Positions 1-59,324 of a DNA stretch of 59,324 nt are shown piece by piece (positions within the stretch are counted from its first letter, which is position 1; every line of letters starts with the position of its first letter). The notes under the pieces were generated by a model. It was given only the letters and a program-made list of their open reading frames with translations. It did no database searches and was not told where the DNA came from. The stretch covers positions 1 to 59,324 of the forward strand of contig JARQTN010000137.1 in NCBI GenBank assembly GCA_029976695.1, given 5' to 3'. This DNA comes from Lewinellaceae bacterium (GTDB taxonomy: Bacteria; Bacteroidota; Bacteroidia; Chitinophagales; Saprospiraceae). A program made the translations under genes and the position numbers.

Positions 1-73
1 TCAACCGGGCAATTGACCGATTTTCTTTGTACTTTAAGGAGGTAATCATTGAAAAGCCGGAAAGAAACAACTC

Positions 74-2137
74 ATGCCCAGAATATATGCACTCCTCGCC
101 GGGATTACAGACTATCCGGGAAATCCCCTTTTCCAAAGCGTCGATGACGCCATCAGGATGAAAGAATACCTTGCATCCCTGCACACTTCATCAGGTAAAC
201 CAAAGATCAGGCTGCTGGTCAATGAAGAAGCGACGAGGGACGGGATCATCAATGCATTCAGGGAGCATCTGTACAAAGCAAAGGACGATGATGTGGTCCT
301 GTTTTATTTCAGCGGCCACGGTGCGCTGGAAAAAACGACGGATATCTTTCCGGATGAGCATGACGGTTCCATGGACTGCCTCGTTTGCTATTCGGGAAAA
401 AAGACTTCCACAAAGCAGCTCCTTTCCGGGAAAGAGGTCCGGTACCTGTTTCACAAAATGCCCCATAACCCGCATGTCGCTACCGTAATCGATGCCTGCC
501 ACTCTGGCGATGTGGTCCGCTCCGTGAAGGGTGAGGGGAACGGTGGCCCGATGATCAAGAGACTAAGCGGTTTTTTCAAGGAACGGCCATACAGGGACTT
601 CCTGTTTGCCGGTGACCCGGAGGTGGAGCGCAATGAAAATGGAAAGAAAAGGGTGTATATCCCGTTTAAAAATTCGGTCCACCTGGCGGCTTGCCTGTCC
701 AGTGAATCAGCTATGGAAAACCTGAACGGGGGCGTATTTACGACTTTCCTGCTTGCCCTGCTGGAAAACACCAAAGGCAATGTCACCTATATGGATATTT
801 CGCGATGGGCGAAGATGAGCCTTGTCGATGTGACGAGCAGCAAGCAGACGCCGAGGGTGAGTGTGCAGGGGGAAGGAAAAACAAACCAGTACTCTCCATG
901 GCTGAATATCGCCCGTGAAGGGGTACGCATCCCGCCGGGCATGATCGTGAATAACGGTCCGAACGGATGGTTCTTCTCACGCGGCACGCTACTGGGCATG
1001 CGGCCGGGCATGAAGGTCAGACTTCATCTGAATGATCAGGAGAGTGAACTCCTGGAGGTGGAGGCCGTTGAGATCGAGCGGTCAAAACTGAAGATCCCGC
1101 TGGACCTCATCAACCGGCTGGATTTTAACCGGCATTATGAGGGGGAATCTGAAGAGACAACGTACCGCAACCTGGATGTATTTGTCCATGCAATCGATGA
1201 TGATACCGCCAATTACCCGGAAGTTGAGGAGATCATTCAGGAGACGGAGAACGTCGTTTCGGCCACGGATGTGAAAGCCTCTTTTTACCTTAACTTCTTC
1301 AATGGATACGCTTACTTTACCCTGCCGGAGACGCCCTTCCGCCCTTTGGCGCGACAACTGAAACTGGGCAGCCCCGAATTTTCAGGGGGATTGGAACACC
1401 AACTCAAGGCACTTGTGAAGTGGAATCATTTCCTCACGCTTGAAAATCCGGGAGATACATTTGAGAAATGCCCGATCCGCGTGGAGATCAAAGTGAACGG
1501 CCAGGACTGGGCGGATATTACAAATGGCGTGGTCCGTATGCAACCCAGGGATGAGCGGCATGATTCACTCGGGTTGCTCCAGACCTATAAAATGCGGATT
1601 TCCAACCTGACGAAGGAAACGCTTTTTGTTGGCGTGCTCGCGCTGAATTCTGATATCAGCATCACGTCCAATCCCTTTGCTCAGCGGGTTGTGGAATTAA
1701 AGCCCGATGGTGAACAGGGCGCAACCAGGGAATTCTACGACCACAAGGAGAACGCACTTGCCTACACGGCGTTGGACGATTACAAGGAAGTCTACAACTG
1801 GAAGGAGGAATGGCTGTATTACAAGTTCATCTTCAACAATTTTGAGGATTTCACACAATCCATCGCGAACAGGGAATTCCTGCAGGCCCCGCTTGAGCCA
1901 CCTTACATGGAATTGGGCCTGAGAACGACTGGCAGGCAAAAGGGTGAGGGAGCGCTGGAAGACCTGAAGGAAGTGAAAAAGAAGTGGGGTACGTGCATCA
2001 CGCGCATCGAGCTTGCCAATTCGTCGTATGATCAGCCAACCGGGCAGTTGCTTTCCAATTTCAATGCCTACAGGGAAAGTGATATCGTCCGGCCATTTCT
2101 CGAGAAAGTGTATTCAACTCCGATTTTCCAAGATTAA
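74..2137 (+). CDS. Caspase-family (C14) cysteine protease
   Basis: 687 aa. The N-terminal ~270 residues form a caspase/metacaspase-type p20-p10 fold: the strand ending FYFSGHG gives catalytic His82, and the strand ending IDACHSGD gives catalytic Cys142. Both are intact, so an active protease is expected, cleaving after a basic or other specific P1 residue as metacaspases and ortho-caspases do. The rest (about 290-687) is beta-rich and not recognised; it may be a target-recognition or sensor region. There is no signal peptide or membrane span, so it is cytoplasmic. It is the first gene of an eight-gene run and lies 10 nt upstream of the gasdermin-like gene, the order expected for a protease that cleaves and activates a gasdermin (inferred). 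A perfect AAGGAGG at 36-42 lies 31 nt before the ATG, too far to set this start. The promoter is outside or at the very edge of the window. Confidence 0.9.
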   Translation: MPRIYALLAGITDYPGNPLFQSVDDAIRMKEYLASLHTSSGKPKIRLLVNEEATRDGIINAFREHLYKAKDDDVVLFYFSGHGALEKTTDIFPDEHDGSMDCLVCYSGKKTSTKQLLSGKEVRYLFHKMPHNPHVATVIDACHSGDVVRSVKGEGNGGPMIKRLSGFFKERPYRDFLFAGDPEVERNENGKKRVYIPFKNSVHLAACLSSESAMENLNGGVFTTFLLALLENTKGNVTYMDISRWAKMSLVDVTSSKQTPRVSVQGEGKTNQYSPWLNIAREGVRIPPGMIVNNGPNGWFFSRGTLLGMRPGMKVRLHLNDQESELLEVEAVEIERSKLKIPLDLINRLDFNRHYEGESEETTYRNLDVFVHAIDDDTANYPEVEEIIQETENVVSATDVKASFYLNFFNGYAYFTLPETPFRPLARQLKLGSPEFSGGLEHQLKALVKWNHFLTLENPGDTFEKCPIRVEIKVNGQDWADITNGVVRMQPRDERHDSLGLLQTYKMRISNLTKETLFVGVLALNSDISITSNPFAQRVVELKPDGEQGATREFYDHKENALAYTALDDYKEVYNWKEEWLYYKFIFNNFEDFTQSIANREFLQAPLEPPYMELGLRTTGRQKGEGALEDLKEVKKKWGTCITRIELANSSYDQPTGQLLSNFNAYRESDIVRPFLEKVYSTPIFQD

Positions 2138-2147
2138 AACCATAGAT

Positions 2148-2996
2148 ATGACAAGAATTTGCAAAAACAAGATCACAGACCATATTCGCGATCATTTTGG
2201 AGCGAATCCCCTGAAATCCCCTGAAGCCCGGATCAAGCCGATGTGCATGCTCGAAGTACAGCGGGATAAACAGGATTATTTGGGAGAGTTTGCGTTCCTG
2301 ATCGTGGGTGACATGCCTGAAGAGATCCCGGTCAATGAGGAACCAGTAGCCCCGATCTCGGATGAACGAAGCAATACGGTTGATTTCAAGATCGGTTTCG
2401 GGATCCTGGGCAATTTCCTGAAAGTGCTGGGTGTCGACCCGGCAGGTGTTGGGGCAGCAATGAAGAAGTCGAAAAAAATGGCATTTTCATTCAGTAATGT
2501 CCGCCGGCGGTTCATCGATCCGCTCCAGTTGGGCAAGGTACTCTCACAGCACGACATTATCGGGGACACGGATAATTTTATGCTGCATCCGGCGATCAAT
2601 GACAAGCGGATCAAGCTTGCTCTGATCACGGACATCATCGTATCGAACAATTTCTCGATCAGCACATTTACCGAGTCGGAAACAGAGGCCGAACTCGATG
2701 TGCCTCTTATTGCCAACGCTGTATCCAATTTCAACACTGAAGTGAAGGTGGAACGGAAATCGAACAATGAAGTGAAGTTCAACGCACCGAATGACCTGAC
2801 TTTTGCGTTCAGTGCGCTTGAGCTGAAGATTGATCCTGCATCGGGCAAATTTTCCCGGGGTGACTGGCTGAAAAACCTGAAATCCGCAACAGGTGAATCG
2901 CTTACCCTGGAAAACCTTGAACCAGGCAAAAAATATCACCTCGACCATGTGCTGATCGATGAAAGCAAGGAATACCCGCTCTTAATTGAATTCTGA
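2148..2996 (+). CDS. Probable bacterial gasdermin (pore-forming death effector)
   Basis: 282 aa from the ATG at 2148, 10 nt after the protease stop; a longer reading from 2013 would overlap the protease by 125 nt and is rejected. Features that match bacterial gasdermins: a cysteine close to the N-terminus (Cys5; family members are lipidated at such a Cys); a compact alpha/beta pattern with a small hydrophobic, glycine-rich stretch (about 80-105, GFGILGNFLKVLG) followed by basic residues and the strand MAFSFSNV (111-118); paired strands near 155-225 ending in the LTFAFSALEL strand (217-226); and a short C-terminal tail that could be the autoinhibitory peptide removed by proteolysis. No catalytic motif is visible. 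Family knowledge: cleaved bacterial gasdermins oligomerise into large inner-membrane pores and kill the phage-infected cell, and their genes sit beside caspase-like proteases. The identification is by pattern and context, not by database search; it could also be an unrelated hypothetical protein. Confidence 0.62.
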   Translation: MTRICKNKITDHIRDHFGANPLKSPEARIKPMCMLEVQRDKQDYLGEFAFLIVGDMPEEIPVNEEPVAPISDERSNTVDFKIGFGILGNFLKVLGVDPAGVGAAMKKSKKMAFSFSNVRRRFIDPLQLGKVLSQHDIIGDTDNFMLHPAINDKRIKLALITDIIVSNNFSISTFTESETEAELDVPLIANAVSNFNTEVKVERKSNNEVKFNAPNDLTFAFSALELKIDPASGKFSRGDWLKNLKSATGESLTLENLEPGKKYHLDHVLIDESKEYPLLIEF

Positions 2997-3000
2997 CCTG

Positions 3001-4839
3001 GTGAAGAGAAAAATCGTCATATTCTACCATGACAGCGATGGCAACCGGGATATCAGGGAATCGGACTACAAGCATTTTTACCGTCCCCTGAATCTCATGG
3101 TCAAGCCCATTCCCATGCTCAAACTTGAACCGGTTTCCTGTCCCGCCAGAGAGTGGTTATTTGATAAGCTCAGGGACCTCACCGGACCTGACGAGGAAGC
3201 TGATGAGCTTTACCTCCATTTCAGCGGGCATGGACAAAGCGAGGGAATCCCCTATGGTGACTGGGTTGTGTCAAACCAGGATTTTGCTGATATGGTCCGG
3301 CATCCAAAGGTGAAAAGCTGCTATTTTTCTTCCTGCCAGTCGGGGGACCTGGTCAGGCTTGTGAATGAAAACAGCATTCCTGTGGTGATCGGCACGGCAG
3401 GGCCGAATGACATCGAGAACCGGTATGCGATCGATTTTCAACTTGCCTTTTATGAAGGATTGATCCATTGCCGTTCCTTCGACAGCGCATTCAGTCAGGC
3501 ACGGGTACTCACCAAAAGCAAGCATGGAAAGGAAGTCCCGGCAAATGTTTTTGTGCGCGGGGAAGGGGCACTGGACGACATAGCAGAGGTTCATGTGAAT
3601 GCCTTGCAGATCGTCTTCCATGCCCCCAAATACGCAGAGGCCCATTTGATCCCGCCAACTTTCCTGGATGAACTCAGGAATATCTCTGATGGCAAGCCCG
3701 CAATCCTGGCATACAGCGACGATCCGGTCAGGGCAGCAGAATTTGAGGGTGCTTTCAAAGAATCCGGGTGGCAGCAGTACATGCACCTGGTCCATATTCC
3801 TGAAGGTGAAGTCGGAAAGATCAATGACCGGGGGGATATGGATCCTTTTCAGCTCCAGAATATTTTCCTGCTGCTGCTCCTGAGTCACCAGCACCTGCTT
3901 CCGGAGGAATTGCGCACACATCTTGCCAATCATGAAAACTGGGGACAGGAGCAGTACCGGATCTTCTGTGCACACAAGGATGGCATTGACCTCGCATCCG
4001 CCTTTGACAGCCATTCGATCAGGCAGAAGTTTGATTCCGGGCACATCTTTTCTTTCCACGACAATCCGGGGGAATTGCTTGATAACCAGGAGTTTGAAAG
4101 GTTGCTCCATGAACAGGAGATCGAGCTTTCGCTCCGGAAGAAAATCACGCTTGGTTTTGAGGTCCGCCCAAACAGGGAAGAAATGGCTGTGGTGTACGAT
4201 ATGCATAAAATTGCCTGTGTGTTCTTTGCGAAAAATGAGAATGAAAAGCTCGTCAATTTTCTTGTCAACTGGATCAGGGAAAAGGATGAACTGAAATTTC
4301 CCGTTGTGGTCATTGACAACCAGTATGATGCAGATCTGGAATTCATGTCTTCATTGAAAAAAGAAATTGTCCCACTCACAAAGAAAGAGCAGAATCTGAA
4401 CCTTCAGTTTATCGACCTTTTGCGCCCTGGCTGCATTATGATTTTCAGGTATTGGGAAGAAGAGCTGGAACCATGGCAGGATTTTATCAGCGAAGTCCTC
4501 GATGCGGTGTCGATCACTTCAAGTATTATCACGGAAAAAGAAAAACCACAGTCAAGTGCAATCTTCTTTCTAAGCAATTTTAGTCCGGATGAATTGCAGC
4601 TTCCGGGAAATGTGAAAGTGGAACGCTTTTCAAAGCCCACGCCGGTAAATGACGAAATACTTGAAACATGGCGAAGTGAATTCAGCCCGCTCAAGTTCAA
4701 TCCCAAAGTTTCACAGATGGTGCAGGCGGTTTCTGCTGAAATTGACCCGAACCGGTTTTCGGATTGCTGCCCGTCAGCGGTGATTGAATTTGTCTGTGAA
4801 AAATTCAGGATCCCTGCAAAACAGATTGTCGGATTATGA
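3001..4839 (+). CDS. CHAT-domain protease with long C-terminal extension
   Basis: 612 aa from a GTG at 3001, 4 nt after the gasdermin-like stop. A TTG at 2986 would also work and would overlap that gene by 11 nt; the GTG gives a natural first strand (MKRKIVIFY). Residues 1-190 are a CHAT (caspase HetF associated with TPRs) fold: LHFSGHG supplies catalytic His77 and CYFSSCQSG supplies Cys112, both intact. The remaining ~420 residues alternate hydrophobic strands and helices and contain at least two alpha/beta-looking segments (about 230-300 and 395-530), but I do not recognise them. It is cytoplasmic with no membrane span. A second active cysteine protease beside the caspase suggests either a relay of proteolytic activation or two alternative triggers for the gasdermin (inferred). 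Confidence 0.85.
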   Translation: MKRKIVIFYHDSDGNRDIRESDYKHFYRPLNLMVKPIPMLKLEPVSCPAREWLFDKLRDLTGPDEEADELYLHFSGHGQSEGIPYGDWVVSNQDFADMVRHPKVKSCYFSSCQSGDLVRLVNENSIPVVIGTAGPNDIENRYAIDFQLAFYEGLIHCRSFDSAFSQARVLTKSKHGKEVPANVFVRGEGALDDIAEVHVNALQIVFHAPKYAEAHLIPPTFLDELRNISDGKPAILAYSDDPVRAAEFEGAFKESGWQQYMHLVHIPEGEVGKINDRGDMDPFQLQNIFLLLLLSHQHLLPEELRTHLANHENWGQEQYRIFCAHKDGIDLASAFDSHSIRQKFDSGHIFSFHDNPGELLDNQEFERLLHEQEIELSLRKKITLGFEVRPNREEMAVVYDMHKIACVFFAKNENEKLVNFLVNWIREKDELKFPVVVIDNQYDADLEFMSSLKKEIVPLTKKEQNLNLQFIDLLRPGCIMIFRYWEEELEPWQDFISEVLDAVSITSSIITEKEKPQSSAIFFLSNFSPDELQLPGNVKVERFSKPTPVNDEILETWRSEFSPLKFNPKVSQMVQAVSAEIDPNRFSDCCPSAVIEFVCEKFRIPAKQIVGL

Positions 4840-4852
4840 AAATGTATGAATC

Positions 4853-5881
4853 ATGAAATACAAATTATTGGAACCCGGAGGCGGTCATGATCTTGAGGTG
4901 AAAGGAAGGGAGGTAAACAGATATACGTATACCTACCATTTTTCAGGGCAGGGGCTGGTGACTGCCCCGATAGCGGGAAGGAAGAGAAAGATAAGTACGT
5001 ATATTATCAAAAAACAGCTCATTGATGCTGTAAATGCAGCAATTGTAACAGGTCGCCCATTGCTGCTTAAAGGTGCACCAGGTAGCGGGAAGACGAAGCT
5101 TGCGGAAGCGGTGGCCAGCTATTTCTATCATGATGAAGCCTACAAGTATTATTTTGAATGGCATGTGAAATCAAGGAGCCGTGCTCGGGATGGTGGATAT
5201 GTATTTGATCATGTCGGACGCATGCGGGATGCGACGATTTCTGACTATGATAAAAAGGCAGGTAAACGTGCGGCGGACCCGGCAAATTATATCACCCTTG
5301 GCGCCCTCGGATATGCCCTGCAAACAAGGACGGCCCCCGGCTACAAACCGATCCTGCTTATCGACGAGATTGACAAGGGAGATATCGACTTCCCGAATGA
5401 TCTGCTGCTCGAGCTTGACGAGATGCGATTTAAAGTCAATGAAATGGACAATACGTATATCGAGGCACACAAGGATAAGAAGAGCAACGAGCAAATCAGG
5501 CCACTGGTATTCATTACGAGCAATGATGAGCGGGAACTTCCTCCGGCCTTCCTGAGAAGGTGCCTGTATTATTACATCCCGGAGTTTGAGGAACCTTTGC
5601 TGCGCCGCATTGCGGTATCGAAAATGAAAGAGTTTTACCAGGATCATAAAAAGAAAGCGCCAGCCGGCCTTGACAAAGAGAAGGACAATCCTCTGGATCC
5701 ATTTGTGCGGAAATTCATGGACCTCAAGGACACAGCCACGGGATCAAAACCGCCATCCACGAGTGAAATGCTGGATTGGTTGAAACTCATCACTTTCGAG
5801 ATAATTCATAAAGGAAGGAGACTTGAAGACCTGGTTGACGATGGGGATATCCAGCGCATTACCTTGAAATTAAACGCCTGA
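4853..5881 (+). CDS. MoxR-type AAA+ ATPase
   Basis: 342 aa. It carries a complete AAA+ core: Walker A GAPGSGKT (74-81), Walker B ILLIDEID (about 167-174, Asp171-Glu172), sensor 1 FITSND (Asn224), an arginine pair at 235-236 (FLRRC) that can act as arginine finger, and a sensor-2-like helix near PSTSEMLDWL. MoxR ATPases remodel partner proteins and work with a vWA-domain protein; the next gene, starting 2 nt downstream, is such a partner. In conflict systems described by Aravind and colleagues, MoxR-vWA pairs gate effectors such as caspases and CHAT proteases, which fits this operon. A 40-50 residue N-terminal extension before the core is not recognised. The start ATG at 4853 lies 13 nt after the CHAT gene. 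Confidence 0.92.
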   Translation: MKYKLLEPGGGHDLEVKGREVNRYTYTYHFSGQGLVTAPIAGRKRKISTYIIKKQLIDAVNAAIVTGRPLLLKGAPGSGKTKLAEAVASYFYHDEAYKYYFEWHVKSRSRARDGGYVFDHVGRMRDATISDYDKKAGKRAADPANYITLGALGYALQTRTAPGYKPILLIDEIDKGDIDFPNDLLLELDEMRFKVNEMDNTYIEAHKDKKSNEQIRPLVFITSNDERELPPAFLRRCLYYYIPEFEEPLLRRIAVSKMKEFYQDHKKKAPAGLDKEKDNPLDPFVRKFMDLKDTATGSKPPSTSEMLDWLKLITFEIIHKGRRLEDLVDDGDIQRITLKLNA

Positions 5882-5883
5882 TC

Positions 5884-7026
5884 ATGGTTGGTCCGCTCTG
5901 GGGTTTTTTCCAATTGGTCAGGAGCAGTGGGCATATTCCGCTGTCGATCGATCAGTATTTCTTTTTTGTGCATGCCCTTCATGCGGAAGCATTCAGGACT
6001 GTCAGTACCAAGGCTGACCTGCTTGCATTGATGAAGATCTTCTGGTTGAATGAACCAGGGTTTGAACCTCAATTCAATGCTTTATTCAATCGCTTTTTTG
6101 ATGACAAGGTGCTGTGGAAGATCCTTCCGGATCAAAAAACAGAAAATGAAGCCGGGGACGATGGTCATGATCATGGGCAACAGGAAAAGACCAGCGGGCC
6201 GGAAGCCCCAGCGCCAGATCCTTCTGCCAATGATGATCTGAAAAAGGATCCCGGTAAAAAGGCCGACCATACACAGGATGCCCGGTCGGAGATTGAACTT
6301 ATCCTGAAGGATTCGACAGCAGGGGAAGGGAAAGAAGCACCTTTCAAGAGGGAACTGGCGCATGCCTTTGCCCTTTCGGACAAGTCGATTATGCCATTCG
6401 ATGCGCGGAAGTTCGCCCAGCGCCTGAGGAGGAAAGTGGAAACGGCAGAACAGGTCAGCTCGGACAGGATCAACGCCCCGGAGATGGTCCGCCAGTTTGT
6501 GGAACTGGGGTTTATAGAGGAGATTATCTATGAACTGGAAGATGCAAGTTATTCAAATATCGTGCTGTTTTCTGACCGTTTTGGTTCCATGCTCGCATAT
6601 GAATATCTGGACATGCAGTTCCGCGATAGCCTGAGAAACATTCCTCACTGTACGTTTGAGCACTATGCCTTTTACAATTTGCCCGTTTCCTCCGAAGACA
6701 GGAGGGGATTTTTGTTCACCCCTGCTGATGCGAAAGGAGGGGAAATTTCATCAGACCGGCATCCCTGGACCCGAAATACCTGGTTTTTTATCCTGTCGGA
6801 TGCAGGGGGGCACTCCGGAACCGTGAACAGGCAGAGGATCATCCGGACAAACCAGTTCTGGACTTTTCTGACCGGGATTTCAGAGTTTGTTTACTGGATC
6901 AACCCGATACCTGCAGCGTACCTGAATGATTGTACCGCAAAAAGGCTGCAAATGAAAATACCGATGATCACGCCTGAAATGGCGAACCTGAATCAACTGG
7001 TCAAGGAGGCCAGGACAGTCCGATAA
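5884..7026 (+). CDS. vWA/CoxE-like partner of the MoxR ATPase
   Basis: 380 aa. The N-terminal ~80 residues look like the helical region of CoxE/vWA proteins (LVRSSGHIPLS, then helices around an LNEPGFEPQFNALF segment). Residues ~85-150 are a charged, low-complexity linker rich in Asp, Lys, Pro and His. From ~225 a vWA Rossmann fold begins: NIVLFSDRFGSML occupies the MIDAS position, but the DxSxS motif reads D231-R-F-G-S, so the first Ser is replaced by Phe and metal binding may be weakened. A later strand FFILSDAGG corresponds to the second vWA acidic loop. It probably bridges the ATPase and the effectors (inferred). It starts 2 nt after the ATPase stop and ends 3 nt before the next gene, so the two are almost certainly co-translated. 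Cytoplasmic. Confidence 0.78.
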   Translation: MVGPLWGFFQLVRSSGHIPLSIDQYFFFVHALHAEAFRTVSTKADLLALMKIFWLNEPGFEPQFNALFNRFFDDKVLWKILPDQKTENEAGDDGHDHGQQEKTSGPEAPAPDPSANDDLKKDPGKKADHTQDARSEIELILKDSTAGEGKEAPFKRELAHAFALSDKSIMPFDARKFAQRLRRKVETAEQVSSDRINAPEMVRQFVELGFIEEIIYELEDASYSNIVLFSDRFGSMLAYEYLDMQFRDSLRNIPHCTFEHYAFYNLPVSSEDRRGFLFTPADAKGGEISSDRHPWTRNTWFFILSDAGGHSGTVNRQRIIRTNQFWTFLTGISEFVYWINPIPAAYLNDCTAKRLQMKIPMITPEMANLNQLVKEARTVR

Positions 7027-7029
7027 CGT

Positions 7030-9627
7030 ATGATTTCGCAAGGAATGCCACATATCAGTCCAATCAGAAAACAGCGCATGGAACGCTTTGCGCCTTATGT
7101 GGCCGTGTTGCCCTGGTTTAACAGTGATGTACTGCACAAACTTTACATGAATGTGTTTGATTCCCAGCGGTCGTCCGGGGAGGTGAGAGCCTACAGGGAA
7201 AGGGCAATTACGTGTGCGGACCTCATGCATTCGCCCAGGGTGAAGCGTGTGGCGTACAATGTGTTTATCCTGGATGGTGACCTCCAGGACCAGCTCCGTC
7301 TCAAGATGCAGCAGGAGCCATCCACCCACGGGAAGATTGCCGAATTTATGATCTCCTATGCATGGCAGTGCAGGTCTCATTTTCTTGGCCCGAAATACGT
7401 TGAATCGTACCTCATCGAAGGAAACCTGATCCTTGATCCCTCGAGGGAAGCAGAACGGATCACAAAACATATCGTCAACAGGTTCAACAAGGCCGGCAGT
7501 TTCAGTGAAAAGAAGAATGCCGTCGCGTACCATTTAAACCTGCTGAACCGTGAGGGCGTCAAGGCCGAGGACAACGAGATCATGAAATTCCTGAAAGGGT
7601 ATCAGTCATTTGACCCGGATTCCGGAACGATCCCTCAAGAATGGAGATCCCTGAGGCAGGAAGACACAGGTTCTGCCGAAACGGTCAGGATCAAACTGCC
7701 AGTGCACATCAGGGATTCCATCCTGAAGGAGATCCGGGCAAACCAGGCACCCGTGGCAGAATCCGTAAACTTGCATGCCCTGTACGCTGGGGTGGATCAA
7801 TATATGGATGAACGCATCCGTCCCCTGCAGGCTCCCGTGAATGATGCCCGGATGATCGCCCGATATATTGAGGGAAATATTGCCCAAAATGCAAAACACA
7901 TTCAACGCGTTGTTTTATCGCAAGATGCGACACGTAAAAACCTGGTTGCGCTGATCAGAGAAATTGGTCATAAAATGGAGGCCGGGGATACCTTCCTCTT
8001 TTATTTTGCTGGATATGGAGGTGTTGAAAATTCACCAGGAAGCAGTGAACAAATGATTCAGAATCAATCTGTCCAAAGCAATATTCCGGATTCGTCAGGG
8101 GAGGAAGCAGTGATTATCTGCTATGATTCATTTGTCGAAGAGCCGCCGTTCGCTCTTAAAGAATTGAATGATCTGTTGAATGAATTTCCTGTAGAATGTA
8201 CGGCGTTGATCATCCTGGATTGCGGTTTCCATCAGAATAAGTCCGGCATCGAAAGCAGCGGATATACATCCCGGTCCCTGCCATGGATTGTCGATCCACG
8301 CCCGCCAGGTTCATTCCTGGCAGGGAATGAAGAAGGTCCGGAAACAAAACCAAAATATCACGGAGCTGTCCTGTTTGGATCGGATCCGGTTAACGAGGAC
8401 AGCGATGCATATGAAGATTCAGATCATGGATTTTTCACCAGGGGCCTGATCGGGGCCCTTGAAAAATCCGGGAATGCGATCAGTTACCGGGAGTTGTTAG
8501 CCGGACCACAGTCAATCGCATGGGAAAGCACCCGTCAGTCCGCTGATTTGCAGCCAATCCGTTCATTCGACACTGCCCGCATATTCCTTGACGGCATACT
8601 GGTCCAGCGTCGGGATCCCATCCAGTCTCTCATCCGGGAGGTGCAGGAAAGTCAGGCAAATCGCCTCGACCTGACAGGCATGGGGCTGTATGAGATCCCT
8701 AAAGAGGTATTTGAGCTTAGCCATCTGACCGAGCTTGAGATTATGAATAACCAGATCACCGAATTGCCTCCGGAGATCGAGAAACTGGAAAACCTCCGGA
8801 TCCTGAAGCTTTCTGCCAACCGGATCAAAGCTCTCCCGCCCCAGATCTGGAACCTCGAAAACCTTGAGATCTTGCTTGCCGATGAGAACGAGATCAGTGA
8901 GATCCCGATCCCGTCCACGTTTCCTGAAAGTCTTGCCCAATTATCCATGGCAAGGAATCACATCAAGTTTTTGCCCTGGCAATTCGCGAGATTTGATGGA
9001 AAAAGACAGTATGATTTTACCGGGAATCCAATGATAAACATCCCCCAGGAGTTTTTGGAAGGGATCGGCCAGGACCTTGGTACCTATATTGATGGTTTTG
9101 CACCAGTGGGGGACAAAGGCCGACTCCGATTGATCTGTGCCGCAGGACTTGATTATGAACAAAGACTTGAATATCTCGAGGAGGAATTACGCATGATCAG
9201 TTCCATTTTTTCCGGAAGCGATGTCGAGGTTCGGATCATGATGAACCCAAATGCAGTGGAGCTCTCCCAGTTCCTTTACCAGTACCACCGCCATCTTTCC
9301 ATCCTCCATATCGGGGCCTTCAGGATGGATCAGCTGCAGGATGGAAACGGGGTGATCCATGAAATGCGACCGGTGGAATGGGAGGCATATTTTAGAAGTG
9401 TCATCCCGGAGAAAACCTCGACACCGCTCTTGTTCCTGAATGTGTGTGACGGGGCCGAGATCATCCGGCATTTAAGCCCTTCATATTTCCCGCAGGCAAT
9501 TGGCCTGCCCGGGAAGGTGGATGATGCTGTTGCGTTTGAGGTCGCAAAATCATTTTATGGGGCCCTGGCTGAAGGAGATTCGGTCGGAGAGGCATTTGAC
9601 AAGACCAGGAGAAGAATCGCAGATTAA
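7030..9627 (+). CDS. Pseudo-caspase + leucine-rich repeats + degenerate CHAT protein
   Basis: 865 aa, multidomain. Residues 1-~235 are helical and unrecognised; since they directly follow a MoxR-vWA pair they may be the docking module of a third component of such systems (inferred). Residues ~245-520 have the caspase fold (NLHALYAGVDQY start; TFLFYFAGYGG), but the catalytic His position is Tyr329 and the Cys position reads LDCGF, with Gly399 where the Cys should be. Residues ~535-680 hold about five leucine-rich repeats of the LxxLxxLxLxxNxIxxLP type. Residues ~695-865 form a CHAT fold in which His is replaced (HIGAF, Ala763) while Cys806 is kept (FLNVCDGA). Thus both protease folds look inactive, and the protein is better read as a sensor/scaffold or decoy with an LRR ligand-binding surface. 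It lies 3 nt after the vWA gene and 5 nt before the next. Confidence 0.82.
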   Translation: MISQGMPHISPIRKQRMERFAPYVAVLPWFNSDVLHKLYMNVFDSQRSSGEVRAYRERAITCADLMHSPRVKRVAYNVFILDGDLQDQLRLKMQQEPSTHGKIAEFMISYAWQCRSHFLGPKYVESYLIEGNLILDPSREAERITKHIVNRFNKAGSFSEKKNAVAYHLNLLNREGVKAEDNEIMKFLKGYQSFDPDSGTIPQEWRSLRQEDTGSAETVRIKLPVHIRDSILKEIRANQAPVAESVNLHALYAGVDQYMDERIRPLQAPVNDARMIARYIEGNIAQNAKHIQRVVLSQDATRKNLVALIREIGHKMEAGDTFLFYFAGYGGVENSPGSSEQMIQNQSVQSNIPDSSGEEAVIICYDSFVEEPPFALKELNDLLNEFPVECTALIILDCGFHQNKSGIESSGYTSRSLPWIVDPRPPGSFLAGNEEGPETKPKYHGAVLFGSDPVNEDSDAYEDSDHGFFTRGLIGALEKSGNAISYRELLAGPQSIAWESTRQSADLQPIRSFDTARIFLDGILVQRRDPIQSLIREVQESQANRLDLTGMGLYEIPKEVFELSHLTELEIMNNQITELPPEIEKLENLRILKLSANRIKALPPQIWNLENLEILLADENEISEIPIPSTFPESLAQLSMARNHIKFLPWQFARFDGKRQYDFTGNPMINIPQEFLEGIGQDLGTYIDGFAPVGDKGRLRLICAAGLDYEQRLEYLEEELRMISSIFSGSDVEVRIMMNPNAVELSQFLYQYHRHLSILHIGAFRMDQLQDGNGVIHEMRPVEWEAYFRSVIPEKTSTPLLFLNVCDGAEIIRHLSPSYFPQAIGLPGKVDDAVAFEVAKSFYGALAEGDSVGEAFDKTRRRIAD

Positions 9628-9632
9628 GACAT

Positions 9633-10952
9633 ATGGCCGCAAAACCACCAACCAGGGATATATTCAACTACCAGCTCTACCATGCCGACGGAGCAGACAG
9701 GGAAGCCTTGCTCGCCTGGAAATTATTGCCCGGAGAGCAACCCGAAGGTGGCATGCGCATCCCGCGCGACTTGCGCAACAACTGGATCATGATGTATGAA
9801 TCAGGAAATGCCGAAAGTGTACTCGAGGAAGTATACAACTTTATTCCCGAAACTGAAACGGCATTGAAGGGAACGGCGGGGCAGTGGCTGGAAGAATTAG
9901 ACCGGCAAAAAAAACGATCCGGTGGGGCGATGCTTCCCAGGTCCGACAGGTCGGTCAGGCAGTATCACCGGAACTTTCTGGAACTCATTACCAATCCGGC
10001 GTACCAGGAAAAAAATTCGATTCCGGAAATCATGGAAGCAGGCCTTGGCAGACAGATCCGTGCATACGTTGAAAGCAGGTTGTCTGCAGGATTGCACAAT
10101 GAGTTATTTGAAGTACTGAAGAATTACCTCGATGATGTTGATCCAAAGCTGTTTGTCAGGGTTGTGCTTTTGTACAGGGATTTCCGCACGATCCAGTATG
10201 AACAGTCTCTAAAATCATCCATGGAACTTAACCTGGAGGACTGGGCTCGTGAAGTCAGGAATTCCATTCGGGAAGTGCTCGATTTTTTGCCAAAAACAGG
10301 TCGTGACATCACATCCCTCTACCCTGAGATCAAGGCATCAGGGGAGAGGCAGGGAGTGGTTTCTCCCATCGCATGGGTGTATATCAAGGGGACGACCGAA
10401 ACAAAACGATACGAATTGAACCCTGACCTTCGTGACATCGCATATGCTTTTGGGCGCAAGCTTGCAGAAACCGGTTTCGGCCTGGTGATCAGCAGCTACA
10501 GGGGGGTGAATGCAGCTGTCATGACTGCCTATATCCAACGGAGCAATTATCTGAAAAATCCGCGCAAGGGATTCATTAAAATACTGGCCGAGAGTGACAT
10601 CCCGGTCATGATGAAGGCAAACCCTGCCCTTGATGAGGATATAGAAGCTGCAGACCTGGTCCAGAACAGTGATGCAGACGATTTCGCAAATGCCTGTGTG
10701 CTGATCGGGATGACAGGGAAGATGCAATACACTACGCGCAGTTTCCTTGAAAAAGGGAAGCCTGTATTCCCGGTTTACGATGCATTTTCTGATGAGGAAG
10801 CAGATACGCTCAGACGAAGTATCACGCCATACGCGAGGACTGTCTTTGGCAATGATGTGGTTCTTCAGGCCATTGAGGGGCCGTACAAGGATGCCATTGA
10901 CCGGGTCATTGATATCCTTCAAACCAGGTTTGCCGGACAAAGGAAAGAATAG
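9633..10952 (+). CDS. EAD11-like adaptor with SLOG-like nucleotide-sensor domain
   Basis: 439 aa. The N-terminal ~130 residues are unrecognised. Residues ~140-222 resemble effector-associated domain 11 (EAD11), a small helical homotypic adaptor: an IRxxVE helix, the VVLLYRDFRTIQYEQSL helix in place of the typical LSxRYNRLxREERLG, then EDWAREVRNSIREVLDFL in place of the EExxxERNRIxxALLELI helix. Residues ~245-435 have a Rossmann-like SLOG/LOG pattern: IAWVYIKGTT, FGRKLAETGFGLVISSYRGVNAAVMTAY (glycine-rich second strand and helix), and a late strand with GKPVFPVYDAF. SLOG domains bind or process nucleotide-derived signals; TIR-like folds are an alternative. In EAD systems, identical EADs on two proteins link sensor and effector; I could not find a second EAD11 copy among the neighbours. 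Cytoplasmic; 5 nt after the previous gene. Confidence 0.6.
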   Translation: MAAKPPTRDIFNYQLYHADGADREALLAWKLLPGEQPEGGMRIPRDLRNNWIMMYESGNAESVLEEVYNFIPETETALKGTAGQWLEELDRQKKRSGGAMLPRSDRSVRQYHRNFLELITNPAYQEKNSIPEIMEAGLGRQIRAYVESRLSAGLHNELFEVLKNYLDDVDPKLFVRVVLLYRDFRTIQYEQSLKSSMELNLEDWAREVRNSIREVLDFLPKTGRDITSLYPEIKASGERQGVVSPIAWVYIKGTTETKRYELNPDLRDIAYAFGRKLAETGFGLVISSYRGVNAAVMTAYIQRSNYLKNPRKGFIKILAESDIPVMMKANPALDEDIEAADLVQNSDADDFANACVLIGMTGKMQYTTRSFLEKGKPVFPVYDAFSDEEADTLRRSITPYARTVFGNDVVLQAIEGPYKDAIDRVIDILQTRFAGQRKE

Positions 10953-10987
10953 ATGATTCCGCTTACGACCTGAATCAAATAATTGCT

Positions 10988-13840
10988 ATGACAAAGGTAA
11001 TCTCCTCTTTTTCGAATACGACAGGCGACCTCCAGAGCCTCGATGACGAGTATGTCGGGCTGGTCCGCTTTTTCAGCAAACCGGAAATCAAATCCAGAGT
11101 GGATTTCGAGCCGCATCTGAACGAGGATCTGGATACATTGACAAGTACGATCCTCGATGCGAAAAAGGAGATGCGCCTGTTCCATTTTAGCGGTCATTCC
11201 CGGCAAAGCGGGCTTGATTTTCCGGAAGCAGAATTTGACGCTCGGCATGTGGTCCGCTTTTTCAATACACTCAACCAGGAAGAGAACAACCTCCAGTGCA
11301 TGTTCATCAACGGGTGTGAGAATGCGGAGATCATCCGCAAACTGAAAAAGGTACCTGTCGTGATCGGGACAAAATCAAAGATCCAGGATTCAGTGGCACA
11401 GAAGTTTACGCAGGACTTCTTCAGCTCACTGATCTCGGGGAAAAGTTCCTACCGACAGGCTTTCCTTGATGCCCTGGCTGCGCAAAGGTCTCCCGATTAC
11501 AAGGTTTTTGAGCCCCTGAGGGGTGAGGGTGCCGCAGATCAACTGACCGGGGATGAGGAACTCAACCAATACTACATGGTCGTGAATGATGACGAGGTGG
11601 CAAATCAGAAATTCCCCTTCAGGAAAGGTCCGGCGAATTTTGCAAAATACATCTTTATCATGCTCATTCTCCTGGCACTCATCTTCGGTATCCTGTTCAG
11701 GGACCAGCTTCTTGGCATGGTGCGCGGATATACCTGTCCCGATTGGGATGATGACAGCAAATGCCGGATGCTCGTGGCAGATTTCAATTACAGCGGAAAT
11801 TTCCCCGATATCAATGAACTCATCGCCGAGGAAATAAAGGATAATGAAGAAGTGAATCCTTACATAGAAGCAAAACACACTGCCGAGTTCAAGGATTACC
11901 TGAAGCGGGAAAGCGGTCGGGAGGAGCTTCACAAGCTTTGTGGCTATGAATTCAGCCTGACAGGTGATGTGGTGGACACTGATGGCGGGAAGTATAAAAT
12001 GGAACTCGACCTCTTCACAGACTATCCGGATTTCCGCGATGAAGAATCCGAGACGATTGAAATTGGCAGTACGGATGAACTCAAACAGATGGTACAGACG
12101 GTCGGGCCCCAAAACAGCGATCATTTCCTGTTGAACAGGCTATGCATCGCTTGTGCCCAAAAGCGTGAAGAACTGATCCCGGTGATCGAGAAAAGCATGA
12201 AGGAATACAAGAAAACAATGGCCTCTGCCGAATCCTATCAAAACCTGAACATGGAAATGTTTGCCCTCCACAAGAGGAGGGGAGATCAAGAGAAGATGCT
12301 GACAGTTCTCTCGAATATTGCAGATGTCGGCAACAACGATTACGTGCTTGGCGCTCTTGAAAGGACCGTCCGGCTGAACAAGGACCTCGAAATGGTCCCT
12401 GAGGCTTTCCGGAACCAGAGCAGGTATATCGATGAAACGGAGATGCGCCTGGAGAATCCCGCTGCGTTCAAAATGAACTTTCCTGAAGATGCGTATGTCC
12501 GGAACCAGTTGAAAATGAGGCTAAACCGCGGGAACTATGTCCTGGCCCATCCCGAGGAGTTGAGGGATCACTTGCGTGCCGCGCTTACCGACTTTCGCAT
12601 GCTGCAGGAAGCAAATTTCAGGGGTGGCGATTACCGTGAACAGATCCGAAAGATCCTGGAATTGCTTGAAGGCGGTTCCGTTACCCCGGCACCTGAAATG
12701 CAGGAATTGACGGGCCTGGTCCGGGATCAGAACGGCAGACCGATCGCGGGTGTGCAAATACGTTATGAAGGTGGGCAGGTTGCCTCCGGGGCAGATGGCC
12801 GCTTTTACCTTGAGTTTCCGGAAACTGATCAGTTGACCGGAAAAACAATCATCCTCCGGAAGGAGGGATTCCATCCTGTAAGGTTTCGCATCCGAGATGT
12901 TGAAGAGCTCAAAGATGTGCGGATGGAAAGGCAGGAAGAGGTGCCCGAAACACGCCTATACACATTCAAGGGGGAAGTTCGGGATTGCGATCACAAGGGG
13001 ACTGTACTGGAAGAGATCTATATCGATGGGGTGTCCGTGCCGTTGAGCAACTCCGGGTACATGAGGCGGATTGAAGCAACGCCCGGGACCACGGTACAGA
13101 TCTCGCTTCCCGGAGGTTTCCATTTTCAAGGCGAGGAAAGCATCCAGGTGGTTTTGGGCGACGAGCCCGGGTTTGACCGGACGCTGCATGTATATTCCGA
13201 ACCGGCAAGATATTCATTGTATGGCAAGGTTGTCGGAAATGGTGTCGGGGTGCCAGGTGCGGCAGTCCAGCTTGCTGGCACAAACACAGCAACCAGAACC
13301 AGGAGGACAGGCGATTTTGTGCTGTCAGCCGAGGTGGATATTTGTTCGGAACTTGAAATCAGTGCCCAGGGGTATGATGCAGCCACACTCCTCATAAAGG
13401 AACATCTTGGGCAAGGCCCCCGGGTGGACATCGGGGAGGTAGAGTTAAAAAAACTTGCCCCCCAACCAGATCCGGACACCGAGGTAAAACCTGAGATCGT
13501 TTTGCAGACCTTGAATGTGCAGGGGGATGATTACAAAAGCCTGCTGACAGGACTCAGGAGGGCAGGCTACGCGGTTTCAGATAAATCCAGCATGTATGAC
13601 AAGAAGCCCCCTGGTTTTCCGGATAAAAATACGGTTCTATATATGGATGATGCGTATGCGGACGATGCGAAAAAAGTGGCACGTGCTATGTACAAACTGG
13701 CAAATGTAGAGTTTGATATCAGGAAGTGGAAACCCTCAACAATCGAGTTGGAGAGACTCAAGGCTTTGAGGAGAGCCAGGGACTTGCAAACCGGACGAAA
13801 CCGGATCTATGTCCAGTATATGATTCCGTATATCAAGTAA
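10988..13840 (+). CDS. Membrane-anchored CHAT protease with carboxypeptidase-regulatory-like domains
   Basis: 950 aa. Residues 1-~200 are a CHAT protease domain: LFHFSGHS (His70) and MFINGCENAE (Cys110) are both intact. A single membrane helix follows at about 218-237 (KYIFIMLILLALIFGILF). The cytosolic side should be the N-terminus, because the flanking segment before the helix is basic (FRKGPANFAK); the ~710-residue remainder would then be periplasmic. This part contains a Cys-bearing alpha/beta segment (about 248-370), a helical region (about 400-570), a carboxypeptidase-regulatory/CNA-B-like beta sandwich (about 573-650, LTGLVRDQNGRPIAGVQI), a second one (about 745-825, LYGKVVGNGVGVPGAAVQL), and a C-terminal ~80 residues resembling LytR_C (periplasmic) domains. 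It could sense envelope damage and signal through proteolysis inside (inferred). Last gene of the run, 35 nt after its neighbour. Confidence 0.8.
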   Translation: MTKVISSFSNTTGDLQSLDDEYVGLVRFFSKPEIKSRVDFEPHLNEDLDTLTSTILDAKKEMRLFHFSGHSRQSGLDFPEAEFDARHVVRFFNTLNQEENNLQCMFINGCENAEIIRKLKKVPVVIGTKSKIQDSVAQKFTQDFFSSLISGKSSYRQAFLDALAAQRSPDYKVFEPLRGEGAADQLTGDEELNQYYMVVNDDEVANQKFPFRKGPANFAKYIFIMLILLALIFGILFRDQLLGMVRGYTCPDWDDDSKCRMLVADFNYSGNFPDINELIAEEIKDNEEVNPYIEAKHTAEFKDYLKRESGREELHKLCGYEFSLTGDVVDTDGGKYKMELDLFTDYPDFRDEESETIEIGSTDELKQMVQTVGPQNSDHFLLNRLCIACAQKREELIPVIEKSMKEYKKTMASAESYQNLNMEMFALHKRRGDQEKMLTVLSNIADVGNNDYVLGALERTVRLNKDLEMVPEAFRNQSRYIDETEMRLENPAAFKMNFPEDAYVRNQLKMRLNRGNYVLAHPEELRDHLRAALTDFRMLQEANFRGGDYREQIRKILELLEGGSVTPAPEMQELTGLVRDQNGRPIAGVQIRYEGGQVASGADGRFYLEFPETDQLTGKTIILRKEGFHPVRFRIRDVEELKDVRMERQEEVPETRLYTFKGEVRDCDHKGTVLEEIYIDGVSVPLSNSGYMRRIEATPGTTVQISLPGGFHFQGEESIQVVLGDEPGFDRTLHVYSEPARYSLYGKVVGNGVGVPGAAVQLAGTNTATRTRRTGDFVLSAEVDICSELEISAQGYDAATLLIKEHLGQGPRVDIGEVELKKLAPQPDPDTEVKPEIVLQTLNVQGDDYKSLLTGLRRAGYAVSDKSSMYDKKPPGFPDKNTVLYMDDAYADDAKKVARAMYKLANVEFDIRKWKPSTIELERLKALRRARDLQTGRNRIYVQYMIPYIK

Positions 13841-13855
13841 GAAGATAAAGTCCGG

Positions 13856-14923
13856 TCATTGATTTTCCTCGTATGCCGGATCATCCCCGGGGACCACGTA
13901 TTCCTTTTGCTTTTTCCCAAAGAAAGAGACGTTTACATACCGCTTCGGGTTCAACCTGAAGTCCTGAAGCAAAAGCTGCAGGTTTGTGGTTGCCAGCAGG
14001 ACCTGGTCATACAATTCCGTGCTGTTCAGGACCTGTCCGATCGTCCCGTCGTCACTTTCGATTTTCGCCAGCAGGGTGGCAAGGTGGTCCACAGCCTGCG
14101 TCGCAGATGACAAGGTGGCCTGGAGTGAATCAACCGCGCTGCCTGCATTTTCCATCATCCTGTTTGCTGAAGAAAGGGTCTTTTTCAGGTCCGCTTCTGC
14201 GAGGTCTTCCGAAATCGAATTCAGGTTATTCAGCGTCTCCTGCAATTGTGGGGTGCTTGTAGCCAGACCATTGGATACAACCTCGACATTCTGCATGATG
14301 GCCAGCATCCTGCGGTCATAGTTGCCCAAAGAGTTGTCAAGCTGTGCGGTGATGGATTCGATATTCGAAAGGGTAGAGGTCAGGTTTTTCACGCTTTTTG
14401 CCAGTTCGCTGTCTGCCCCCGGGGCCGTCAGGCTGTCTCCGACTGCTTTGGCGAGCCCCCCCAGGCCTTCTTTCAGATCCTCAAAAAGCCCTTTGATATT
14501 GTCCGTTCCGAGGACAGATTCCATCGTGCCCCTGACCCTGCCGCGAATGTAATCGCCTTCATCGGCGCAGTCATTACCGGTGCACGGTTCGTCAAAATTG
14601 ATGTCGATCGCCCTGCCGCCCATGATGCTCGTGCTGACGACCTCGGCAACGGCATTTTTAGGGATGCGAATGCCTTTGTCAATATCCAGCACAGCAAGGA
14701 CCGTTTGCATATCGTCCTCCAGCTTAACGGATTCCACAGTCCCGACACGCAGTCCCCGGATGAAGATCGGAGAGCTCGCGGTCAGCTGGTCGACATTTTC
14801 ATATTCTACATACAGGATATTGGAAGACTTCAACAGATTTTTACCCTTCATGAATTTGTACCCCCAGATGGTGACAGCAATGGCTATGGCGGCCAGGATC
14901 CCGATCTTTAATTCGTTTGACAT
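13856..14923 (-). CDS. mlaD: MlaD/MCE-family lipid-transport protein
   Basis: 355 aa. An N-terminal membrane anchor (about 5-22, IGILAAIAIAVTIWGYKF) is followed by the MCE fold (about 35-130), including the conserved VRGLRVGxV-like stretch (FIRGLRVGTVESVKL) and the STSIMGGRAIDI strand. The C-terminal two thirds are a long helical, Asn/Leu/Ser-rich region that forms the periplasmic tunnel or barrel in family members. MCE proteins deliver phospholipids between the inner and outer membranes with an ABC transporter (MlaE/MlaF), which is not in this window. It lies 85 nt downstream of the amidase on the same strand and ends 15 nt from the convergent CHAT gene, leaving no room for a terminator hairpin. 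Confidence 0.9.
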   Translation of the reverse strand: MSNELKIGILAAIAIAVTIWGYKFMKGKNLLKSSNILYVEYENVDQLTASSPIFIRGLRVGTVESVKLEDDMQTVLAVLDIDKGIRIPKNAVAEVVSTSIMGGRAIDINFDEPCTGNDCADEGDYIRGRVRGTMESVLGTDNIKGLFEDLKEGLGGLAKAVGDSLTAPGADSELAKSVKNLTSTLSNIESITAQLDNSLGNYDRRMLAIMQNVEVVSNGLATSTPQLQETLNNLNSISEDLAEADLKKTLSSANRMMENAGSAVDSLQATLSSATQAVDHLATLLAKIESDDGTIGQVLNSTELYDQVLLATTNLQLLLQDFRLNPKRYVNVSFFGKKQKEYVVPGDDPAYEENQ

Positions 14924-15008
14924 CTATTTCAGGTTTCGATCTTGCGCTTAAAGGATGCAAAAATACATGGAATCGACGGGATCGGGGACAAGAAACGGAA
15001 ATAAAGGA

Positions 15009-16169
15009 TTAGTGTGCGCCGACAATTTTGATGGCTTCGTCGAAAGGAATCCGTTCTTCACCTTTATAAGCAACCACAAAAGCCTTGTCAAACCCCCTTG
15101 AAGCAACTTCCTCCTGTTTGGCTTTCGCCTTGTCAAGCGATGTGTAGTGACCTACCAGGTACTTGTAAAGGTTGGCGTCTTTAATGACCTCAATCTCCCG
15201 GATCTCTTTCCATTGGCTGTCTTCCTCGGGAATGAATTTTGAAGATGCGGCCAACTGGACCTTGAATACAATGTCAGCCGTTTTCTCCGGAACTGTACTG
15301 TCGGTATCTTCCGGCCCGGACGAAGCCAGGAACACAGCAGGGACATCCTCTACTTCTGATTTGTATTTAGATATGGCGTCCAGGATGGAAGCGGCCATTG
15401 CCTTTTGTTTTTTCGGGTCACCCAGGAATTTCTCCTCTTCATCCGTGCTCAGGAAACCGGTCTCCACAAGGACACTCGGCATGGTGGTCTTTCTCAGGAC
15501 CAGGAATCCGGCCTGCTTCACGCCCCTTGAATGGCGTTCCAGCTGGTTCTTGAAGTTTTCTTCGATATGGTGGGCAAGCTGGATGCTCTGTGACAAATAG
15601 GCATTCTGGTACATGGATAGAATGATATGGCCTTCTGGCGAGTCGGGATCGTATCCGTCATAATGCTCCTCGTAATCTTCCTCGAGCAGGATACTGGAAT
15701 TCTCCCTTTTCGCCACCATGAGGTTTTCTTCCGCCCTGTGCAGCCCCATCACATAGGTCTCCGTGCCAAACGCCTTGTTTCTTTTCGCGATGTAGTTGCA
15801 GTGGATGGAAATGAACAGGTCCGCCCGGTTCCGGTTTGCGATCGCTGCGCGCTCATGGAGTGGAATGAAGACATCTTCATCGCGTGTGTAGATCACCTTG
15901 ATGTCCGGATAGGATTCATTGATCTGGCGACCGAGTTCTTTTACGATGGCAAGTGCCACATGCTTTTCCTGGTATTTATTGCCGTGGCAACCGGGATCCT
16001 TCCCACCATGCCCTGCATCCAGCACGATCGTCCGCACAAGGTATGACGAAGCAATATCCGGATTCGCAAAACTGTTATCAAAATCAAAAAGTGCTGTTAA
16101 AAGGAAAACGAGGCCCGACAAAAGGAGCCTTGAATCCGTTTTTATGGCAATTTTTATCTTCATTTGCAT
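15009..16169 (-). CDS. N-acetylmuramoyl-L-alanine amidase with SPOR-like tail
   Basis: 386 aa. An N-terminal hydrophobic signal (about 13-35) is followed by an amidase_3 zinc domain: His54 in VLDAGHGGKD, Glu68 in YQEKH, His123 in ISIHCN as metal ligands, and the catalytic Glu236 in VLVETGFL. The domain cleaves the amide between N-acetylmuramic acid and L-alanine in the periplasm. A C-terminal segment (about 305-385, FKVQLAASSKFI ... YKYLVGHYTSLDKAKAKQEEV) matches SPOR-type denuded-glycan binding modules, which target such enzymes to the division site. A second in-frame Met lies two codons in. The gene is divergent from lptD, with starts about 33 nt apart, a compact shared promoter region seen in other Bacteroidota (recalled, not checked). 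Confidence 0.93.
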   Translation of the reverse strand: MQMKIKIAIKTDSRLLLSGLVFLLTALFDFDNSFANPDIASSYLVRTIVLDAGHGGKDPGCHGNKYQEKHVALAIVKELGRQINESYPDIKVIYTRDEDVFIPLHERAAIANRNRADLFISIHCNYIAKRNKAFGTETYVMGLHRAEENLMVAKRENSSILLEEDYEEHYDGYDPDSPEGHIILSMYQNAYLSQSIQLAHHIEENFKNQLERHSRGVKQAGFLVLRKTTMPSVLVETGFLSTDEEEKFLGDPKKQKAMAASILDAISKYKSEVEDVPAVFLASSGPEDTDSTVPEKTADIVFKVQLAASSKFIPEEDSQWKEIREIEVIKDANLYKYLVGHYTSLDKAKAKQEEVASRGFDKAFVVAYKGEERIPFDEAIKIVGAH

Positions 16170-16202
16170 ATTCCGAGATGTAATATTACGGAAATTCGTA
16201 AT

Positions 16203-19034
16203 ATGAAACCGGGTTTAAACGAGAATTTTATCTGGAATACCCGGGTTCCGTTTGCAAACCGATTAGTGTTCAACGATTTGAAGGCACATTTTCATATGAT
16301 CCCGCTCCTTTTTCTCCTCCTGCCGATCCAGGGCCTGGTTGGCCAGGTAGAGAAAAAGCCGGTAAAACCGGGCAAACCGGTCCCTGCGGAAATGTTGCCT
16401 GACTCGACCGGTATGCCTGCGGACAGCCTTCCCGCTTTCAGCGGGACAGACGTGTTGCCCATTTCCAAGGATGCGCTCGATGCAGAGGTTGAGTACCAGG
16501 CAGAGGATACCATCATCATGGATTATCAAAACAGGATTGCCTACCTGTACGGCAATGCCGAAGTGAAGTATACACAGTTGACCCTGACTGCCGATTTTAT
16601 CCGGATTCACCTCGACAGTTCAATAGCTACGGCAACAGGCCTCCCGGACAGCAGTGGCAATATTGTGGGGGATCCCGTTTTCAAGGACGGGGAGGAAAGC
16701 TTTGTGGCCAAAAAAATGCGGTACAACTTCAAAACCCGCAAAGGCATGGTATATGACGTCGTTGCCGAACAGGGGGATTTGTATGTCCTCGGGGACCGGA
16801 CCAAGATCGTAAGCACCCGGGATTCGACAGAGCGGGAAGATGTGATCTACAATGACGGTGCCATCATTACGACGTGTAACCATCCAGAGCCCCATTATGG
16901 CATCCGTGCCAGGAAGATCAAGACTGTCCCGAACAAGGTGGCGGTGGTTGGCCCTTCCAACCTGGAGATCATGGGTGTGCCCACCCCGCTCTGGCTCCCT
17001 TTCGGCTTTTATCCCGTCACGCCTCCCAATAAAGCAGGGCCCGGATTGATCTTCCCTTCGGATTATGAATACTCGGACCGATGGGGGTTTGGCCTGCGCG
17101 AAGTCGGTTACTATATCCCGATCAGGGAATGGGCGGATTTGCGTTTGACAGGCGACATCTACTTCAACGGGAGCTGGGGGCTCAATGCGAATATGCGCTA
17201 TGTAAAGAAATATAAATTTCGGGGAAGTGTACGCCTGGGTTTTTCCAGCAGGATCACCGAGCAGGCAAATTCATATCTCCGTGACAAGGTCAATTCCTTC
17301 ACCATCCAGGTGAGCCACAACCAGGACAACAAGGCGCATCCTTATCAGCGCATAGGCGGGAGCATCAATATCCAGTCCAACAATTACCAGGCGCTGAATA
17401 ACAACTTTGCCCCGGATGTGCTGACGAACAGTTTCAGCTCCAATTTTTCGTATAGCAGGACATTCCAGGACAAACCGTATTCATTGAATGTCGGTTTCAG
17501 CCACTCGCAGAATACAAGGTCCAACAGGGTCACGATCAATTTCCCAACTGTTGATTTCAGGCTGAACAGGATTTACCCTTTTAAAAGCGGTAAAAGGGTG
17601 GGCAAGGAGCGTTGGTATGAGAAGATTGCATACCAGTACCAGGGTAACGCAAAGACGACCTTTTTTGCCACCGACAGCACAATTTTCAGCCAGATGACCC
17701 TCGATGATGCCCAGTACGGGGTGCAGCACCGCATGAGCACGGATTTTAATTTTGACCTCTTCAAGTATATCCATGTTACGCCATCCATGAATTACCAGGA
17801 GACCTGGTTTTTCAAGACGGTGGACAGGGAGTTTGAATTTGATCCAAATGACGAGGATTTTGTAGTGCTGGACACCATCCAGGATCCGCCGTTCGGGGAA
17901 ATCATCAACCAGGACACGATCAATTACGGTCGGACAAGGGACAGATATGTGGGCGGTTTTGTGCCTTTCCGGAGTTTTTCCGCAGCCATTTCAGTCAATA
18001 CCCAGCTGTTTGCCACGAAAACGTGGAGCAAGGGGTGGCTGAGGGGGATTCGGCACATCATCAAACCATCGATCAGCTATAACTATTCCCCGAGAAACTA
18101 TTCGGACAACTATTTCAGGAGTGTCCAGACGGACATCCGGGATCCGCTGGAGAGAGACACATTTTCGATCTTCCAGGGCGGGATTTATTCGGCCAGTTTG
18201 CAGCAGGTGGAGCGCCAGTCGATCAGTTTTAGTTTCAACAATATTTTTGAGGCCAAGCTCTGGAACAAGAGGGACTCGACAGAGAAAAAGTTGAAACTTT
18301 TCGACAACATCTATGTCAACGGGGATTACAATTTTGCAGCTGACAGCTTCCAGTTCAGCCGGATCGGGATCCGGGGCACGACACGTTTGTTCAAGGGGAT
18401 TACGACATTTTCTTTCCAGGCACGGTATGACCCGTATGGACTGCGGCCGGACGGCCGGAGAAGCACGGAATACTACGTGAAAACGGATGGTAAGCTTCTG
18501 CGCTTTGAGAACCTGTCCCTGCGGTTCAACTCGCGGCTGACGCTCAAGCAACTCCGCGAACTGTTCAGTCCGAAGAAGGAAGTGGAGCAGGGAGGTGGAA
18601 ACCGGCAGACACAAAGCCAGCCGCGAGGTGCCCAGTCCGGTCAGAGCGGCGGGCTGCTGACCGGTATGGATGATGATTTTTTTGCGCTCTTCGACAACTT
18701 CAGCGTGAGCCATAATTTTGTTGTCAACAGGGTGGGACGGATCGGAAAAGATACATCCATCGTGAGTACGCACACGATCAATATGTCCGGGCGCATGAAA
18801 CTGACCCCTGGCTGGAGCATCAACGTCGGGAATATCGGCTATGATTTCAGGAGCAAGCGGCTGACTTATCCGGATCTCGGGTTTACGCGAGATTTGCATT
18901 GCTGGCAACTGACTTTCAGGTGGCAGCCGGCAAGGGGTACATACAGCCTTAATATTGGCGTCAAACCGGGCTCACTTGATTTCCTCAAGGTACCCTATAG
19001 AAGGAACAATGTAGATGCATTCGGCGGATTCTGA
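16203..19034 (+). CDS. lptD: LptD/OstA-like outer-membrane LPS-assembly protein
   Basis: 943 aa from the ATG at 16203. An upstream ATG at 16164 would overlap the divergent amidase start, and a later ATG at 16296 would begin right at the hydrophobic signal segment (MIPLLFLLLPIQGLVGQ), so the exact start is unsure. After the signal comes a Pro-rich linker, an OstA/LptA-like jelly-roll (about 95-225; IAYLYGNAEVKYTQLTLTAD, MRYNFKTRKGMVYDV), then the LptD-specific plug (GPSNLEIMGVPTPLWLPFGFYP) and a long C-terminal beta-barrel with aromatic-rich alternating strands. LptD inserts lipopolysaccharide into the outer leaflet. Length is in the range of Bacteroidota LptD. No partner lptE in the window. 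Confidence 0.9.
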   Translation: MKPGLNENFIWNTRVPFANRLVFNDLKAHFHMIPLLFLLLPIQGLVGQVEKKPVKPGKPVPAEMLPDSTGMPADSLPAFSGTDVLPISKDALDAEVEYQAEDTIIMDYQNRIAYLYGNAEVKYTQLTLTADFIRIHLDSSIATATGLPDSSGNIVGDPVFKDGEESFVAKKMRYNFKTRKGMVYDVVAEQGDLYVLGDRTKIVSTRDSTEREDVIYNDGAIITTCNHPEPHYGIRARKIKTVPNKVAVVGPSNLEIMGVPTPLWLPFGFYPVTPPNKAGPGLIFPSDYEYSDRWGFGLREVGYYIPIREWADLRLTGDIYFNGSWGLNANMRYVKKYKFRGSVRLGFSSRITEQANSYLRDKVNSFTIQVSHNQDNKAHPYQRIGGSINIQSNNYQALNNNFAPDVLTNSFSSNFSYSRTFQDKPYSLNVGFSHSQNTRSNRVTINFPTVDFRLNRIYPFKSGKRVGKERWYEKIAYQYQGNAKTTFFATDSTIFSQMTLDDAQYGVQHRMSTDFNFDLFKYIHVTPSMNYQETWFFKTVDREFEFDPNDEDFVVLDTIQDPPFGEIINQDTINYGRTRDRYVGGFVPFRSFSAAISVNTQLFATKTWSKGWLRGIRHIIKPSISYNYSPRNYSDNYFRSVQTDIRDPLERDTFSIFQGGIYSASLQQVERQSISFSFNNIFEAKLWNKRDSTEKKLKLFDNIYVNGDYNFAADSFQFSRIGIRGTTRLFKGITTFSFQARYDPYGLRPDGRRSTEYYVKTDGKLLRFENLSLRFNSRLTLKQLRELFSPKKEVEQGGGNRQTQSQPRGAQSGQSGGLLTGMDDDFFALFDNFSVSHNFVVNRVGRIGKDTSIVSTHTINMSGRMKLTPGWSINVGNIGYDFRSKRLTYPDLGFTRDLHCWQLTFRWQPARGTYSLNIGVKPGSLDFLKVPYRRNNVDAFGGF

Positions 19035-19070
19035 CAATTTGTGCGGAGAAGTATGCCCGGTGGTCGTGGT

Positions 19071-19091
19071 CCCGGAAAATCATATTCCGGG
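19071..19091. terminator. Hairpin between convergent genes
   Basis: CCCGGAA and TTCCGGG form a perfect 7-bp stem around a 7-nt loop, in the 84 nt between lptD (+) and the DUF6438 gene (-). No run of T follows on either strand, so it is only a possible bidirectional transcription end. Confidence 0.35.
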
Positions 19092-19118
19092 TAAAGTTAT
19101 AAGTTAGGCAAACCAGTG

Positions 19119-19883
19119 TTAATTCCTCATTTTCAACTTTTTATCAAACTCTGCATTATTGACTGCCGGATCGCTGAGGAGCATTTGGATGAAATCTGCC
19201 GGGTGAACCAGGTCCGGGTCAAAACTGACCAGGTATAAACTCAGCCGCGGCGCAATCTTTTTTTTGATCTCGCCCCTGTAATTATCGTATTCCTTGATCC
19301 AGGTCTCAGGTTTTATTTGCTTGTGCAAGTCGACAATAACCCTGTCCGGAATGATGGATTCGCTTTGCATGTAGAGTGAATTATCATCCTGCGCAGGCAT
19401 CCATTTTTCTGAATGTACGTATTTGTCCAGGTATCTGAATATGTGAAGAAGTTCCTCGGGAAACTGCCAGTTCCCATTGATCGATTTTTTGAAGGTGCCA
19501 ACCTGTACGGACAGGCCCACAGCCGGCAAGTCAGCCACTTCACCATAATACGTATCCTTCATTGAGTGGAAGTCGGTTGCGGACAGCAGGGCATAGAGTT
19601 CGGTCAGTTCTTCCCTGGTCAATGTATAGTCGAAGAGCCCCTTATGGTCCATGTGCATTTTTGCATCCAGGATCGCCTTACCGTCATCAAAGATCTGTAA
19701 TTCGAAGACGGGACATTTGCCGAAGCAACTTCCACGGGTGTACTTCACGATCCTTTCCGGCATCTGGAATGCTTCTGGTTGATCCGGGCTGCCTTTGACG
19801 GCATCCTTCTGGTTTGCACAGGATGTCAGGATCAACACACTGGCAATCGAGATGAGCAGGCAGGTCCATTTTCTTTTGGCCAT
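19119..19883 (-). CDS. DUF6438-domain lipoprotein
   Basis: 254 aa from the ATG at 19883, chosen because it gives a standard lipoprotein signal: MAKRKW, a hydrophobic core and the lipobox LTSC at Cys22. A reading 24 codons longer would run into the preceding gene's end. The mature part begins with the DUF6438 signature (YTRGSCFGKCPVFELQIFDDG), followed by a Lys/Asp-rich beta domain; the function of this family is unknown. The C-terminal ~100 residues are not recognised. It is 13 nt downstream of the M43 metalloprotease gene, so the two are probably co-transcribed. A role in envelope or secretion quality is possible but not shown. Confidence 0.8.
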   Translation of the reverse strand: MAKRKWTCLLISIASVLILTSCANQKDAVKGSPDQPEAFQMPERIVKYTRGSCFGKCPVFELQIFDDGKAILDAKMHMDHKGLFDYTLTREELTELYALLSATDFHSMKDTYYGEVADLPAVGLSVQVGTFKKSINGNWQFPEELLHIFRYLDKYVHSEKWMPAQDDNSLYMQSESIIPDRVIVDLHKQIKPETWIKEYDNYRGEIKKKIAPRLSLYLVSFDPDLVHPADFIQMLLSDPAVNNAEFDKKLKMRN

Positions 19884-19896
19884 ATTGAGCAGGAAT

Positions 19897-21111
19897 TTAG
19901 TACAGGACAATTTTTCTGGAAAACCGGGTGCTGTCGGTACGGATCCAAAGGACAAGGAAACCTCCCGGTATCCCCCTTGTCGGGATCAGCAGTGTATATT
20001 CCCCCTCCAGGTCGTATTCAGCCACTTGTCTTCCATCAATGGTATAACAGGATATTTCAACGCGGGTTTCGAAAGGGTCCATGAGCCTGGCAAGGATCAC
20101 TTTCCTTTCCGGGAGGTAGCTTGTGATCAGTTTTGATTCAAGATCGGGTGGAACCGTTGTTTCGGGCTCGTGGCAAACCACAAGACCTGTGCCCAGTGTG
20201 GTCCTCTGGTATTCTAGGCTTTGTGCCATGCGGCTGACTTGTCCCACAGTGAAGAATGCGAGGCATGCATCATTCGTGAAATCCATGAAATTCATAAACA
20301 TATCCGGTGTCCCGCAGGAGACGACAGGGTGGGCAGGACAGCCAAAATGGGGGCCTGACTGAATCGGTGTATCTTCAACCTGGTCATCCTCTTCACAGGC
20401 AGAATCATTGGCGCCCCAAAGATGCTGCAAGTTCAGGTAGTGGCCCATCTCATGGGTCAGGGTATGCCCCCTGTTCGCACCAGTTTGGCCAGCGGGGCGG
20501 AGTGTGCCGAAGTAGGCAGGGTCGATAATGATGCCGTCCTCTTCCGGGAAAGGTGCCTGGTTCGGGAACGTGGCGAATCCGATCACCCCTTCCATTTCCC
20601 CGACCCAGATATTCACATACCGTTCCGGATCCCAGGCATCACTACCCCCCAGGAAGTCATAGTGGATTCTCCTTCTTCCCTCAGGGTTGAAAGCGGAGCC
20701 GATATCCGGAATGGATGTCTGCCTGCGGATGATCCCTGTAGAAGGATTTCCTGCCGGGTCCTCAGCGGCCAGGCAAAAACGGATATCCATGGGCGCAGCA
20801 AGTTCCCTGAATTCTTCAGGAACCCTGCCGAGGTTTTCACCCCGAAGCTGGAAATCACGGTTGAGCACATCAAGTTGGGCCTGGACCTCCAGGTCTGAAA
20901 AATCGCTTTCCGGAAGCCTGGAAATGATATGGAAAACCACGGGTACGGAGGGCCAAGACCGTTGCGTGACAATCTGACCCTCCTGCTGGTTGCCTCCCGG
21001 TTGAGTTGCGACGTTCACGGTAGTACACTGACGCTCCTGTGCATGGAGAAGCCCTCCTGCCAAAAGGCAAATCAGGATTCCCCCTATGATGCTGAAGTGG
21101 CCCCTGGTCAT
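19897..21111 (-). CDS. Secreted M43 (pappalysin-like) metalloprotease with T9SS-type tail
   Basis: 404 aa. A signal peptide (about 1-24, cleaved after LLHAQ-like sequence) precedes a zincin domain: zinc site HEMGHYLNLQH (His220, Glu221, His224, His230), and a Met-turn MNFMDF (Met276). Cysteine pairs near 239-266 fit the disulfides of pappalysins. The last ~75 residues form a short beta-sandwich ending in RFSRKIVLY, typical of type IX secretion sorting domains, so the enzyme is expected to be exported to the cell surface or medium. Likely role: extracellular protein degradation. Upstream 139 nt to the divergent membrane protein gene; downstream it is followed by the DUF6438 lipoprotein. Confidence 0.93.
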   Translation of the reverse strand: MTRGHFSIIGGILICLLAGGLLHAQERQCTTVNVATQPGGNQQEGQIVTQRSWPSVPVVFHIISRLPESDFSDLEVQAQLDVLNRDFQLRGENLGRVPEEFRELAAPMDIRFCLAAEDPAGNPSTGIIRRQTSIPDIGSAFNPEGRRRIHYDFLGGSDAWDPERYVNIWVGEMEGVIGFATFPNQAPFPEEDGIIIDPAYFGTLRPAGQTGANRGHTLTHEMGHYLNLQHLWGANDSACEEDDQVEDTPIQSGPHFGCPAHPVVSCGTPDMFMNFMDFTNDACLAFFTVGQVSRMAQSLEYQRTTLGTGLVVCHEPETTVPPDLESKLITSYLPERKVILARLMDPFETRVEISCYTIDGRQVAEYDLEGEYTLLIPTRGIPGGFLVLWIRTDSTRFSRKIVLY

Positions 21112-21250
21112 ATCAGTGCAAATGTAGATGCAAATGTAGTGTTAATAAATACTGCAGGTGTCCGCAATGAGCCAAAGCTCCATATCTTCCAATTGTTTGC
21201 CTGATCTTTTGTGCATAAATTTAGATGGATAAACGTTTACTTTCCCGCAT

Positions 21251-24145
21251 ATGATCCAGCCAGGCCTCATCATATATCTTCTGGAAACGGCATTTTGCCT
21301 CGTGGTATGCCTTGGCATATACCGATGGGTCCTGAAAGGGACAGGGTCATTCAGGCTCAGGAAACTTTACCTGGTCATTGCACCTGTCCTGTCTTCTGTG
21401 ATCCCCCTGATGCACGTCCATTTTGATCAAGGGAGGTTGATGCCAATCATTTTTCTAAAGCCGATGCCCTGGATGGCAGATGAGCAGCATATGTCAGGGA
21501 TGGAAAGGACGGTATCCCTCAGCACTGAATTCATCCTCAGCGCGGGTAACCTGCTACTTGCTGTTTACGGGATGGGCGTACTTTTCCTGTCGGTGGCCTT
21601 CCTGAAGGGGCTCCTCAATACTTTGAAATCGGTCCGGCGAATGCAGCAAATGAAACGTGAAACAACCAGCTCGGGCGTTCCCGGGCCCCTACCTGCATGC
21701 TCGCTGTTTTCTTCACTATACTGGTTTGGTGACCGGATGCGTGGCCCTGAAAAGGACTTTTATCTCAGCATTTCCGACCAGATCAAACCCTATCATGCAT
21801 TGGAAGTCGTCATGATCGAATTGATGGTGGTATTCGGCTGGTTTCTGCCGATGATATGGGCTTTTCGCAACAGGCTCAGGGAACTGCATGTCATTGAATC
21901 GGACCGGTATGCCGTGCATGGATTTGATAGCAGGGAAGGAATGGTGAGGTATCTCCTGGGAGAGCACAAAACAAAGGAGGCCGGCGGCCTATCGATTCAT
22001 CCGCTTTTCCCGCAACGGATCGGGGCCCTTCAGAAGCCAGGGTCTGAAAAGAGGACCAGGGCCGCATCGTGGTGGTTAGTCGTGCCGGTTTTTGCCGGGC
22101 TGGTCTGGCTGTTCGGCACACCGGATGTCCCTGTACCATTCCTGGACCGTGTTTTCCACTTCCTGGGTGAGGAAGTGGAATCCCTTTTGCAAGCCGAACT
22201 TGTCCACCTCGACGCGCAGGACCATGACCAGGTCTATATGGAATGGTCCGGAAAAGAAGTGCCCCTTGTACATATCGAAGACCAAACCGAGATCCGGTTC
22301 CCTTTCCATGAATTCTCGCCGGATCAATTTCGAAAATTCCAGACCCAGCTGCCCGTGATCTACAGGCAGGACGGGACGATTTGCGATATCGAGAAAGTGC
22401 GCATCTCCATTACCGCAAGTGACCACCAGAACTTCTACAACCTTGAATGTCCCGGCACGAACATGAAGTGCCTGCATGAGGCGATGGAAGGCATGCCGGC
22501 CACATCTTCCATCCAGCTGGTATTCATGGATCGGGAGGAGCAACAATACTACTGTATCCTGACAGATGAGGCAAAGACACTCTACATTCCAAACAGGTGG
22601 TACATCGAAGACCCTTTCATTTTTGACAAACCTCCTGCCCTGAAGAGTTACGGCGTAGAAAGAATGTCGCGTATCTCCCCGAAATATGAAGTTTTGTGGG
22701 GGCCTCAACTCCGTTTCGGGCTTGATCATCCCGAGCCATACCCTGTGCACGGTGAAGCAATGGCACAGGCGCTCACTGAGCTTCCGGCACTGACGCCGAT
22801 CCATGGTGGCGTAATCGACAGGTTTGCATTTGACCTGCGGTATGCAAGCCGGGACGGAGAGGAACTCAAGGTCCATTTGGTCGTGGATCAACTTGATCCG
22901 GAGGGGTTTATCAAGAACCCTTTTCTCCAGATGATCGGTCAGAATCTCATAGAGGGGGATATCCTGTTTGTTGAGCAGGTGCAGCTGGCGGACGGACGCG
23001 AGATTGGCGGATTTTCCACAGTGATCGCGGAGCATCCCCGGGACTATGGGCGCCGGAAATGGAACCTGGCGAATTTCAACTTCAGTGAGGGGAAAAGGTC
23101 CCTCGTGCAGAACCAGCTGACTGAATCGCCGGATGCCTATGTCCTGAAATGGGGGACGTATTTTATCCCGCTGGAACTGTTTGCTTCACCAAACCAGTAC
23201 AAAGGCGGGCTTGACATGGAAACGGCACAATTTGCCGATCTTCTTGAATACCCGATGGAAATTTACAGGAATAATGAGAAGCTTCCTTCCAGTGGCGTCG
23301 AAAGATCATTGAAACTGATTTATCATCACAGTTCCGAAATGTCCCTTGAGCAGGTAGCCATCCTGGCTTCGGAAGGAGAAATGCGGGTCAAAAAGCAGGA
23401 TCTTGCGAAAGTGGCCCGACTGGCCCGGCCCGGGCAGCGTCTGTCGCTTACCGGAGAAGTGGCGGGCATCCGGCTGAATGCACTTGAAATTGACCTGATC
23501 GATCCGGATAGTCCGTATCGTCCATCGGTGCATATCCCGATCCAGCATACAGGTTCAGGTGAATACCCATTCCAGGTGATCCAGGGCGTTGGTGACCAGA
23601 AAACGGTCATCAAGATCGATTCTGCATCCGCTTCTGCAAGGGAGATCCTGGAAATGTACCGGGATGACCGGAAATATGAAATCATCCAGATCCCTGGCTT
23701 CAGGACCTCAAGACGGCTGATCACGCCGGATATCAAGGCGTTCGGTTCCAGGGCAATTCTGCTTGGGAGCGAGTTGACCGACATTCATTTCCTGAAAGAA
23801 TACCGCTTGCACATGGAGGACGATGCCATGATGAAGTGGGGGAGGATGATTGCGAATCCAGTCTCCGGGAATTACAGTGCCCGTGAATTTCAATATTCGG
23901 GCAGGTGGCCACTCCGCCTGGTCCTCAACAGCGAGAAAATGGATGTCCTCCAGATGGAAGTCAAGCTTTATTCAGGCGAGAAACTGGCCCATCACTTTAA
24001 AGTGAGCCAGCTGGACCACCCGGTGCTGCAAAAAGCCATCCAGAGCATCCCGTCGAGGGGAGCTGTCCTGATCACCAATATCGTGGTCAATGTGCATGGA
24101 CAACCGGTTCTTTTTCCTCAGGATTTTGCATTTTTTGTGGAGTAA
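21251..24145 (+). CDS. BlaR1/M56-like membrane protein, zinc motif lost
   Basis: 964 aa. Four hydrophobic spans occur in the first ~300 residues (about 5-25, 40-58, 95-118, 185-205 and another near 278-295), with the BlaR1/MecR1 layout: a cytoplasmic zincin-like loop between spans 3 and 4. The helix pair around YHALEVVMIELMVVFGWFLPM and the RLRELHVIESDRYAV segment match the family, where the latter carries a zinc-binding Glu. However, the HExxH helix is absent (the position reads ISDQIKPYH), so proteolysis is unlikely. The ~660 residues after the last span form an extended, beta-rich extracytoplasmic region with repeated 100-residue blocks that I do not recognise. It may be a receptor that lost its enzyme. 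No BlaI-type repressor is adjacent. Its 3' end overlaps the convergent lyase gene by 59 nt. Confidence 0.7.
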   Translation: MIQPGLIIYLLETAFCLVVCLGIYRWVLKGTGSFRLRKLYLVIAPVLSSVIPLMHVHFDQGRLMPIIFLKPMPWMADEQHMSGMERTVSLSTEFILSAGNLLLAVYGMGVLFLSVAFLKGLLNTLKSVRRMQQMKRETTSSGVPGPLPACSLFSSLYWFGDRMRGPEKDFYLSISDQIKPYHALEVVMIELMVVFGWFLPMIWAFRNRLRELHVIESDRYAVHGFDSREGMVRYLLGEHKTKEAGGLSIHPLFPQRIGALQKPGSEKRTRAASWWLVVPVFAGLVWLFGTPDVPVPFLDRVFHFLGEEVESLLQAELVHLDAQDHDQVYMEWSGKEVPLVHIEDQTEIRFPFHEFSPDQFRKFQTQLPVIYRQDGTICDIEKVRISITASDHQNFYNLECPGTNMKCLHEAMEGMPATSSIQLVFMDREEQQYYCILTDEAKTLYIPNRWYIEDPFIFDKPPALKSYGVERMSRISPKYEVLWGPQLRFGLDHPEPYPVHGEAMAQALTELPALTPIHGGVIDRFAFDLRYASRDGEELKVHLVVDQLDPEGFIKNPFLQMIGQNLIEGDILFVEQVQLADGREIGGFSTVIAEHPRDYGRRKWNLANFNFSEGKRSLVQNQLTESPDAYVLKWGTYFIPLELFASPNQYKGGLDMETAQFADLLEYPMEIYRNNEKLPSSGVERSLKLIYHHSSEMSLEQVAILASEGEMRVKKQDLAKVARLARPGQRLSLTGEVAGIRLNALEIDLIDPDSPYRPSVHIPIQHTGSGEYPFQVIQGVGDQKTVIKIDSASASAREILEMYRDDRKYEIIQIPGFRTSRRLITPDIKAFGSRAILLGSELTDIHFLKEYRLHMEDDAMMKWGRMIANPVSGNYSAREFQYSGRWPLRLVLNSEKMDVLQMEVKLYSGEKLAHHFKVSQLDHPVLQKAIQSIPSRGAVLITNIVVNVHGQPVLFPQDFAFFVE

Positions 24146-25529
24146 CGGGGACGACTTTTTTAAACCTTGCCTGGAAGAAACGCAGGTACTTCGGTTCGTA
24201 CACCATTTCCAGCCCATTGATCGATTCCCTGTTTTCAAAGACATACTTCACGGAGTCTGCTACGACGTCCATATGAGATTGCGTATAAACCCTCCTTGGG
24301 ATCGTCAGCCTGACGAGTTCAAGGCGCGGATAATTGTGTGCGCCCGTTTTTTTATTCCTGCCGGCAGAAACTATCCCGCGCTCCATGGCACGCACGCCCG
24401 AATCCACGTAGAGTTCTGCAGCTAATGCTTGTGCGGGAAAATAATCCTGGGGAACATGGGGCAGGAATTTCCGGGCATTGAGGAATACACCGTGCGTCCC
24501 GATGGGGTTTACGATCGGAATGCCCGCTTCCAGCAGCTGATTGCCCAGGTAAAGGACCTGGCCAACACGCGCATGGATGTGGATGTCCGAAACAGATTCC
24601 TTGATCCCGATGGCCAGGGCTCCCATATCCCTGCCTGCCATTCCGCCATAGGTATGGAGGCCTTCATAGACGACAACGAGATTCCGGCCTTCTTCGTAAA
24701 TATCATAATCATTCACAGCGAGGAACCCACCGATATTGACGAGTGCATCCTTCTTTGCTGACATGGTGGCAATATCCGTCAGGTCACAGATCTCACGCAC
24801 GATCCGGGCAATGCTTTTGTCCTGGTAGCCTTCTTCTTTTTGCTGGATCATGAAGGCATTTTCCGCTACGCGGGTCATGTCATGTACGATCCGGATCCCG
24901 TATTTCCAGGCGAGTTCCCGCACGGCTTTCAGGTTGCGGAGTGAGATCGGCTGACCACCGGCCATGTTTACGGTGGTGGCAATGCAGATATACGGGATCT
25001 TGTCAGCACCTTTTTCGATGATCAGGTTTTCCAGCTTTTCGAGGTTGACATTTCCCTTGAACGGGTAGGTACTGTCCGGGTCATGGGCTTCATCAATGAT
25101 CACATCAACGAATGTGCCGCCTGCCAATTCCTGGTGCAAGCGCGTCGTGGTGAAGTACATGTTTCCGGGTACGAAATCCCCTTTTTTAATCAGGATCTGG
25201 GAGATGATGTGTTCAGCGGCCCTCCCCTGGTGGGTCGGGATCACATATTGATATCCATAGTACTTTCTGACAGCCTCTTCTAGGTGATAGAAGTCTTCGC
25301 TGCCTGCATAGGCCTCGTCACCTTTCATCAGCTCGGCCCACTGGGACTGGCTCATTGCCGATGTCCCGCTGTCCGTGAGCAGGTCGATGTACACATTGCG
25401 GGATTTCAGCAGGAAAGTATTGTATCCTGCTTCGGCGATATATTTTTCCCGTTCTTCACGTGTGGACATGAAAATGGGTTCCACCATCTTGATCTTGTAG
25501 GGTTCTGCCCATGCTCTCTTTCGGTTCAT
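24087..25529 (-). CDS. tpl: Tyrosine phenol-lyase (beta-tyrosinase); tryptophanase family
   Basis: 480 aa from the ATG at 25529; an in-frame start 26 codons upstream has no family support. A PLP-dependent beta-eliminating lyase: PLP lysine in MSAKKDALVNIGG (about 259-260), NMYFTTTRLHQE (124-135), and the THQGRAAE substrate loop. It converts L-tyrosine to phenol, pyruvate and ammonia, or L-tryptophan to indole. Three positions that differ between the two enzymes point to tyrosine: FTTT where tryptophanase has a DTT, the MERGI motif (arginine that contacts phenol, about 380; tryptophanase has VEIG), and FF in LRFFQARF (tryptophanase has HF). Cytoplasmic. The 3' end overlaps the neighbouring + strand gene by 59 nt. 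Confidence 0.85.
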   Translation of the reverse strand: MNRKRAWAEPYKIKMVEPIFMSTREEREKYIAEAGYNTFLLKSRNVYIDLLTDSGTSAMSQSQWAELMKGDEAYAGSEDFYHLEEAVRKYYGYQYVIPTHQGRAAEHIISQILIKKGDFVPGNMYFTTTRLHQELAGGTFVDVIIDEAHDPDSTYPFKGNVNLEKLENLIIEKGADKIPYICIATTVNMAGGQPISLRNLKAVRELAWKYGIRIVHDMTRVAENAFMIQQKEEGYQDKSIARIVREICDLTDIATMSAKKDALVNIGGFLAVNDYDIYEEGRNLVVVYEGLHTYGGMAGRDMGALAIGIKESVSDIHIHARVGQVLYLGNQLLEAGIPIVNPIGTHGVFLNARKFLPHVPQDYFPAQALAAELYVDSGVRAMERGIVSAGRNKKTGAHNYPRLELVRLTIPRRVYTQSHMDVVADSVKYVFENRESINGLEMVYEPKYLRFFQARFKKVVPVTPQKMQNPEEKEPVVHAH

Positions 25530-25769
25530 TGTCAGTGGATTTAAATGGTTAAGTGATCTGAATGTCCGATCAGGGCGCATTTTAGAAGATTTTTGGATAA
25601 AATCCATTGATTACCGTTAAACCCGGAGATGATATTGGTTAGCATACGAACAATTCTGGAGTTGCATTTTTCGCGCAAGGGTTTATGGCATGTATCCCGT
25701 GTATCCTGACAGTCACGGTAAAAAAATCTATATGTATCTTCGCCGCTTTGGAAACAACCTGGTCAAAAG

Positions 25770-27053
25770 ATGTACAAAGTATTCAAATTCGGGGGGGCAT
25801 CTGTGCGGGATGCGGAAGCGATCCGCAATGTGGTCAGGATATTGAAAAAATATCCGAATGACAAGCTTGTCGTTGTCGTGTCGGCAATTGGCAAGACAAC
25901 CAATGGCCTTGAAGAATTATGGAAGGCTTACACGAAAGGGTCAGACAAGACGACGACTATCCTCCAGTCCCTGCAGGAATCCCATCTCAGGATCGCCAAT
26001 GCATTGTTTGAACCTGGTGATCCGGTTTTTGACCGGCTGAACGATCTTTGGGTTACGATCGAATGGGTACTGGAAGAGGAGCCACATCCTGACCAGAATT
26101 ATACGTACGACCAGATCATTTCTGTGGGAGAGTTGCTCTCAAGTACCATCCTGAGTGCCTTTCTTGAGAAAGAAGGTGTATCAAATACCTGGATGGATGC
26201 CCGGGACGTGGTCATTACGGACGATCATTACAGGGAAGCCAGTGTGCTCTGGGATCGGGTCGAATCGAGATGCGCATCCAAAGTCATCCCCCTTTTTGAA
26301 CAATCGGATATTGTGGTCACACAGGGTTTTATCGGTTCGACACTGGACAACAATACGACAACGCTCGGTCGTGAAGGATCGGACTACACAGCTGCTATCT
26401 TCGGGTATGCCCTGAATGCGGCCGGCATCTGGATCTGGAAGGACGTACCTGGTATCCTGACTGCAGATCCAAAGCATTTCAACAATGTGATCAAGATCGA
26501 GCGGCTGACCTACAGGGAGGCGATTGAGATGACGTATTACGGGGCCAAGGTCATTCACCCGAAGACCATCAAACCGATCCAGAACAAGCTGATCCCGCTT
26601 TACGTGCGCTCATTTCTCGACCCGGAGGTCGACGGGACAATGATCAGTGCCATGGATGAGCTGAAGCTTCCCCCGATCATTGTCCTGGAAGATAACCAGG
26701 CAATGCTCCATATCAGCTCAAAGGATTTTTCGTTTATCGGCGAGCACCACCTGTCAAGGATTTTCGGGTTGCTGGCAAAACACCATCTGAAGATCAACCT
26801 GATGCGGAATACAGCCATCAGCTTTTCAGTTTGTTTTCAATACGATGATCGCAAGATCAACCGTTTCCTGGAAGAACTTGGTGATGAATTTACTGTCACG
26901 ATGGACAGGGAGCTGGAGCTGATCACCATCCGCCATTATAATGCCGCAACAGTGAAAGAGATGAAGAAGAACAAGGTGATCCTTTTTGAAGAGCGGATCC
27001 GGGATACAATCCAGATGGTGACCCGGCCATCTCCGGTCATTGTCAGAAAGTAA
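25770..27053 (+). CDS. Aspartate kinase
   Basis: 427 aa. The N-terminal amino-acid-kinase fold starts with VFKFGGASV (about 4-12), the substrate/ATP motif, and includes the GFIGSTLDNNTTTLGREGSDY stretch (about 190-210) with the conserved TLGRxGSDYTAA motif. The C-terminal ~130 residues form an ACT-domain pair that in this family carries allosteric control by lysine or threonine. The enzyme phosphorylates L-aspartate as the first step to lysine, threonine, methionine and diaminopimelate. It is monofunctional (no homoserine dehydrogenase part). It stands alone: 240 nt from the divergent lyase and 46 nt from the convergent SDR. A TATCTTCG box at about 25735 is only a weak promoter candidate. Confidence 0.93.
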   Translation: MYKVFKFGGASVRDAEAIRNVVRILKKYPNDKLVVVVSAIGKTTNGLEELWKAYTKGSDKTTTILQSLQESHLRIANALFEPGDPVFDRLNDLWVTIEWVLEEEPHPDQNYTYDQIISVGELLSSTILSAFLEKEGVSNTWMDARDVVITDDHYREASVLWDRVESRCASKVIPLFEQSDIVVTQGFIGSTLDNNTTTLGREGSDYTAAIFGYALNAAGIWIWKDVPGILTADPKHFNNVIKIERLTYREAIEMTYYGAKVIHPKTIKPIQNKLIPLYVRSFLDPEVDGTMISAMDELKLPPIIVLEDNQAMLHISSKDFSFIGEHHLSRIFGLLAKHHLKINLMRNTAISFSVCFQYDDRKINRFLEELGDEFTVTMDRELELITIRHYNAATVKEMKKNKVILFEERIRDTIQMVTRPSPVIVRK

Positions 27054-27080
27054 GGGAGGGACAAAGGGACTTTTCTGTCC

Positions 27081-27100
27081 ATCCGGAAGCGAATCCGGAT
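27081..27100. terminator. Hairpin between convergent genes
   Basis: ATCCGGA and TCCGGAT form a perfect 7-bp stem with a 6-nt loop (AGCGAA), in the gap between the aspartate kinase and the SDR gene, touching the SDR stop codon. There is no T-run, so it is a weak, possibly bidirectional, end signal. Confidence 0.3.
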
Positions 27101-27873
27101 TAGAATGTCCCCCTGAACAGACCTCCGTCGACAGCGATGGTCTGCCCGGTCACATACCTTGCTCCCGGTGACAATAACCAGATGGCCAATGAAGCCAGGT
27201 CCTCAGGGTTGCCTAATTTGCCTGATTTGATTTCGGCTTCAAATTCTTTTTGTGCTTCCTGTGGCGGAATCCCCAACAGCATGCTTTTTTTTGCAAAAAG
27301 GCGATCCATGGCAGGTGTGGCATGATAGCCTGGTGCCAGGACGTTCAGCGTGATGCCGTTTTGCGCGACTTCAAGGCTCAGTGTTTTTACAAAACCAATG
27401 ACGGCGAGACGAAGCGAGTTGCTGAGGACAAGGTTTTCGATCGGTTGCTTTACGGAAACGCTTTCGATGTACAGGAACCTGCCGTAATGCTGCTCTTTGC
27501 ATTTCGGGATCAGGTAGTTTGTCAACTTGACCTTCCAGCGCAGGATACACCTGTAGGCTTCATCCCAGTCGCTCATTGCCGTTTCAACGAAAGACATGGC
27601 AGGCGGACCAGCAGCGTTGATCAATACGCCCGAAAGTCTCCTGTCACCGATTTTCCGGACAAGCTCAGTGATTGTGGCATCTGTTGTAATGTCTCCGGTG
27701 ACGATTTCAACCTGCTCGGGATACGCTGCCTGGAAGGACTCAAGCCTGTCCTTTCCCCGTGCATTGATGATGACCTGAGCACCTTCTCTGATCAGGGCAC
27801 TGGCGATGCTCTTCCCGAAACCACTGGTTGCCCCGGTGACGACAAACAGGCTGTCATTCAATTGCAGGTCCAT
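27100..27873 (-). CDS. SDR-family oxidoreductase with atypical active site
   Basis: 257 aa. The NAD(P)-binding motif TGATSGFGKSIA (about 13-24), NAAGPPAM and the C-terminal VTGQTIAVDGG are those of classical short-chain dehydrogenases. The catalytic YxxxK is missing: the helix reads VLSNSLRLAVIG, with Ser in the Tyr position and Arg in the Lys position, while the active Ser (SVSVKQ) remains. A subgroup of beta-ketoacyl-ACP-reductase-like SDRs is known to have this change (recalled); their chemistry is uncertain. It starts 1 nt after the TerB-like stop and is the last gene of the tdh-kbl operon. Possible role: reduction of a small oxo-compound or a non-catalytic function. Confidence 0.85.
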   Translation of the reverse strand: MDLQLNDSLFVVTGATSGFGKSIASALIREGAQVIINARGKDRLESFQAAYPEQVEIVTGDITTDATITELVRKIGDRRLSGVLINAAGPPAMSFVETAMSDWDEAYRCILRWKVKLTNYLIPKCKEQHYGRFLYIESVSVKQPIENLVLSNSLRLAVIGFVKTLSLEVAQNGITLNVLAPGYHATPAMDRLFAKKSMLLGIPPQEAQKEFEAEIKSGKLGNPEDLASLAIWLLSPGARYVTGQTIAVDGGLFRGTF

Positions 27874-27874
27874 A

Positions 27875-28213
27875 TCACATGATCTTTTTCAGCATGCGCA
27901 GCATGTTCCGCTCCATAATGTTGAAATCCCCGTCGGACTCAAAGAGGGATTTCAAACGGTGCAGGATCTCTTCCTTTCGTTCAGTATTCGGGTAGTATAA
28001 GCCTTTGTATGCCTGGATGATCTGGATGCGCTCGTAATCCGAAAGATGGTTGAACTCATCGTACAGGTGGGCGACACGGTCCTCGTCGATCTGCGCTTTG
28101 ATGATCTGCCTTTCTTCATCTGTAAACTCCATATCTGCATTTGAGGCATAAATCATGAGGTAGCACAGGAACTCGTCATGATTCCATTTCGGATGTTCGT
28201 TTTTTACTGCCAT
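27875..28213 (-). CDS. Small TerB-like helical protein
   Basis: 112 aa. All-helical with the pattern FLCYLMIYASNADMEFTDEE (about 15-34), where the acidic pair resembles the metal-contacting loop of TerB proteins, and a C-terminal FESDGDFNIMERNMLR segment. TerB folds occur in tellurite-resistance and stress modules, but this short single-domain form is common as a hypothetical protein in Bacteroidota, with no known role. No signal peptide or membrane span, so cytoplasmic. It sits between kbl (18 nt) and the SDR (1 nt), which suggests co-expression with threonine degradation without explaining its job. Confidence 0.65.
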   Translation of the reverse strand: MAVKNEHPKWNHDEFLCYLMIYASNADMEFTDEERQIIKAQIDEDRVAHLYDEFNHLSDYERIQIIQAYKGLYYPNTERKEEILHRLKSLFESDGDFNIMERNMLRMLKKIM

Positions 28214-28231
28214 GGATTCTCAGTTTTATGA

Positions 28232-29422
28232 TTAGGAAAGCACGCCTAATGAATTGCCCACTTTGATGAACGCATCAACAGCCTGGTTGACCTGGTCCGT
28301 TTCATGGCCGGCCGAGATCTGGACACGAATCCTCGCCTGTCCTTTCGGGACGACGGGATAGTAAAAGCCGATGACATAAATGCCTTCTTCCAGCAACGCG
28401 TTGGCAAAGTCTTGTGAAAGTTTGGCATCGTAGAGCATGATCGGTACGATGGGATGGACCCCCTGGATGATGTCAAACCCGGCTTCCGTCATCCGTGCCC
28501 TGAACAACTTTGTATTTTCTTCGAGTTTATCACGGAGTGCAGTCGAAGAAGTGAGCAAGTCAAGGACCTTAATGGAAGCACCGACAATCGAAGGTGCCAG
28601 CGTATTCGAAAAGAGGTATGGCCTTGAACGCTGACGCAGCATCTCTACGATTTCCTTCCTTGCAGCCGTAAATCCGCCGGAAGCACCGCCCAATGCCTTT
28701 CCGAATGTCCCGGTTATGATATCCGCACGTCCCATTGCATTCCGGTATTCGGCAGAGCCCCTGCCGGTTTTTCCAACAAATCCCGTTGCATGGCAATCGT
28801 CAATCATGACCATCGCTCCGTATCTGTCAGCGAGGTCGCAGATCTTGTCGACCTGGGCAATTGTCCCATCCATGGAAAACACGCCATCAGTAGCGATCAT
28901 GATCCTGCGCGATCCCTGTGCTTCTTTCAGTTTGTCCTCCAGGTCGTGCATATCATTTGTCTTGTACCTGAACCGTTGCGCCTTGCAAAGCCTGATACCA
29001 TCGATGATCGATGCGTGGTTCAGGGTGTCAGAGATGATGGCATCCTCGTTGTTGAGCAGCGGTTCGAACAGCCCGCCGTTTGCATCAAATGCCGCTGCAT
29101 ACAAGATCGCATCCTCCATGCCCACGAAATCGGCAATCTTCTGTTCCAGCTCCTTGTGGATATCCTGCGTGCCGCAAATGAAGCGGACAGAGGACATGCC
29201 GTAGCCGTGTGTGTCAATCGCTTCCCTGGCAGCTTCGATCACATCCGGGTGGGAGGATAGGCCCAGGTAGTTGTTTGCACAAAAATTGAGTACTTCGCCA
29301 CCCTGAACGGTCCTGATCCTGGCGGATTGCGGCGTCGTAATGATGCGCTCTTCCTTGTACAATCCGGCGGCGCGTATCTCTTCAAGCTCTTCGGCGATTT
29401 TGGGTCTGACTTGTTCGAACAT
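28232..29422 (-). CDS. kbl: Glycine C-acetyltransferase (2-amino-3-ketobutyrate CoA ligase)
   Basis: 396 aa from the ATG at 29422 (16 nt after the tdh stop); the longer reading would overlap tdh. It is a fold-type I PLP enzyme of the alpha-oxoamine synthase group: [15 protein letters not shown] near the N-terminus, [15 protein letters not shown], and the PLP lysine in [14 protein letters not shown] (about 245). It splits 2-amino-3-ketobutyrate with CoA into glycine and acetyl-CoA, the second step of threonine catabolism. Cytoplasmic. The upstream neighbour is the dehydrogenase that makes its substrate, so the function is well supported by context. Confidence 0.95.
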
Positions 29423-29438
29423 ATCTATCCGGTCTTTT

Positions 29439-30395
29439 TTATTTTGGAGAATTTGAATATACTTTACCAAGCTGTGTCAGCATCTCGAAGGTCATCTTTT
29501 CCAGGTCAAATGCGGGTTTCCAGCCCCAGTCTGACCGGGCATAATTGTCTTCGATGCTTTCAGTCCATGAATCTGCGATCTCCTGCCTGAAATCCGGCTT
29601 GTAGGAAATCTCGAAATCCGGGATGTGTTTTTTGATTTCCTGGCTGAGTTCTGCAGGTGTAAAGCTCATCCCTGCGAGGTTGTAGGATGACCGGATATGG
29701 ATCTGCTGGGCCGGTGCCTCCATCAGTTCGAGAGTGGCCCTGATCGCATCATCGATATATAACATGGGCAATTTTGTGTCTGACCGGAGGAAACATTCAT
29801 ACTTGCCGGTTTTCAGGGCCTCATGGAAGATCTCCACCGCATAGTCTGTCGTTCCGCCACCCGGCATGGACTGGTAACTGATGATCCCCGGGTACCGAAG
29901 GGAGCGCACATCCACATGGTATCGTTTGTGGTAATAATTGCACCAGAGTTCACCGGACACCTTGCTGATTCCGTAAACTGTTTCGGGCAACAGGGCAGTG
30001 TGCTGGGGCGTATGTGCCCTTGGTGTCGTAGGGCCAAAAACAGCGATCGTGGAAGGAAAAAATACTTTGATCTCCCTTTCCTTGGCCAGTTCAAGTACGG
30101 TAAGCAGCCCGTTCAGGTTGACATTCCAGGTTTTCATCGGGTTCCATTCCCCACTGGCGGAAAGGATGGCCGCAAGGTGGTAGATCTGGTTGATCTTGTA
30201 ATCCTCCACAATTTCACGCACGCGCTGGACATTCAGGATATCCAGCATTTCGAAAGGGTATTCATGTTCTGCCGGCTTCTTGATATCGGTAGCCAATACA
30301 GCTTGTGCCCCATAATGTGCTCTCAGCGCGCTTGTCAGGACTGTCCCGATCTGGCCGATGGCACCGATCACTAAAATTCTGGGTTCTGATGGCAT
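29439..30395 (-). CDS. L-threonine 3-dehydrogenase (epimerase/extended-SDR type)
   Basis: 318 aa from the ATG at 30395. Extended-SDR fold: [14 protein letters not shown] (about 6-19; GxxGxxG Rossmann loop), [14 protein letters not shown], and the active YGISKVSGE (YxxxK). The [15 protein letters not shown] loop and [13 protein letters not shown] are typical of the UDP-galactose-epimerase-like threonine dehydrogenases of bacteria and animals. It oxidises L-threonine to 2-amino-3-ketobutyrate with NAD+, feeding kbl 16 nt downstream. First gene of a four-gene operon (tdh, kbl, TerB-like, SDR). A perfect 8-bp hairpin at 30518-30540 lies about 120 nt upstream. Confidence 0.93.
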
Positions 30396-30517
30396 AAGGT
30401 ATCGTCTGGCTAATCCTCTGCAATATAACATACCTGCCGGATTTTGATTGTCTGCCGGCCCGAATTAGAAAAAAGTAATATATTGTCCTGCAGATCCGTA
30501 CGAGCACTGTTTTTAGA

Positions 30518-30540
30518 ATAATGTTTTGGCTCAACATTAT
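30518..30540. other. Inverted repeat upstream of tdh
   Basis: ATAATGTT and AACATTAT form a perfect 8-bp stem around a 7-nt loop, in gene-free DNA. It could be an operator for the tdh operon or a hairpin belonging to the nearby repeat region; neither is shown. Confidence 0.35.
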
Positions 30541-30710
30541 GAAAATTGGGGAGGATCTTTTTTTGAGAGTAGGGCGGGCCTCAATCCCGGTTCTGTCGTT
30601 GAACTGGGTTTCCCTGAAAATGGGACAAGGGGATTACCAAAATCAAAGGGGGCACCCCATCTATGTCTTCTGGAGCCCAAAACGCTCTAAGTGCTTGTAC
30701 GGAATTTTTT

Positions 30711-30799
30711 TTCGGGTTTCGGGTTAAGGTTTCGAGTTACGGGTTTCGAGTTACGGGTTTCGAGTTACGGGTTTCGGGTTACGAGTTACAGGTTGCGGG
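30711..30799. repeat. Heptamer-based tandem repeat (14-bp unit)
   Basis: TTTCGAGTTACGGG occurs three times in tandem without change (30730-30743, 30744-30757, 30758-30771), with degenerate copies on both sides. Read on the minus strand it is a chain of 7-mers of the form AACCCGN/AACTCGA, the same 7-mer theme that reappears in the other orientation at 30925-31180. There are no unique spacers, so it is not a CRISPR array. No gene is seen in 30396-31176. Confidence 0.85.
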
Positions 30800-30875
30800 A
30801 TTTTAGAAGAATTTCCATTTCTGAAGAAAAATGGACTGATATCCAGATCATGAATGGTCAGGGTTTTTTTGCCGG

Positions 30876-31170
30876 TTGATCCCGATCGTGGATCGGAACA
30901 ACGGCAATCACCATAAAACGCTGAACCCGCAACCCTCAACCCACAACCCGAACATGGGTTAAAACCCGAGATCATACTTGCCTTTGATCCGTTGGTTAAA
31001 ACCAACGGCAATCCAAATGAAACGCTGAACGCGCAACCTTAAACGCTGAACCCATAATCTTAAACCCGGAATCTGCAACCCGAACATGGGTTAAAACCCG
31101 AAGTCCCTTTTTCCCTTGATCCGTTGGTTAAAACCGACGGCAATCCAAATGAAACGCTGAACGCGCAACC
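30876..31170. repeat. Three hairpin modules in a repeated intergenic element
   Basis: Three copies of one module (30876-30934, 30984-31038, 31116-31170): TTGATCC, a hairpin, ACGGCAATC, then ATRAAACGCTGAAC and CGCAACC. The hairpins differ: CCGATC-GTG-GATCGG in the first, a perfect 9-bp CCGTTGGTT-AA-AACCAACGG in the second, and the same with one T-G wobble in the third. Copies two and three are also preceded by a shared CCCGAACATGGGTTAAAACCCGA-type hairpin (about 30947-30970 and 31079-31102), so about 95 bp are directly repeated with a 132-bp period. The region has no credible reading frame. Confidence 0.85.
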
Positions 31171-31176
31171 CGCAAC

Positions 31177-31806
31177 CTAAATCGAATCAATCTTCCGAAA
31201 CTGACCGTTCATTTGCGCCCGCTTCCTGATGGCGATCTGCTCCCGTGTATTGGGGATAAATGTCTGCAGGTGTTTGATTACCAGGTCCTGGCGTTTTGTT
31301 TCGAAAGGTTCAGTCAGCAGCCTGTATTCATCTTCCGGCTTCATGCCGATGCGGTGCCCGATCAGCCAGGATAACCCCGGACTTTTGGCCGGCGGCAATG
31401 CTTTCCGGATATCCAGGGACTCGTAGAAATCTTTGAGCATGTTGATGATGCGATCATTTTTTTCCTGATCCCCGTTGATTTGCAATGGGAGGGGGGTGGC
31501 CCGGACACAGTCATACAGTTTGTCCCGGCAGGGTCGGTTGACTTCTTCGATCCGGAAAGGTTCTGTGCCCATGCACCGGATATCCATACGTTGGTCCGGG
31601 TAAATCCGTACGATTTCGTGCAGTTGAACAAAGGTGCCGGTCATTTTCATTTCACCATTGATCACAGGCGGGATGCCAAACGGTTGGCCCGAATCCCGGG
31701 TTTCCGTGACCAACTGCTTGTATCTTGGTTCGAAGACATGCAGGTTTACTTTTTCACCAGGGAAGATGATTAATTGCAGCGGGAATATGGGCAACCAGTT
31801 TTCCAT
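31177..31806 (-). CDS. LON-protease N-terminal-domain protein
   Basis: 209 aa from the ATG at 31806 (MENWLPIFPL), which is where the family's first strand begins; a start nine codons upstream is possible. The pattern LPIFPLQLIIFPGEKVNLHVFEPRYKQL is the opening of the LON substrate-binding (PUA-like) domain, continuing to about residue 190. The protease and ATPase parts of Lon are absent, so it is a stand-alone domain with presumed protein-binding or regulatory role; its function in Bacteroidota is unknown. Cytoplasmic. It is separated from yceI by a terminator on the same strand and from the repeat region downstream by no gap. Confidence 0.85.
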   Translation of the reverse strand: MENWLPIFPLQLIIFPGEKVNLHVFEPRYKQLVTETRDSGQPFGIPPVINGEMKMTGTFVQLHEIVRIYPDQRMDIRCMGTEPFRIEEVNRPCRDKLYDCVRATPLPLQINGDQEKNDRIINMLKDFYESLDIRKALPPAKSPGLSWLIGHRIGMKPEDEYRLLTEPFETKRQDLVIKHLQTFIPNTREQIAIRKRAQMNGQFRKIDSI

Positions 31807-31871
31807 TTGACAGCCATTGAAAGTATCGTACACCCTGTGCCGGGGTATGGTTCCAAACTACGATAAGATAC

Positions 31872-31903
31872 AAAAAAAGGCCGCAACAAAACATTGCGGC
31901 CTT
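31872..31903 (-). terminator. Rho-independent terminator after yceI
   Basis: On the minus strand, AAGGCCGCAA / TTGCGGCCTT form a perfect 10-bp GC-rich stem with a 7-nt loop, followed by a run of Ts (the A tract at 31872-31878 on +). It ends the marR-yceI transcript 28 nt past the yceI stop. Confidence 0.85.
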
Positions 31904-31930
31904 ATATCATTGATTCGTATGTTGCTTTGC

Positions 31931-32536
31931 TTAGCTTCTGTTCAGCGCGAGTTTGACAGAAAGGTCAAATTCATCATAAATCGTCTTGTCACCGAGGTTG
32001 TCAAAGAAACTACCCGATCCATAACGGACATTGTATTCTGACCTGTCGACCTGGATGTCAGCAGTAGCCGTACGACCATCATTGCTGTCTGCTACTACGG
32101 CATTGAACTTGATCGGTTTGGTGATGCCCTTGATGGTCAGGTCACCGGTGATTTTATAGCCCCCGCTCGCGTCACGGGCAGCGACATCCGTAATTTTGAA
32201 TGTTGCCGTAGGGTGATTTGTGATACCGAAGAAGTCGTCTGATTTCAGGTGGCCCTCCAGCTTACCCTTCATCTCCCCCTCAAGGTCAGTAACTGTAATG
32301 GAGGTCATGTCAATCGTAAAACCTCCACCGACGAGTTTGTCGCCATCAAATTCAAGCCCTCCTTCCAGAAGGTTTACGGTACCGTGGTGCTTCCCGGTTA
32401 CCTTGCGGCCGGTCCACTGGATCTCACTGTTTTCAACATTGGCAGAGTACATGGTTGTCTCGCCTTTCTCCGGCTCTGTTGCAAAACCGGTGCCTGCAAC
32501 GGAGGCAAACAATGCAAATACAAGGATCATTTTCAT
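31931..32536 (-). CDS. yceI: YceI-family periplasmic lipid-binding protein
   Basis: 201 aa. Signal peptide 1-19 (MKMILVFALFASVAGTGFA) then the YceI lipocalin-like beta barrel: SEIQWTGRKVTGKHHGTVNL, the GGGFTIDMTSITVTDL strand pair, LKSDDFFGITNHPTATFKI, and the GDLTIKGITKPIKF repeat. YceI proteins bind long-chain isoprenoid or similar lipids in the periplasm and often respond to acid or osmotic stress (family knowledge). The gene follows the MarR regulator by 42 nt and shares its transcript; a strong terminator ends it. It is complete. Confidence 0.93.
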   Translation of the reverse strand: MKMILVFALFASVAGTGFATEPEKGETTMYSANVENSEIQWTGRKVTGKHHGTVNLLEGGLEFDGDKLVGGGFTIDMTSITVTDLEGEMKGKLEGHLKSDDFFGITNHPTATFKITDVAARDASGGYKITGDLTIKGITKPIKFNAVVADSNDGRTATADIQVDRSEYNVRYGSGSFFDNLGDKTIYDEFDLSVKLALNRS

Positions 32537-32578
32537 AATTAAAAAGTTTTGGAAAAAATTAAGTGAATGAATGATTTT

Positions 32579-33037
32579 CTAATCTGGTGTCCTCATGAGG
32601 TCCAGAAGGTTATTGAGAATGTTCAAATCGTTTTCCTGCATGTGACCAAACAATTCATGCATGTGTTGGTCCATGGATCTGGTAGCTAACTGGACGATCT
32701 TTCCACCGTCCTCAGTAAGGGATATTTCTACCTGCCTCCTGTCTTCAGGACATATAATGCGCTCCACATAGTTTTTCTTCACGAGTTTTTCAATCAGCCG
32801 GGAAGTGTTTGAGGTCTTGTCAATCATCCTGGATGTCAGAAGTTTCAGGCTTACTGGATTTCCTTTCTGTCCCTTCAGGATCCGCAGGATATTGAACTGT
32901 TGCCATGAAAGGTCATAATCTTCAAGCGCGTGCTTCATCTCGTTCCCGAGCCAGGATGCAGAATACATCACATTGATGGCCACTTTCTGCGCAGGGTACT
33001 GGAATTTAGTCTGATGAATCACCTCTTCAATTTTCAT
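32579..33037 (-). CDS. MarR-family transcriptional regulator
   Basis: 152 aa. Winged-helix MarR fold: the LSWQQFNILRILKG helix, the recognition helix VSLKLLTSRMIDKTSNTSRLIEKLVKK (about 62-89), and the beta-wing RIICPEDRRQVEISLTEDG, including the conserved D-R pair. It probably acts as a dimer that binds a palindrome; one (TTGTATATACAA, 33051-33062) lies 13 nt before its start codon and overlaps the predicted -7 box. This suggests autorepression together with yceI, its downstream partner. The inducer is unknown. Confidence 0.92.
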   Translation of the reverse strand: MKIEEVIHQTKFQYPAQKVAINVMYSASWLGNEMKHALEDYDLSWQQFNILRILKGQKGNPVSLKLLTSRMIDKTSNTSRLIEKLVKKNYVERIICPEDRRQVEISLTEDGGKIVQLATRSMDQHMHELFGHMQENDLNILNNLLDLMRTPD

Positions 33038-33050
33038 GTAGCAATATTAA

Positions 33051-33070
33051 TTGTATATACAACAAATGTA
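33051..33070 (-). promoter_or_regulatory. Candidate marR promoter and operator
   Basis: TTGTATATACAA (33051-33062) is a perfect 12-bp palindrome, and a related, imperfect half (TGTAGATACA) follows beyond. The minus-strand 8-mer TACATTTG (33063-33070) fits the Bacteroidota -7 box TAnnTTTG. Transcription would start inside the palindrome, a layout suited to repression by MarR. No clear -33 TTG was found at the right distance. Confidence 0.5.
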
Positions 33071-33123
33071 GATACAAATAACGTAATAAAAAGTTCACAA
33101 GTCAATGAAAAAAGTGAAAAAAA

Positions 33124-34893
33124 TTAGAATTCGACATCAAGAAGGAGCCTGGCCTGGGGTTCACCGGCTTGTTCCATGAGTTCAAGATACAAGGTTTCAG
33201 GCACGATTTCCCTGATCTGGCTCCGGATCGCTTTTGCCTGTGTTTCTCCCGGATTGAGTATTTCTTCTATGATCTTTTGAAGCGGATTCTTGAATTTTGG
33301 ATATTCGACGACCCGGTAAGTTTCAAGATTTGCCAGGCTGGCAGCTGAAGCGATGGCATCTTTGAGGTCCCCGATGCGGTCAACCAGCCCGAGTTCAAGG
33401 GCCTTTTTTCCTGTCCAGACACGACCCTGGGCTACCTTGCGCACATCTTCAACAGACATGCCTCTGCCATCAGCAACACCCTGCAGGAATAGTTCATAAT
33501 TCTTATCCACCCTCCGCTGGATGTACTTGTGTTCATTTTCCGACCATTTCAGATAAGGGGTGAATCCGGCGCTGATCGGCCCTGTCTGTACGGTGTCGAA
33601 GCGGATACCTACCTTGTCCTCGAGGAGTTCATGGACATTCGGGACCATCGTATACACACCGATTGAACCTGTGAGGGTGTTTGGAGCGGCAAAAATCGAA
33701 TCAGCTGGGGCGGAAATATAGTAACCACCTGATGCTGCAAGGTCACTCATGGAGACGACCACCTTCACCCCTTTGTCTTTCAGAGCCATGATTTGACGGT
33801 AGATCTTCTCACCTGCCAGCATGCTGCCCCCTGGTGAATTGATGCGGAACACCACTGCTTTCACCTTTTCATTCTTCCTGATCTTCTCCAGGAGGGGGAC
33901 ATATTGTCCGTCCCTGATCTGGCCATACGCCTCCTTTCCATCCCGGATCTCTCCTTCTGCATAGACCACCGCGATACGGTCCGAACCTGATCCCGAGTTC
34001 CTGTAGCTGATCGCCTGGGCATATGACTTCAGGGTGATTTCCTTCAATTCGCTGGAAGACTCAAGGCCAAGTTGCCCCTCGCTCCATTTTCTCAGGTCGC
34101 TTTTGAATCCGACCATATCGACAAGTCCGTTTGCCAGGGCATCGTCAGCATCCCTCACCTTGAATTGATAAGCCAGTTCCTTCAATTTCTGTGCTGTAAG
34201 TCCGTGTCCCCTTGCAGCGGCGACGTCTGACAGGTAAGTGCCGTACACATCTTCCAGAAACTCCTTGATCTGGAGTCGGTTTTGCGGGCTCATCTCTTTT
34301 CTCCTGAAAGGTTCTGTCGCACTTTTGAAGTCACCTGCATAATAAATATTGAAGTGGACGCCAATCTTGTCGAGGAACTCCTTGAAAAAAGGCACATAGG
34401 ATGCAATGCCCCTGAAATCGACCGTGCCGATCGGGCTTACGCAGATCTGGTCTGCGGCAGATGATATGTAATACGCCGGTTGGGTGTAATAGTCTGCATA
34501 AGCGGTGACAATTTTTCCGCTGTTCCTGAATTCCCTGATGGCTTCCAGGAATACCCGCGATTGTGCGACACCCATTGTGCTCGACATCGGTTCAATCTGG
34601 ATCCCCAGGATCCTGTCATCCTCTGCAGCTTTTTCGATGATGGAAACGATATCCTGCAGTCCAAGGATCGTGGCATCATCAAAAGACAACCGGGTCATCT
34701 CGACATTATTTGTGCGTTCCGGCACAGGATCCGGGAAATCGATTTTCAGGATTGAATTATCCTGGACAGTGGATTTCTGGCTTCCGGTAGCCAGAAATCC
34801 TGTCCCGATGATGATCATCAGGAAAAACATCAATATACCGGCAAGGAATACACCAAGGCAGGATGCAAAAGCGAACTTGAAAAATTGTCTCAT
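33124..34893 (-). CDS. sppA: Signal peptide peptidase SppA, 67K type
   Basis: 589 aa from the ATG at 34893 (four codons after an upstream Met). One N-terminal membrane span (about 8-38) is followed by a tandem SppA domain pair. The catalytic lysine sits in AGDFKSATEPF of the first half, and the nucleophile serine in DLAASGGYYIS of the second half; both are present, as in the E. coli-type enzyme. The enzyme degrades cleaved signal peptides in the membrane. Length fits the family. It lies 121 nt downstream of the dNK gene and 86 nt downstream of marR, on the same strand, with no hairpin seen before it. Confidence 0.95.
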   Translation of the reverse strand: MRQFFKFAFASCLGVFLAGILMFFLMIIIGTGFLATGSQKSTVQDNSILKIDFPDPVPERTNNVEMTRLSFDDATILGLQDIVSIIEKAAEDDRILGIQIEPMSSTMGVAQSRVFLEAIREFRNSGKIVTAYADYYTQPAYYISSAADQICVSPIGTVDFRGIASYVPFFKEFLDKIGVHFNIYYAGDFKSATEPFRRKEMSPQNRLQIKEFLEDVYGTYLSDVAAARGHGLTAQKLKELAYQFKVRDADDALANGLVDMVGFKSDLRKWSEGQLGLESSSELKEITLKSYAQAISYRNSGSGSDRIAVVYAEGEIRDGKEAYGQIRDGQYVPLLEKIRKNEKVKAVVFRINSPGGSMLAGEKIYRQIMALKDKGVKVVVSMSDLAASGGYYISAPADSIFAAPNTLTGSIGVYTMVPNVHELLEDKVGIRFDTVQTGPISAGFTPYLKWSENEHKYIQRRVDKNYELFLQGVADGRGMSVEDVRKVAQGRVWTGKKALELGLVDRIGDLKDAIASAASLANLETYRVVEYPKFKNPLQKIIEEILNPGETQAKAIRSQIREIVPETLYLELMEQAGEPQARLLLDVEF

Positions 34894-35014
34894 GTGGTCA
34901 CGCAATTATGTTCACGGAGGGGCTTTTCTGCCCATCAGTTGTGAATGTAATGCAAAGCATCGGAAAATAGTTCTCAGTACTATACCAACGACAACAACGA
35001 GCAGACCAATTGGA

Positions 35015-35665
35015 TCAAATCCTCAGGGATACCCTGTGGATGCCGGGCATGTATTGCCTCGAAATGAGGCGCTTGATCTCTGTGTAATGGTCCCCGTTGG
35101 ACAGGTAATCCATATCTTCCACATCGACAATCAGGATCGGGTAGTTCATCTGGCTCCGGAAGAACTCGAAATATGAGTCCTGGATGCTTTGCAAATAAGC
35201 AGTGGAGATGTTCCGCTCGTATGACCGATCCCTTTTGCGGATCAATTCAAGCAACTTGACCGGCGATCGATGCAGGTACACGAGCAGGTCAGGCGGCGGA
35301 AAACTGTTGTTGAGGATGGTGAAGAGCCGCTGGAAGAGTTTGTACTCCTGGTCGGTCAGGTTGTTGCGGGCAAAGATCAGTGTTTTCCAGAAGCAATAAT
35401 CAGAAACGGCAAAGTCAAAGAACAGGTCCTGGTTGAGCAGGTCTTTCTGCAGTTGCTTGTGCCTTTCGGTCATAAAAAACAGCTCCACAGTAAAGGCGTA
35501 CCTGTCCGGGTCTTCATAGAAGTAGGGAAGGAATGGATTGTCACTGAATTCTTCAAGGATCAGGCGGCAACTGTATTCCCGCGCCAGCATGTGGCATAAT
35601 GTCGTTTTCCCCGTTCCGATATTCCCCTCAATGCACACATATTTATATGGAATCTGCTGGCTCAT
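35015..35665 (-). CDS. Deoxynucleoside kinase
   Basis: 216 aa. The P-loop CIEGNIGTGKTTL is at about 11-23, and the substrate-binding helix IFEEFSDNP-like region (LILEEFSDNPFLPYFY) and the DRSYERN (LID-type arginines, about 146-152) match the Drosophila dNK/bacterial dAK-dGK family. It phosphorylates deoxynucleosides with ATP for salvage; which base it prefers cannot be told here. Cytoplasmic. The start codon overlaps the last 23 nt of folK, implying translational coupling; sppA follows 121 nt downstream. Confidence 0.9.
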   Translation of the reverse strand: MSQQIPYKYVCIEGNIGTGKTTLCHMLAREYSCRLILEEFSDNPFLPYFYEDPDRYAFTVELFFMTERHKQLQKDLLNQDLFFDFAVSDYCFWKTLIFARNNLTDQEYKLFQRLFTILNNSFPPPDLLVYLHRSPVKLLELIRKRDRSYERNISTAYLQSIQDSYFEFFRSQMNYPILIVDVEDMDYLSNGDHYTEIKRLISRQYMPGIHRVSLRI

Positions 35666-36149
35666 GAGCCGCTAAGATAAACACTTCTTTCTGATCCTTG
35701 CACCCCTCCAGCATGGCGGAGACAGGGATTTTCAGGATGGGGTGGATCAGCCCGGGCGCAATCTCCGCAAGGGGCTCGAGGACGAATTTCCTTTCCCCGA
35801 TGAGCGGGTGGGGCACCGTAAGATCAGGCTGTTGAATGACCTGATCATCCCAAAACAAGATGTCGATATCAATTGTCCTGGCCACGTATTTTCGGGATCG
35901 CTCCCTGCCCAGTGAGCCTTCGATTTGATGGATGAATTGCAGCAGCGATCCAGGATCAAGTTCCGTTTCTAACAGGATGACCTGATTCAGGAAAAGGTCA
36001 TGGGAATCCATACCCCAGGGCTCTGTGGCGTACAGGGCACTTTCTTTCAGGATCTTTCCCGCTTTTTCCTCAAGCAATTTTTTTGCCCTGTCCATGTATA
36101 CAAGACGAGGCCGGATGTTGGATCCTAATATGAGATATGTTTTGTGCAT
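35643..36149 (-). CDS. folK: 2-amino-4-hydroxy-6-hydroxymethyldihydropteridine pyrophosphokinase (HPPK)
   Basis: 168 aa from the ATG at 36149; the longer reading adds 13 residues without family similarity. Signature elements: YLILGSNIRPRL at the start, ALYATEPWGMDSHDLFLNQVI, and the RTIDIDILFW (metal-binding Asp pair) with PHPLIGERKFVLEPLAEIAP. The enzyme transfers pyrophosphate from ATP to the pterin alcohol in folate synthesis. Cytoplasmic. The dNK gene overlaps its 3' end by 23 nt; the Na+/alanine symporter gene is 51 nt upstream. Confidence 0.95.
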   Translation of the reverse strand: MHKTYLILGSNIRPRLVYMDRAKKLLEEKAGKILKESALYATEPWGMDSHDLFLNQVILLETELDPGSLLQFIHQIEGSLGRERSRKYVARTIDIDILFWDDQVIQQPDLTVPHPLIGERKFVLEPLAEIAPGLIHPILKIPVSAMLEGCKDQKEVFILAAHEPADSI

Positions 36150-36200
36150 CACTATATAGAAACGGTCGCAAATCTCCGACTGTTCCATGGATTCCCGGTT

Positions 36201-37832
36201 TTATGAGATGCGTACAAAATTCCTGATCGCGCTCAGGTATCTCCTGAGTTCGTCTCGTACTTTCGGGAAAAGGAAAAACAAGCCGATCATGTTGGGAAAC
36301 ACCAGTGCAAGGATCATGGCATCCGAAAAGTCGAATACCGCCTGCATGGATGATGCTGCCCCGATCACCACGAAAACGCAGAAAAGGACTTTATATGTCA
36401 GGTCCATGGCCTTGCTTCTTCCGAACAGGAACTTCCATGATTGCAGCCCGTAGTAGGACCAGGAAATCATGGTCGAAATGGCAAAAAGCACGACCGCGAT
36501 CGTCAGCACGTACGGGAACCACGGAATCACACTTTCAAAGGCCAGTGAAGTGAGATCCACCCCGCCGATCGTTGTGCCGTCAATCACGACATTGCCCTGG
36601 CCGTCACCTCCATACAGGAACTGGCCGTTCCCGTGGTTGAAAATGATAATCACCAAGGCGGTCATGGTACAGATGACAACGGTATCGATAAATGGCTCAA
36701 GGAGTGCAACCAGCCCCTCTGAAGCCGGATACCTCGTCCGCACTGCAGAGTGTGCGATGGCTGCAGACCCGGCACCTGCCTCATTGGAGAATACGGCCCT
36801 CCGGAACCCGGTGATCAGGACGCCAAAAAATCCGCCGACGGTCGCCTGCGGGGAGAACGCTTCCACCACAATGCTTTTCAGGGCTTCCCCGACAAAAGAG
36901 ATATTGCCGATGATCACGATCAGGCAGGCAATGATATATACGACTGCCATGAAGGGAACGATTTTCTCAGTGACCGAAGCGATCCTCTTGATCCCGCCGA
37001 TAATGACCGCCCCAACGACAAGCATCAGGATAAAACCGATCCAGAAACCAGTCGCCCCGCCGGAAATGCCGAAAGAGGAGGCTAACTGCGAAGCGGCCTG
37101 ATTAGCCTGTACCGCGTTTCCTCCGCCGAATGAGGCGCCGATGCACAGGAAGGCAAAAAGAAAGGCCAGTGCCTTGCCGAAGCCCGGGAATCCCCTGTCC
37201 TTCAGGCCTTTGGACAGGTAGTACATGGGCCCGCCGTAAACCGTTCCATCTGGCCCGATGTCCCGGTATTTCACCCCGAGCGTACACTCGACGAATTTTG
37301 TGGACATGCCGAGCAACCCACAGATGATCATCCAGAATGTGGCACCGGGGCCACCAATTGCAATGGCAAGGGCGACACCAGCGATATTCCCCAGCCCTAC
37401 AGTGCCTGATACTGCCGTGGCCAGTGCCTGGAAATGACTCACTTCGCCCTCCTTGCTCTCATCCTTGATCGTGTCGATGACATCGCCTTCCACGATGTTC
37501 ACCTCGGCCTTTGACTCAGCTTCATGGTGGTCGATGTCGTCAAAATGCCCACGGACCACACGGATGGAAGTCGGGAACTTTACGAGGTTGACAAATTTGA
37601 AATACACGGTAAAGAAGGCAGCCCCGAAAACAAGCAGGATGACGACAAGCGGTATGCCTGTACCGGGTACTTGCCAGAAGACGATGCTCTCCCACACGGC
37701 GGTGATCGGCTCAAACCATTCATTGATACGTTCGTCGAGCCCCATTTGATCACCCGATTCCTGTGCAAATGAGTAGACATGTGCACTCAGAAGGAGAATG
37801 GAAAGAACACTCAGGCGTTTTATGATTTTCAT
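36201..37832 (-). CDS. Sodium/alanine(glycine) symporter, AGCS family
   Basis: 543 aa from the ATG at 37832. An N-terminal signal-like segment (MKIIKRLSVLSILLLSAHVYSFAQ) precedes about ten membrane spans. Family motifs include the GTVGLGNIAGVALAIAIGGPGATFWM stretch (Na+ and substrate site) and FSNEAGAGSAAIAHSAV. It imports alanine or glycine with sodium. A cytoplasmic, acidic insert (about 95-135, DHHEAESKAEVNIVEGDVI) between spans is longer than in shorter relatives. It is the first gene of the run with folK and dNK on this strand; the pairing looks positional rather than functional. Confidence 0.95.
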   Translation of the reverse strand: MKIIKRLSVLSILLLSAHVYSFAQESGDQMGLDERINEWFEPITAVWESIVFWQVPGTGIPLVVILLVFGAAFFTVYFKFVNLVKFPTSIRVVRGHFDDIDHHEAESKAEVNIVEGDVIDTIKDESKEGEVSHFQALATAVSGTVGLGNIAGVALAIAIGGPGATFWMIICGLLGMSTKFVECTLGVKYRDIGPDGTVYGGPMYYLSKGLKDRGFPGFGKALAFLFAFLCIGASFGGGNAVQANQAASQLASSFGISGGATGFWIGFILMLVVGAVIIGGIKRIASVTEKIVPFMAVVYIIACLIVIIGNISFVGEALKSIVVEAFSPQATVGGFFGVLITGFRRAVFSNEAGAGSAAIAHSAVRTRYPASEGLVALLEPFIDTVVICTMTALVIIIFNHGNGQFLYGGDGQGNVVIDGTTIGGVDLTSLAFESVIPWFPYVLTIAVVLFAISTMISWSYYGLQSWKFLFGRSKAMDLTYKVLFCVFVVIGAASSMQAVFDFSDAMILALVFPNMIGLFFLFPKVRDELRRYLSAIRNFVRIS

Positions 37833-37940
37833 AGAGCTGGTCGTTTTTGTTGGTTTTTGCCTTGTGTATTGAGATTTACACGCTGACAAAAAAACGAAAC
37901 TATTTGAATATCACATGAGAAGCACCGCTTTTTTCTGGAT

Positions 37941-39242
37941 TTATGTCACTTGTTTTTTGATCCTCCAGGGCATCGGGAAGTGGTTTTTTATCCTGTTTCC
38001 CAGGTTTTTGATCCACCCGAGCGGGACATCACGGAATGTCAATAGGTACCATCCGGGTTTTGTGCCCTGCGGAACGGTAATTTGTTCAGATCGCTGCAGG
38101 TATCGGACTGCCTGCTCAATGTCGACCTCGATGCGGGGGACCTGTTCAGATATGCTGGCAGACACGGCAAGTGCATGTGCAGGTATGAGCGTCGTTTTTT
38201 TGATTTGGCCCAATTCCAGTAATGGCCTGCTCCTCGGCAGGGCATCCAGGATATCCTCTAAAAATGGCCTTGTCTCGGAAGGGCATGCAAACAGGCTGTT
38301 GTCCGGATGTCGGAAGCAGGAAAATTCCTGCGGGTTTGCCAGGTACGGCATCACCTCTGGAGGAGTTTTGACAGGCTCCCAATTTCCTGGCGAGCGCCGT
38401 TTCTTTTTGGCGCTGTATTGCACAATGATATCATCGGGTTTTTGCAATACGGAGAAAAAGAAGCCCTCACCGCGCGTGAATTCGGGAGACGCCTGGTAAC
38501 CAGAGGCATCGCCTTTTGCTTTCCTTTGCAGGCCCCAATCTTCGTTGATGCGGGTTTGGACACTCCAGAGACCGAATGTGCGCACCATCCAGTCCACATT
38601 ATCAATATTCTCCATATCGTTGAATGTGCAGGTCGCGTACACAAGGAATCCACCCGGTTTCAATGCCGGCAGGATGTCTGCCAGGATCCGCCTCTGCCGA
38701 AGGGAACAATGCCTGACATTCTCCTCGGACCATTGTTCCGCAGCCCTGGCATCCTTTCGCCAAAGTCCTTCGCCGGAACACGGAGCATCCACAAGGACGA
38801 GGTCAAAAACAGGACCCAGGCGCTGGAAGTCCCTGGGGTCATGGTTTGTCAAAATGACATTTGGCAATCCCCACTTGGTCATATTCTCTACCAGGACCAT
38901 GTATCTTGACCTGATCACTTCATTTGTGACCAGGACATCGTGATTCCCCAGAGCAGAAGCAAGCAAAGTGGATTTTCCACCGGGTGCACCGCAGAGGTCG
39001 AGTACCTTCATCTCCTCATGCCGTGGCAGCTGGCGGACGACATGGCCGACCAACATGCTTGAGGGCTCCTGTACATAGTAGGCACCGGCATGAAACAGCG
39101 GGTCGAAAGTGAATGAAGGTCTTTCTGCAAGGTAATAGCCGGATTCAGACCAGGGAACGGGATCTTCGAGCGGGAAGAGGTAGTCCCCCGGTTTTTTGTT
39201 CCTGTTGATCCTGATGGATGTATATGCTTCCTGACCTGCCAC
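37941..39242 (-). CDS. RsmF-like rRNA m5C methyltransferase (NOL1/NOP2/Sun family)
   Basis: 433 aa from a GTG at 39242. The SAM-binding motif DLCGAPGGKSTLLASAL is at about 82-98; the two catalytic cysteines are in VDAPCSGEGL (Cys in motif IV) and VYATCTF (motif VI). It transfers a methyl group to cytosine C5 in 16S rRNA. The C-terminal ~100 residues form the PUA-like RNA-binding module found in RsmF. The N-terminus is short: the family's first helices (about 25-30 residues) are missing, and a stop codon lies only three codons upstream in the same frame, at the end of ubiD. The start, therefore, could not be further upstream unless the ubiD TAG is read through. Confidence 0.88.
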   Translation of the reverse strand: MAGQEAYTSIRINRNKKPGDYLFPLEDPVPWSESGYYLAERPSFTFDPLFHAGAYYVQEPSSMLVGHVVRQLPRHEEMKVLDLCGAPGGKSTLLASALGNHDVLVTNEVIRSRYMVLVENMTKWGLPNVILTNHDPRDFQRLGPVFDLVLVDAPCSGEGLWRKDARAAEQWSEENVRHCSLRQRRILADILPALKPGGFLVYATCTFNDMENIDNVDWMVRTFGLWSVQTRINEDWGLQRKAKGDASGYQASPEFTRGEGFFFSVLQKPDDIIVQYSAKKKRRSPGNWEPVKTPPEVMPYLANPQEFSCFRHPDNSLFACPSETRPFLEDILDALPRSRPLLELGQIKKTTLIPAHALAVSASISEQVPRIEVDIEQAVRYLQRSEQITVPQGTKPGWYLLTFRDVPLGWIKNLGNRIKNHFPMPWRIKKQVT

Positions 39243-39248
39243 GGCTGG

Positions 39249-41066
39249 CTAAAGCTTCAGTTTGTGAAACAGCTTGTCGACGCGCTTTGAAACAGCAGGG
39301 TCTTCGATCAGGGGTGGTGCATGGTGCGGCTTGCTCCGAGCATCGATCACAAGCGGCCCTTTGCATCCCCAGTGCTTGAATTCGGTAAATGCCTGTACAC
39401 CATAGATATCATGTGACGGGTTCGATCGTGTAAAGGCGGCCCAGAGAAAGTTGTTGATGTGCCGGCTGACAAATGCCGAGTCATCCACAGCAAGGATGAG
39501 CGGGTAACCATCCAGTTGCTGGCTGGACAGGGCGGAGGTCAACTGGTCCATTTCTTTTTGTGCAGCCTGGTAATCGTGAAACCGGGGTCCTTCGATCGCA
39601 AGAATGCCTGGAAGCGCAATTCGGGGATTCTTCCAGGGGCCGGGTAGCGTATGTTCGGAACTTACGGCATGCGCAAGACTTCGAACCTTTTTTCCCCGGC
39701 AGGCGATCACCAGCTTTGACCCTGCATTCCAGCCCTGACCTGAATAATCAAGGGTATCGATGGTCGTTTTTGTATGGAAATGAAGGTCCCTTTTCCAATC
39801 CACCCGCTCCAGGACATGCTGGAAAAAACGGCCCATGTCATGTGTAGACAATGCAGGATCGTCTTCCTGGGCGGCAATGATCAGGTATTTGGCAAGGGAC
39901 GTCTGGCCTTTGCCCAGGAGATGGTTTGCGATCGTCAGGATCTCCTCCGGCACCTTTTCCCTGAAAGGCATATATCGTTCCTTGCCAATGGCCAGCAAAA
40001 GAGGGTGCACACCTGCAGCATCGACTGCATTTAATTCGACCAGCCCTGGAAATTCAGAAGGTGTCAGCGGGCCGACCAGTTCATGGATCAGGTGGCCGAA
40101 GCTCGAGTCCTCCTGTGGGGGGCGCCCGACCACGGTAAAGTGCCAGATGGGATCTTTCCGGTGATAGACACCTTCCACGCGCATGACAGGAAAATCATGT
40201 TCGAGGCTGTAGTACCCCAGGTGGTCACCAAAAGGCCCTTCCGGCTTTTTGACATCTTTCAGGATGGTGCCCACAATGCAGAAATCAGCCTGTGCAGACA
40301 GCACGTGGCCATTGTGGAAGAAGTATCTGAACCGGCTCCCGTTGAGTAATCCGGCGAAGCTGAGTTCGCTCAAACCTTCGGGAAGCGGCATGATCGCCGC
40401 GAACGCGTTTGACGGTGGCCCTCCAATGGCTACAGTTGCCCGAAAAGGCGCGTCACTGTGATTATATAATGTGTGGTGCACGCCAATGCCCCTGTGCAGT
40501 TGATAGTGCATTCCGACTTCTTCATTCAGGATGTACCTGTTGCCATTGAGCTGCACCCTGTACATGCCGACATTGGACTGCATGATCTTCCCGGAACCCG
40601 GTGGGAGGGTAATGACTTGTGGGAGCGTCACAAAAGCGCCACCGTCATCCGGCCAGGATTTGACCAGCGGTAATTGGTCAATTGTAGTCGATCCGTAAAG
40701 CACCTCTTTCTTCCACCGTGCCTTTACAGGGAGTCCATGAAGCGCTGTGACAGGCATTCCCATGTACTTCATCGGGTCGCGCAGGATGGCAGTAGGATCT
40801 GCTTTAAGCCGAATAAGCTTCTCCACTTTTTGCAGCTCATGCCTGAACAAAAACTTGGTACGCTCAAAGGTGCCGTACAGATTGCTCAGTGCCTGAAACG
40901 GGCTTCCTTTGACCCGTTCAAAAAGGATTGCCGGACCCTTGCGGTCAAAAATCCGCCGGTGCACTTCAGCCATCTCGAGTTCCGGGTCAACTTCCTCCGG
41001 GATCCTGAGCAACATCCCGTTCCGTTCGAGGTCCCGGGCAGCATCCCGGAGACTGCGATATCCCAT
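39249..41066 (-). CDS. UbiD-family prenyl-FMN-dependent decarboxylase
   Basis: 605 aa. The opening YRSLRDAARDLERNGMLLRIPEEVDPELEMAEV and the GPFGDHLGYYSLEHDFPV motif, together with the IAIGGPPSNAFAA-like core (TVAIGGPPSNAF), are diagnostic. The enzyme uses prenylated FMN to decarboxylate an aromatic or polyprenyl-aromatic acid; in menaquinone- or ubiquinone-related pathways this is the step after prenylation. The substrate is not fixed by the sequence. Its partner prenyltransferase (UbiX) is not in the window. It ends 6 nt before the methyltransferase start; divergent thyA begins 100 nt away. Cytoplasmic or membrane-associated. Confidence 0.92.
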   Translation of the reverse strand: MGYRSLRDAARDLERNGMLLRIPEEVDPELEMAEVHRRIFDRKGPAILFERVKGSPFQALSNLYGTFERTKFLFRHELQKVEKLIRLKADPTAILRDPMKYMGMPVTALHGLPVKARWKKEVLYGSTTIDQLPLVKSWPDDGGAFVTLPQVITLPPGSGKIMQSNVGMYRVQLNGNRYILNEEVGMHYQLHRGIGVHHTLYNHSDAPFRATVAIGGPPSNAFAAIMPLPEGLSELSFAGLLNGSRFRYFFHNGHVLSAQADFCIVGTILKDVKKPEGPFGDHLGYYSLEHDFPVMRVEGVYHRKDPIWHFTVVGRPPQEDSSFGHLIHELVGPLTPSEFPGLVELNAVDAAGVHPLLLAIGKERYMPFREKVPEEILTIANHLLGKGQTSLAKYLIIAAQEDDPALSTHDMGRFFQHVLERVDWKRDLHFHTKTTIDTLDYSGQGWNAGSKLVIACRGKKVRSLAHAVSSEHTLPGPWKNPRIALPGILAIEGPRFHDYQAAQKEMDQLTSALSSQQLDGYPLILAVDDSAFVSRHINNFLWAAFTRSNPSHDIYGVQAFTEFKHWGCKGPLVIDARSKPHHAPPLIEDPAVSKRVDKLFHKLKL

Positions 41067-41166
41067 AAATCAGTATTTATTCTTGTAAAACTAAAAAGGA
41101 TTTTAGGTGAAATTTGTTTTTGTTTATTTCTTTGCATGATCATTTTACATATATATTCTTAGGGTT

Positions 41167-41961
41167 ATGCGTCAGTATCTGGATCTGTTACAGCACATTC
41201 TTGACCATGGAACCGATAAGTCCGACAGGACAGGAACCGGAACAAGGAGCGTGTTCGGATACCAGATGCGCTTTGACCTGTCAGACGGATTTCCGCTGTG
41301 CACGACAAAAAAGCTGCATGTGCGGTCCATCATTTATGAATTGCTCTGGTTTCTCAAAGGGGATACGAATGTCAAATATCTGCAGGAGCATGGTGTCCGG
41401 ATCTGGAACGAGTGGGCGGATGCAAACGGAAACCTGGGCCCGGTATACGGAAAACAATGGCGCAGCTGGGAAGCTCCTGACGGAACAACAGTAGACCAGA
41501 TCAGCAGGGCGGTGGACCTGATCCGGAATAATCCCGATTCAAGGCGGATCATCGTAAATGCCTGGAATGTGGGAGAACTCAAGGAGATGGCCCTGACGCC
41601 TTGTCATTGCCTTTTCCAGTTTTATGTCCTGGATGGAAAACTGTCGTGCCAGCTGTACCAGCGATCTGCAGATACCTTTCTTGGCGTCCCGTTCAATATA
41701 GCGTCATATGCGTTGCTGACACACATGATCGCTCACGTATGTGGCCTGCAGGTCGGTGAATTCGTACATACATTTGGCGATGTTCATCTATACACGAATC
41801 ATTTTGATCAGGCGCGCCTGCAATTGTCGCGGGAGCCAAGGCCGTTGCCTCAACTGAAAATAAACAGGCAGGTGTCTTCCATTTTTGATTTCCGGTACGA
41901 GGATTTCGAAATTCTTGACTACAATCCGCATCCGCACATCAAGGCAGCTGTGTCTGTTTAA
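41167..41961 (+). CDS. thyA: Thymidylate synthase
   Basis: 264 aa, the standard length. [11 protein letters not shown] (phosphate loop), [12 protein letters not shown] (catalytic region with Glu/Trp), [14 protein letters not shown] (nucleophile Cys), and [19 protein letters not shown] (dUMP-binding) are all intact. It converts dUMP to dTMP with methylenetetrahydrofolate. The classical enzyme fits with folK nearby. It is divergent from ubiD and followed by 163 nt that hold an inverted repeat and the act operon promoter. Confidence 0.98.
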
Positions 41962-42008
41962 TGAAAAACTGTGCGATCTGGACGGGGTAAAATAGCGTTA
42001 TTTAGAAT

Positions 42009-42024
42009 TTATCTAAATAGATAA
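42009..42024. promoter_or_regulatory. Perfect inverted repeat upstream of the act operon
   Basis: TTATCTA-AA-TAGATAA is a perfect 7-bp inverted repeat located just before the proposed act promoter, where an activator or repressor site would be expected. No regulator is identified; it may also act as the end of thyA transcription. Confidence 0.4.
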
Positions 42025-42039
42025 CTCAGACATCCTTTT

Positions 42040-42071
42040 ATTGTTTTAAGATGAGGTGAATCTTATTTTTG
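42040..42071 (+). promoter_or_regulatory. Candidate act operon promoter
   Basis: TATTTTTG at 42064-42071 fits the Bacteroidota -7 consensus TAnnTTTG, and a TTG at 42041-42043 sits 20 nt upstream as a -33 element. Transcription would start about 45 nt before the actA start codon at 42125. Pattern match only. Confidence 0.4.
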
Positions 42072-42124
42072 CCGTGATTTAACAGTTCGATTACACATTT
42101 ACAATTATCATATATATAAAGTAC

Positions 42125-43549
42125 ATGAACAAGGAATTTTTGTCCCTGCGTAAATGTTTGAGATTCAGTATTTTATTTCTCTTTTCGATCGGGATGTACA
42201 TTCCGTCTGCACACTCGGAGGCAACGATTGAAGTGGGGAAGGAGATTTTCAAAAATCAGTGTGCGGCCTGCCATAACCGCAACATGAAGGATGATTTGAC
42301 TGGTCCTGCGCTAGGTGGAGTTGAGGAAAGGTGGGCCGATTATCCCGAGGAGGATCTCTACAGCTGGATCCGCAATTCATCGGCCATGATTGCTGCGGGC
42401 CACCCGCGGGCGACTGAACTGTGGAATGAGTGGAAGCCAACAGCGATGACCGCATTTACGGCCTTGACCGATGAGGAAATCGAATCCATCCTCCTGTATA
42501 TCAATGACCAGTACCTGAATGCGGGTGCTGCTTTGGTCGCTGCACCAGGCGCTCAGGTAGCAAAGCAGAAATCAAATAACTGGCTGTATTACATCCTGTT
42601 TTTCATCCTTGCCGTTGTTGCTTTCATCCTGGCCAGGATCATAGCGAACCTGAACTATATCAATGCCAAGCGGATGAATCCGGATGCGGATGTCCAGAAG
42701 ACCACACTGGTGGAAATGCTCACAAGCAAAGGGGTTGTCGGCTTTGTCATTTTCGCACTTGTTGTTGCCATGGGCTATACAACGGTCTCCAATGGAGTGG
42801 ACCTTGGTCGTCAGCAAGGGTATGCCCCTGAACAGCCAATTCTCTTTTCACATGAAACGCACGCAGGGTTGCACCAGATAGACTGCCAGTACTGTCACGA
42901 CGGGGCAAGAAGGTCAAAGCACAGTGTCATCCCGGCCACGAATACGTGCATGAATTGTCACAAGGCAATCAAGAAGGGATCGACCTACGGCACGCAGGAG
43001 ATTTCCAAAATTTTTGCCGCCATCGGCTACAATCCGAATTCTGATACATATATCGAAAACTATGATGACATGCCGGAAGATTCGATCAGGGCCATATTTA
43101 CAAAATGGATTTCTGACGAATACATGAAAGATGAGGAGATTACGGAAATGGATCAGAAAGGGAACCGGATCGTGGAAGAACAATGGAACGGGATCAAAAC
43201 ATCCCTTACGAATCCGCTGAAGAAGAAGATCCAGGGGCCCATTGAATGGGTGCGCATCCACCACCTCCCGGACCATGTCTATTTTAACCATGCGCAGCAT
43301 GTCACCGTGGGCAAGCTGGAATGCCAGCAATGTCACGGGAAAGTTGAGGAAATGGAAGTTCTCCAGCAGTATGCCCCACTCTCGATGGGATGGTGTATCA
43401 ATTGCCACCGGGAAACCGAGGTGCAATTCACATCAAATCAATACTACAATGCCTACGAAGATTATCACAAGGCACTTTCGAGCGGAGACATGGACGCCGT
43501 GACGGTAGAAGATATCGGGGGGCTTGAATGTCAAAAATGCCATTATTAA
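42125..43549 (+). CDS. actA: Alternative complex III subunit ActA, six-heme cytochrome c
   Basis: 474 aa. A signal peptide (about 1-30) is followed by a class I monoheme domain (CAACH, 46-50), two membrane spans (about 153-174 and 202-221), then a multiheme domain with CxxCH at 254-258, 275-279, 400-404, 424-428 and 469-473. Six heme sites in all; ActA proteins described so far are usually counted as pentaheme, so the N-terminal monoheme domain is an extra module fused in front. ActA receives electrons from ActB and passes them to the oxidase. The first gene of the cluster, 163 nt after thyA with a candidate promoter at 42040-42071. Confidence 0.93.
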   Translation: MNKEFLSLRKCLRFSILFLFSIGMYIPSAHSEATIEVGKEIFKNQCAACHNRNMKDDLTGPALGGVEERWADYPEEDLYSWIRNSSAMIAAGHPRATELWNEWKPTAMTAFTALTDEEIESILLYINDQYLNAGAALVAAPGAQVAKQKSNNWLYYILFFILAVVAFILARIIANLNYINAKRMNPDADVQKTTLVEMLTSKGVVGFVIFALVVAMGYTTVSNGVDLGRQQGYAPEQPILFSHETHAGLHQIDCQYCHDGARRSKHSVIPATNTCMNCHKAIKKGSTYGTQEISKIFAAIGYNPNSDTYIENYDDMPEDSIRAIFTKWISDEYMKDEEITEMDQKGNRIVEEQWNGIKTSLTNPLKKKIQGPIEWVRIHHLPDHVYFNHAQHVTVGKLECQQCHGKVEEMEVLQQYAPLSMGWCINCHRETEVQFTSNQYYNAYEDYHKALSSGDMDAVTVEDIGGLECQKCHY

Positions 43550-43607
43550 TAATCGAGATTCAAGGAATTAAAGAACGGTCAATCGTCATTTAATACGCAT
43601 TTGATAC

Positions 43608-46600
43608 ATGAAAAATAAAGAACAGAATATCTGGATCGGGGATAAGGATCTGACTCGCGATCCGGGTTTTTTAAATGATTCCCAGGAAGAATTCAAGGAT
43701 GCTGAAGGCCTGGTCGGGGCTTTGGCCAGGAAGGAGGTCTGGAATGAAATGCCTGGCGCGAACCGCAGGGATTTCCTGAAAATGCTGGGATTTGGTCTTG
43801 GGGCTGCAACGTTGGCTGCCGGTTGTGAGATCCCGCTCAAACGTGCGATCCCATATACGGTCAAGCCGGACGAAATTGTGCCCGGTGTCGCAAATTACTA
43901 TGCCTCCTCATTCGTGAACGGCTCGGATTATTGTGCTGTCCTGGTGAAAACGCGTGAGGGAAGGCCGATCAAGATAGAAGGGAACCACATGTCTGCCGTT
44001 ACCCACGGTGGTACATCCGCAAGGTCCCAGGCACTTGTGCTGAGCCTGTATGATACAAAAAGGGTTAAAGGCCCAATGAAAAAGGATGGTGACAAATGGG
44101 CGGAAATGTCCTGGGCGGACCTGGATGCGGAAGTGGCCTCAAAACTCAATGCCAATAGCCGGGTCGCCATACTTTCCGGGACAATCATGAGCCCAAGTTC
44201 GAAAGCGGTGATCGGTGCATTCAGGAATAAATACCCGAATACAAGGCATGTTTCGTTTGACGGGGTGAGTGCTGCTGCCATCCTAAAGGCAAACGAGGAG
44301 TGCTACGGCCAGAAGGTCGTTCCGAATTACCGGTTTGGTAAAGCGGACGTCATCGTTTCATTCAATGCCGATTTTTTAGGTACCTGGATCTCACCTGTGG
44401 AGTATGCCCACGAATACATCCAAAACAGGAAGATCAAGGATGTCAAGGATGCGAAAATGTCGCGTCACTACCAGGTGGAAAGTTACATGTCCATGACCGG
44501 ATCGAATGCGGATAACCGTGTAGTGGTCAAACCTTCCGAAATCAGTGCCTCAATTGCTGCACTATATAATAATGTAGCTGCACAAACAGGCGGCGCACGT
44601 ATAGACGGGCCACAATTGAGCAATGAGAAAGCTTCAAATGCCATTTCTGCCATTGCCCGTGATCTGTTATCAAACAGGGGGAACTCTTTAGTGGTCTCCG
44701 GAAGCAACAACCTGGGAGACCAGGTGCTGATTGCCCGGATCAATGATCTGTTAGGCAACGTAGGCAGTACTGTCGATTTTACGGAAGCCTCCATGCAAAA
44801 GCAGGGTGATGAAACCGAACTGCAGCAACTGATCGCCGATATGGATGCAGGCCGCATTGATACTGTGATTGTCTGGGATGCCAATCCTGCGTATCAGACA
44901 CCCTTCGCAGAGTCATTCAGGAATGCATTTGCCAAAGTAGGCACACGCATTTCTTTTGGCGGTGTGCTGGATGAAACCACGCTGTTATGCACACACCTGG
45001 CACCCAACCACCATTTACTGGAGTCATGGGGGGATGTCGAGCCAAAGCGTGGCCATATCAGCATGATCCAGCCAACGATCTCACCACTGTTCGATACCCG
45101 CCAGGCAGAACATTCCCTGCTCTTGTGGGCCGGAAGCAACCAGCTTGATCAGAATGCAGAACAACCATATTACGAATACATCAGGGCCAGGTGGCAGCGT
45201 GAAATGATGGGCATGCAGTCCAGGTTTGCTGATTTCAGGTCCATGTGGGACAGCTTGCTCCACGACGGGACCTTCACTTATCAGCCTGAGGAAGTCAATG
45301 TGACTTTTAATGGAAATATCCGGGCTGCTGCTCAAAAACTCACAAGCCCGGGATCCGGAGGGATGGAGATCAACTTTGTGGAAGAAGTCGCGATGGGCGA
45401 TGGCCGGTATGCAGATAACCCCTGGCTTCAGGAGATGCCTGACCCGGTCACAAGGTGTACCTGGGGCAATTACCTCGCTGTCCCGCTCGAATGGGATGGT
45501 GTGCGCCAGTTCAACGGGCTAAATGACCTGGAAGATGGAGATCTTGCCGAATTGGCCGCCGGTGAACAGACGGTGACGGTACCGGTGATCAAACAGTTCG
45601 GTCAGCCGAAAGATGTACTGACACTGGCCGTTGGGTATGGCAGGACTGCTGCCGGGAGGACCGGTTCACATGTAGGTGTTGACGTGAATCCAATGCTGAC
45701 AACCGATAACGACGGCCTGATCCAGTATCATGCTACCGGTGTTTCTGTTTCCGGTAAAGTCGGGGAGGAGGACCATTTCTCCTGCGTACAATACCACCAT
45801 ACGATGGGTGTCAAGGGTGTGGACAAGAAAACGAACGAAATCATCAATGCCGATGAGGCTGCCACGGTTGCGATGGGGTATGGCCTTGTAGACCAGGGAT
45901 TTCAGGGTTCGCTGACCGACAGGTCGATCATCCGGGGTGCGAACCTTGGCGATCTTGAGTCTTTCATCCATGACCTGGAAGAGGAAAGGCACCACCACCA
46001 GCACCTGAATGAACAGCAGATCTACTCTGGTCATGATGAACTCTATCAGCGGGGCCACCACTGGGGTATGCACGTGGACCTCAACGCATGTATCGGCTGT
46101 GGCGCTTGCACAGTTGCCTGCATGTCGGAAAACAATGTGCCGGTGGTCGGAAAGCGTGAAGTCAGCCGCCACCACGAAATGACCTGGCTCAGGATTGACA
46201 GGTATTTTTATGGAGATGTCGAGAATCCCAAGGCGGTTTATCAACCCATGATGTGCCAGCATTGTGACAACGCTCCCTGTGAGAATGTATGCCCGGTAAA
46301 CGCGACAAACCACAGCTCGGAAGGGCTCAACCAGATGGCTTACAACAGGTGCGTAGGTACACGGTATTGCGCAAACAACTGCCCGTATAAAGTCAGGAGG
46401 TTCAACTGGCTTGACTTTATGTCAGCGGATCTCTGGCCGGTAAACGAACCCAATCTGGGCAACAAGGTACGTGAAGACGATACACCATGGATGGCCGATA
46501 ACCTGACGAGAATGGTCCTGAACCCGGATGTGACTGTGCGGTCACGCGGGGTAATTGAAAAATGCAGCTTTTGTGCACAACGTATCCAGGAAGGAAAACT

Positions 46601-46835
46601 GCGCGCAAAGGTGGATAACCGGAAACTCAGGGATGCAGATGTCAAAACTGCTTGTCAGACGGCTTGCCCGACAGGTGCAATCACTTTCGGTGATATGAAC
46701 AGTGATGGTGATCTCCTCAGTAAGAAACTGGAGTCACCCCTGAATTATATTGTCCTTGAGGAAACCAACACAAGGTCGTCTGTGAATTACCAGGCGAGGA
46801 TCGTGAATCCGAATGAGAATATTGAAGCAATCTAA
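43608..46835 (+). CDS. actB: Alternative complex III subunit ActB, iron-sulfur/molybdopterin-like
   Basis: 1075 aa. A twin-arginine signal (NRRDFLKMLGFGLGAATLAAGC, Arg53-Arg54) ends in a lipobox Cys73, so the protein is exported folded and lipid-anchored. The first ~700 residues have the fold of the molybdopterin oxidoreductase large subunit, but no cysteine motif for a cofactor is present. The C-terminal part has ferredoxin-like 4Fe-4S clusters: CIGCGACTVAC (about 830), QHCDNAPCENVCPV, RYCANNCP and KCSFCAQRI with ACQTACPTG. It relays electrons from quinol to ActA hemes. 58 nt after actA. Confidence 0.95.
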   Translation: MKNKEQNIWIGDKDLTRDPGFLNDSQEEFKDAEGLVGALARKEVWNEMPGANRRDFLKMLGFGLGAATLAAGCEIPLKRAIPYTVKPDEIVPGVANYYASSFVNGSDYCAVLVKTREGRPIKIEGNHMSAVTHGGTSARSQALVLSLYDTKRVKGPMKKDGDKWAEMSWADLDAEVASKLNANSRVAILSGTIMSPSSKAVIGAFRNKYPNTRHVSFDGVSAAAILKANEECYGQKVVPNYRFGKADVIVSFNADFLGTWISPVEYAHEYIQNRKIKDVKDAKMSRHYQVESYMSMTGSNADNRVVVKPSEISASIAALYNNVAAQTGGARIDGPQLSNEKASNAISAIARDLLSNRGNSLVVSGSNNLGDQVLIARINDLLGNVGSTVDFTEASMQKQGDETELQQLIADMDAGRIDTVIVWDANPAYQTPFAESFRNAFAKVGTRISFGGVLDETTLLCTHLAPNHHLLESWGDVEPKRGHISMIQPTISPLFDTRQAEHSLLLWAGSNQLDQNAEQPYYEYIRARWQREMMGMQSRFADFRSMWDSLLHDGTFTYQPEEVNVTFNGNIRAAAQKLTSPGSGGMEINFVEEVAMGDGRYADNPWLQEMPDPVTRCTWGNYLAVPLEWDGVRQFNGLNDLEDGDLAELAAGEQTVTVPVIKQFGQPKDVLTLAVGYGRTAAGRTGSHVGVDVNPMLTTDNDGLIQYHATGVSVSGKVGEEDHFSCVQYHHTMGVKGVDKKTNEIINADEAATVAMGYGLVDQGFQGSLTDRSIIRGANLGDLESFIHDLEEERHHHQHLNEQQIYSGHDELYQRGHHWGMHVDLNACIGCGACTVACMSENNVPVVGKREVSRHHEMTWLRIDRYFYGDVENPKAVYQPMMCQHCDNAPCENVCPVNATNHSSEGLNQMAYNRCVGTRYCANNCPYKVRRFNWLDFMSADLWPVNEPNLGNKVREDDTPWMADNLTRMVLNPDVTVRSRGVIEKCSFCAQRIQEGKLRAKVDNRKLRDADVKTACQTACPTGAITFGDMNSDGDLLSKKLESPLNYIVLEETNTRSSVNYQARIVNPNENIEAI

Positions 46836-46859
46836 TTATCCATTGATAAAATCGAATAT

Positions 46860-48308
46860 ATGAGCGCTGCTCCTGTATCGCCCATCAGGGAACCTTTAGT
46901 CACCGGTAGTAAAACCTACCATCAGATTACCGAAGACCTTTGCGCACCGACGGAAAGGGCTCCGAGCCCGGCCTGGGTTATCGCATTTATTGTGGCACTG
47001 ATTGCGCTGACGATCGGTGTGGTATCCATCCTGTATACCATCTGGGTTGGGATCGGATCCTGGAACCTGAACCGCACAATCGGTTGGGGATGGGATATTA
47101 CCAACTTTGTCTGGTGGATCGGGATTGGCCACGCCGGAACACTGATCTCGGCCATCCTGCTCCTGTTCCGCCAGAAATGGAGAACAGGTGTGAACAGGGC
47201 TGCGGAGGCGATGACGATCTTTGCCGTGATCTGTGCGGCATTGTTCCCCGGCATCCACGTAGGGCGGATCTGGGTGGTCTTCTTTTTCTTCCCTTACCCG
47301 AATACGCGCGGACCGTTGTGGCCGAACTTCAACTCGCCACTGCTTTGGGACCTTTTTGCGATCAGCACCTACTTTACAGTATCCCTTCTATTCTGGTATA
47401 CAGGTCTCGTACCTGACTTTGCTACAGTCCGTGACAGGGCGAAGGGAATCCGCCGGAAACTGTATGACCTCCTTTCGTTCGGCTGGACCGGAAACGCAAA
47501 ACACTGGCAGCGCTGGGAATCTCTATCACTCGTCCTTGCCGGGTTGGCTACACCGCTTGTCCTTTCCGTGCATACGATTGTGAGTTTTGACTTTGCGACT
47601 TCCGTGATCCCGGGCTGGCATACGACGATCTTCCCGCCCTACTTTGTGGCCGGGGCGATCTTCTCCGGGTTTGCCATGGTACAAACACTCATGGTCATCA
47701 CCCGGAAAGTGCTCAGGCTGGAAGATTATATTACGATCGGGCATATTGAATCCATGAACAAGGTGATCCTGCTGACAGGCACAATCGTCGGCGTCGCCTA
47801 CCTCACAGAGCTTTTCGTGGCCTGGTACTCAGGATATGTCTACGAGCAATTTGCATTTTTCAACAGGGCATTGGGACCATACTGGTGGTCCTATTTCGGG
47901 ATGATGGCTTGCAACGTGTTATCCCCGCAAGTGTTCTGGTTCAAAAAGATCAGAAGGAGCGTAACATGGACCTTCATCATGTCCATTTTTGTGAATATCG
48001 GGATGTGGTTTGAAAGATTCGTGATCATCGCGACGACTTTGGCGCGTGACTACCTGCCCTCAAGCTGGAGTTTCTATGTGCCCACGATCGTGGAGATCGG
48101 GATTTTCGTCGGGACGCTTGGCATCTTCTTTACCTTCTACCTGCTCTTCACACGCGTGGCGCCTGTGGTTGCGATCGCAGAGATCAAGCACATCCTGAAG
48201 TCCTCGGGTGATCAGTTTGCCAGGAAAAATGCTGAACCGGTTGTTCAACAGGTTGAATCAGGATCGCTTGAATCAACAGTTGTGGAACATCATGATGATG
48301 AACATTAA
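46860..48308 (+). CDS. actC: Alternative complex III subunit ActC, NrfD-like quinol site
   Basis: 482 aa. A NrfD/PsrC-type integral membrane protein with about ten spans. The loop after the second span ([23 protein letters not shown]) has the conserved residues of the quinol-binding site. It takes electrons from menaquinol. The C-terminus ends in the histidine-rich tail VVEHHDDEH. Starts 24 nt after actB and ends 21 nt before actD. Length matches the family. Confidence 0.96.
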
Positions 48309-48329
48309 TTGAATTGAAAATCTGAATCG

Positions 48330-48860
48330 ATGGGTTATCGAAATAAAAAGATTGTGTACGGGCTGTATGATGATGAAGAGATCCTGATGGATGCAGTCCG
48401 CCAGGCGAACAGGAGCGAAATGTCCATCCTGGATGTGTTTTCACCATTCCCGGTGCATGGTATTGATGATCTGTTAGACCTTTCCGAATCACGGCTGCAT
48501 ATCGGCGGGTTCATCTACGGGATGATCGGTACGCTCACGGCCGTCCTGGGAATGAGCTGGATCCATGCAATGGACTGGCCGAATATTTTCGGGGGGAAGC
48601 CGTACTGGGCCATTGCGTCATTCATACCGATCACATTCGAGCTGACGGTGCTCTTCGCTGCGATTGGGATGACGGTCACGTTTTACATTATCAACGGGCA
48701 GGGCCCCGGTATCAAGAACCCAATCGTGCATCCAAGGATTTCAGATGATAAATTTTGCATCGCATTCGATGCAGACGAGGCATCAGAAGAGGAGATCTCA
48801 AAGTACAGGTCCTTCTTCGATCAGACTGGGGCTTCATTCATCGAAACAAAAAAGCTTTAA
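48330..48860 (+). CDS. actD: Alternative complex III subunit ActD (DUF3341)
   Basis: 176 aa. An N-terminal cytoplasmic alpha/beta domain (KIVYGLYDDEEILMDAV, FSPFPVHGIDDLL) precedes two membrane spans (about 56-78 and 94-120), as in DUF3341/ActD proteins, then a small C-terminal domain. It stabilises the membrane arm of the complex; no cofactor motif. 10 nt before actE. Confidence 0.95.
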   Translation: MGYRNKKIVYGLYDDEEILMDAVRQANRSEMSILDVFSPFPVHGIDDLLDLSESRLHIGGFIYGMIGTLTAVLGMSWIHAMDWPNIFGGKPYWAIASFIPITFELTVLFAAIGMTVTFYIINGQGPGIKNPIVHPRISDDKFCIAFDADEASEEEISKYRSFFDQTGASFIETKKL

Positions 48861-48870
48861 GCGAGGTAAC

Positions 48871-49767
48871 ATGAGAGTACAATTATTCTATATCATACTG
48901 ATCATTGTCGTGATGGAAGCATGTTCCCCGGCCAGCGGAAACCGCACCGGGCATGAGTTCATGCCGGACATGGTTCACTCTACAGCTGTAGAGGCAAATC
49001 TGTACAATTACTATTATTACAATACATGGGGGGACGAAGCTTCCTACAAGGAAACCGTAGAGCCGCGCAAGCCTGTACCGGGGACAGTAGCCCGTGGGAT
49101 GGTTTCCATGTACTATGCCGAAAATGCTGTAGAAAGGCTGGAGAAAGAAGCCAGTTTTGAAGGGACAGCCAGCCAGACGGAAATTGCCATTCCGGCAAAT
49201 GGCCATGCTCCCTACTATTACGGTGATTCAGATCCGGAAAGGCAAAGGGCCATTGATGAAATCATCGAGAACCCTTTCCCGATCACGGCAGAAGGCTTGG
49301 CAAAGGGCGAAGAACTATACGTGATTTATTGTGGCATTTGCCATGGTCCCAAAGCTGACGGCAACGGGTACATTGTACGTGAGCCGAATCCTGCAACGGG
49401 GGATGCCGGGGGTGTTTACCCTGCTGCACCTGCAAACATGATCCAGCCGCAGTTTATCGATACGACAAATGGGTTGTATTACCATGCGATCATGTACGGC
49501 AAGAACGTAATGGGCGCCTATGCCGACAAGCTTTCGTATGAGGAGCGCTGGCAGGTGATTCACTATATCAGGTCCCTGCAGGCAAAGGAAAGGAAACTGG
49601 TATACAACGAGAATGAAAACACGCTGAACAATACAAGCATCCCGTACGCATCGATCGCCGATCAGATGCACTCCGGGGAAGTACATGAAGCGCATCCTGA
49701 AGGGGAGCATATGGAGGATAGTGAAGCACACGGCGGCGAATCACATGGCGAAAGCGGACAACACTAA
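48871..49767 (+). CDS. actE: Alternative complex III subunit ActE, monoheme cytochrome c lipoprotein
   Basis: 298 aa from the ATG at 48871. A longer reading from 48745 overlaps actD and is rejected. The signal peptide ends at Cys18 (VVMEAC), a plausible lipobox, so the protein is probably lipid-anchored. One heme site, YCGICHG (about 150-154), with axial Met in the GKNVMGAY region. The last ~35 residues are rich in His and Glu (HEAHPEGEHMEDSEAHGGESHGE). It carries electrons to the oxidase or a soluble cytochrome c. 40 nt before actF. Confidence 0.93.
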   Translation: MRVQLFYIILIIVVMEACSPASGNRTGHEFMPDMVHSTAVEANLYNYYYYNTWGDEASYKETVEPRKPVPGTVARGMVSMYYAENAVERLEKEASFEGTASQTEIAIPANGHAPYYYGDSDPERQRAIDEIIENPFPITAEGLAKGEELYVIYCGICHGPKADGNGYIVREPNPATGDAGGVYPAAPANMIQPQFIDTTNGLYYHAIMYGKNVMGAYADKLSYEERWQVIHYIRSLQAKERKLVYNENENTLNNTSIPYASIADQMHSGEVHEAHPEGEHMEDSEAHGGESHGESGQH

Positions 49768-49807
49768 TTCATTGAATCGAATTCATTAAGAGCGATAAAC
49801 GAAACAG

Positions 49808-51055
49808 ATGAATCAATTTAAATTCGAAGGAAAGCTGAAAATGACATTCCTGGTCATGATGTTGATCGGGGTGGTCTCATTGGCCATTACCTTCATTGGT
49901 GATGATGCAGTCCATTCCAGGTTCTGGTCAAACATCCTGCACAATTCTGTATTCTTCACAGGAATTGCCATGCTTGCACTGTTCATGCTATGTGCCAAGA
50001 TCACCGCATTTTCTGGGTGGCATACCGTGTTTAAAAGGGTATGGGAGTCCTACTCTCTTTTTCTCGTGGTCGGACTCGTGCTGATGCTCATTGTAGCTGT
50101 CGGCTTGTGGGGACACTGGCATCACCTGTACCATTGGAATGATGCCGAAGCGGTCGCAAACGATCCGATCCTGCAGGGCAAGAGCGGTTTCCTGAACAAG
50201 GGCTGGTATACTTTTGGTACGATTGCGATCATGGGCGTCTGGATCCTCATCGCAGGCCGGATCAGGAGCCTTTCAAAGCAGGAGGACCAGTCCGGAGACA
50301 GCAGCTTTTCCTATCACAGGAAAATGCGCATCTGGGCTGCAGCAGGCCTTCCCATCCTCGGGTTTACCAGCGCTGCCATGATCTGGCAATGGGTGATGTC
50401 TGTGGATGCGCACTGGTACAGTACCCTGTTTGCCTGGTATAATGCCGCCAGCATGATGGTCGCCATGGTGGCCCTCACCATCATCTGCCTGATCTACCTG
50501 AAATCAAAAGGATATCTCACCCAGCTCAACCAGGAGCACCTGCATGACCTGGGCAAATACATGTTTGCATTTTCCATTTTCTGGACATACCTGTGGTTTT
50601 CACAGTACATGCTGATCTGGTATGGAAACATTGGCGAGGAGACGATTTATTTCAAGGAAAGGCTCGATAATTACCGCTTCCTGTTCTTTTTGAACCTGGG
50701 CATCAACTTCTTCCTGCCTTTCTTTGTTCTCATGCGTAACGACACGAAGAGAAAATACGGAACCCTGATATTTACGTCCATTTTCCTGATCCTCGGACAT
50801 TGGCTGGACTTCTTCCTGATGCTCAAGCCGGGTATCCTGCACACGACCCAGGAAGCACTGGCACACAGCGGGGCTGTTGAACACGCAGGCCATGCATTTA
50901 CAGCCGGATTCAGTTTGCCGGGATTCCTGGAATTTGGGACCATGATCGGATTTCTTGGGTTGTTCCTCTATGCTTTCTTCTTTAACCTGTCGAGGGCAAA
51001 CCTGGTTCCTACCCGGGATCCATATCTCATGGAGAGTGTGCACCATCACGTTTAA
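49808..51055 (+). CDS. actF: Alternative complex III subunit ActF, NrfD-like
   Basis: 415 aa. About ten membrane spans, related to ActC but shorter, with polar residues in WHHLYHW and the MIWQWVMSVDAHW segment. A second quinol-reductase-like subunit of the complex; it has no known cofactor. The C-terminus ends in a short His-rich run (VHHHV). 34 nt before coxB. Confidence 0.94.
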   Translation: MNQFKFEGKLKMTFLVMMLIGVVSLAITFIGDDAVHSRFWSNILHNSVFFTGIAMLALFMLCAKITAFSGWHTVFKRVWESYSLFLVVGLVLMLIVAVGLWGHWHHLYHWNDAEAVANDPILQGKSGFLNKGWYTFGTIAIMGVWILIAGRIRSLSKQEDQSGDSSFSYHRKMRIWAAAGLPILGFTSAAMIWQWVMSVDAHWYSTLFAWYNAASMMVAMVALTIICLIYLKSKGYLTQLNQEHLHDLGKYMFAFSIFWTYLWFSQYMLIWYGNIGEETIYFKERLDNYRFLFFLNLGINFFLPFFVLMRNDTKRKYGTLIFTSIFLILGHWLDFFLMLKPGILHTTQEALAHSGAVEHAGHAFTAGFSLPGFLEFGTMIGFLGLFLYAFFFNLSRANLVPTRDPYLMESVHHHV

Positions 51056-51089
51056 TCAAATTGATCGCGCAGAAGACTAAACATAAATC

Positions 51090-52586
51090 ATGACAGCATT
51101 AATTATCATACTTACGATTCTCTTACTCGTCGTGATCATTGTCCAGATCGGAAGGGTAACTGAACTTGCCGCCAGGATCAGGGGAGAAGAAGTTGTCGAG
51201 CAACGAAACAACCGGACCCAGGGGAATTCCCTGCTTTTGTTCGGGATCGGCTTTCTGATCCTTTCTGTCGGTTCTGCAATTGTGTATAAAAACTACATGC
51301 TTGGGTACGGGCCGCATGAAGCCGCCTCTGCACACGGAAGCCAACTGGACTCCCTGTTTTCGACGACGTTGGTATTTACAGGGATCATTTTCATCCTGAC
51401 GCACATTGCCCTCTTCTATTTTTCCTGGAAATACAAAAATGTGCCGGGAAGGAAAGCGGTGTACTGGTCCCACAACAACATGCTTGAGATCGTATGGTCC
51501 GTGATACCTGCAGTCGTGATGACTTTCCTTGTGATCAAGGGATTGATTGCATGGAACGATGTAATGGCGGATGTCGGGCCCGAAGAAGATGTGATCGAGA
51601 TTGAAGCGACCGGCTACCAGTTTGCATGGCACCTGCGCTACCCGGGGCCGGACGGCGCTTTGGGATCCAAGAATTATACACTCATCAATGGCCTGAACCC
51701 GCTTGGCCAGGACTGGACAGATGAAAAGAACCTGGATGACTTCCATCCTGATGAAATCGTATTACCAGTCGGGAAAAAAGTGCGTGTCCGCATCAATTCA
51801 AGAGACGTCCTGCACAATTTCTACTTGCCCCATTTCAGGGTTAAAATGGATGCGGTACCTGGCATTCCGACATATTTCATCTTTACCCCGGTAAAGACTA
51901 CGGAAGAATACAGGATGGAACTCAGCAAATATGATGAATACAATGTTCCGACGGATCCAACTGATCCCGAGTCAAATATGCTTTGGGAGGATTTCAATTA
52001 TGAGCTCGCATGTGCCGAGCTGTGCGGTGCAAGCCATTTCAGCATGCGTCGTACTGTACGTATTGTTTCTGAAGAGGAGTATGCGGCCTGGCTTGACAAA
52101 CAGCAGTCTTACTATCTGTCAAGCGTACGCGGAACAGATGAAGATCCGTTCAAGGAAAAATTGCTGAATGTGGAGATCGAAAAGATCAAACAGGACCTGA
52201 GCACGCGTGTTGAAAGCGCATTGAATAAAGAATCTGCTGAAGAAAAGGTCATCAGGCTGCACAATGTGAATTTTGAATTTGCATCAGCAAACCTGACATC
52301 GACTTCAGTACACGAACTGGATCACCTGGTCACCATAATGAATGATTATCCGGATATGCAAATAGAAGTGAGCGGGCATACGGATAATGTCGGTGAGCCG
52401 GATGTGAATATGGAACTTTCCCAAAACCGGGCCGATGTCGTCCGCAACTACCTGGCCAGCAAGGGGATCGACGCAGGAAGGATCAATGCTGTGGGTTATG
52501 GCGAGACACGCCCGATAGAAACGAATGACACGGAGGAAGGAAGGGCTCAGAACAGGAGAACCGAATTCAGAATTATTGCACAATAA
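51090..52586 (+). CDS. coxB: Cytochrome c oxidase subunit II fused to an OmpA-like domain
   Basis: 498 aa, much longer than usual (about 250-350). Four hydrophobic spans (about 3-20, 48-66, 95-113, 133-152); the last two are the standard pair of subunit II, the first two are extra. The CuA cupredoxin domain is intact: His242 (VLHNFYLPHF), Cys308, Glu310, Cys312, His316 and Met319 (CAELCGASHFSM). Residues ~392-498 are a C-terminal OmpA/MotB domain with the diaminopimelate-contact residues GHTD (Asp432) and NRAD (Arg447). The domain faces the periplasm together with the CuA domain and could tie the oxidase to peptidoglycan. The reading frame is continuous. 21 nt before coxA. Confidence 0.96.
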   Translation: MTALIIILTILLLVVIIVQIGRVTELAARIRGEEVVEQRNNRTQGNSLLLFGIGFLILSVGSAIVYKNYMLGYGPHEAASAHGSQLDSLFSTTLVFTGIIFILTHIALFYFSWKYKNVPGRKAVYWSHNNMLEIVWSVIPAVVMTFLVIKGLIAWNDVMADVGPEEDVIEIEATGYQFAWHLRYPGPDGALGSKNYTLINGLNPLGQDWTDEKNLDDFHPDEIVLPVGKKVRVRINSRDVLHNFYLPHFRVKMDAVPGIPTYFIFTPVKTTEEYRMELSKYDEYNVPTDPTDPESNMLWEDFNYELACAELCGASHFSMRRTVRIVSEEEYAAWLDKQQSYYLSSVRGTDEDPFKEKLLNVEIEKIKQDLSTRVESALNKESAEEKVIRLHNVNFEFASANLTSTSVHELDHLVTIMNDYPDMQIEVSGHTDNVGEPDVNMELSQNRADVVRNYLASKGIDAGRINAVGYGETRPIETNDTEEGRAQNRRTEFRIIAQ

Positions 52587-52607
52587 CAATAAATAAACAG
52601 AGACAAG

Positions 52608-54461
52608 ATGGCTAGTCAAGTTGCAGTAGAACAAGATGCAATTATCAGAGAAGAAGGATATGATGATCACTTTCATGAGCACCATCATGGGGATAAATAT
52701 CAGTCCAATTTTATTACGACTTACATATTCAGCCAGGACCACAAGATCATTGCACGGCAGTTCCTGATCACAGGGATCTTCTGGGCGATCGTCGGGTCTG
52801 CAATGTCCATCATTTTCAGGATGCAGTTGGGTTTTCCGGAAGAGAGCCTTGCATGGCTGAAGCCGATCCTGGGCAAATGGATCACGATCAGTGCTGACGG
52901 AGTTGGGACATTAGCGCCTGAATTCTATTATGCGCTGGTCACCATGCACGGGACGATCATCGTCTTTTTCGTGCTGACTGCCGGGCTTTCCGGGACTTTC
53001 AGTAACCTGTTGATCCCGCTTCAGTTAGGGGCACGGGATATGGCCTCGCCATTCCTGAACATGCTCTCTTACTGGTTCTTCTTCCTGGCGAGCATTGTGA
53101 TGTTCTTCTCACTCTTCCTGAATACAGGGCCTTTCTCTGGCGGGTGGACAGCCTATCCGCCGCTGAGCGCGCTACCCCAGGCGTCAACCGGGTCTGGAGC
53201 AGGCATGACGCTCTGGATTGTCAGCCTCGTATTTTTTGTTGTTTCCGTGCTCCTTGGAGGGATTAATTACATTACCACAGTCCTCAATTTGCGGACAAAA
53301 GGGATGAGCCTCTGGAGGATGCCCCTCACGATCTGGGCTTTCTTCATTACTGCGATCATCGGGTTGTTGTCTTTCCCGGTACTTGCATCAGGTTTCTTCC
53401 TGCTGATGTTTGACAGGGGCCTGGGCACCAGCTTTTTCCTGAGCGAGATCTATATTGCAGGGGAAGCATTGCCGCAAGTCGGAGGAAGCCCGATCCTGTA
53501 CCAGCACCTTTTCTGGTTCCTTGGACACCCGGAAGTATATATCATTATCCTTCCTGCAATGGGTATCGTCTCTGAAGTCATGTCCGTCCATGCACGCAAG
53601 CCGATCTTCGGTTACCGTGCGATGGTTTACTCCATCCTGGCCATTGCATTCCTTTCGTTTATCGTATGGGCGCACCACATGTTCATGGCCGGTGTGAATC
53701 CGTTCATCTCGAATTTCTTCGTGATCTTCACGCTGATCATTGCCGTGCCATCGGCAGTGAAAGTGTTCAACTGGATCTCGACACTGTATAAAGGAAACCT
53801 CCGGCTGAATACCCCAATGCTCTTTGCGATCGGGTTTGTATCCATGTTTATATCCGGTGGCCTCACAGGGATCTTCCTTGGAAATTCCGCCATCGATATC
53901 GTGATGCACGATACCTATTTTGTGGTCGCCCACTTCCACATTGTGATGGGGGTAGCTGCTTTTTTCGGGATGTTTGCCGGGGTATACAACTGGTTTCCGA
54001 AAATGTTTGGCAGGTTCATGAACGAAACCCTGGGCAAGATCCATTTCTGGATGACCATGATCGGGGCATATGCCATCTTCTGGCCGATGCACTATTTGGG
54101 GATGGCAGGCGTGCCGAGGAGGTACTACAGCTTCGATACATTCGATGCATTCTCCCATTTTGACGGGACGAACAAGTTTATCACGATTGCAGCGATCATC
54201 ACCTTCGGTGCGCAGCTGCTCTTCGTTGTGAATTTCTTCTACAGCATCTGGTACGGCAAAAAAATGACGACAAAGAATCCATGGCAGTCCACAACGCTTG
54301 AATGGACGACGCCGATCAAGGGGATCCATGGCAACTGGCCCGGCAAATTGCCTGTCGTACACCGCTGGGCATATGATTACAGCAAGGATGAAACGTCTGA
54401 CGTGGACTTTATCCCGCAGCATCATCCGTTAACGGAAAATGAAGTAAGGACTGAACATTAA
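52608..54461 (+). CDS. coxA: Cytochrome c oxidase subunit I
   Basis: 617 aa. Twelve or more membrane spans with all heme-copper motifs: a heme a ligand HGTIIVFF, CuB and Tyr-His crosslink site WFLGHPEVYI (Glu of the D channel present, so A1 type), HHMFMAGVNP (two CuB histidines), and HDTYFVVAHFHIVMG (heme a3 and heme a ligands). It reduces O2 to water and pumps protons. The N-terminal tail contains a histidine patch (HFHEHHHGDKY). Partner of coxB upstream and two subunit III genes downstream. Confidence 0.98.
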   Translation: MASQVAVEQDAIIREEGYDDHFHEHHHGDKYQSNFITTYIFSQDHKIIARQFLITGIFWAIVGSAMSIIFRMQLGFPEESLAWLKPILGKWITISADGVGTLAPEFYYALVTMHGTIIVFFVLTAGLSGTFSNLLIPLQLGARDMASPFLNMLSYWFFFLASIVMFFSLFLNTGPFSGGWTAYPPLSALPQASTGSGAGMTLWIVSLVFFVVSVLLGGINYITTVLNLRTKGMSLWRMPLTIWAFFITAIIGLLSFPVLASGFFLLMFDRGLGTSFFLSEIYIAGEALPQVGGSPILYQHLFWFLGHPEVYIIILPAMGIVSEVMSVHARKPIFGYRAMVYSILAIAFLSFIVWAHHMFMAGVNPFISNFFVIFTLIIAVPSAVKVFNWISTLYKGNLRLNTPMLFAIGFVSMFISGGLTGIFLGNSAIDIVMHDTYFVVAHFHIVMGVAAFFGMFAGVYNWFPKMFGRFMNETLGKIHFWMTMIGAYAIFWPMHYLGMAGVPRRYYSFDTFDAFSHFDGTNKFITIAAIITFGAQLLFVVNFFYSIWYGKKMTTKNPWQSTTLEWTTPIKGIHGNWPGKLPVVHRWAYDYSKDETSDVDFIPQHHPLTENEVRTEH

Positions 54462-54486
54462 AGGAGTAGAAAGCGGGGATCATTAA

Positions 54487-55401
54487 ATGAAGTTGAATCA
54501 AAAGGAATTGAACAGGGTACAGGTGAAATCAGTCCCGTACAGCATTCGCCACAAATGGGCGGATATGCTTGTACTGATCAAGTACAGGTTGACACTGACG
54601 GTGGTGATTACGGCCATGCTTCCCTACATCGTCGTGGCACAAGGTGACTTTAAATGGAGTGTGTTCATCCTGCTGGGAGTAGGAGGATATCTGGTGGCAG
54701 GTGCGGCAAATGCGCTGAACCAGATCCTGGAGCGCGAGTATGACAGGCACATGGCCAGGACGGAGAACAGGCCGCTGGCCGCCGAAAGGATGAATATTTC
54801 GGAGGCCCTCGTCATCGCCGGATTCATGATGCTGTTCGGTATCGTGAGTCTGAGCGTGATCCACCCGTTGTGTGGCTTTTTGGGCATGGTTTCCTTAATC
54901 ACGTATGCGTTCATCTACACACCGATGAAGCGCTTCAATACGCTATCGGTGGCTGTAGGGGCAATCCCGGGAGCACTGCCGGTCCTGATCGGCACGATCG
55001 CACATGACGGGACGATTACGGTTTTTGGCATGGTGCTCTTCGCATTTCAGTTCATCTGGCAGTTCCCGCATTTCTGGGCCATTGGATGGCTGTCTTTTGA
55101 CCAGTATCAAAAGGCAGGCTTCAAACTCTTGCCGGAAAAGGATGGCGAGGTAGATCCATCTTTAGGGAAGAATACATTGCTGTACAGCCTTCTCTTTATC
55201 GGGATGGTGTTGGTCGGCTGGATTGCCGGGTTCTACAGTGTTTTGCCGGCGATACTGATGCTGGCCCTGACTGCATGGTATGCATGGAAATCATTCCGGT
55301 TTTTCAGGGAGTTTGACCGCGGTTCAGCCCGGAAACTGATGTTCAGTTCATTTATGATCATGCCTCTGATATTTATCATATTGATTGTATCAACCTTATA
55401 A
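54487..55401 (+). CDS. cyoE: Protoheme IX farnesyltransferase (heme O synthase)
   Basis: 304 aa. A UbiA-type prenyltransferase with about nine membrane spans; NALNQILEREYDRHMART (about 79-96) is the first aspartate-rich motif, and the ENRPLAAERM loop follows. It adds a farnesyl chain to heme b, making heme O; heme A synthase (CtaA) is not in this window. Between coxA and coxC, 25 nt from coxA. Confidence 0.95.
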   Translation: MKLNQKELNRVQVKSVPYSIRHKWADMLVLIKYRLTLTVVITAMLPYIVVAQGDFKWSVFILLGVGGYLVAGAANALNQILEREYDRHMARTENRPLAAERMNISEALVIAGFMMLFGIVSLSVIHPLCGFLGMVSLITYAFIYTPMKRFNTLSVAVGAIPGALPVLIGTIAHDGTITVFGMVLFAFQFIWQFPHFWAIGWLSFDQYQKAGFKLLPEKDGEVDPSLGKNTLLYSLLFIGMVLVGWIAGFYSVLPAILMLALTAWYAWKSFRFFREFDRGSARKLMFSSFMIMPLIFIILIVSTL

Positions 55402-55411
55402 CGAGAATAAG

Positions 55412-55996
55412 ATGGAGCAGGTAATGAGTCAAGTGGAGTATCAAAGGAGAAATAAAATTCATCCGCACAAGTTTGCCCTTTGGGTGGCCATGGCGAGTAT
55501 CATCATGATGTTTGCAGCGCTGACAAGTGCCTACCTTGTGCGCCAGGCAGCAGGAAATTGGCTTGAATACCGGATGCCCGGATTATTCTATATCAATACA
55601 GCGGTCATTCTCTTATCCAGTTTTACACTGCATGGCGCCTACCTTGGCTTCAAGGCAGGGAAGGAACTCCTGTACAAGGTTCTGTTGGTCATTTCCTTCA
55701 TCCTGGGCATTGCGTTTGTGGTCCTGCAGTATTATGGGTGGATGGCGTTGTATGATATCGGTATTTACCTGACGGGAAATCCTTCGGGAGCATTCTTTTA
55801 TATGATCTCCGGGCTCCATGCTGTGCACGTCCTTGGCGGCATTGCGGCACTTGTCGTGGCGTTGATCCACGCTTTTGTCCTGAAGTTCAAGGTCACAAGA
55901 AAACGGAAAAACAGGTTTCAACTGGTGCTGCATTACTGGCATTTCGTAGATGTTCTCTGGATATACCTTTTCGTATTTGTTCTTTTGCAGCATTAA
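55412..55996 (+). CDS. Cytochrome c oxidase subunit III (first copy)
   Basis: 194 aa from the ATG at 55412 (an upstream TTG at 55385 overlaps cyoE; an ATG at 55424 is also possible). Five spans, with the conserved SAYLVRQAAGNW and the HAVHVLGGIAALV and HYWHFVDVLWIYLF motifs of heme-copper oxidase subunit III. This shorter copy resembles the small form found next to a larger one in Bacteroidota. It supports stability and proton uptake. Confidence 0.93.
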   Translation: MEQVMSQVEYQRRNKIHPHKFALWVAMASIIMMFAALTSAYLVRQAAGNWLEYRMPGLFYINTAVILLSSFTLHGAYLGFKAGKELLYKVLLVISFILGIAFVVLQYYGWMALYDIGIYLTGNPSGAFFYMISGLHAVHVLGGIAALVVALIHAFVLKFKVTRKRKNRFQLVLHYWHFVDVLWIYLFVFVLLQH

Positions 55997-56022
55997 ATCA
56001 CTAAAATTCGATCCTTGATAAG

Positions 56023-56958
56023 ATGGCGACAGAAACGTTAGAACAACAGGTAGCAAATGAACCCGGTGCAGACTGGTCAGGTGGGAAGCCTCCTTTCAAA
56101 GCGAGTTATGGCAAGCTGATGATGTGGTACTTCCTCCTGTCGGATGCATTCACATTTGCCGGGTTTTTGATCGCATACGGAGCGTTGCGCTTCAGTATGC
56201 CGAGCTGGCCTGTACCGGATTTTGTATTTCAGACATTCCCTTTCCTGGGGTCGCACAACCCGTTGTTGTTTGTTACCCTGATGACTTTCGTTCTGCTGTT
56301 CAGTTCGTTCACCATGATGCGGGCTGTTCAGGAAGGGCACAGGGAGAATAAGAATGGTGTGGTGCTCTGGATGTTCCTGACCATTCTGGGGGGAGCAGCG
56401 TTCCTTGGCTGCCAGGCCTGGGAATGGACCACCCTGATCGGACATGAAAATATGTCCGTGACCACCAATCCGTTTGGTACACATACGGAAGGAGGTGTTT
56501 ATCTGGATGCGGAAGGCAATGAAACTTCAGAGCTTGTCGTAGCTGGTGAAAGCTACCTCCTGCATACCGTTGGCGCCGGTCATGATGAAGGTCATGGCGA
56601 TGACCACGGAGCAGGACATGCCATGGAAGCAGGAAATGACTATCCCAATGCATATGTCGATGAGCGCGGGTTCATCCACAGGAAGTACAAAGTGACCGAG
56701 GGACCTGATGCAGGTATGATCAAGAAGGAAGAATTTGGTCCGAAGGCGTTCGGGGCCCTGTTCTTTTTCATTACAGGATTTCACGGATTTCACGTCTTGT
56801 CCGGCGTCGCCTTCTTGCTGATCATCATGATCAATGTGGCAAGCGGCCTGTATGTCAGAAGGCGGAACGGATACGAAATGGTAGAGAAAATCGGGTTGTA
56901 CTGGCACTTTGTAGACCTCGTCTGGGTCTTCGTGTTTCTCGTATTTTACCTGTTATAA
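56023..56958 (+). CDS. Cytochrome c oxidase subunit III (second copy, with histidine-rich insert)
   Basis: 311 aa. The same subunit III fold as its neighbour: MWYFLLSDAFTFAGFLIAYGALRF, FHGFHVLSGVAFLL, and HFVDLVWVFVFLVF. Between spans 4 and 5 there is a ~90-residue insert (about 145-240) with a histidine-rich run (HDEGHGDDHGAGH). The insert is unusual for the family and may bind metal or form a soluble cap. 26 nt after the first copy and 34 nt before subunit IV. Confidence 0.93.
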   Translation: MATETLEQQVANEPGADWSGGKPPFKASYGKLMMWYFLLSDAFTFAGFLIAYGALRFSMPSWPVPDFVFQTFPFLGSHNPLLFVTLMTFVLLFSSFTMMRAVQEGHRENKNGVVLWMFLTILGGAAFLGCQAWEWTTLIGHENMSVTTNPFGTHTEGGVYLDAEGNETSELVVAGESYLLHTVGAGHDEGHGDDHGAGHAMEAGNDYPNAYVDERGFIHRKYKVTEGPDAGMIKKEEFGPKAFGALFFFITGFHGFHVLSGVAFLLIIMINVASGLYVRRRNGYEMVEKIGLYWHFVDLVWVFVFLVFYLL

Positions 56959-56992
56959 TCAAATTGTCAAAATCAAGAAGCAAGCATAAAAA

Positions 56993-57406
56993 ATGGGTCA
57001 CAGTTACGAAAAATCAAAGAAAATCGCCCTGCAGACCATCATCCTGCTGGGTGTCATCACCATTGTCGAGGTATTGATCGCACTGGCCGGCAAAGGGCAT
57101 ATTTTTGGCGGGGCGCTTCGGATGCCCTGGTATATTATGAACCTGTTGATGATCGTGCTCAGCGTCTACAAGGCTTACAAGATCGTATATGAATTCATGC
57201 ACATGGGCTATGAAGTGCGTGGTCTTGCGCTAAGTGTCCTCCTCCCAACCCTGCTCCTTGTTTGGGGCGTCATCGCATTCCTGCAGGAAGGATCAGCATG
57301 GAAAGGAAGAAGGGATAACATCACAGAACGAAACAGTATTGAAACCGAAAATTCTTACAAGCCCGAAGGTATGTTGCTTCGGAATGACACAAAGGTTTTG
57401 GAATAA
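56993..57406 (+). CDS. Cytochrome c oxidase subunit IV (bacterial COX4 type)
   Basis: 137 aa. Three membrane spans (about 14-31, 42-60, 78-96), with KGHIFGGALRMPWYIMN between spans one and two, as in the bacterial small subunit IV (CoxD-type). It has an accessory role only. Its C-terminal tail is hydrophilic. An intrinsic terminator follows 13 nt later. Confidence 0.88.
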   Translation: MGHSYEKSKKIALQTIILLGVITIVEVLIALAGKGHIFGGALRMPWYIMNLLMIVLSVYKAYKIVYEFMHMGYEVRGLALSVLLPTLLLVWGVIAFLQEGSAWKGRRDNITERNSIETENSYKPEGMLLRNDTKVLE

Positions 57407-57419
57407 AAAGTGACAAATC

Positions 57420-57444
57420 TGGCGGGAATTTTCTCGCCATTTTT
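57420..57444 (+). terminator. Intrinsic terminator inside the oxidase cluster
   Basis: TGGCGGGA-ATTT-TCTCGCCA forms an 8-bp stem (one G-T wobble) with a 4-nt loop, followed directly by TTTTT and 12 nt before the next start codon. It would end the main act-cox transcript or attenuate the downstream accessory genes. Confidence 0.75.
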
Positions 57445-57455
57445 GTTTAACAGGT

Positions 57456-58043
57456 ATGAAAAAGAAATATATCGTACCAACATTGGTTGTAGCCATGCTC
57501 GTCTTATTTCCCGCGATATCCTGGTATTACCTGAAAACCGGGTTAAAGTGGAGGAGGGAAGCAATGGGCGAATTGTCCGATTATGGCAGTATATCCGGTG
57601 TGCAAATCCCCATGAATGGATCGCGTGATATTGACCTTCAGGAACTGGAAGGTGAACTGTTGATCTTCTACAAGGTCAATTGCGCGGATGCTACAGGAGA
57701 ATCAGCGACAATGGACAAGATCAGGAACCAGTTTAAGAAAAGACCGGATGTTCGGATCTTTGCCATCGGGGACTGCCTTGAAGTGATCGACGAAGGCAGC
57801 GGGAAGGAAAAGGTCCTTCGGAAGATCGATTGCAAAACGGAGCCGGGTGCCTGCGCTGAAATAGAGCGGAGCATTTTCAGGAAAGCAGAGGACAGGAATG
57901 TGGCTTTTATTGATGGAAACCAGCATATCCGGAATTATTACCATTCCAACCAAAGCGCCGAGAACAAGAGGCTTGTGGAGCACATGGCCATGATGCTGCC
58001 CGATGAAAGGAGGAAGTACGGAAAAGAAAACCAGGAAGAATAA
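57456..58043 (+). CDS. SCO1-like accessory protein with lost CxxxC motif
   Basis: 195 aa. One N-terminal anchor (about 5-25), then a thioredoxin-like domain (LEGELLIFYKVNCADATGES, VRIFAIGDCLEV). The position is that of SCO1/SenC, which delivers copper to the CuA site, but the CxxxC motif reads NCADAT, so one of the two copper cysteines is missing. An adjacent Cys pair (CKTEPGAC) might compensate. Call is by position and fold; the function is uncertain. Its stop overlaps the next start (TAATG). Confidence 0.6.
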   Translation: MKKKYIVPTLVVAMLVLFPAISWYYLKTGLKWRREAMGELSDYGSISGVQIPMNGSRDIDLQELEGELLIFYKVNCADATGESATMDKIRNQFKKRPDVRIFAIGDCLEVIDEGSGKEKVLRKIDCKTEPGACAEIERSIFRKAEDRNVAFIDGNQHIRNYYHSNQSAENKRLVEHMAMMLPDERRKYGKENQEE

Positions 58044-58591
58044 TGAAGAGTCAATTCCCCGCACCAGTCGTATCCCCTGACAAGAAGAAGGTCCTCAACA
58101 TTGTCGCCTGGGTCATCACAGCAGTTGTTTTGCTTGTCGTCGCAGGCATGAGACAGATCAAAATCGAGACCTCGGTCGATTTCAGCTGGTTATCGACCTT
58201 CCATTCGACGGTCAACGGACTCACAGCGCTGATCCTGGTTTACGGGCTCATATTGGTCAAGCGGCATAAATACGAACAACACCAGAAAGTGATGTTCCTG
58301 GCCATGATCTTTTCGCTCATCTTTCTGGCTTCCTACGTCGTGTATCATATTACGACAAAGGAAACAGCATATTGCGGCGAGGGAGCGATCCGCTATATCT
58401 ATTTTGCGTTACTGATCAGCCACGTCCTGCTTGCTGCAATCATTTTCCCTTTTATTTTGTTTACTTTTATCAGGGCCATCACAGGACAGTATGCCCGCCA
58501 CAAGAAACTGGCGAAAATCGTTTTCCCGTTCTGGCTTTACGTGGCTGTCACAGGACCCGTTTTGTACCTGATGCTATTGCCCTGTTTTTAA
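58043..58591 (+). CDS. DUF420/CtaM-like membrane protein
   Basis: 182 aa. Five spans; FHSTVNGLTALILVYGLILVKRHKYEQHQKVM and HVLLAAIIFPFILFT are characteristic of DUF420 proteins (YozB/CtaM), which are needed for assembly of heme-A oxidases in some bacteria. Translationally coupled to the SCO-like gene (1-nt overlap) and 14 nt before the next gene. It probably acts in oxidase assembly. Confidence 0.9.
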   Translation: MKSQFPAPVVSPDKKKVLNIVAWVITAVVLLVVAGMRQIKIETSVDFSWLSTFHSTVNGLTALILVYGLILVKRHKYEQHQKVMFLAMIFSLIFLASYVVYHITTKETAYCGEGAIRYIYFALLISHVLLAAIIFPFILFTFIRAITGQYARHKKLAKIVFPFWLYVAVTGPVLYLMLLPCF

Positions 58592-58605
58592 AGATTTTGA
58601 ATAGA

Positions 58606-58887
58606 ATGAAAAAGTACCTGAAAACAATCTCGATTTTACTCCTTCTTGCATTCACCGCCGTCCAGGCACCCGATGTACAGGCACAATGCCCGATGTGCAG
58701 GATGTCTGCGGAATCGAACCTGAAGTCCGGCGGATCTGCAGGAAAAGGGCTGAATACCGGGATTTTGTATATGCTTGCCATGCCTTATCTTCTGGTCGGC
58801 ACACTTGGCTACATTTGGTGGCGCAACAGGAAAAAAGAAGATCTCGATATCGATGAGTTGCGTCCTTCTGCTGAGCAAATGAATTAG
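58606..58887 (+). CDS. Small secreted CxxC membrane protein of the oxidase cluster
   Basis: 93 aa from the ATG at 58606 (a longer reading overlaps the DUF420 gene). Signal peptide (about 1-27), then QCPMCRMSAESNL with a CPMC pair, and one membrane span (about 53-70) before a charged tail. Similar short proteins recur at the end of Bacteroidota act-cox clusters (recalled). It could hold heme or copper, or act as a thiol carrier in assembly; none is shown. Confidence 0.7.
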   Translation: MKKYLKTISILLLLAFTAVQAPDVQAQCPMCRMSAESNLKSGGSAGKGLNTGILYMLAMPYLLVGTLGYIWWRNRKKEDLDIDELRPSAEQMN

Positions 58888-58933
58888 CTTGCAGTAGCGT
58901 TGCTACTCAGTCCTGCCAAAAAATTCGTCGGTT

Positions 58934-59119
58934 GTTCGTGCATTCAGATGTTTGATGATTCTGGTGTAGAACAAATGAACAAGCGAATAACAGAACATGC
59001 GAATCTTCGAAATGTATTGTAATCCGATCTCAAGTTCGTGTATTCAGATGTTTGATGATTCAGATATTCTGGTGCGGAATACATGAACAAGCGAATAACA
59101 GAACATGCGAATCTTCGAA
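58934..59119. repeat. Two ~80-bp direct repeats in gene-free DNA
   Basis: Copy one begins at 58934 (about 77 bp) and copy two at 59034 (about 86 bp), 100 bp apart. Both start GTTCGTG(C/T)ATTCAGATG and end ACATGCGAATCTTCGAA; copy two has an extra AGATATT. Inside each, GAACAAGCGAATAAC and GAACATGCGAATC are themselves related. No reading frame and no mobile-element signs. This is the main content of the 58888-59126 stretch. Confidence 0.85.
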
Positions 59120-59126
59120 CGATAAG

Positions 59127-59167
59127 AAAAGCCGGGAGGGGAGAGTAAAAATGAGCTCCCGGCTTTT
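59127..59167. terminator. Strong bidirectional terminator
   Basis: AAAAGCCGGGAG and CTCCCGGCTTTT form a perfect 12-bp stem, with the A and T runs at its base, so it works on both strands. It closes the + strand oxidase cluster and the - strand beta-barrel gene. Confidence 0.85.
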
Positions 59168-59185
59168 AATTTCAAATGAACCTGC

Positions 59186-59324
59186 TCAGGTACCAAATCC
59201 ATTTGCACCGATCGGGATCTTGTACCCTATGCTGATGCCGAAAGCGCTGTTCCTTGCTTTCAGGTCGACTACAGGTGTATTGATCACGCTGCTCAGGCCA
59301 TGTGTATACTGGACATCGAATATC
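59186..59324 (-). CDS. C-terminal end of an outer-membrane beta-barrel protein (partial)
   Basis: 45 residues and a TGA stop (59186-59188) lie at the edge; the rest of the gene is outside the window. The segment alternates hydrophobic residues as in barrel strands (IFDVQYTHGLSSV, SAFGISIGYKIPIG), with a strand-turn-strand shape typical of PorT-like beta-barrel proteins. The name is only a fold call. Confidence 0.6.
   Translation of the reverse strand, partial: IFDVQYTHGLSSVINTPVVDLKARNSAFGISIGYKIPIGANGFGT

Follow-up and report, generated by a model that had tools for sequence, protein, structure and literature searches.

A predicted CHAT protease joined to a membrane span and a receptor-like outer half closes a gasdermin operon in Saprospiraceae

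Here we describe p8, the gene that ends a gasdermin cell-death operon in a Saprospiraceae bacterium. Its 950-aa product carries, in a single chain, a CHAT protease domain, one transmembrane (TM) helix and an outer half composed of a FlgO/TolB_N-like domain, an alpha-solenoid, probably three transthyretin/CnaB-type (TTL/CnaB-type) beta domains and a LytR_C-like tail. This architecture is well supported. We give an even chance to the reading that p8 is a single-pass inner-membrane receptor-protease, with its N-terminus inside and its C-terminus outside, which starts a caspase/gasdermin cascade from the outside in. The finding suggests that gasdermin death in bacteria can be connected to signals that arise beyond the cytoplasm. 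To our knowledge the trigger of most bacterial gasdermin systems has not been established, and an envelope receptor physically joined to a gasdermin operon by a protease offers a defined, testable trigger point.

The operon and the p8 gene

The window, that is the whole stretch of 59,324 nucleotides analyzed, contains eight closely spaced genes on the + strand, p1 to p8, at positions 74-13840. They encode, in order, a caspase (p1, Peptidase_C14, 74..2137; PADLOC match 3.2e-33) that retains its catalytic SGHG/DACHSG, a bacterial gasdermin (p2, 2148..2996, likely start ATG 2148; PADLOC bGSDM match 2.4e-59), a second CHAT protein with its SGHG/SSC dyad retained (p3, 2986..4839; FSGHG, SSC), a MoxR-type AAA ATPase (p4, 4853..5881; AAA_5/AAA matches plus a weak bpMoxR match), its CoxE-like vWA partner (p5, 5884..7026), a pseudocaspase-LRR protein with GYG replacing GHG and a degenerate CHAT (p6, 7030..9627), a protein without a family match (p7, 9633..10952) and p8 (10988..13840). 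The gasdermin gene p2 thus lies next to the caspase gene p1, the adjacency of bGSDM and protease by which gasdermin defence is recognized. The p4-p5 pair is of the kind present in MoxR-vWA ternary conflict systems, with a sub-threshold vWA match (VWA_CoxE at 2.5e-4, below the cut-off, in the p5 orthologue of genome G146); no VMAP, iSTAND, FtsH or beta-propeller third component was recognized in p1-p8 with Pfam and NCBIfam. p8 follows p7 by 35 bp, and a convergent mlaD-like gene lies 16 bp past its stop. Because the contig starts at base 1, further genes may lie ahead of p1 outside it, and since a promoter/terminator scan of the operon gave signals no higher than in shuffles, the operon limits rest on gene spacing. 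The degenerate CHAT of p6 lacks its second His, and the G146 version of p6 carries two such pseudocaspases within 1694 aa. Elsewhere in the window's own genome (L002 241-3404, G000:C136), a caspase and a CHAT protein (PF12770, 45 bits) form a second, divergent pair.

The earlier note had correctly placed p8 at 10988-13840 as one open reading frame. Full-length p8 is found in three of about 400 Saprospiraceae genomes: the window's, G146 (JANQQI010000126.1) and G107 (JANQHF010000037.1). The orthologues align over the whole length at 34% and 25% identity, so p8 is a real gene, and their presence in two other genera rules out a chance open reading frame. In G146 the order p1-p2-p3-p4-p5-p6-p8 is kept in a syntenic gasdermin operon missing p7, and p8 begins 35-67 bp after the preceding gene in the window and G146. 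The G107 copy lies at a contig end, where its neighbors encode a FAD-binding oxidase and a peptidoglycan-binding protein, in a genome (98% complete) without gasdermin. A phylum-wide search of 395 genomes returned no p8 beyond the window's, a plasmid search only its CHAT part, in Haliscomenobacter, and viral contigs none. With gasdermin (bGSDM) found in 21 of 199 Saprospiraceae genomes, p8 adjoins two of the 21 gasdermin loci and is therefore not a constant member; since the complete extended operon of G075 (L112) does without it, p8 is an add-on that the operon does not need. A GH25 lysozyme gene (L028 2-466) flanks the p8 locus of G146 and a PG_binding_1 gene (L029 1-412) that of G107; both of these peptidoglycan-related genes are cut by contig ends and their position may be chance.

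The CHAT domain and the outer half

The N-terminal domain (residues 1-213, 10988..11626) is a divergent CHAT by tests other than the Pfam score. Pfam CHAT (PF12770) gave no match to p8 at E<1, and a p8 orthologue scored 13.7 bits against a cut-off of 24. Three comparisons bear out the CHAT protease of the earlier note. Profile-profile alignment (hhalign) of p8 with CHAT proteins gave 99.5%, E 1e-22. A three-sequence p8 profile matched PDB 8tl0 (SAVED-CHAT) at 1.2e-9, aligning SGH and NGC with GH and NAC. Refolded alone by AF2 from six sequences (pLDDT 81.1, pTM 0.76), the domain compared with 8tl0 at Z 23.1 over 188 residues (rmsd 2.7); its next fold matches were legumain and caspases at Z 14-16, and Foldseek matches also include separase and Csx29. 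His70 (11195-11197, SGHS motif) and Cys110 (11315-11317, NGC motif) are present throughout the three orthologues and the six aligned CHAT rows, and correspond to the p3 dyad. Sequence and model together strongly predict a protease with an intact catalytic dyad.

Beyond the CHAT domain lies a single TM helix (residues about 218-240, 11639..11707). It contains the sole strongly hydrophobic stretch of p8 (219-237, Kyte-Doolittle 2.62), whose position is conserved in both orthologues, and the AF2 model places this stretch within a helix at 218-244. Both the membrane helix that the earlier note put near 218-237 and the ~710 residues beyond it hold. That description of the protein was incomplete, having overlooked the two domains that follow the helix: the juxtamembrane FlgO/TolB_N-like domain with its CPxWxxDxxC motif (residues about 247-375, 11726..12112) and the TPR-like alpha-solenoid with invariant Cys386/Cys389 (about 376-567, 12113..12688). 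A profile of the former, A4, connects p8 with EAD11-TM proteins and FlgO-containing cyclases. It finds the FlgO-positive cyclase L051 at 2.3e-5 as well as EAD11-TM proteins, and in L051 the domain homologous to p8 247-375 is Pfam FlgO at 25.0 bits against a cut-off of 22.6. p8 therefore has the arrangement of TM, FlgO/TolB_N-like domain and helical repeats. The TM-to-solenoid profile gave no significant match when searched against PDB sequences, and we dropped naming the solenoid family from fold matches, as their Z of 9-10 falls below that of unrelated helical repeats.

The two carboxypeptidase-regulatory-like folds recorded earlier are real, both being CarboxypepD_reg matches (1.1e-11, Pfam) at residues 570-650 (12695..12937) and 741-825 (13208..13462); the count is probably three, since residues 656-737 between them (12953..13198), without a Pfam match, are modelled as a similar sandwich. 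In a fold search, CarboxypepD domain 2 found its closest solved fold in the SusC NTE domain, which is periplasmic, at Z 13.5. For the tail (residues 846-950, 13523..13837), LytR_C is the sole Pfam match, at 13.2 bits against a cut-off of 22.2, so the label given to it earlier holds only as a sub-threshold resemblance; the tail is present in this genome only, as neither the orthologues nor 80 relatives have it, and wall binding through it is not relied on. Cys259, 386, 389, 667 and 786 do not vary among the three orthologues. A full-length AF2 model from three sequences was poor except in the beta and helical parts, with pLDDT 48 in the CHAT and FlgO parts.

Membrane orientation and exchange of heads

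Protease inside and receptor-like part outside, as the earlier note had it, is the orientation that p8 probably takes in the cell. Among 23 relatives that share the TM and outer domain, 19 have more K+R on the N side of the TM, one has less and three are tied (19 of 20 informative relatives, two-sided sign test, p 4e-5, the relatives not being independent). The sole exception is the G107 orthologue, with one K/R before the TM and seven after. In some relatives class III cyclases, which need cytosolic ATP, occupy the N-terminal place before the same TM-FlgO/TolB_N-TPR outer part. The FlgO/TolB_N-like domain alone is no proof of export, as it is also found in TM-less proteins (L053, L062).

The outer half occurs behind CHAT, EAD11 and cyclase heads. 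Genome G163 (L066) encodes a 1039-aa EAD11-TM-CPxxxxxxC-FlgO/TolB_N-solenoid protein with five CarboxypepD_reg domains, whose aligned TM-to-solenoid part is 21% identical to that of p8. Its gene is convergent with that of an EAD11-CHAT protein (dyad VHFSGHG/FNACYA), which starts 2 bp after an Endonuclease_NS gene. Effector-associated domains have been described as adaptors that pair homotypically (Kaur et al. 2020, 2021), so by analogy the CHAT protein would be recruited to the EAD11 receptor. Our best model is that p8 is the fused, single-chain form of such an EAD11-TM receptor and EAD11-CHAT protease. EAD11 is absent from the window's genome and from G107, and numbers 2-14 in G146, G163, G075, G029 and G083; it is thus missing from two p8 genomes out of only three, which may mean that the fusion takes the adaptor's place. 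Split and fused forms together illustrate a way in which bacteria may connect a single receptor with different outputs of cell death, in parallel with animal death receptors, which are linked to caspases through death-fold adaptors. In many Saprospiraceae, EAD11-TM-FlgO/TolB_N-TPR proteins of about 550 aa adjoin proC-like and often rmuC-like genes (L067, L068, L069, L070, L071, L072, L079) and resemble core genes.

Proposed signaling and alternative readings

Proteases adjoining gasdermin in Saprospiraceae are caspases at seven loci, CHAT proteins with EAD11 and/or TIR in G083, G138 and G005, and trypsin-like proteases with or without EAD11 in G204 and G029 and, by context, in G119 and G156. 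In G083, G138 and G005 the CHAT protein is the sole protease beside gasdermin. CHAT can therefore replace the caspase in this position, which makes gasdermin or the caspase a plausible substrate of p8. The earlier proposal that p8 acts on the gasdermin draws indirect support from these three loci; against it stand the gasdermin-free G107 genome and the caspase p1, the nearer candidate for cutting gasdermin in the window. The minimal gasdermin-CHAT pairs (L122 9492-11148 in G083, L124 13741-15891 in G138, L125 2326-4449 in G005) have EAD11-CHAT, TIR-EAD11-CHAT and TIR-CHAT partners. Another unusual partner is an LRR-Roc-COR protein adjoining gasdermin at L120 1582-5462 (G069:C49).

In the outside-in cascade that we propose, the FlgO/TolB_N-like domain, solenoid and beta domains would bind or monitor something in the periplasm. 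A periplasmic change, probably the clustering of neighboring receptors, would gather CHAT domains on the cytoplasmic face and thereby activate them. The activated CHAT would cut a partner from the same operon, most likely caspase p1 or gasdermin p2, and the cell would die through gasdermin pores; a threshold or further inputs may come from the MoxR-CoxE pair and the pseudocaspase-LRR protein. That the envelope part senses while the protease acts inside was already suggested in the earlier note: the layout is supported, and sensing is plausible from the swapping of the outer half between heads. More tentatively, and leaning somewhat against it, we consider p8 a counterpart of death receptors with a built-in initiator protease, in which the gasdermin pores would be triggered by a ligand outside the cytoplasm or by damage to the envelope rather than by a phage product in the cytosol, and other heads would re-wire the same half to nuclease or cyclase outputs.

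The signal could also run the other way, with cytosolic sensors of the operon (the LRR protein, MoxR-CoxE, p7) activating CHAT and the envelope half serving only to tether the cell-death apparatus to the inner membrane or wall. The operon is indeed rich in cytosolic sensor and switch genes, gasdermin works at the inner membrane, where insertion must occur, and TTL/CnaB domains and LytR_C-like tails are often structural or wall-binding parts. A mere anchor, however, could do without a multidomain part of 700 residues that is exchanged among cyclase, EAD11 and CHAT heads in the usual pattern of receptors, and we consider this reading rather unlikely. Unlikely, too, is that p8 is a general envelope-stress receptor, its protease controlling gene expression or other targets, which was captured by the gasdermin operon and stands outside its death output. 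The G107 orthologue, with an oxidase and a peptidoglycan-binding protein rather than gasdermin or caspase as neighbors, would fit such a role, as would the stable proC-like and rmuC-like neighborhood of EAD11-headed relatives; its force is reduced by p8 closing the same gasdermin operon, at close spacing, in the window and G146.

Two further readings concern the CHAT domain itself. Given the pseudo-enzyme p6 in the same operon, the domain could be a non-enzymatic docking partner for the CHAT/caspase domains of p1, p3 and p6, like decoy caspases, but with both catalytic residues retained in every orthologue and aligned CHAT row this is highly improbable. A reversed topology, protease outside and receptor part in the cytosol, is scarcely credible: the charge bias of G107 and the TM-less FlgO-like proteins point that way, against the absence of a signal peptide ahead of CHAT, the N-in bias of the other relatives and the ATP that cyclase heads need inside.

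Comparison with known systems

Bacterial gasdermin defence operons (Johnson et al. 2022; Wein et al.; cited in PMC12799240) share with the window the placement of bGSDM beside caspase-like, trypsin-like or CHAT proteases. The window's operon differs in also holding the MoxR-CoxE pair and the pseudocaspase-LRR protein. We know of no described gasdermin operon with a membrane-spanning protease that carries an envelope part, and the literature searched, a limited open-access selection, contained no CHAT-FlgO/TolB_N-CarboxypepD receptor in a gasdermin operon.

The theme of p8 is already known, since membrane-linked caspase systems were predicted earlier. EACC1-caspase System 4 (Kaur et al. 2020, PMC7159879) likewise pairs a clan CD protease with a TM sensor; TM helices are present in at least one third of its caspase proteins, and in some of these an extracellular PBP domain follows. 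That sensor is encoded by an EACC1 gene of its own, and the caspase ends in variable effectors (PMC7159879), whereas p8 carries its CHAT and its FlgO/TolB_N-solenoid-CarboxypepD receptor in cis, with gasdermin as the likely executioner. Among p1-p8 we recognized no separate EACC1 TM gene preceding the caspase, the sequence upstream of p1 being cut by the contig end.

SAVED-CHAT (PDB 8tl0) and the TPR-CHAT/Csx29 of type III CRISPR have the same protease domain. In SAVED-CHAT, ligand-driven assembly turns CHAT on, 8tl0 being the activated filament, and a protease cascade follows downstream. They differ in sensing nucleotide or RNA in the cytosol, in place of which p8 has its envelope half. Closest in layout are the EAD11-TM-FlgO/TolB_N-TPR(-CarboxypepD) proteins of Saprospiraceae, which share the TM and outer half, with CarboxypepD repeats in the G163 copy too, but their head is an EAD11 adaptor and their protease belongs to another EAD11 protein. 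Canu caspase-nuclease and nuclease-protease pairs (PMC12799240), in which a protease activates a neighboring executioner, parallel the EAD11-CHAT and Endonuclease_NS genes of G163; unlike p8 they have no membrane receptor and their executioner is a nuclease. The G163 locus (L066 5335-10208, G163:C83) is possibly a protease-activated nuclease system with a membrane receptor that carries the p8-type outer half.
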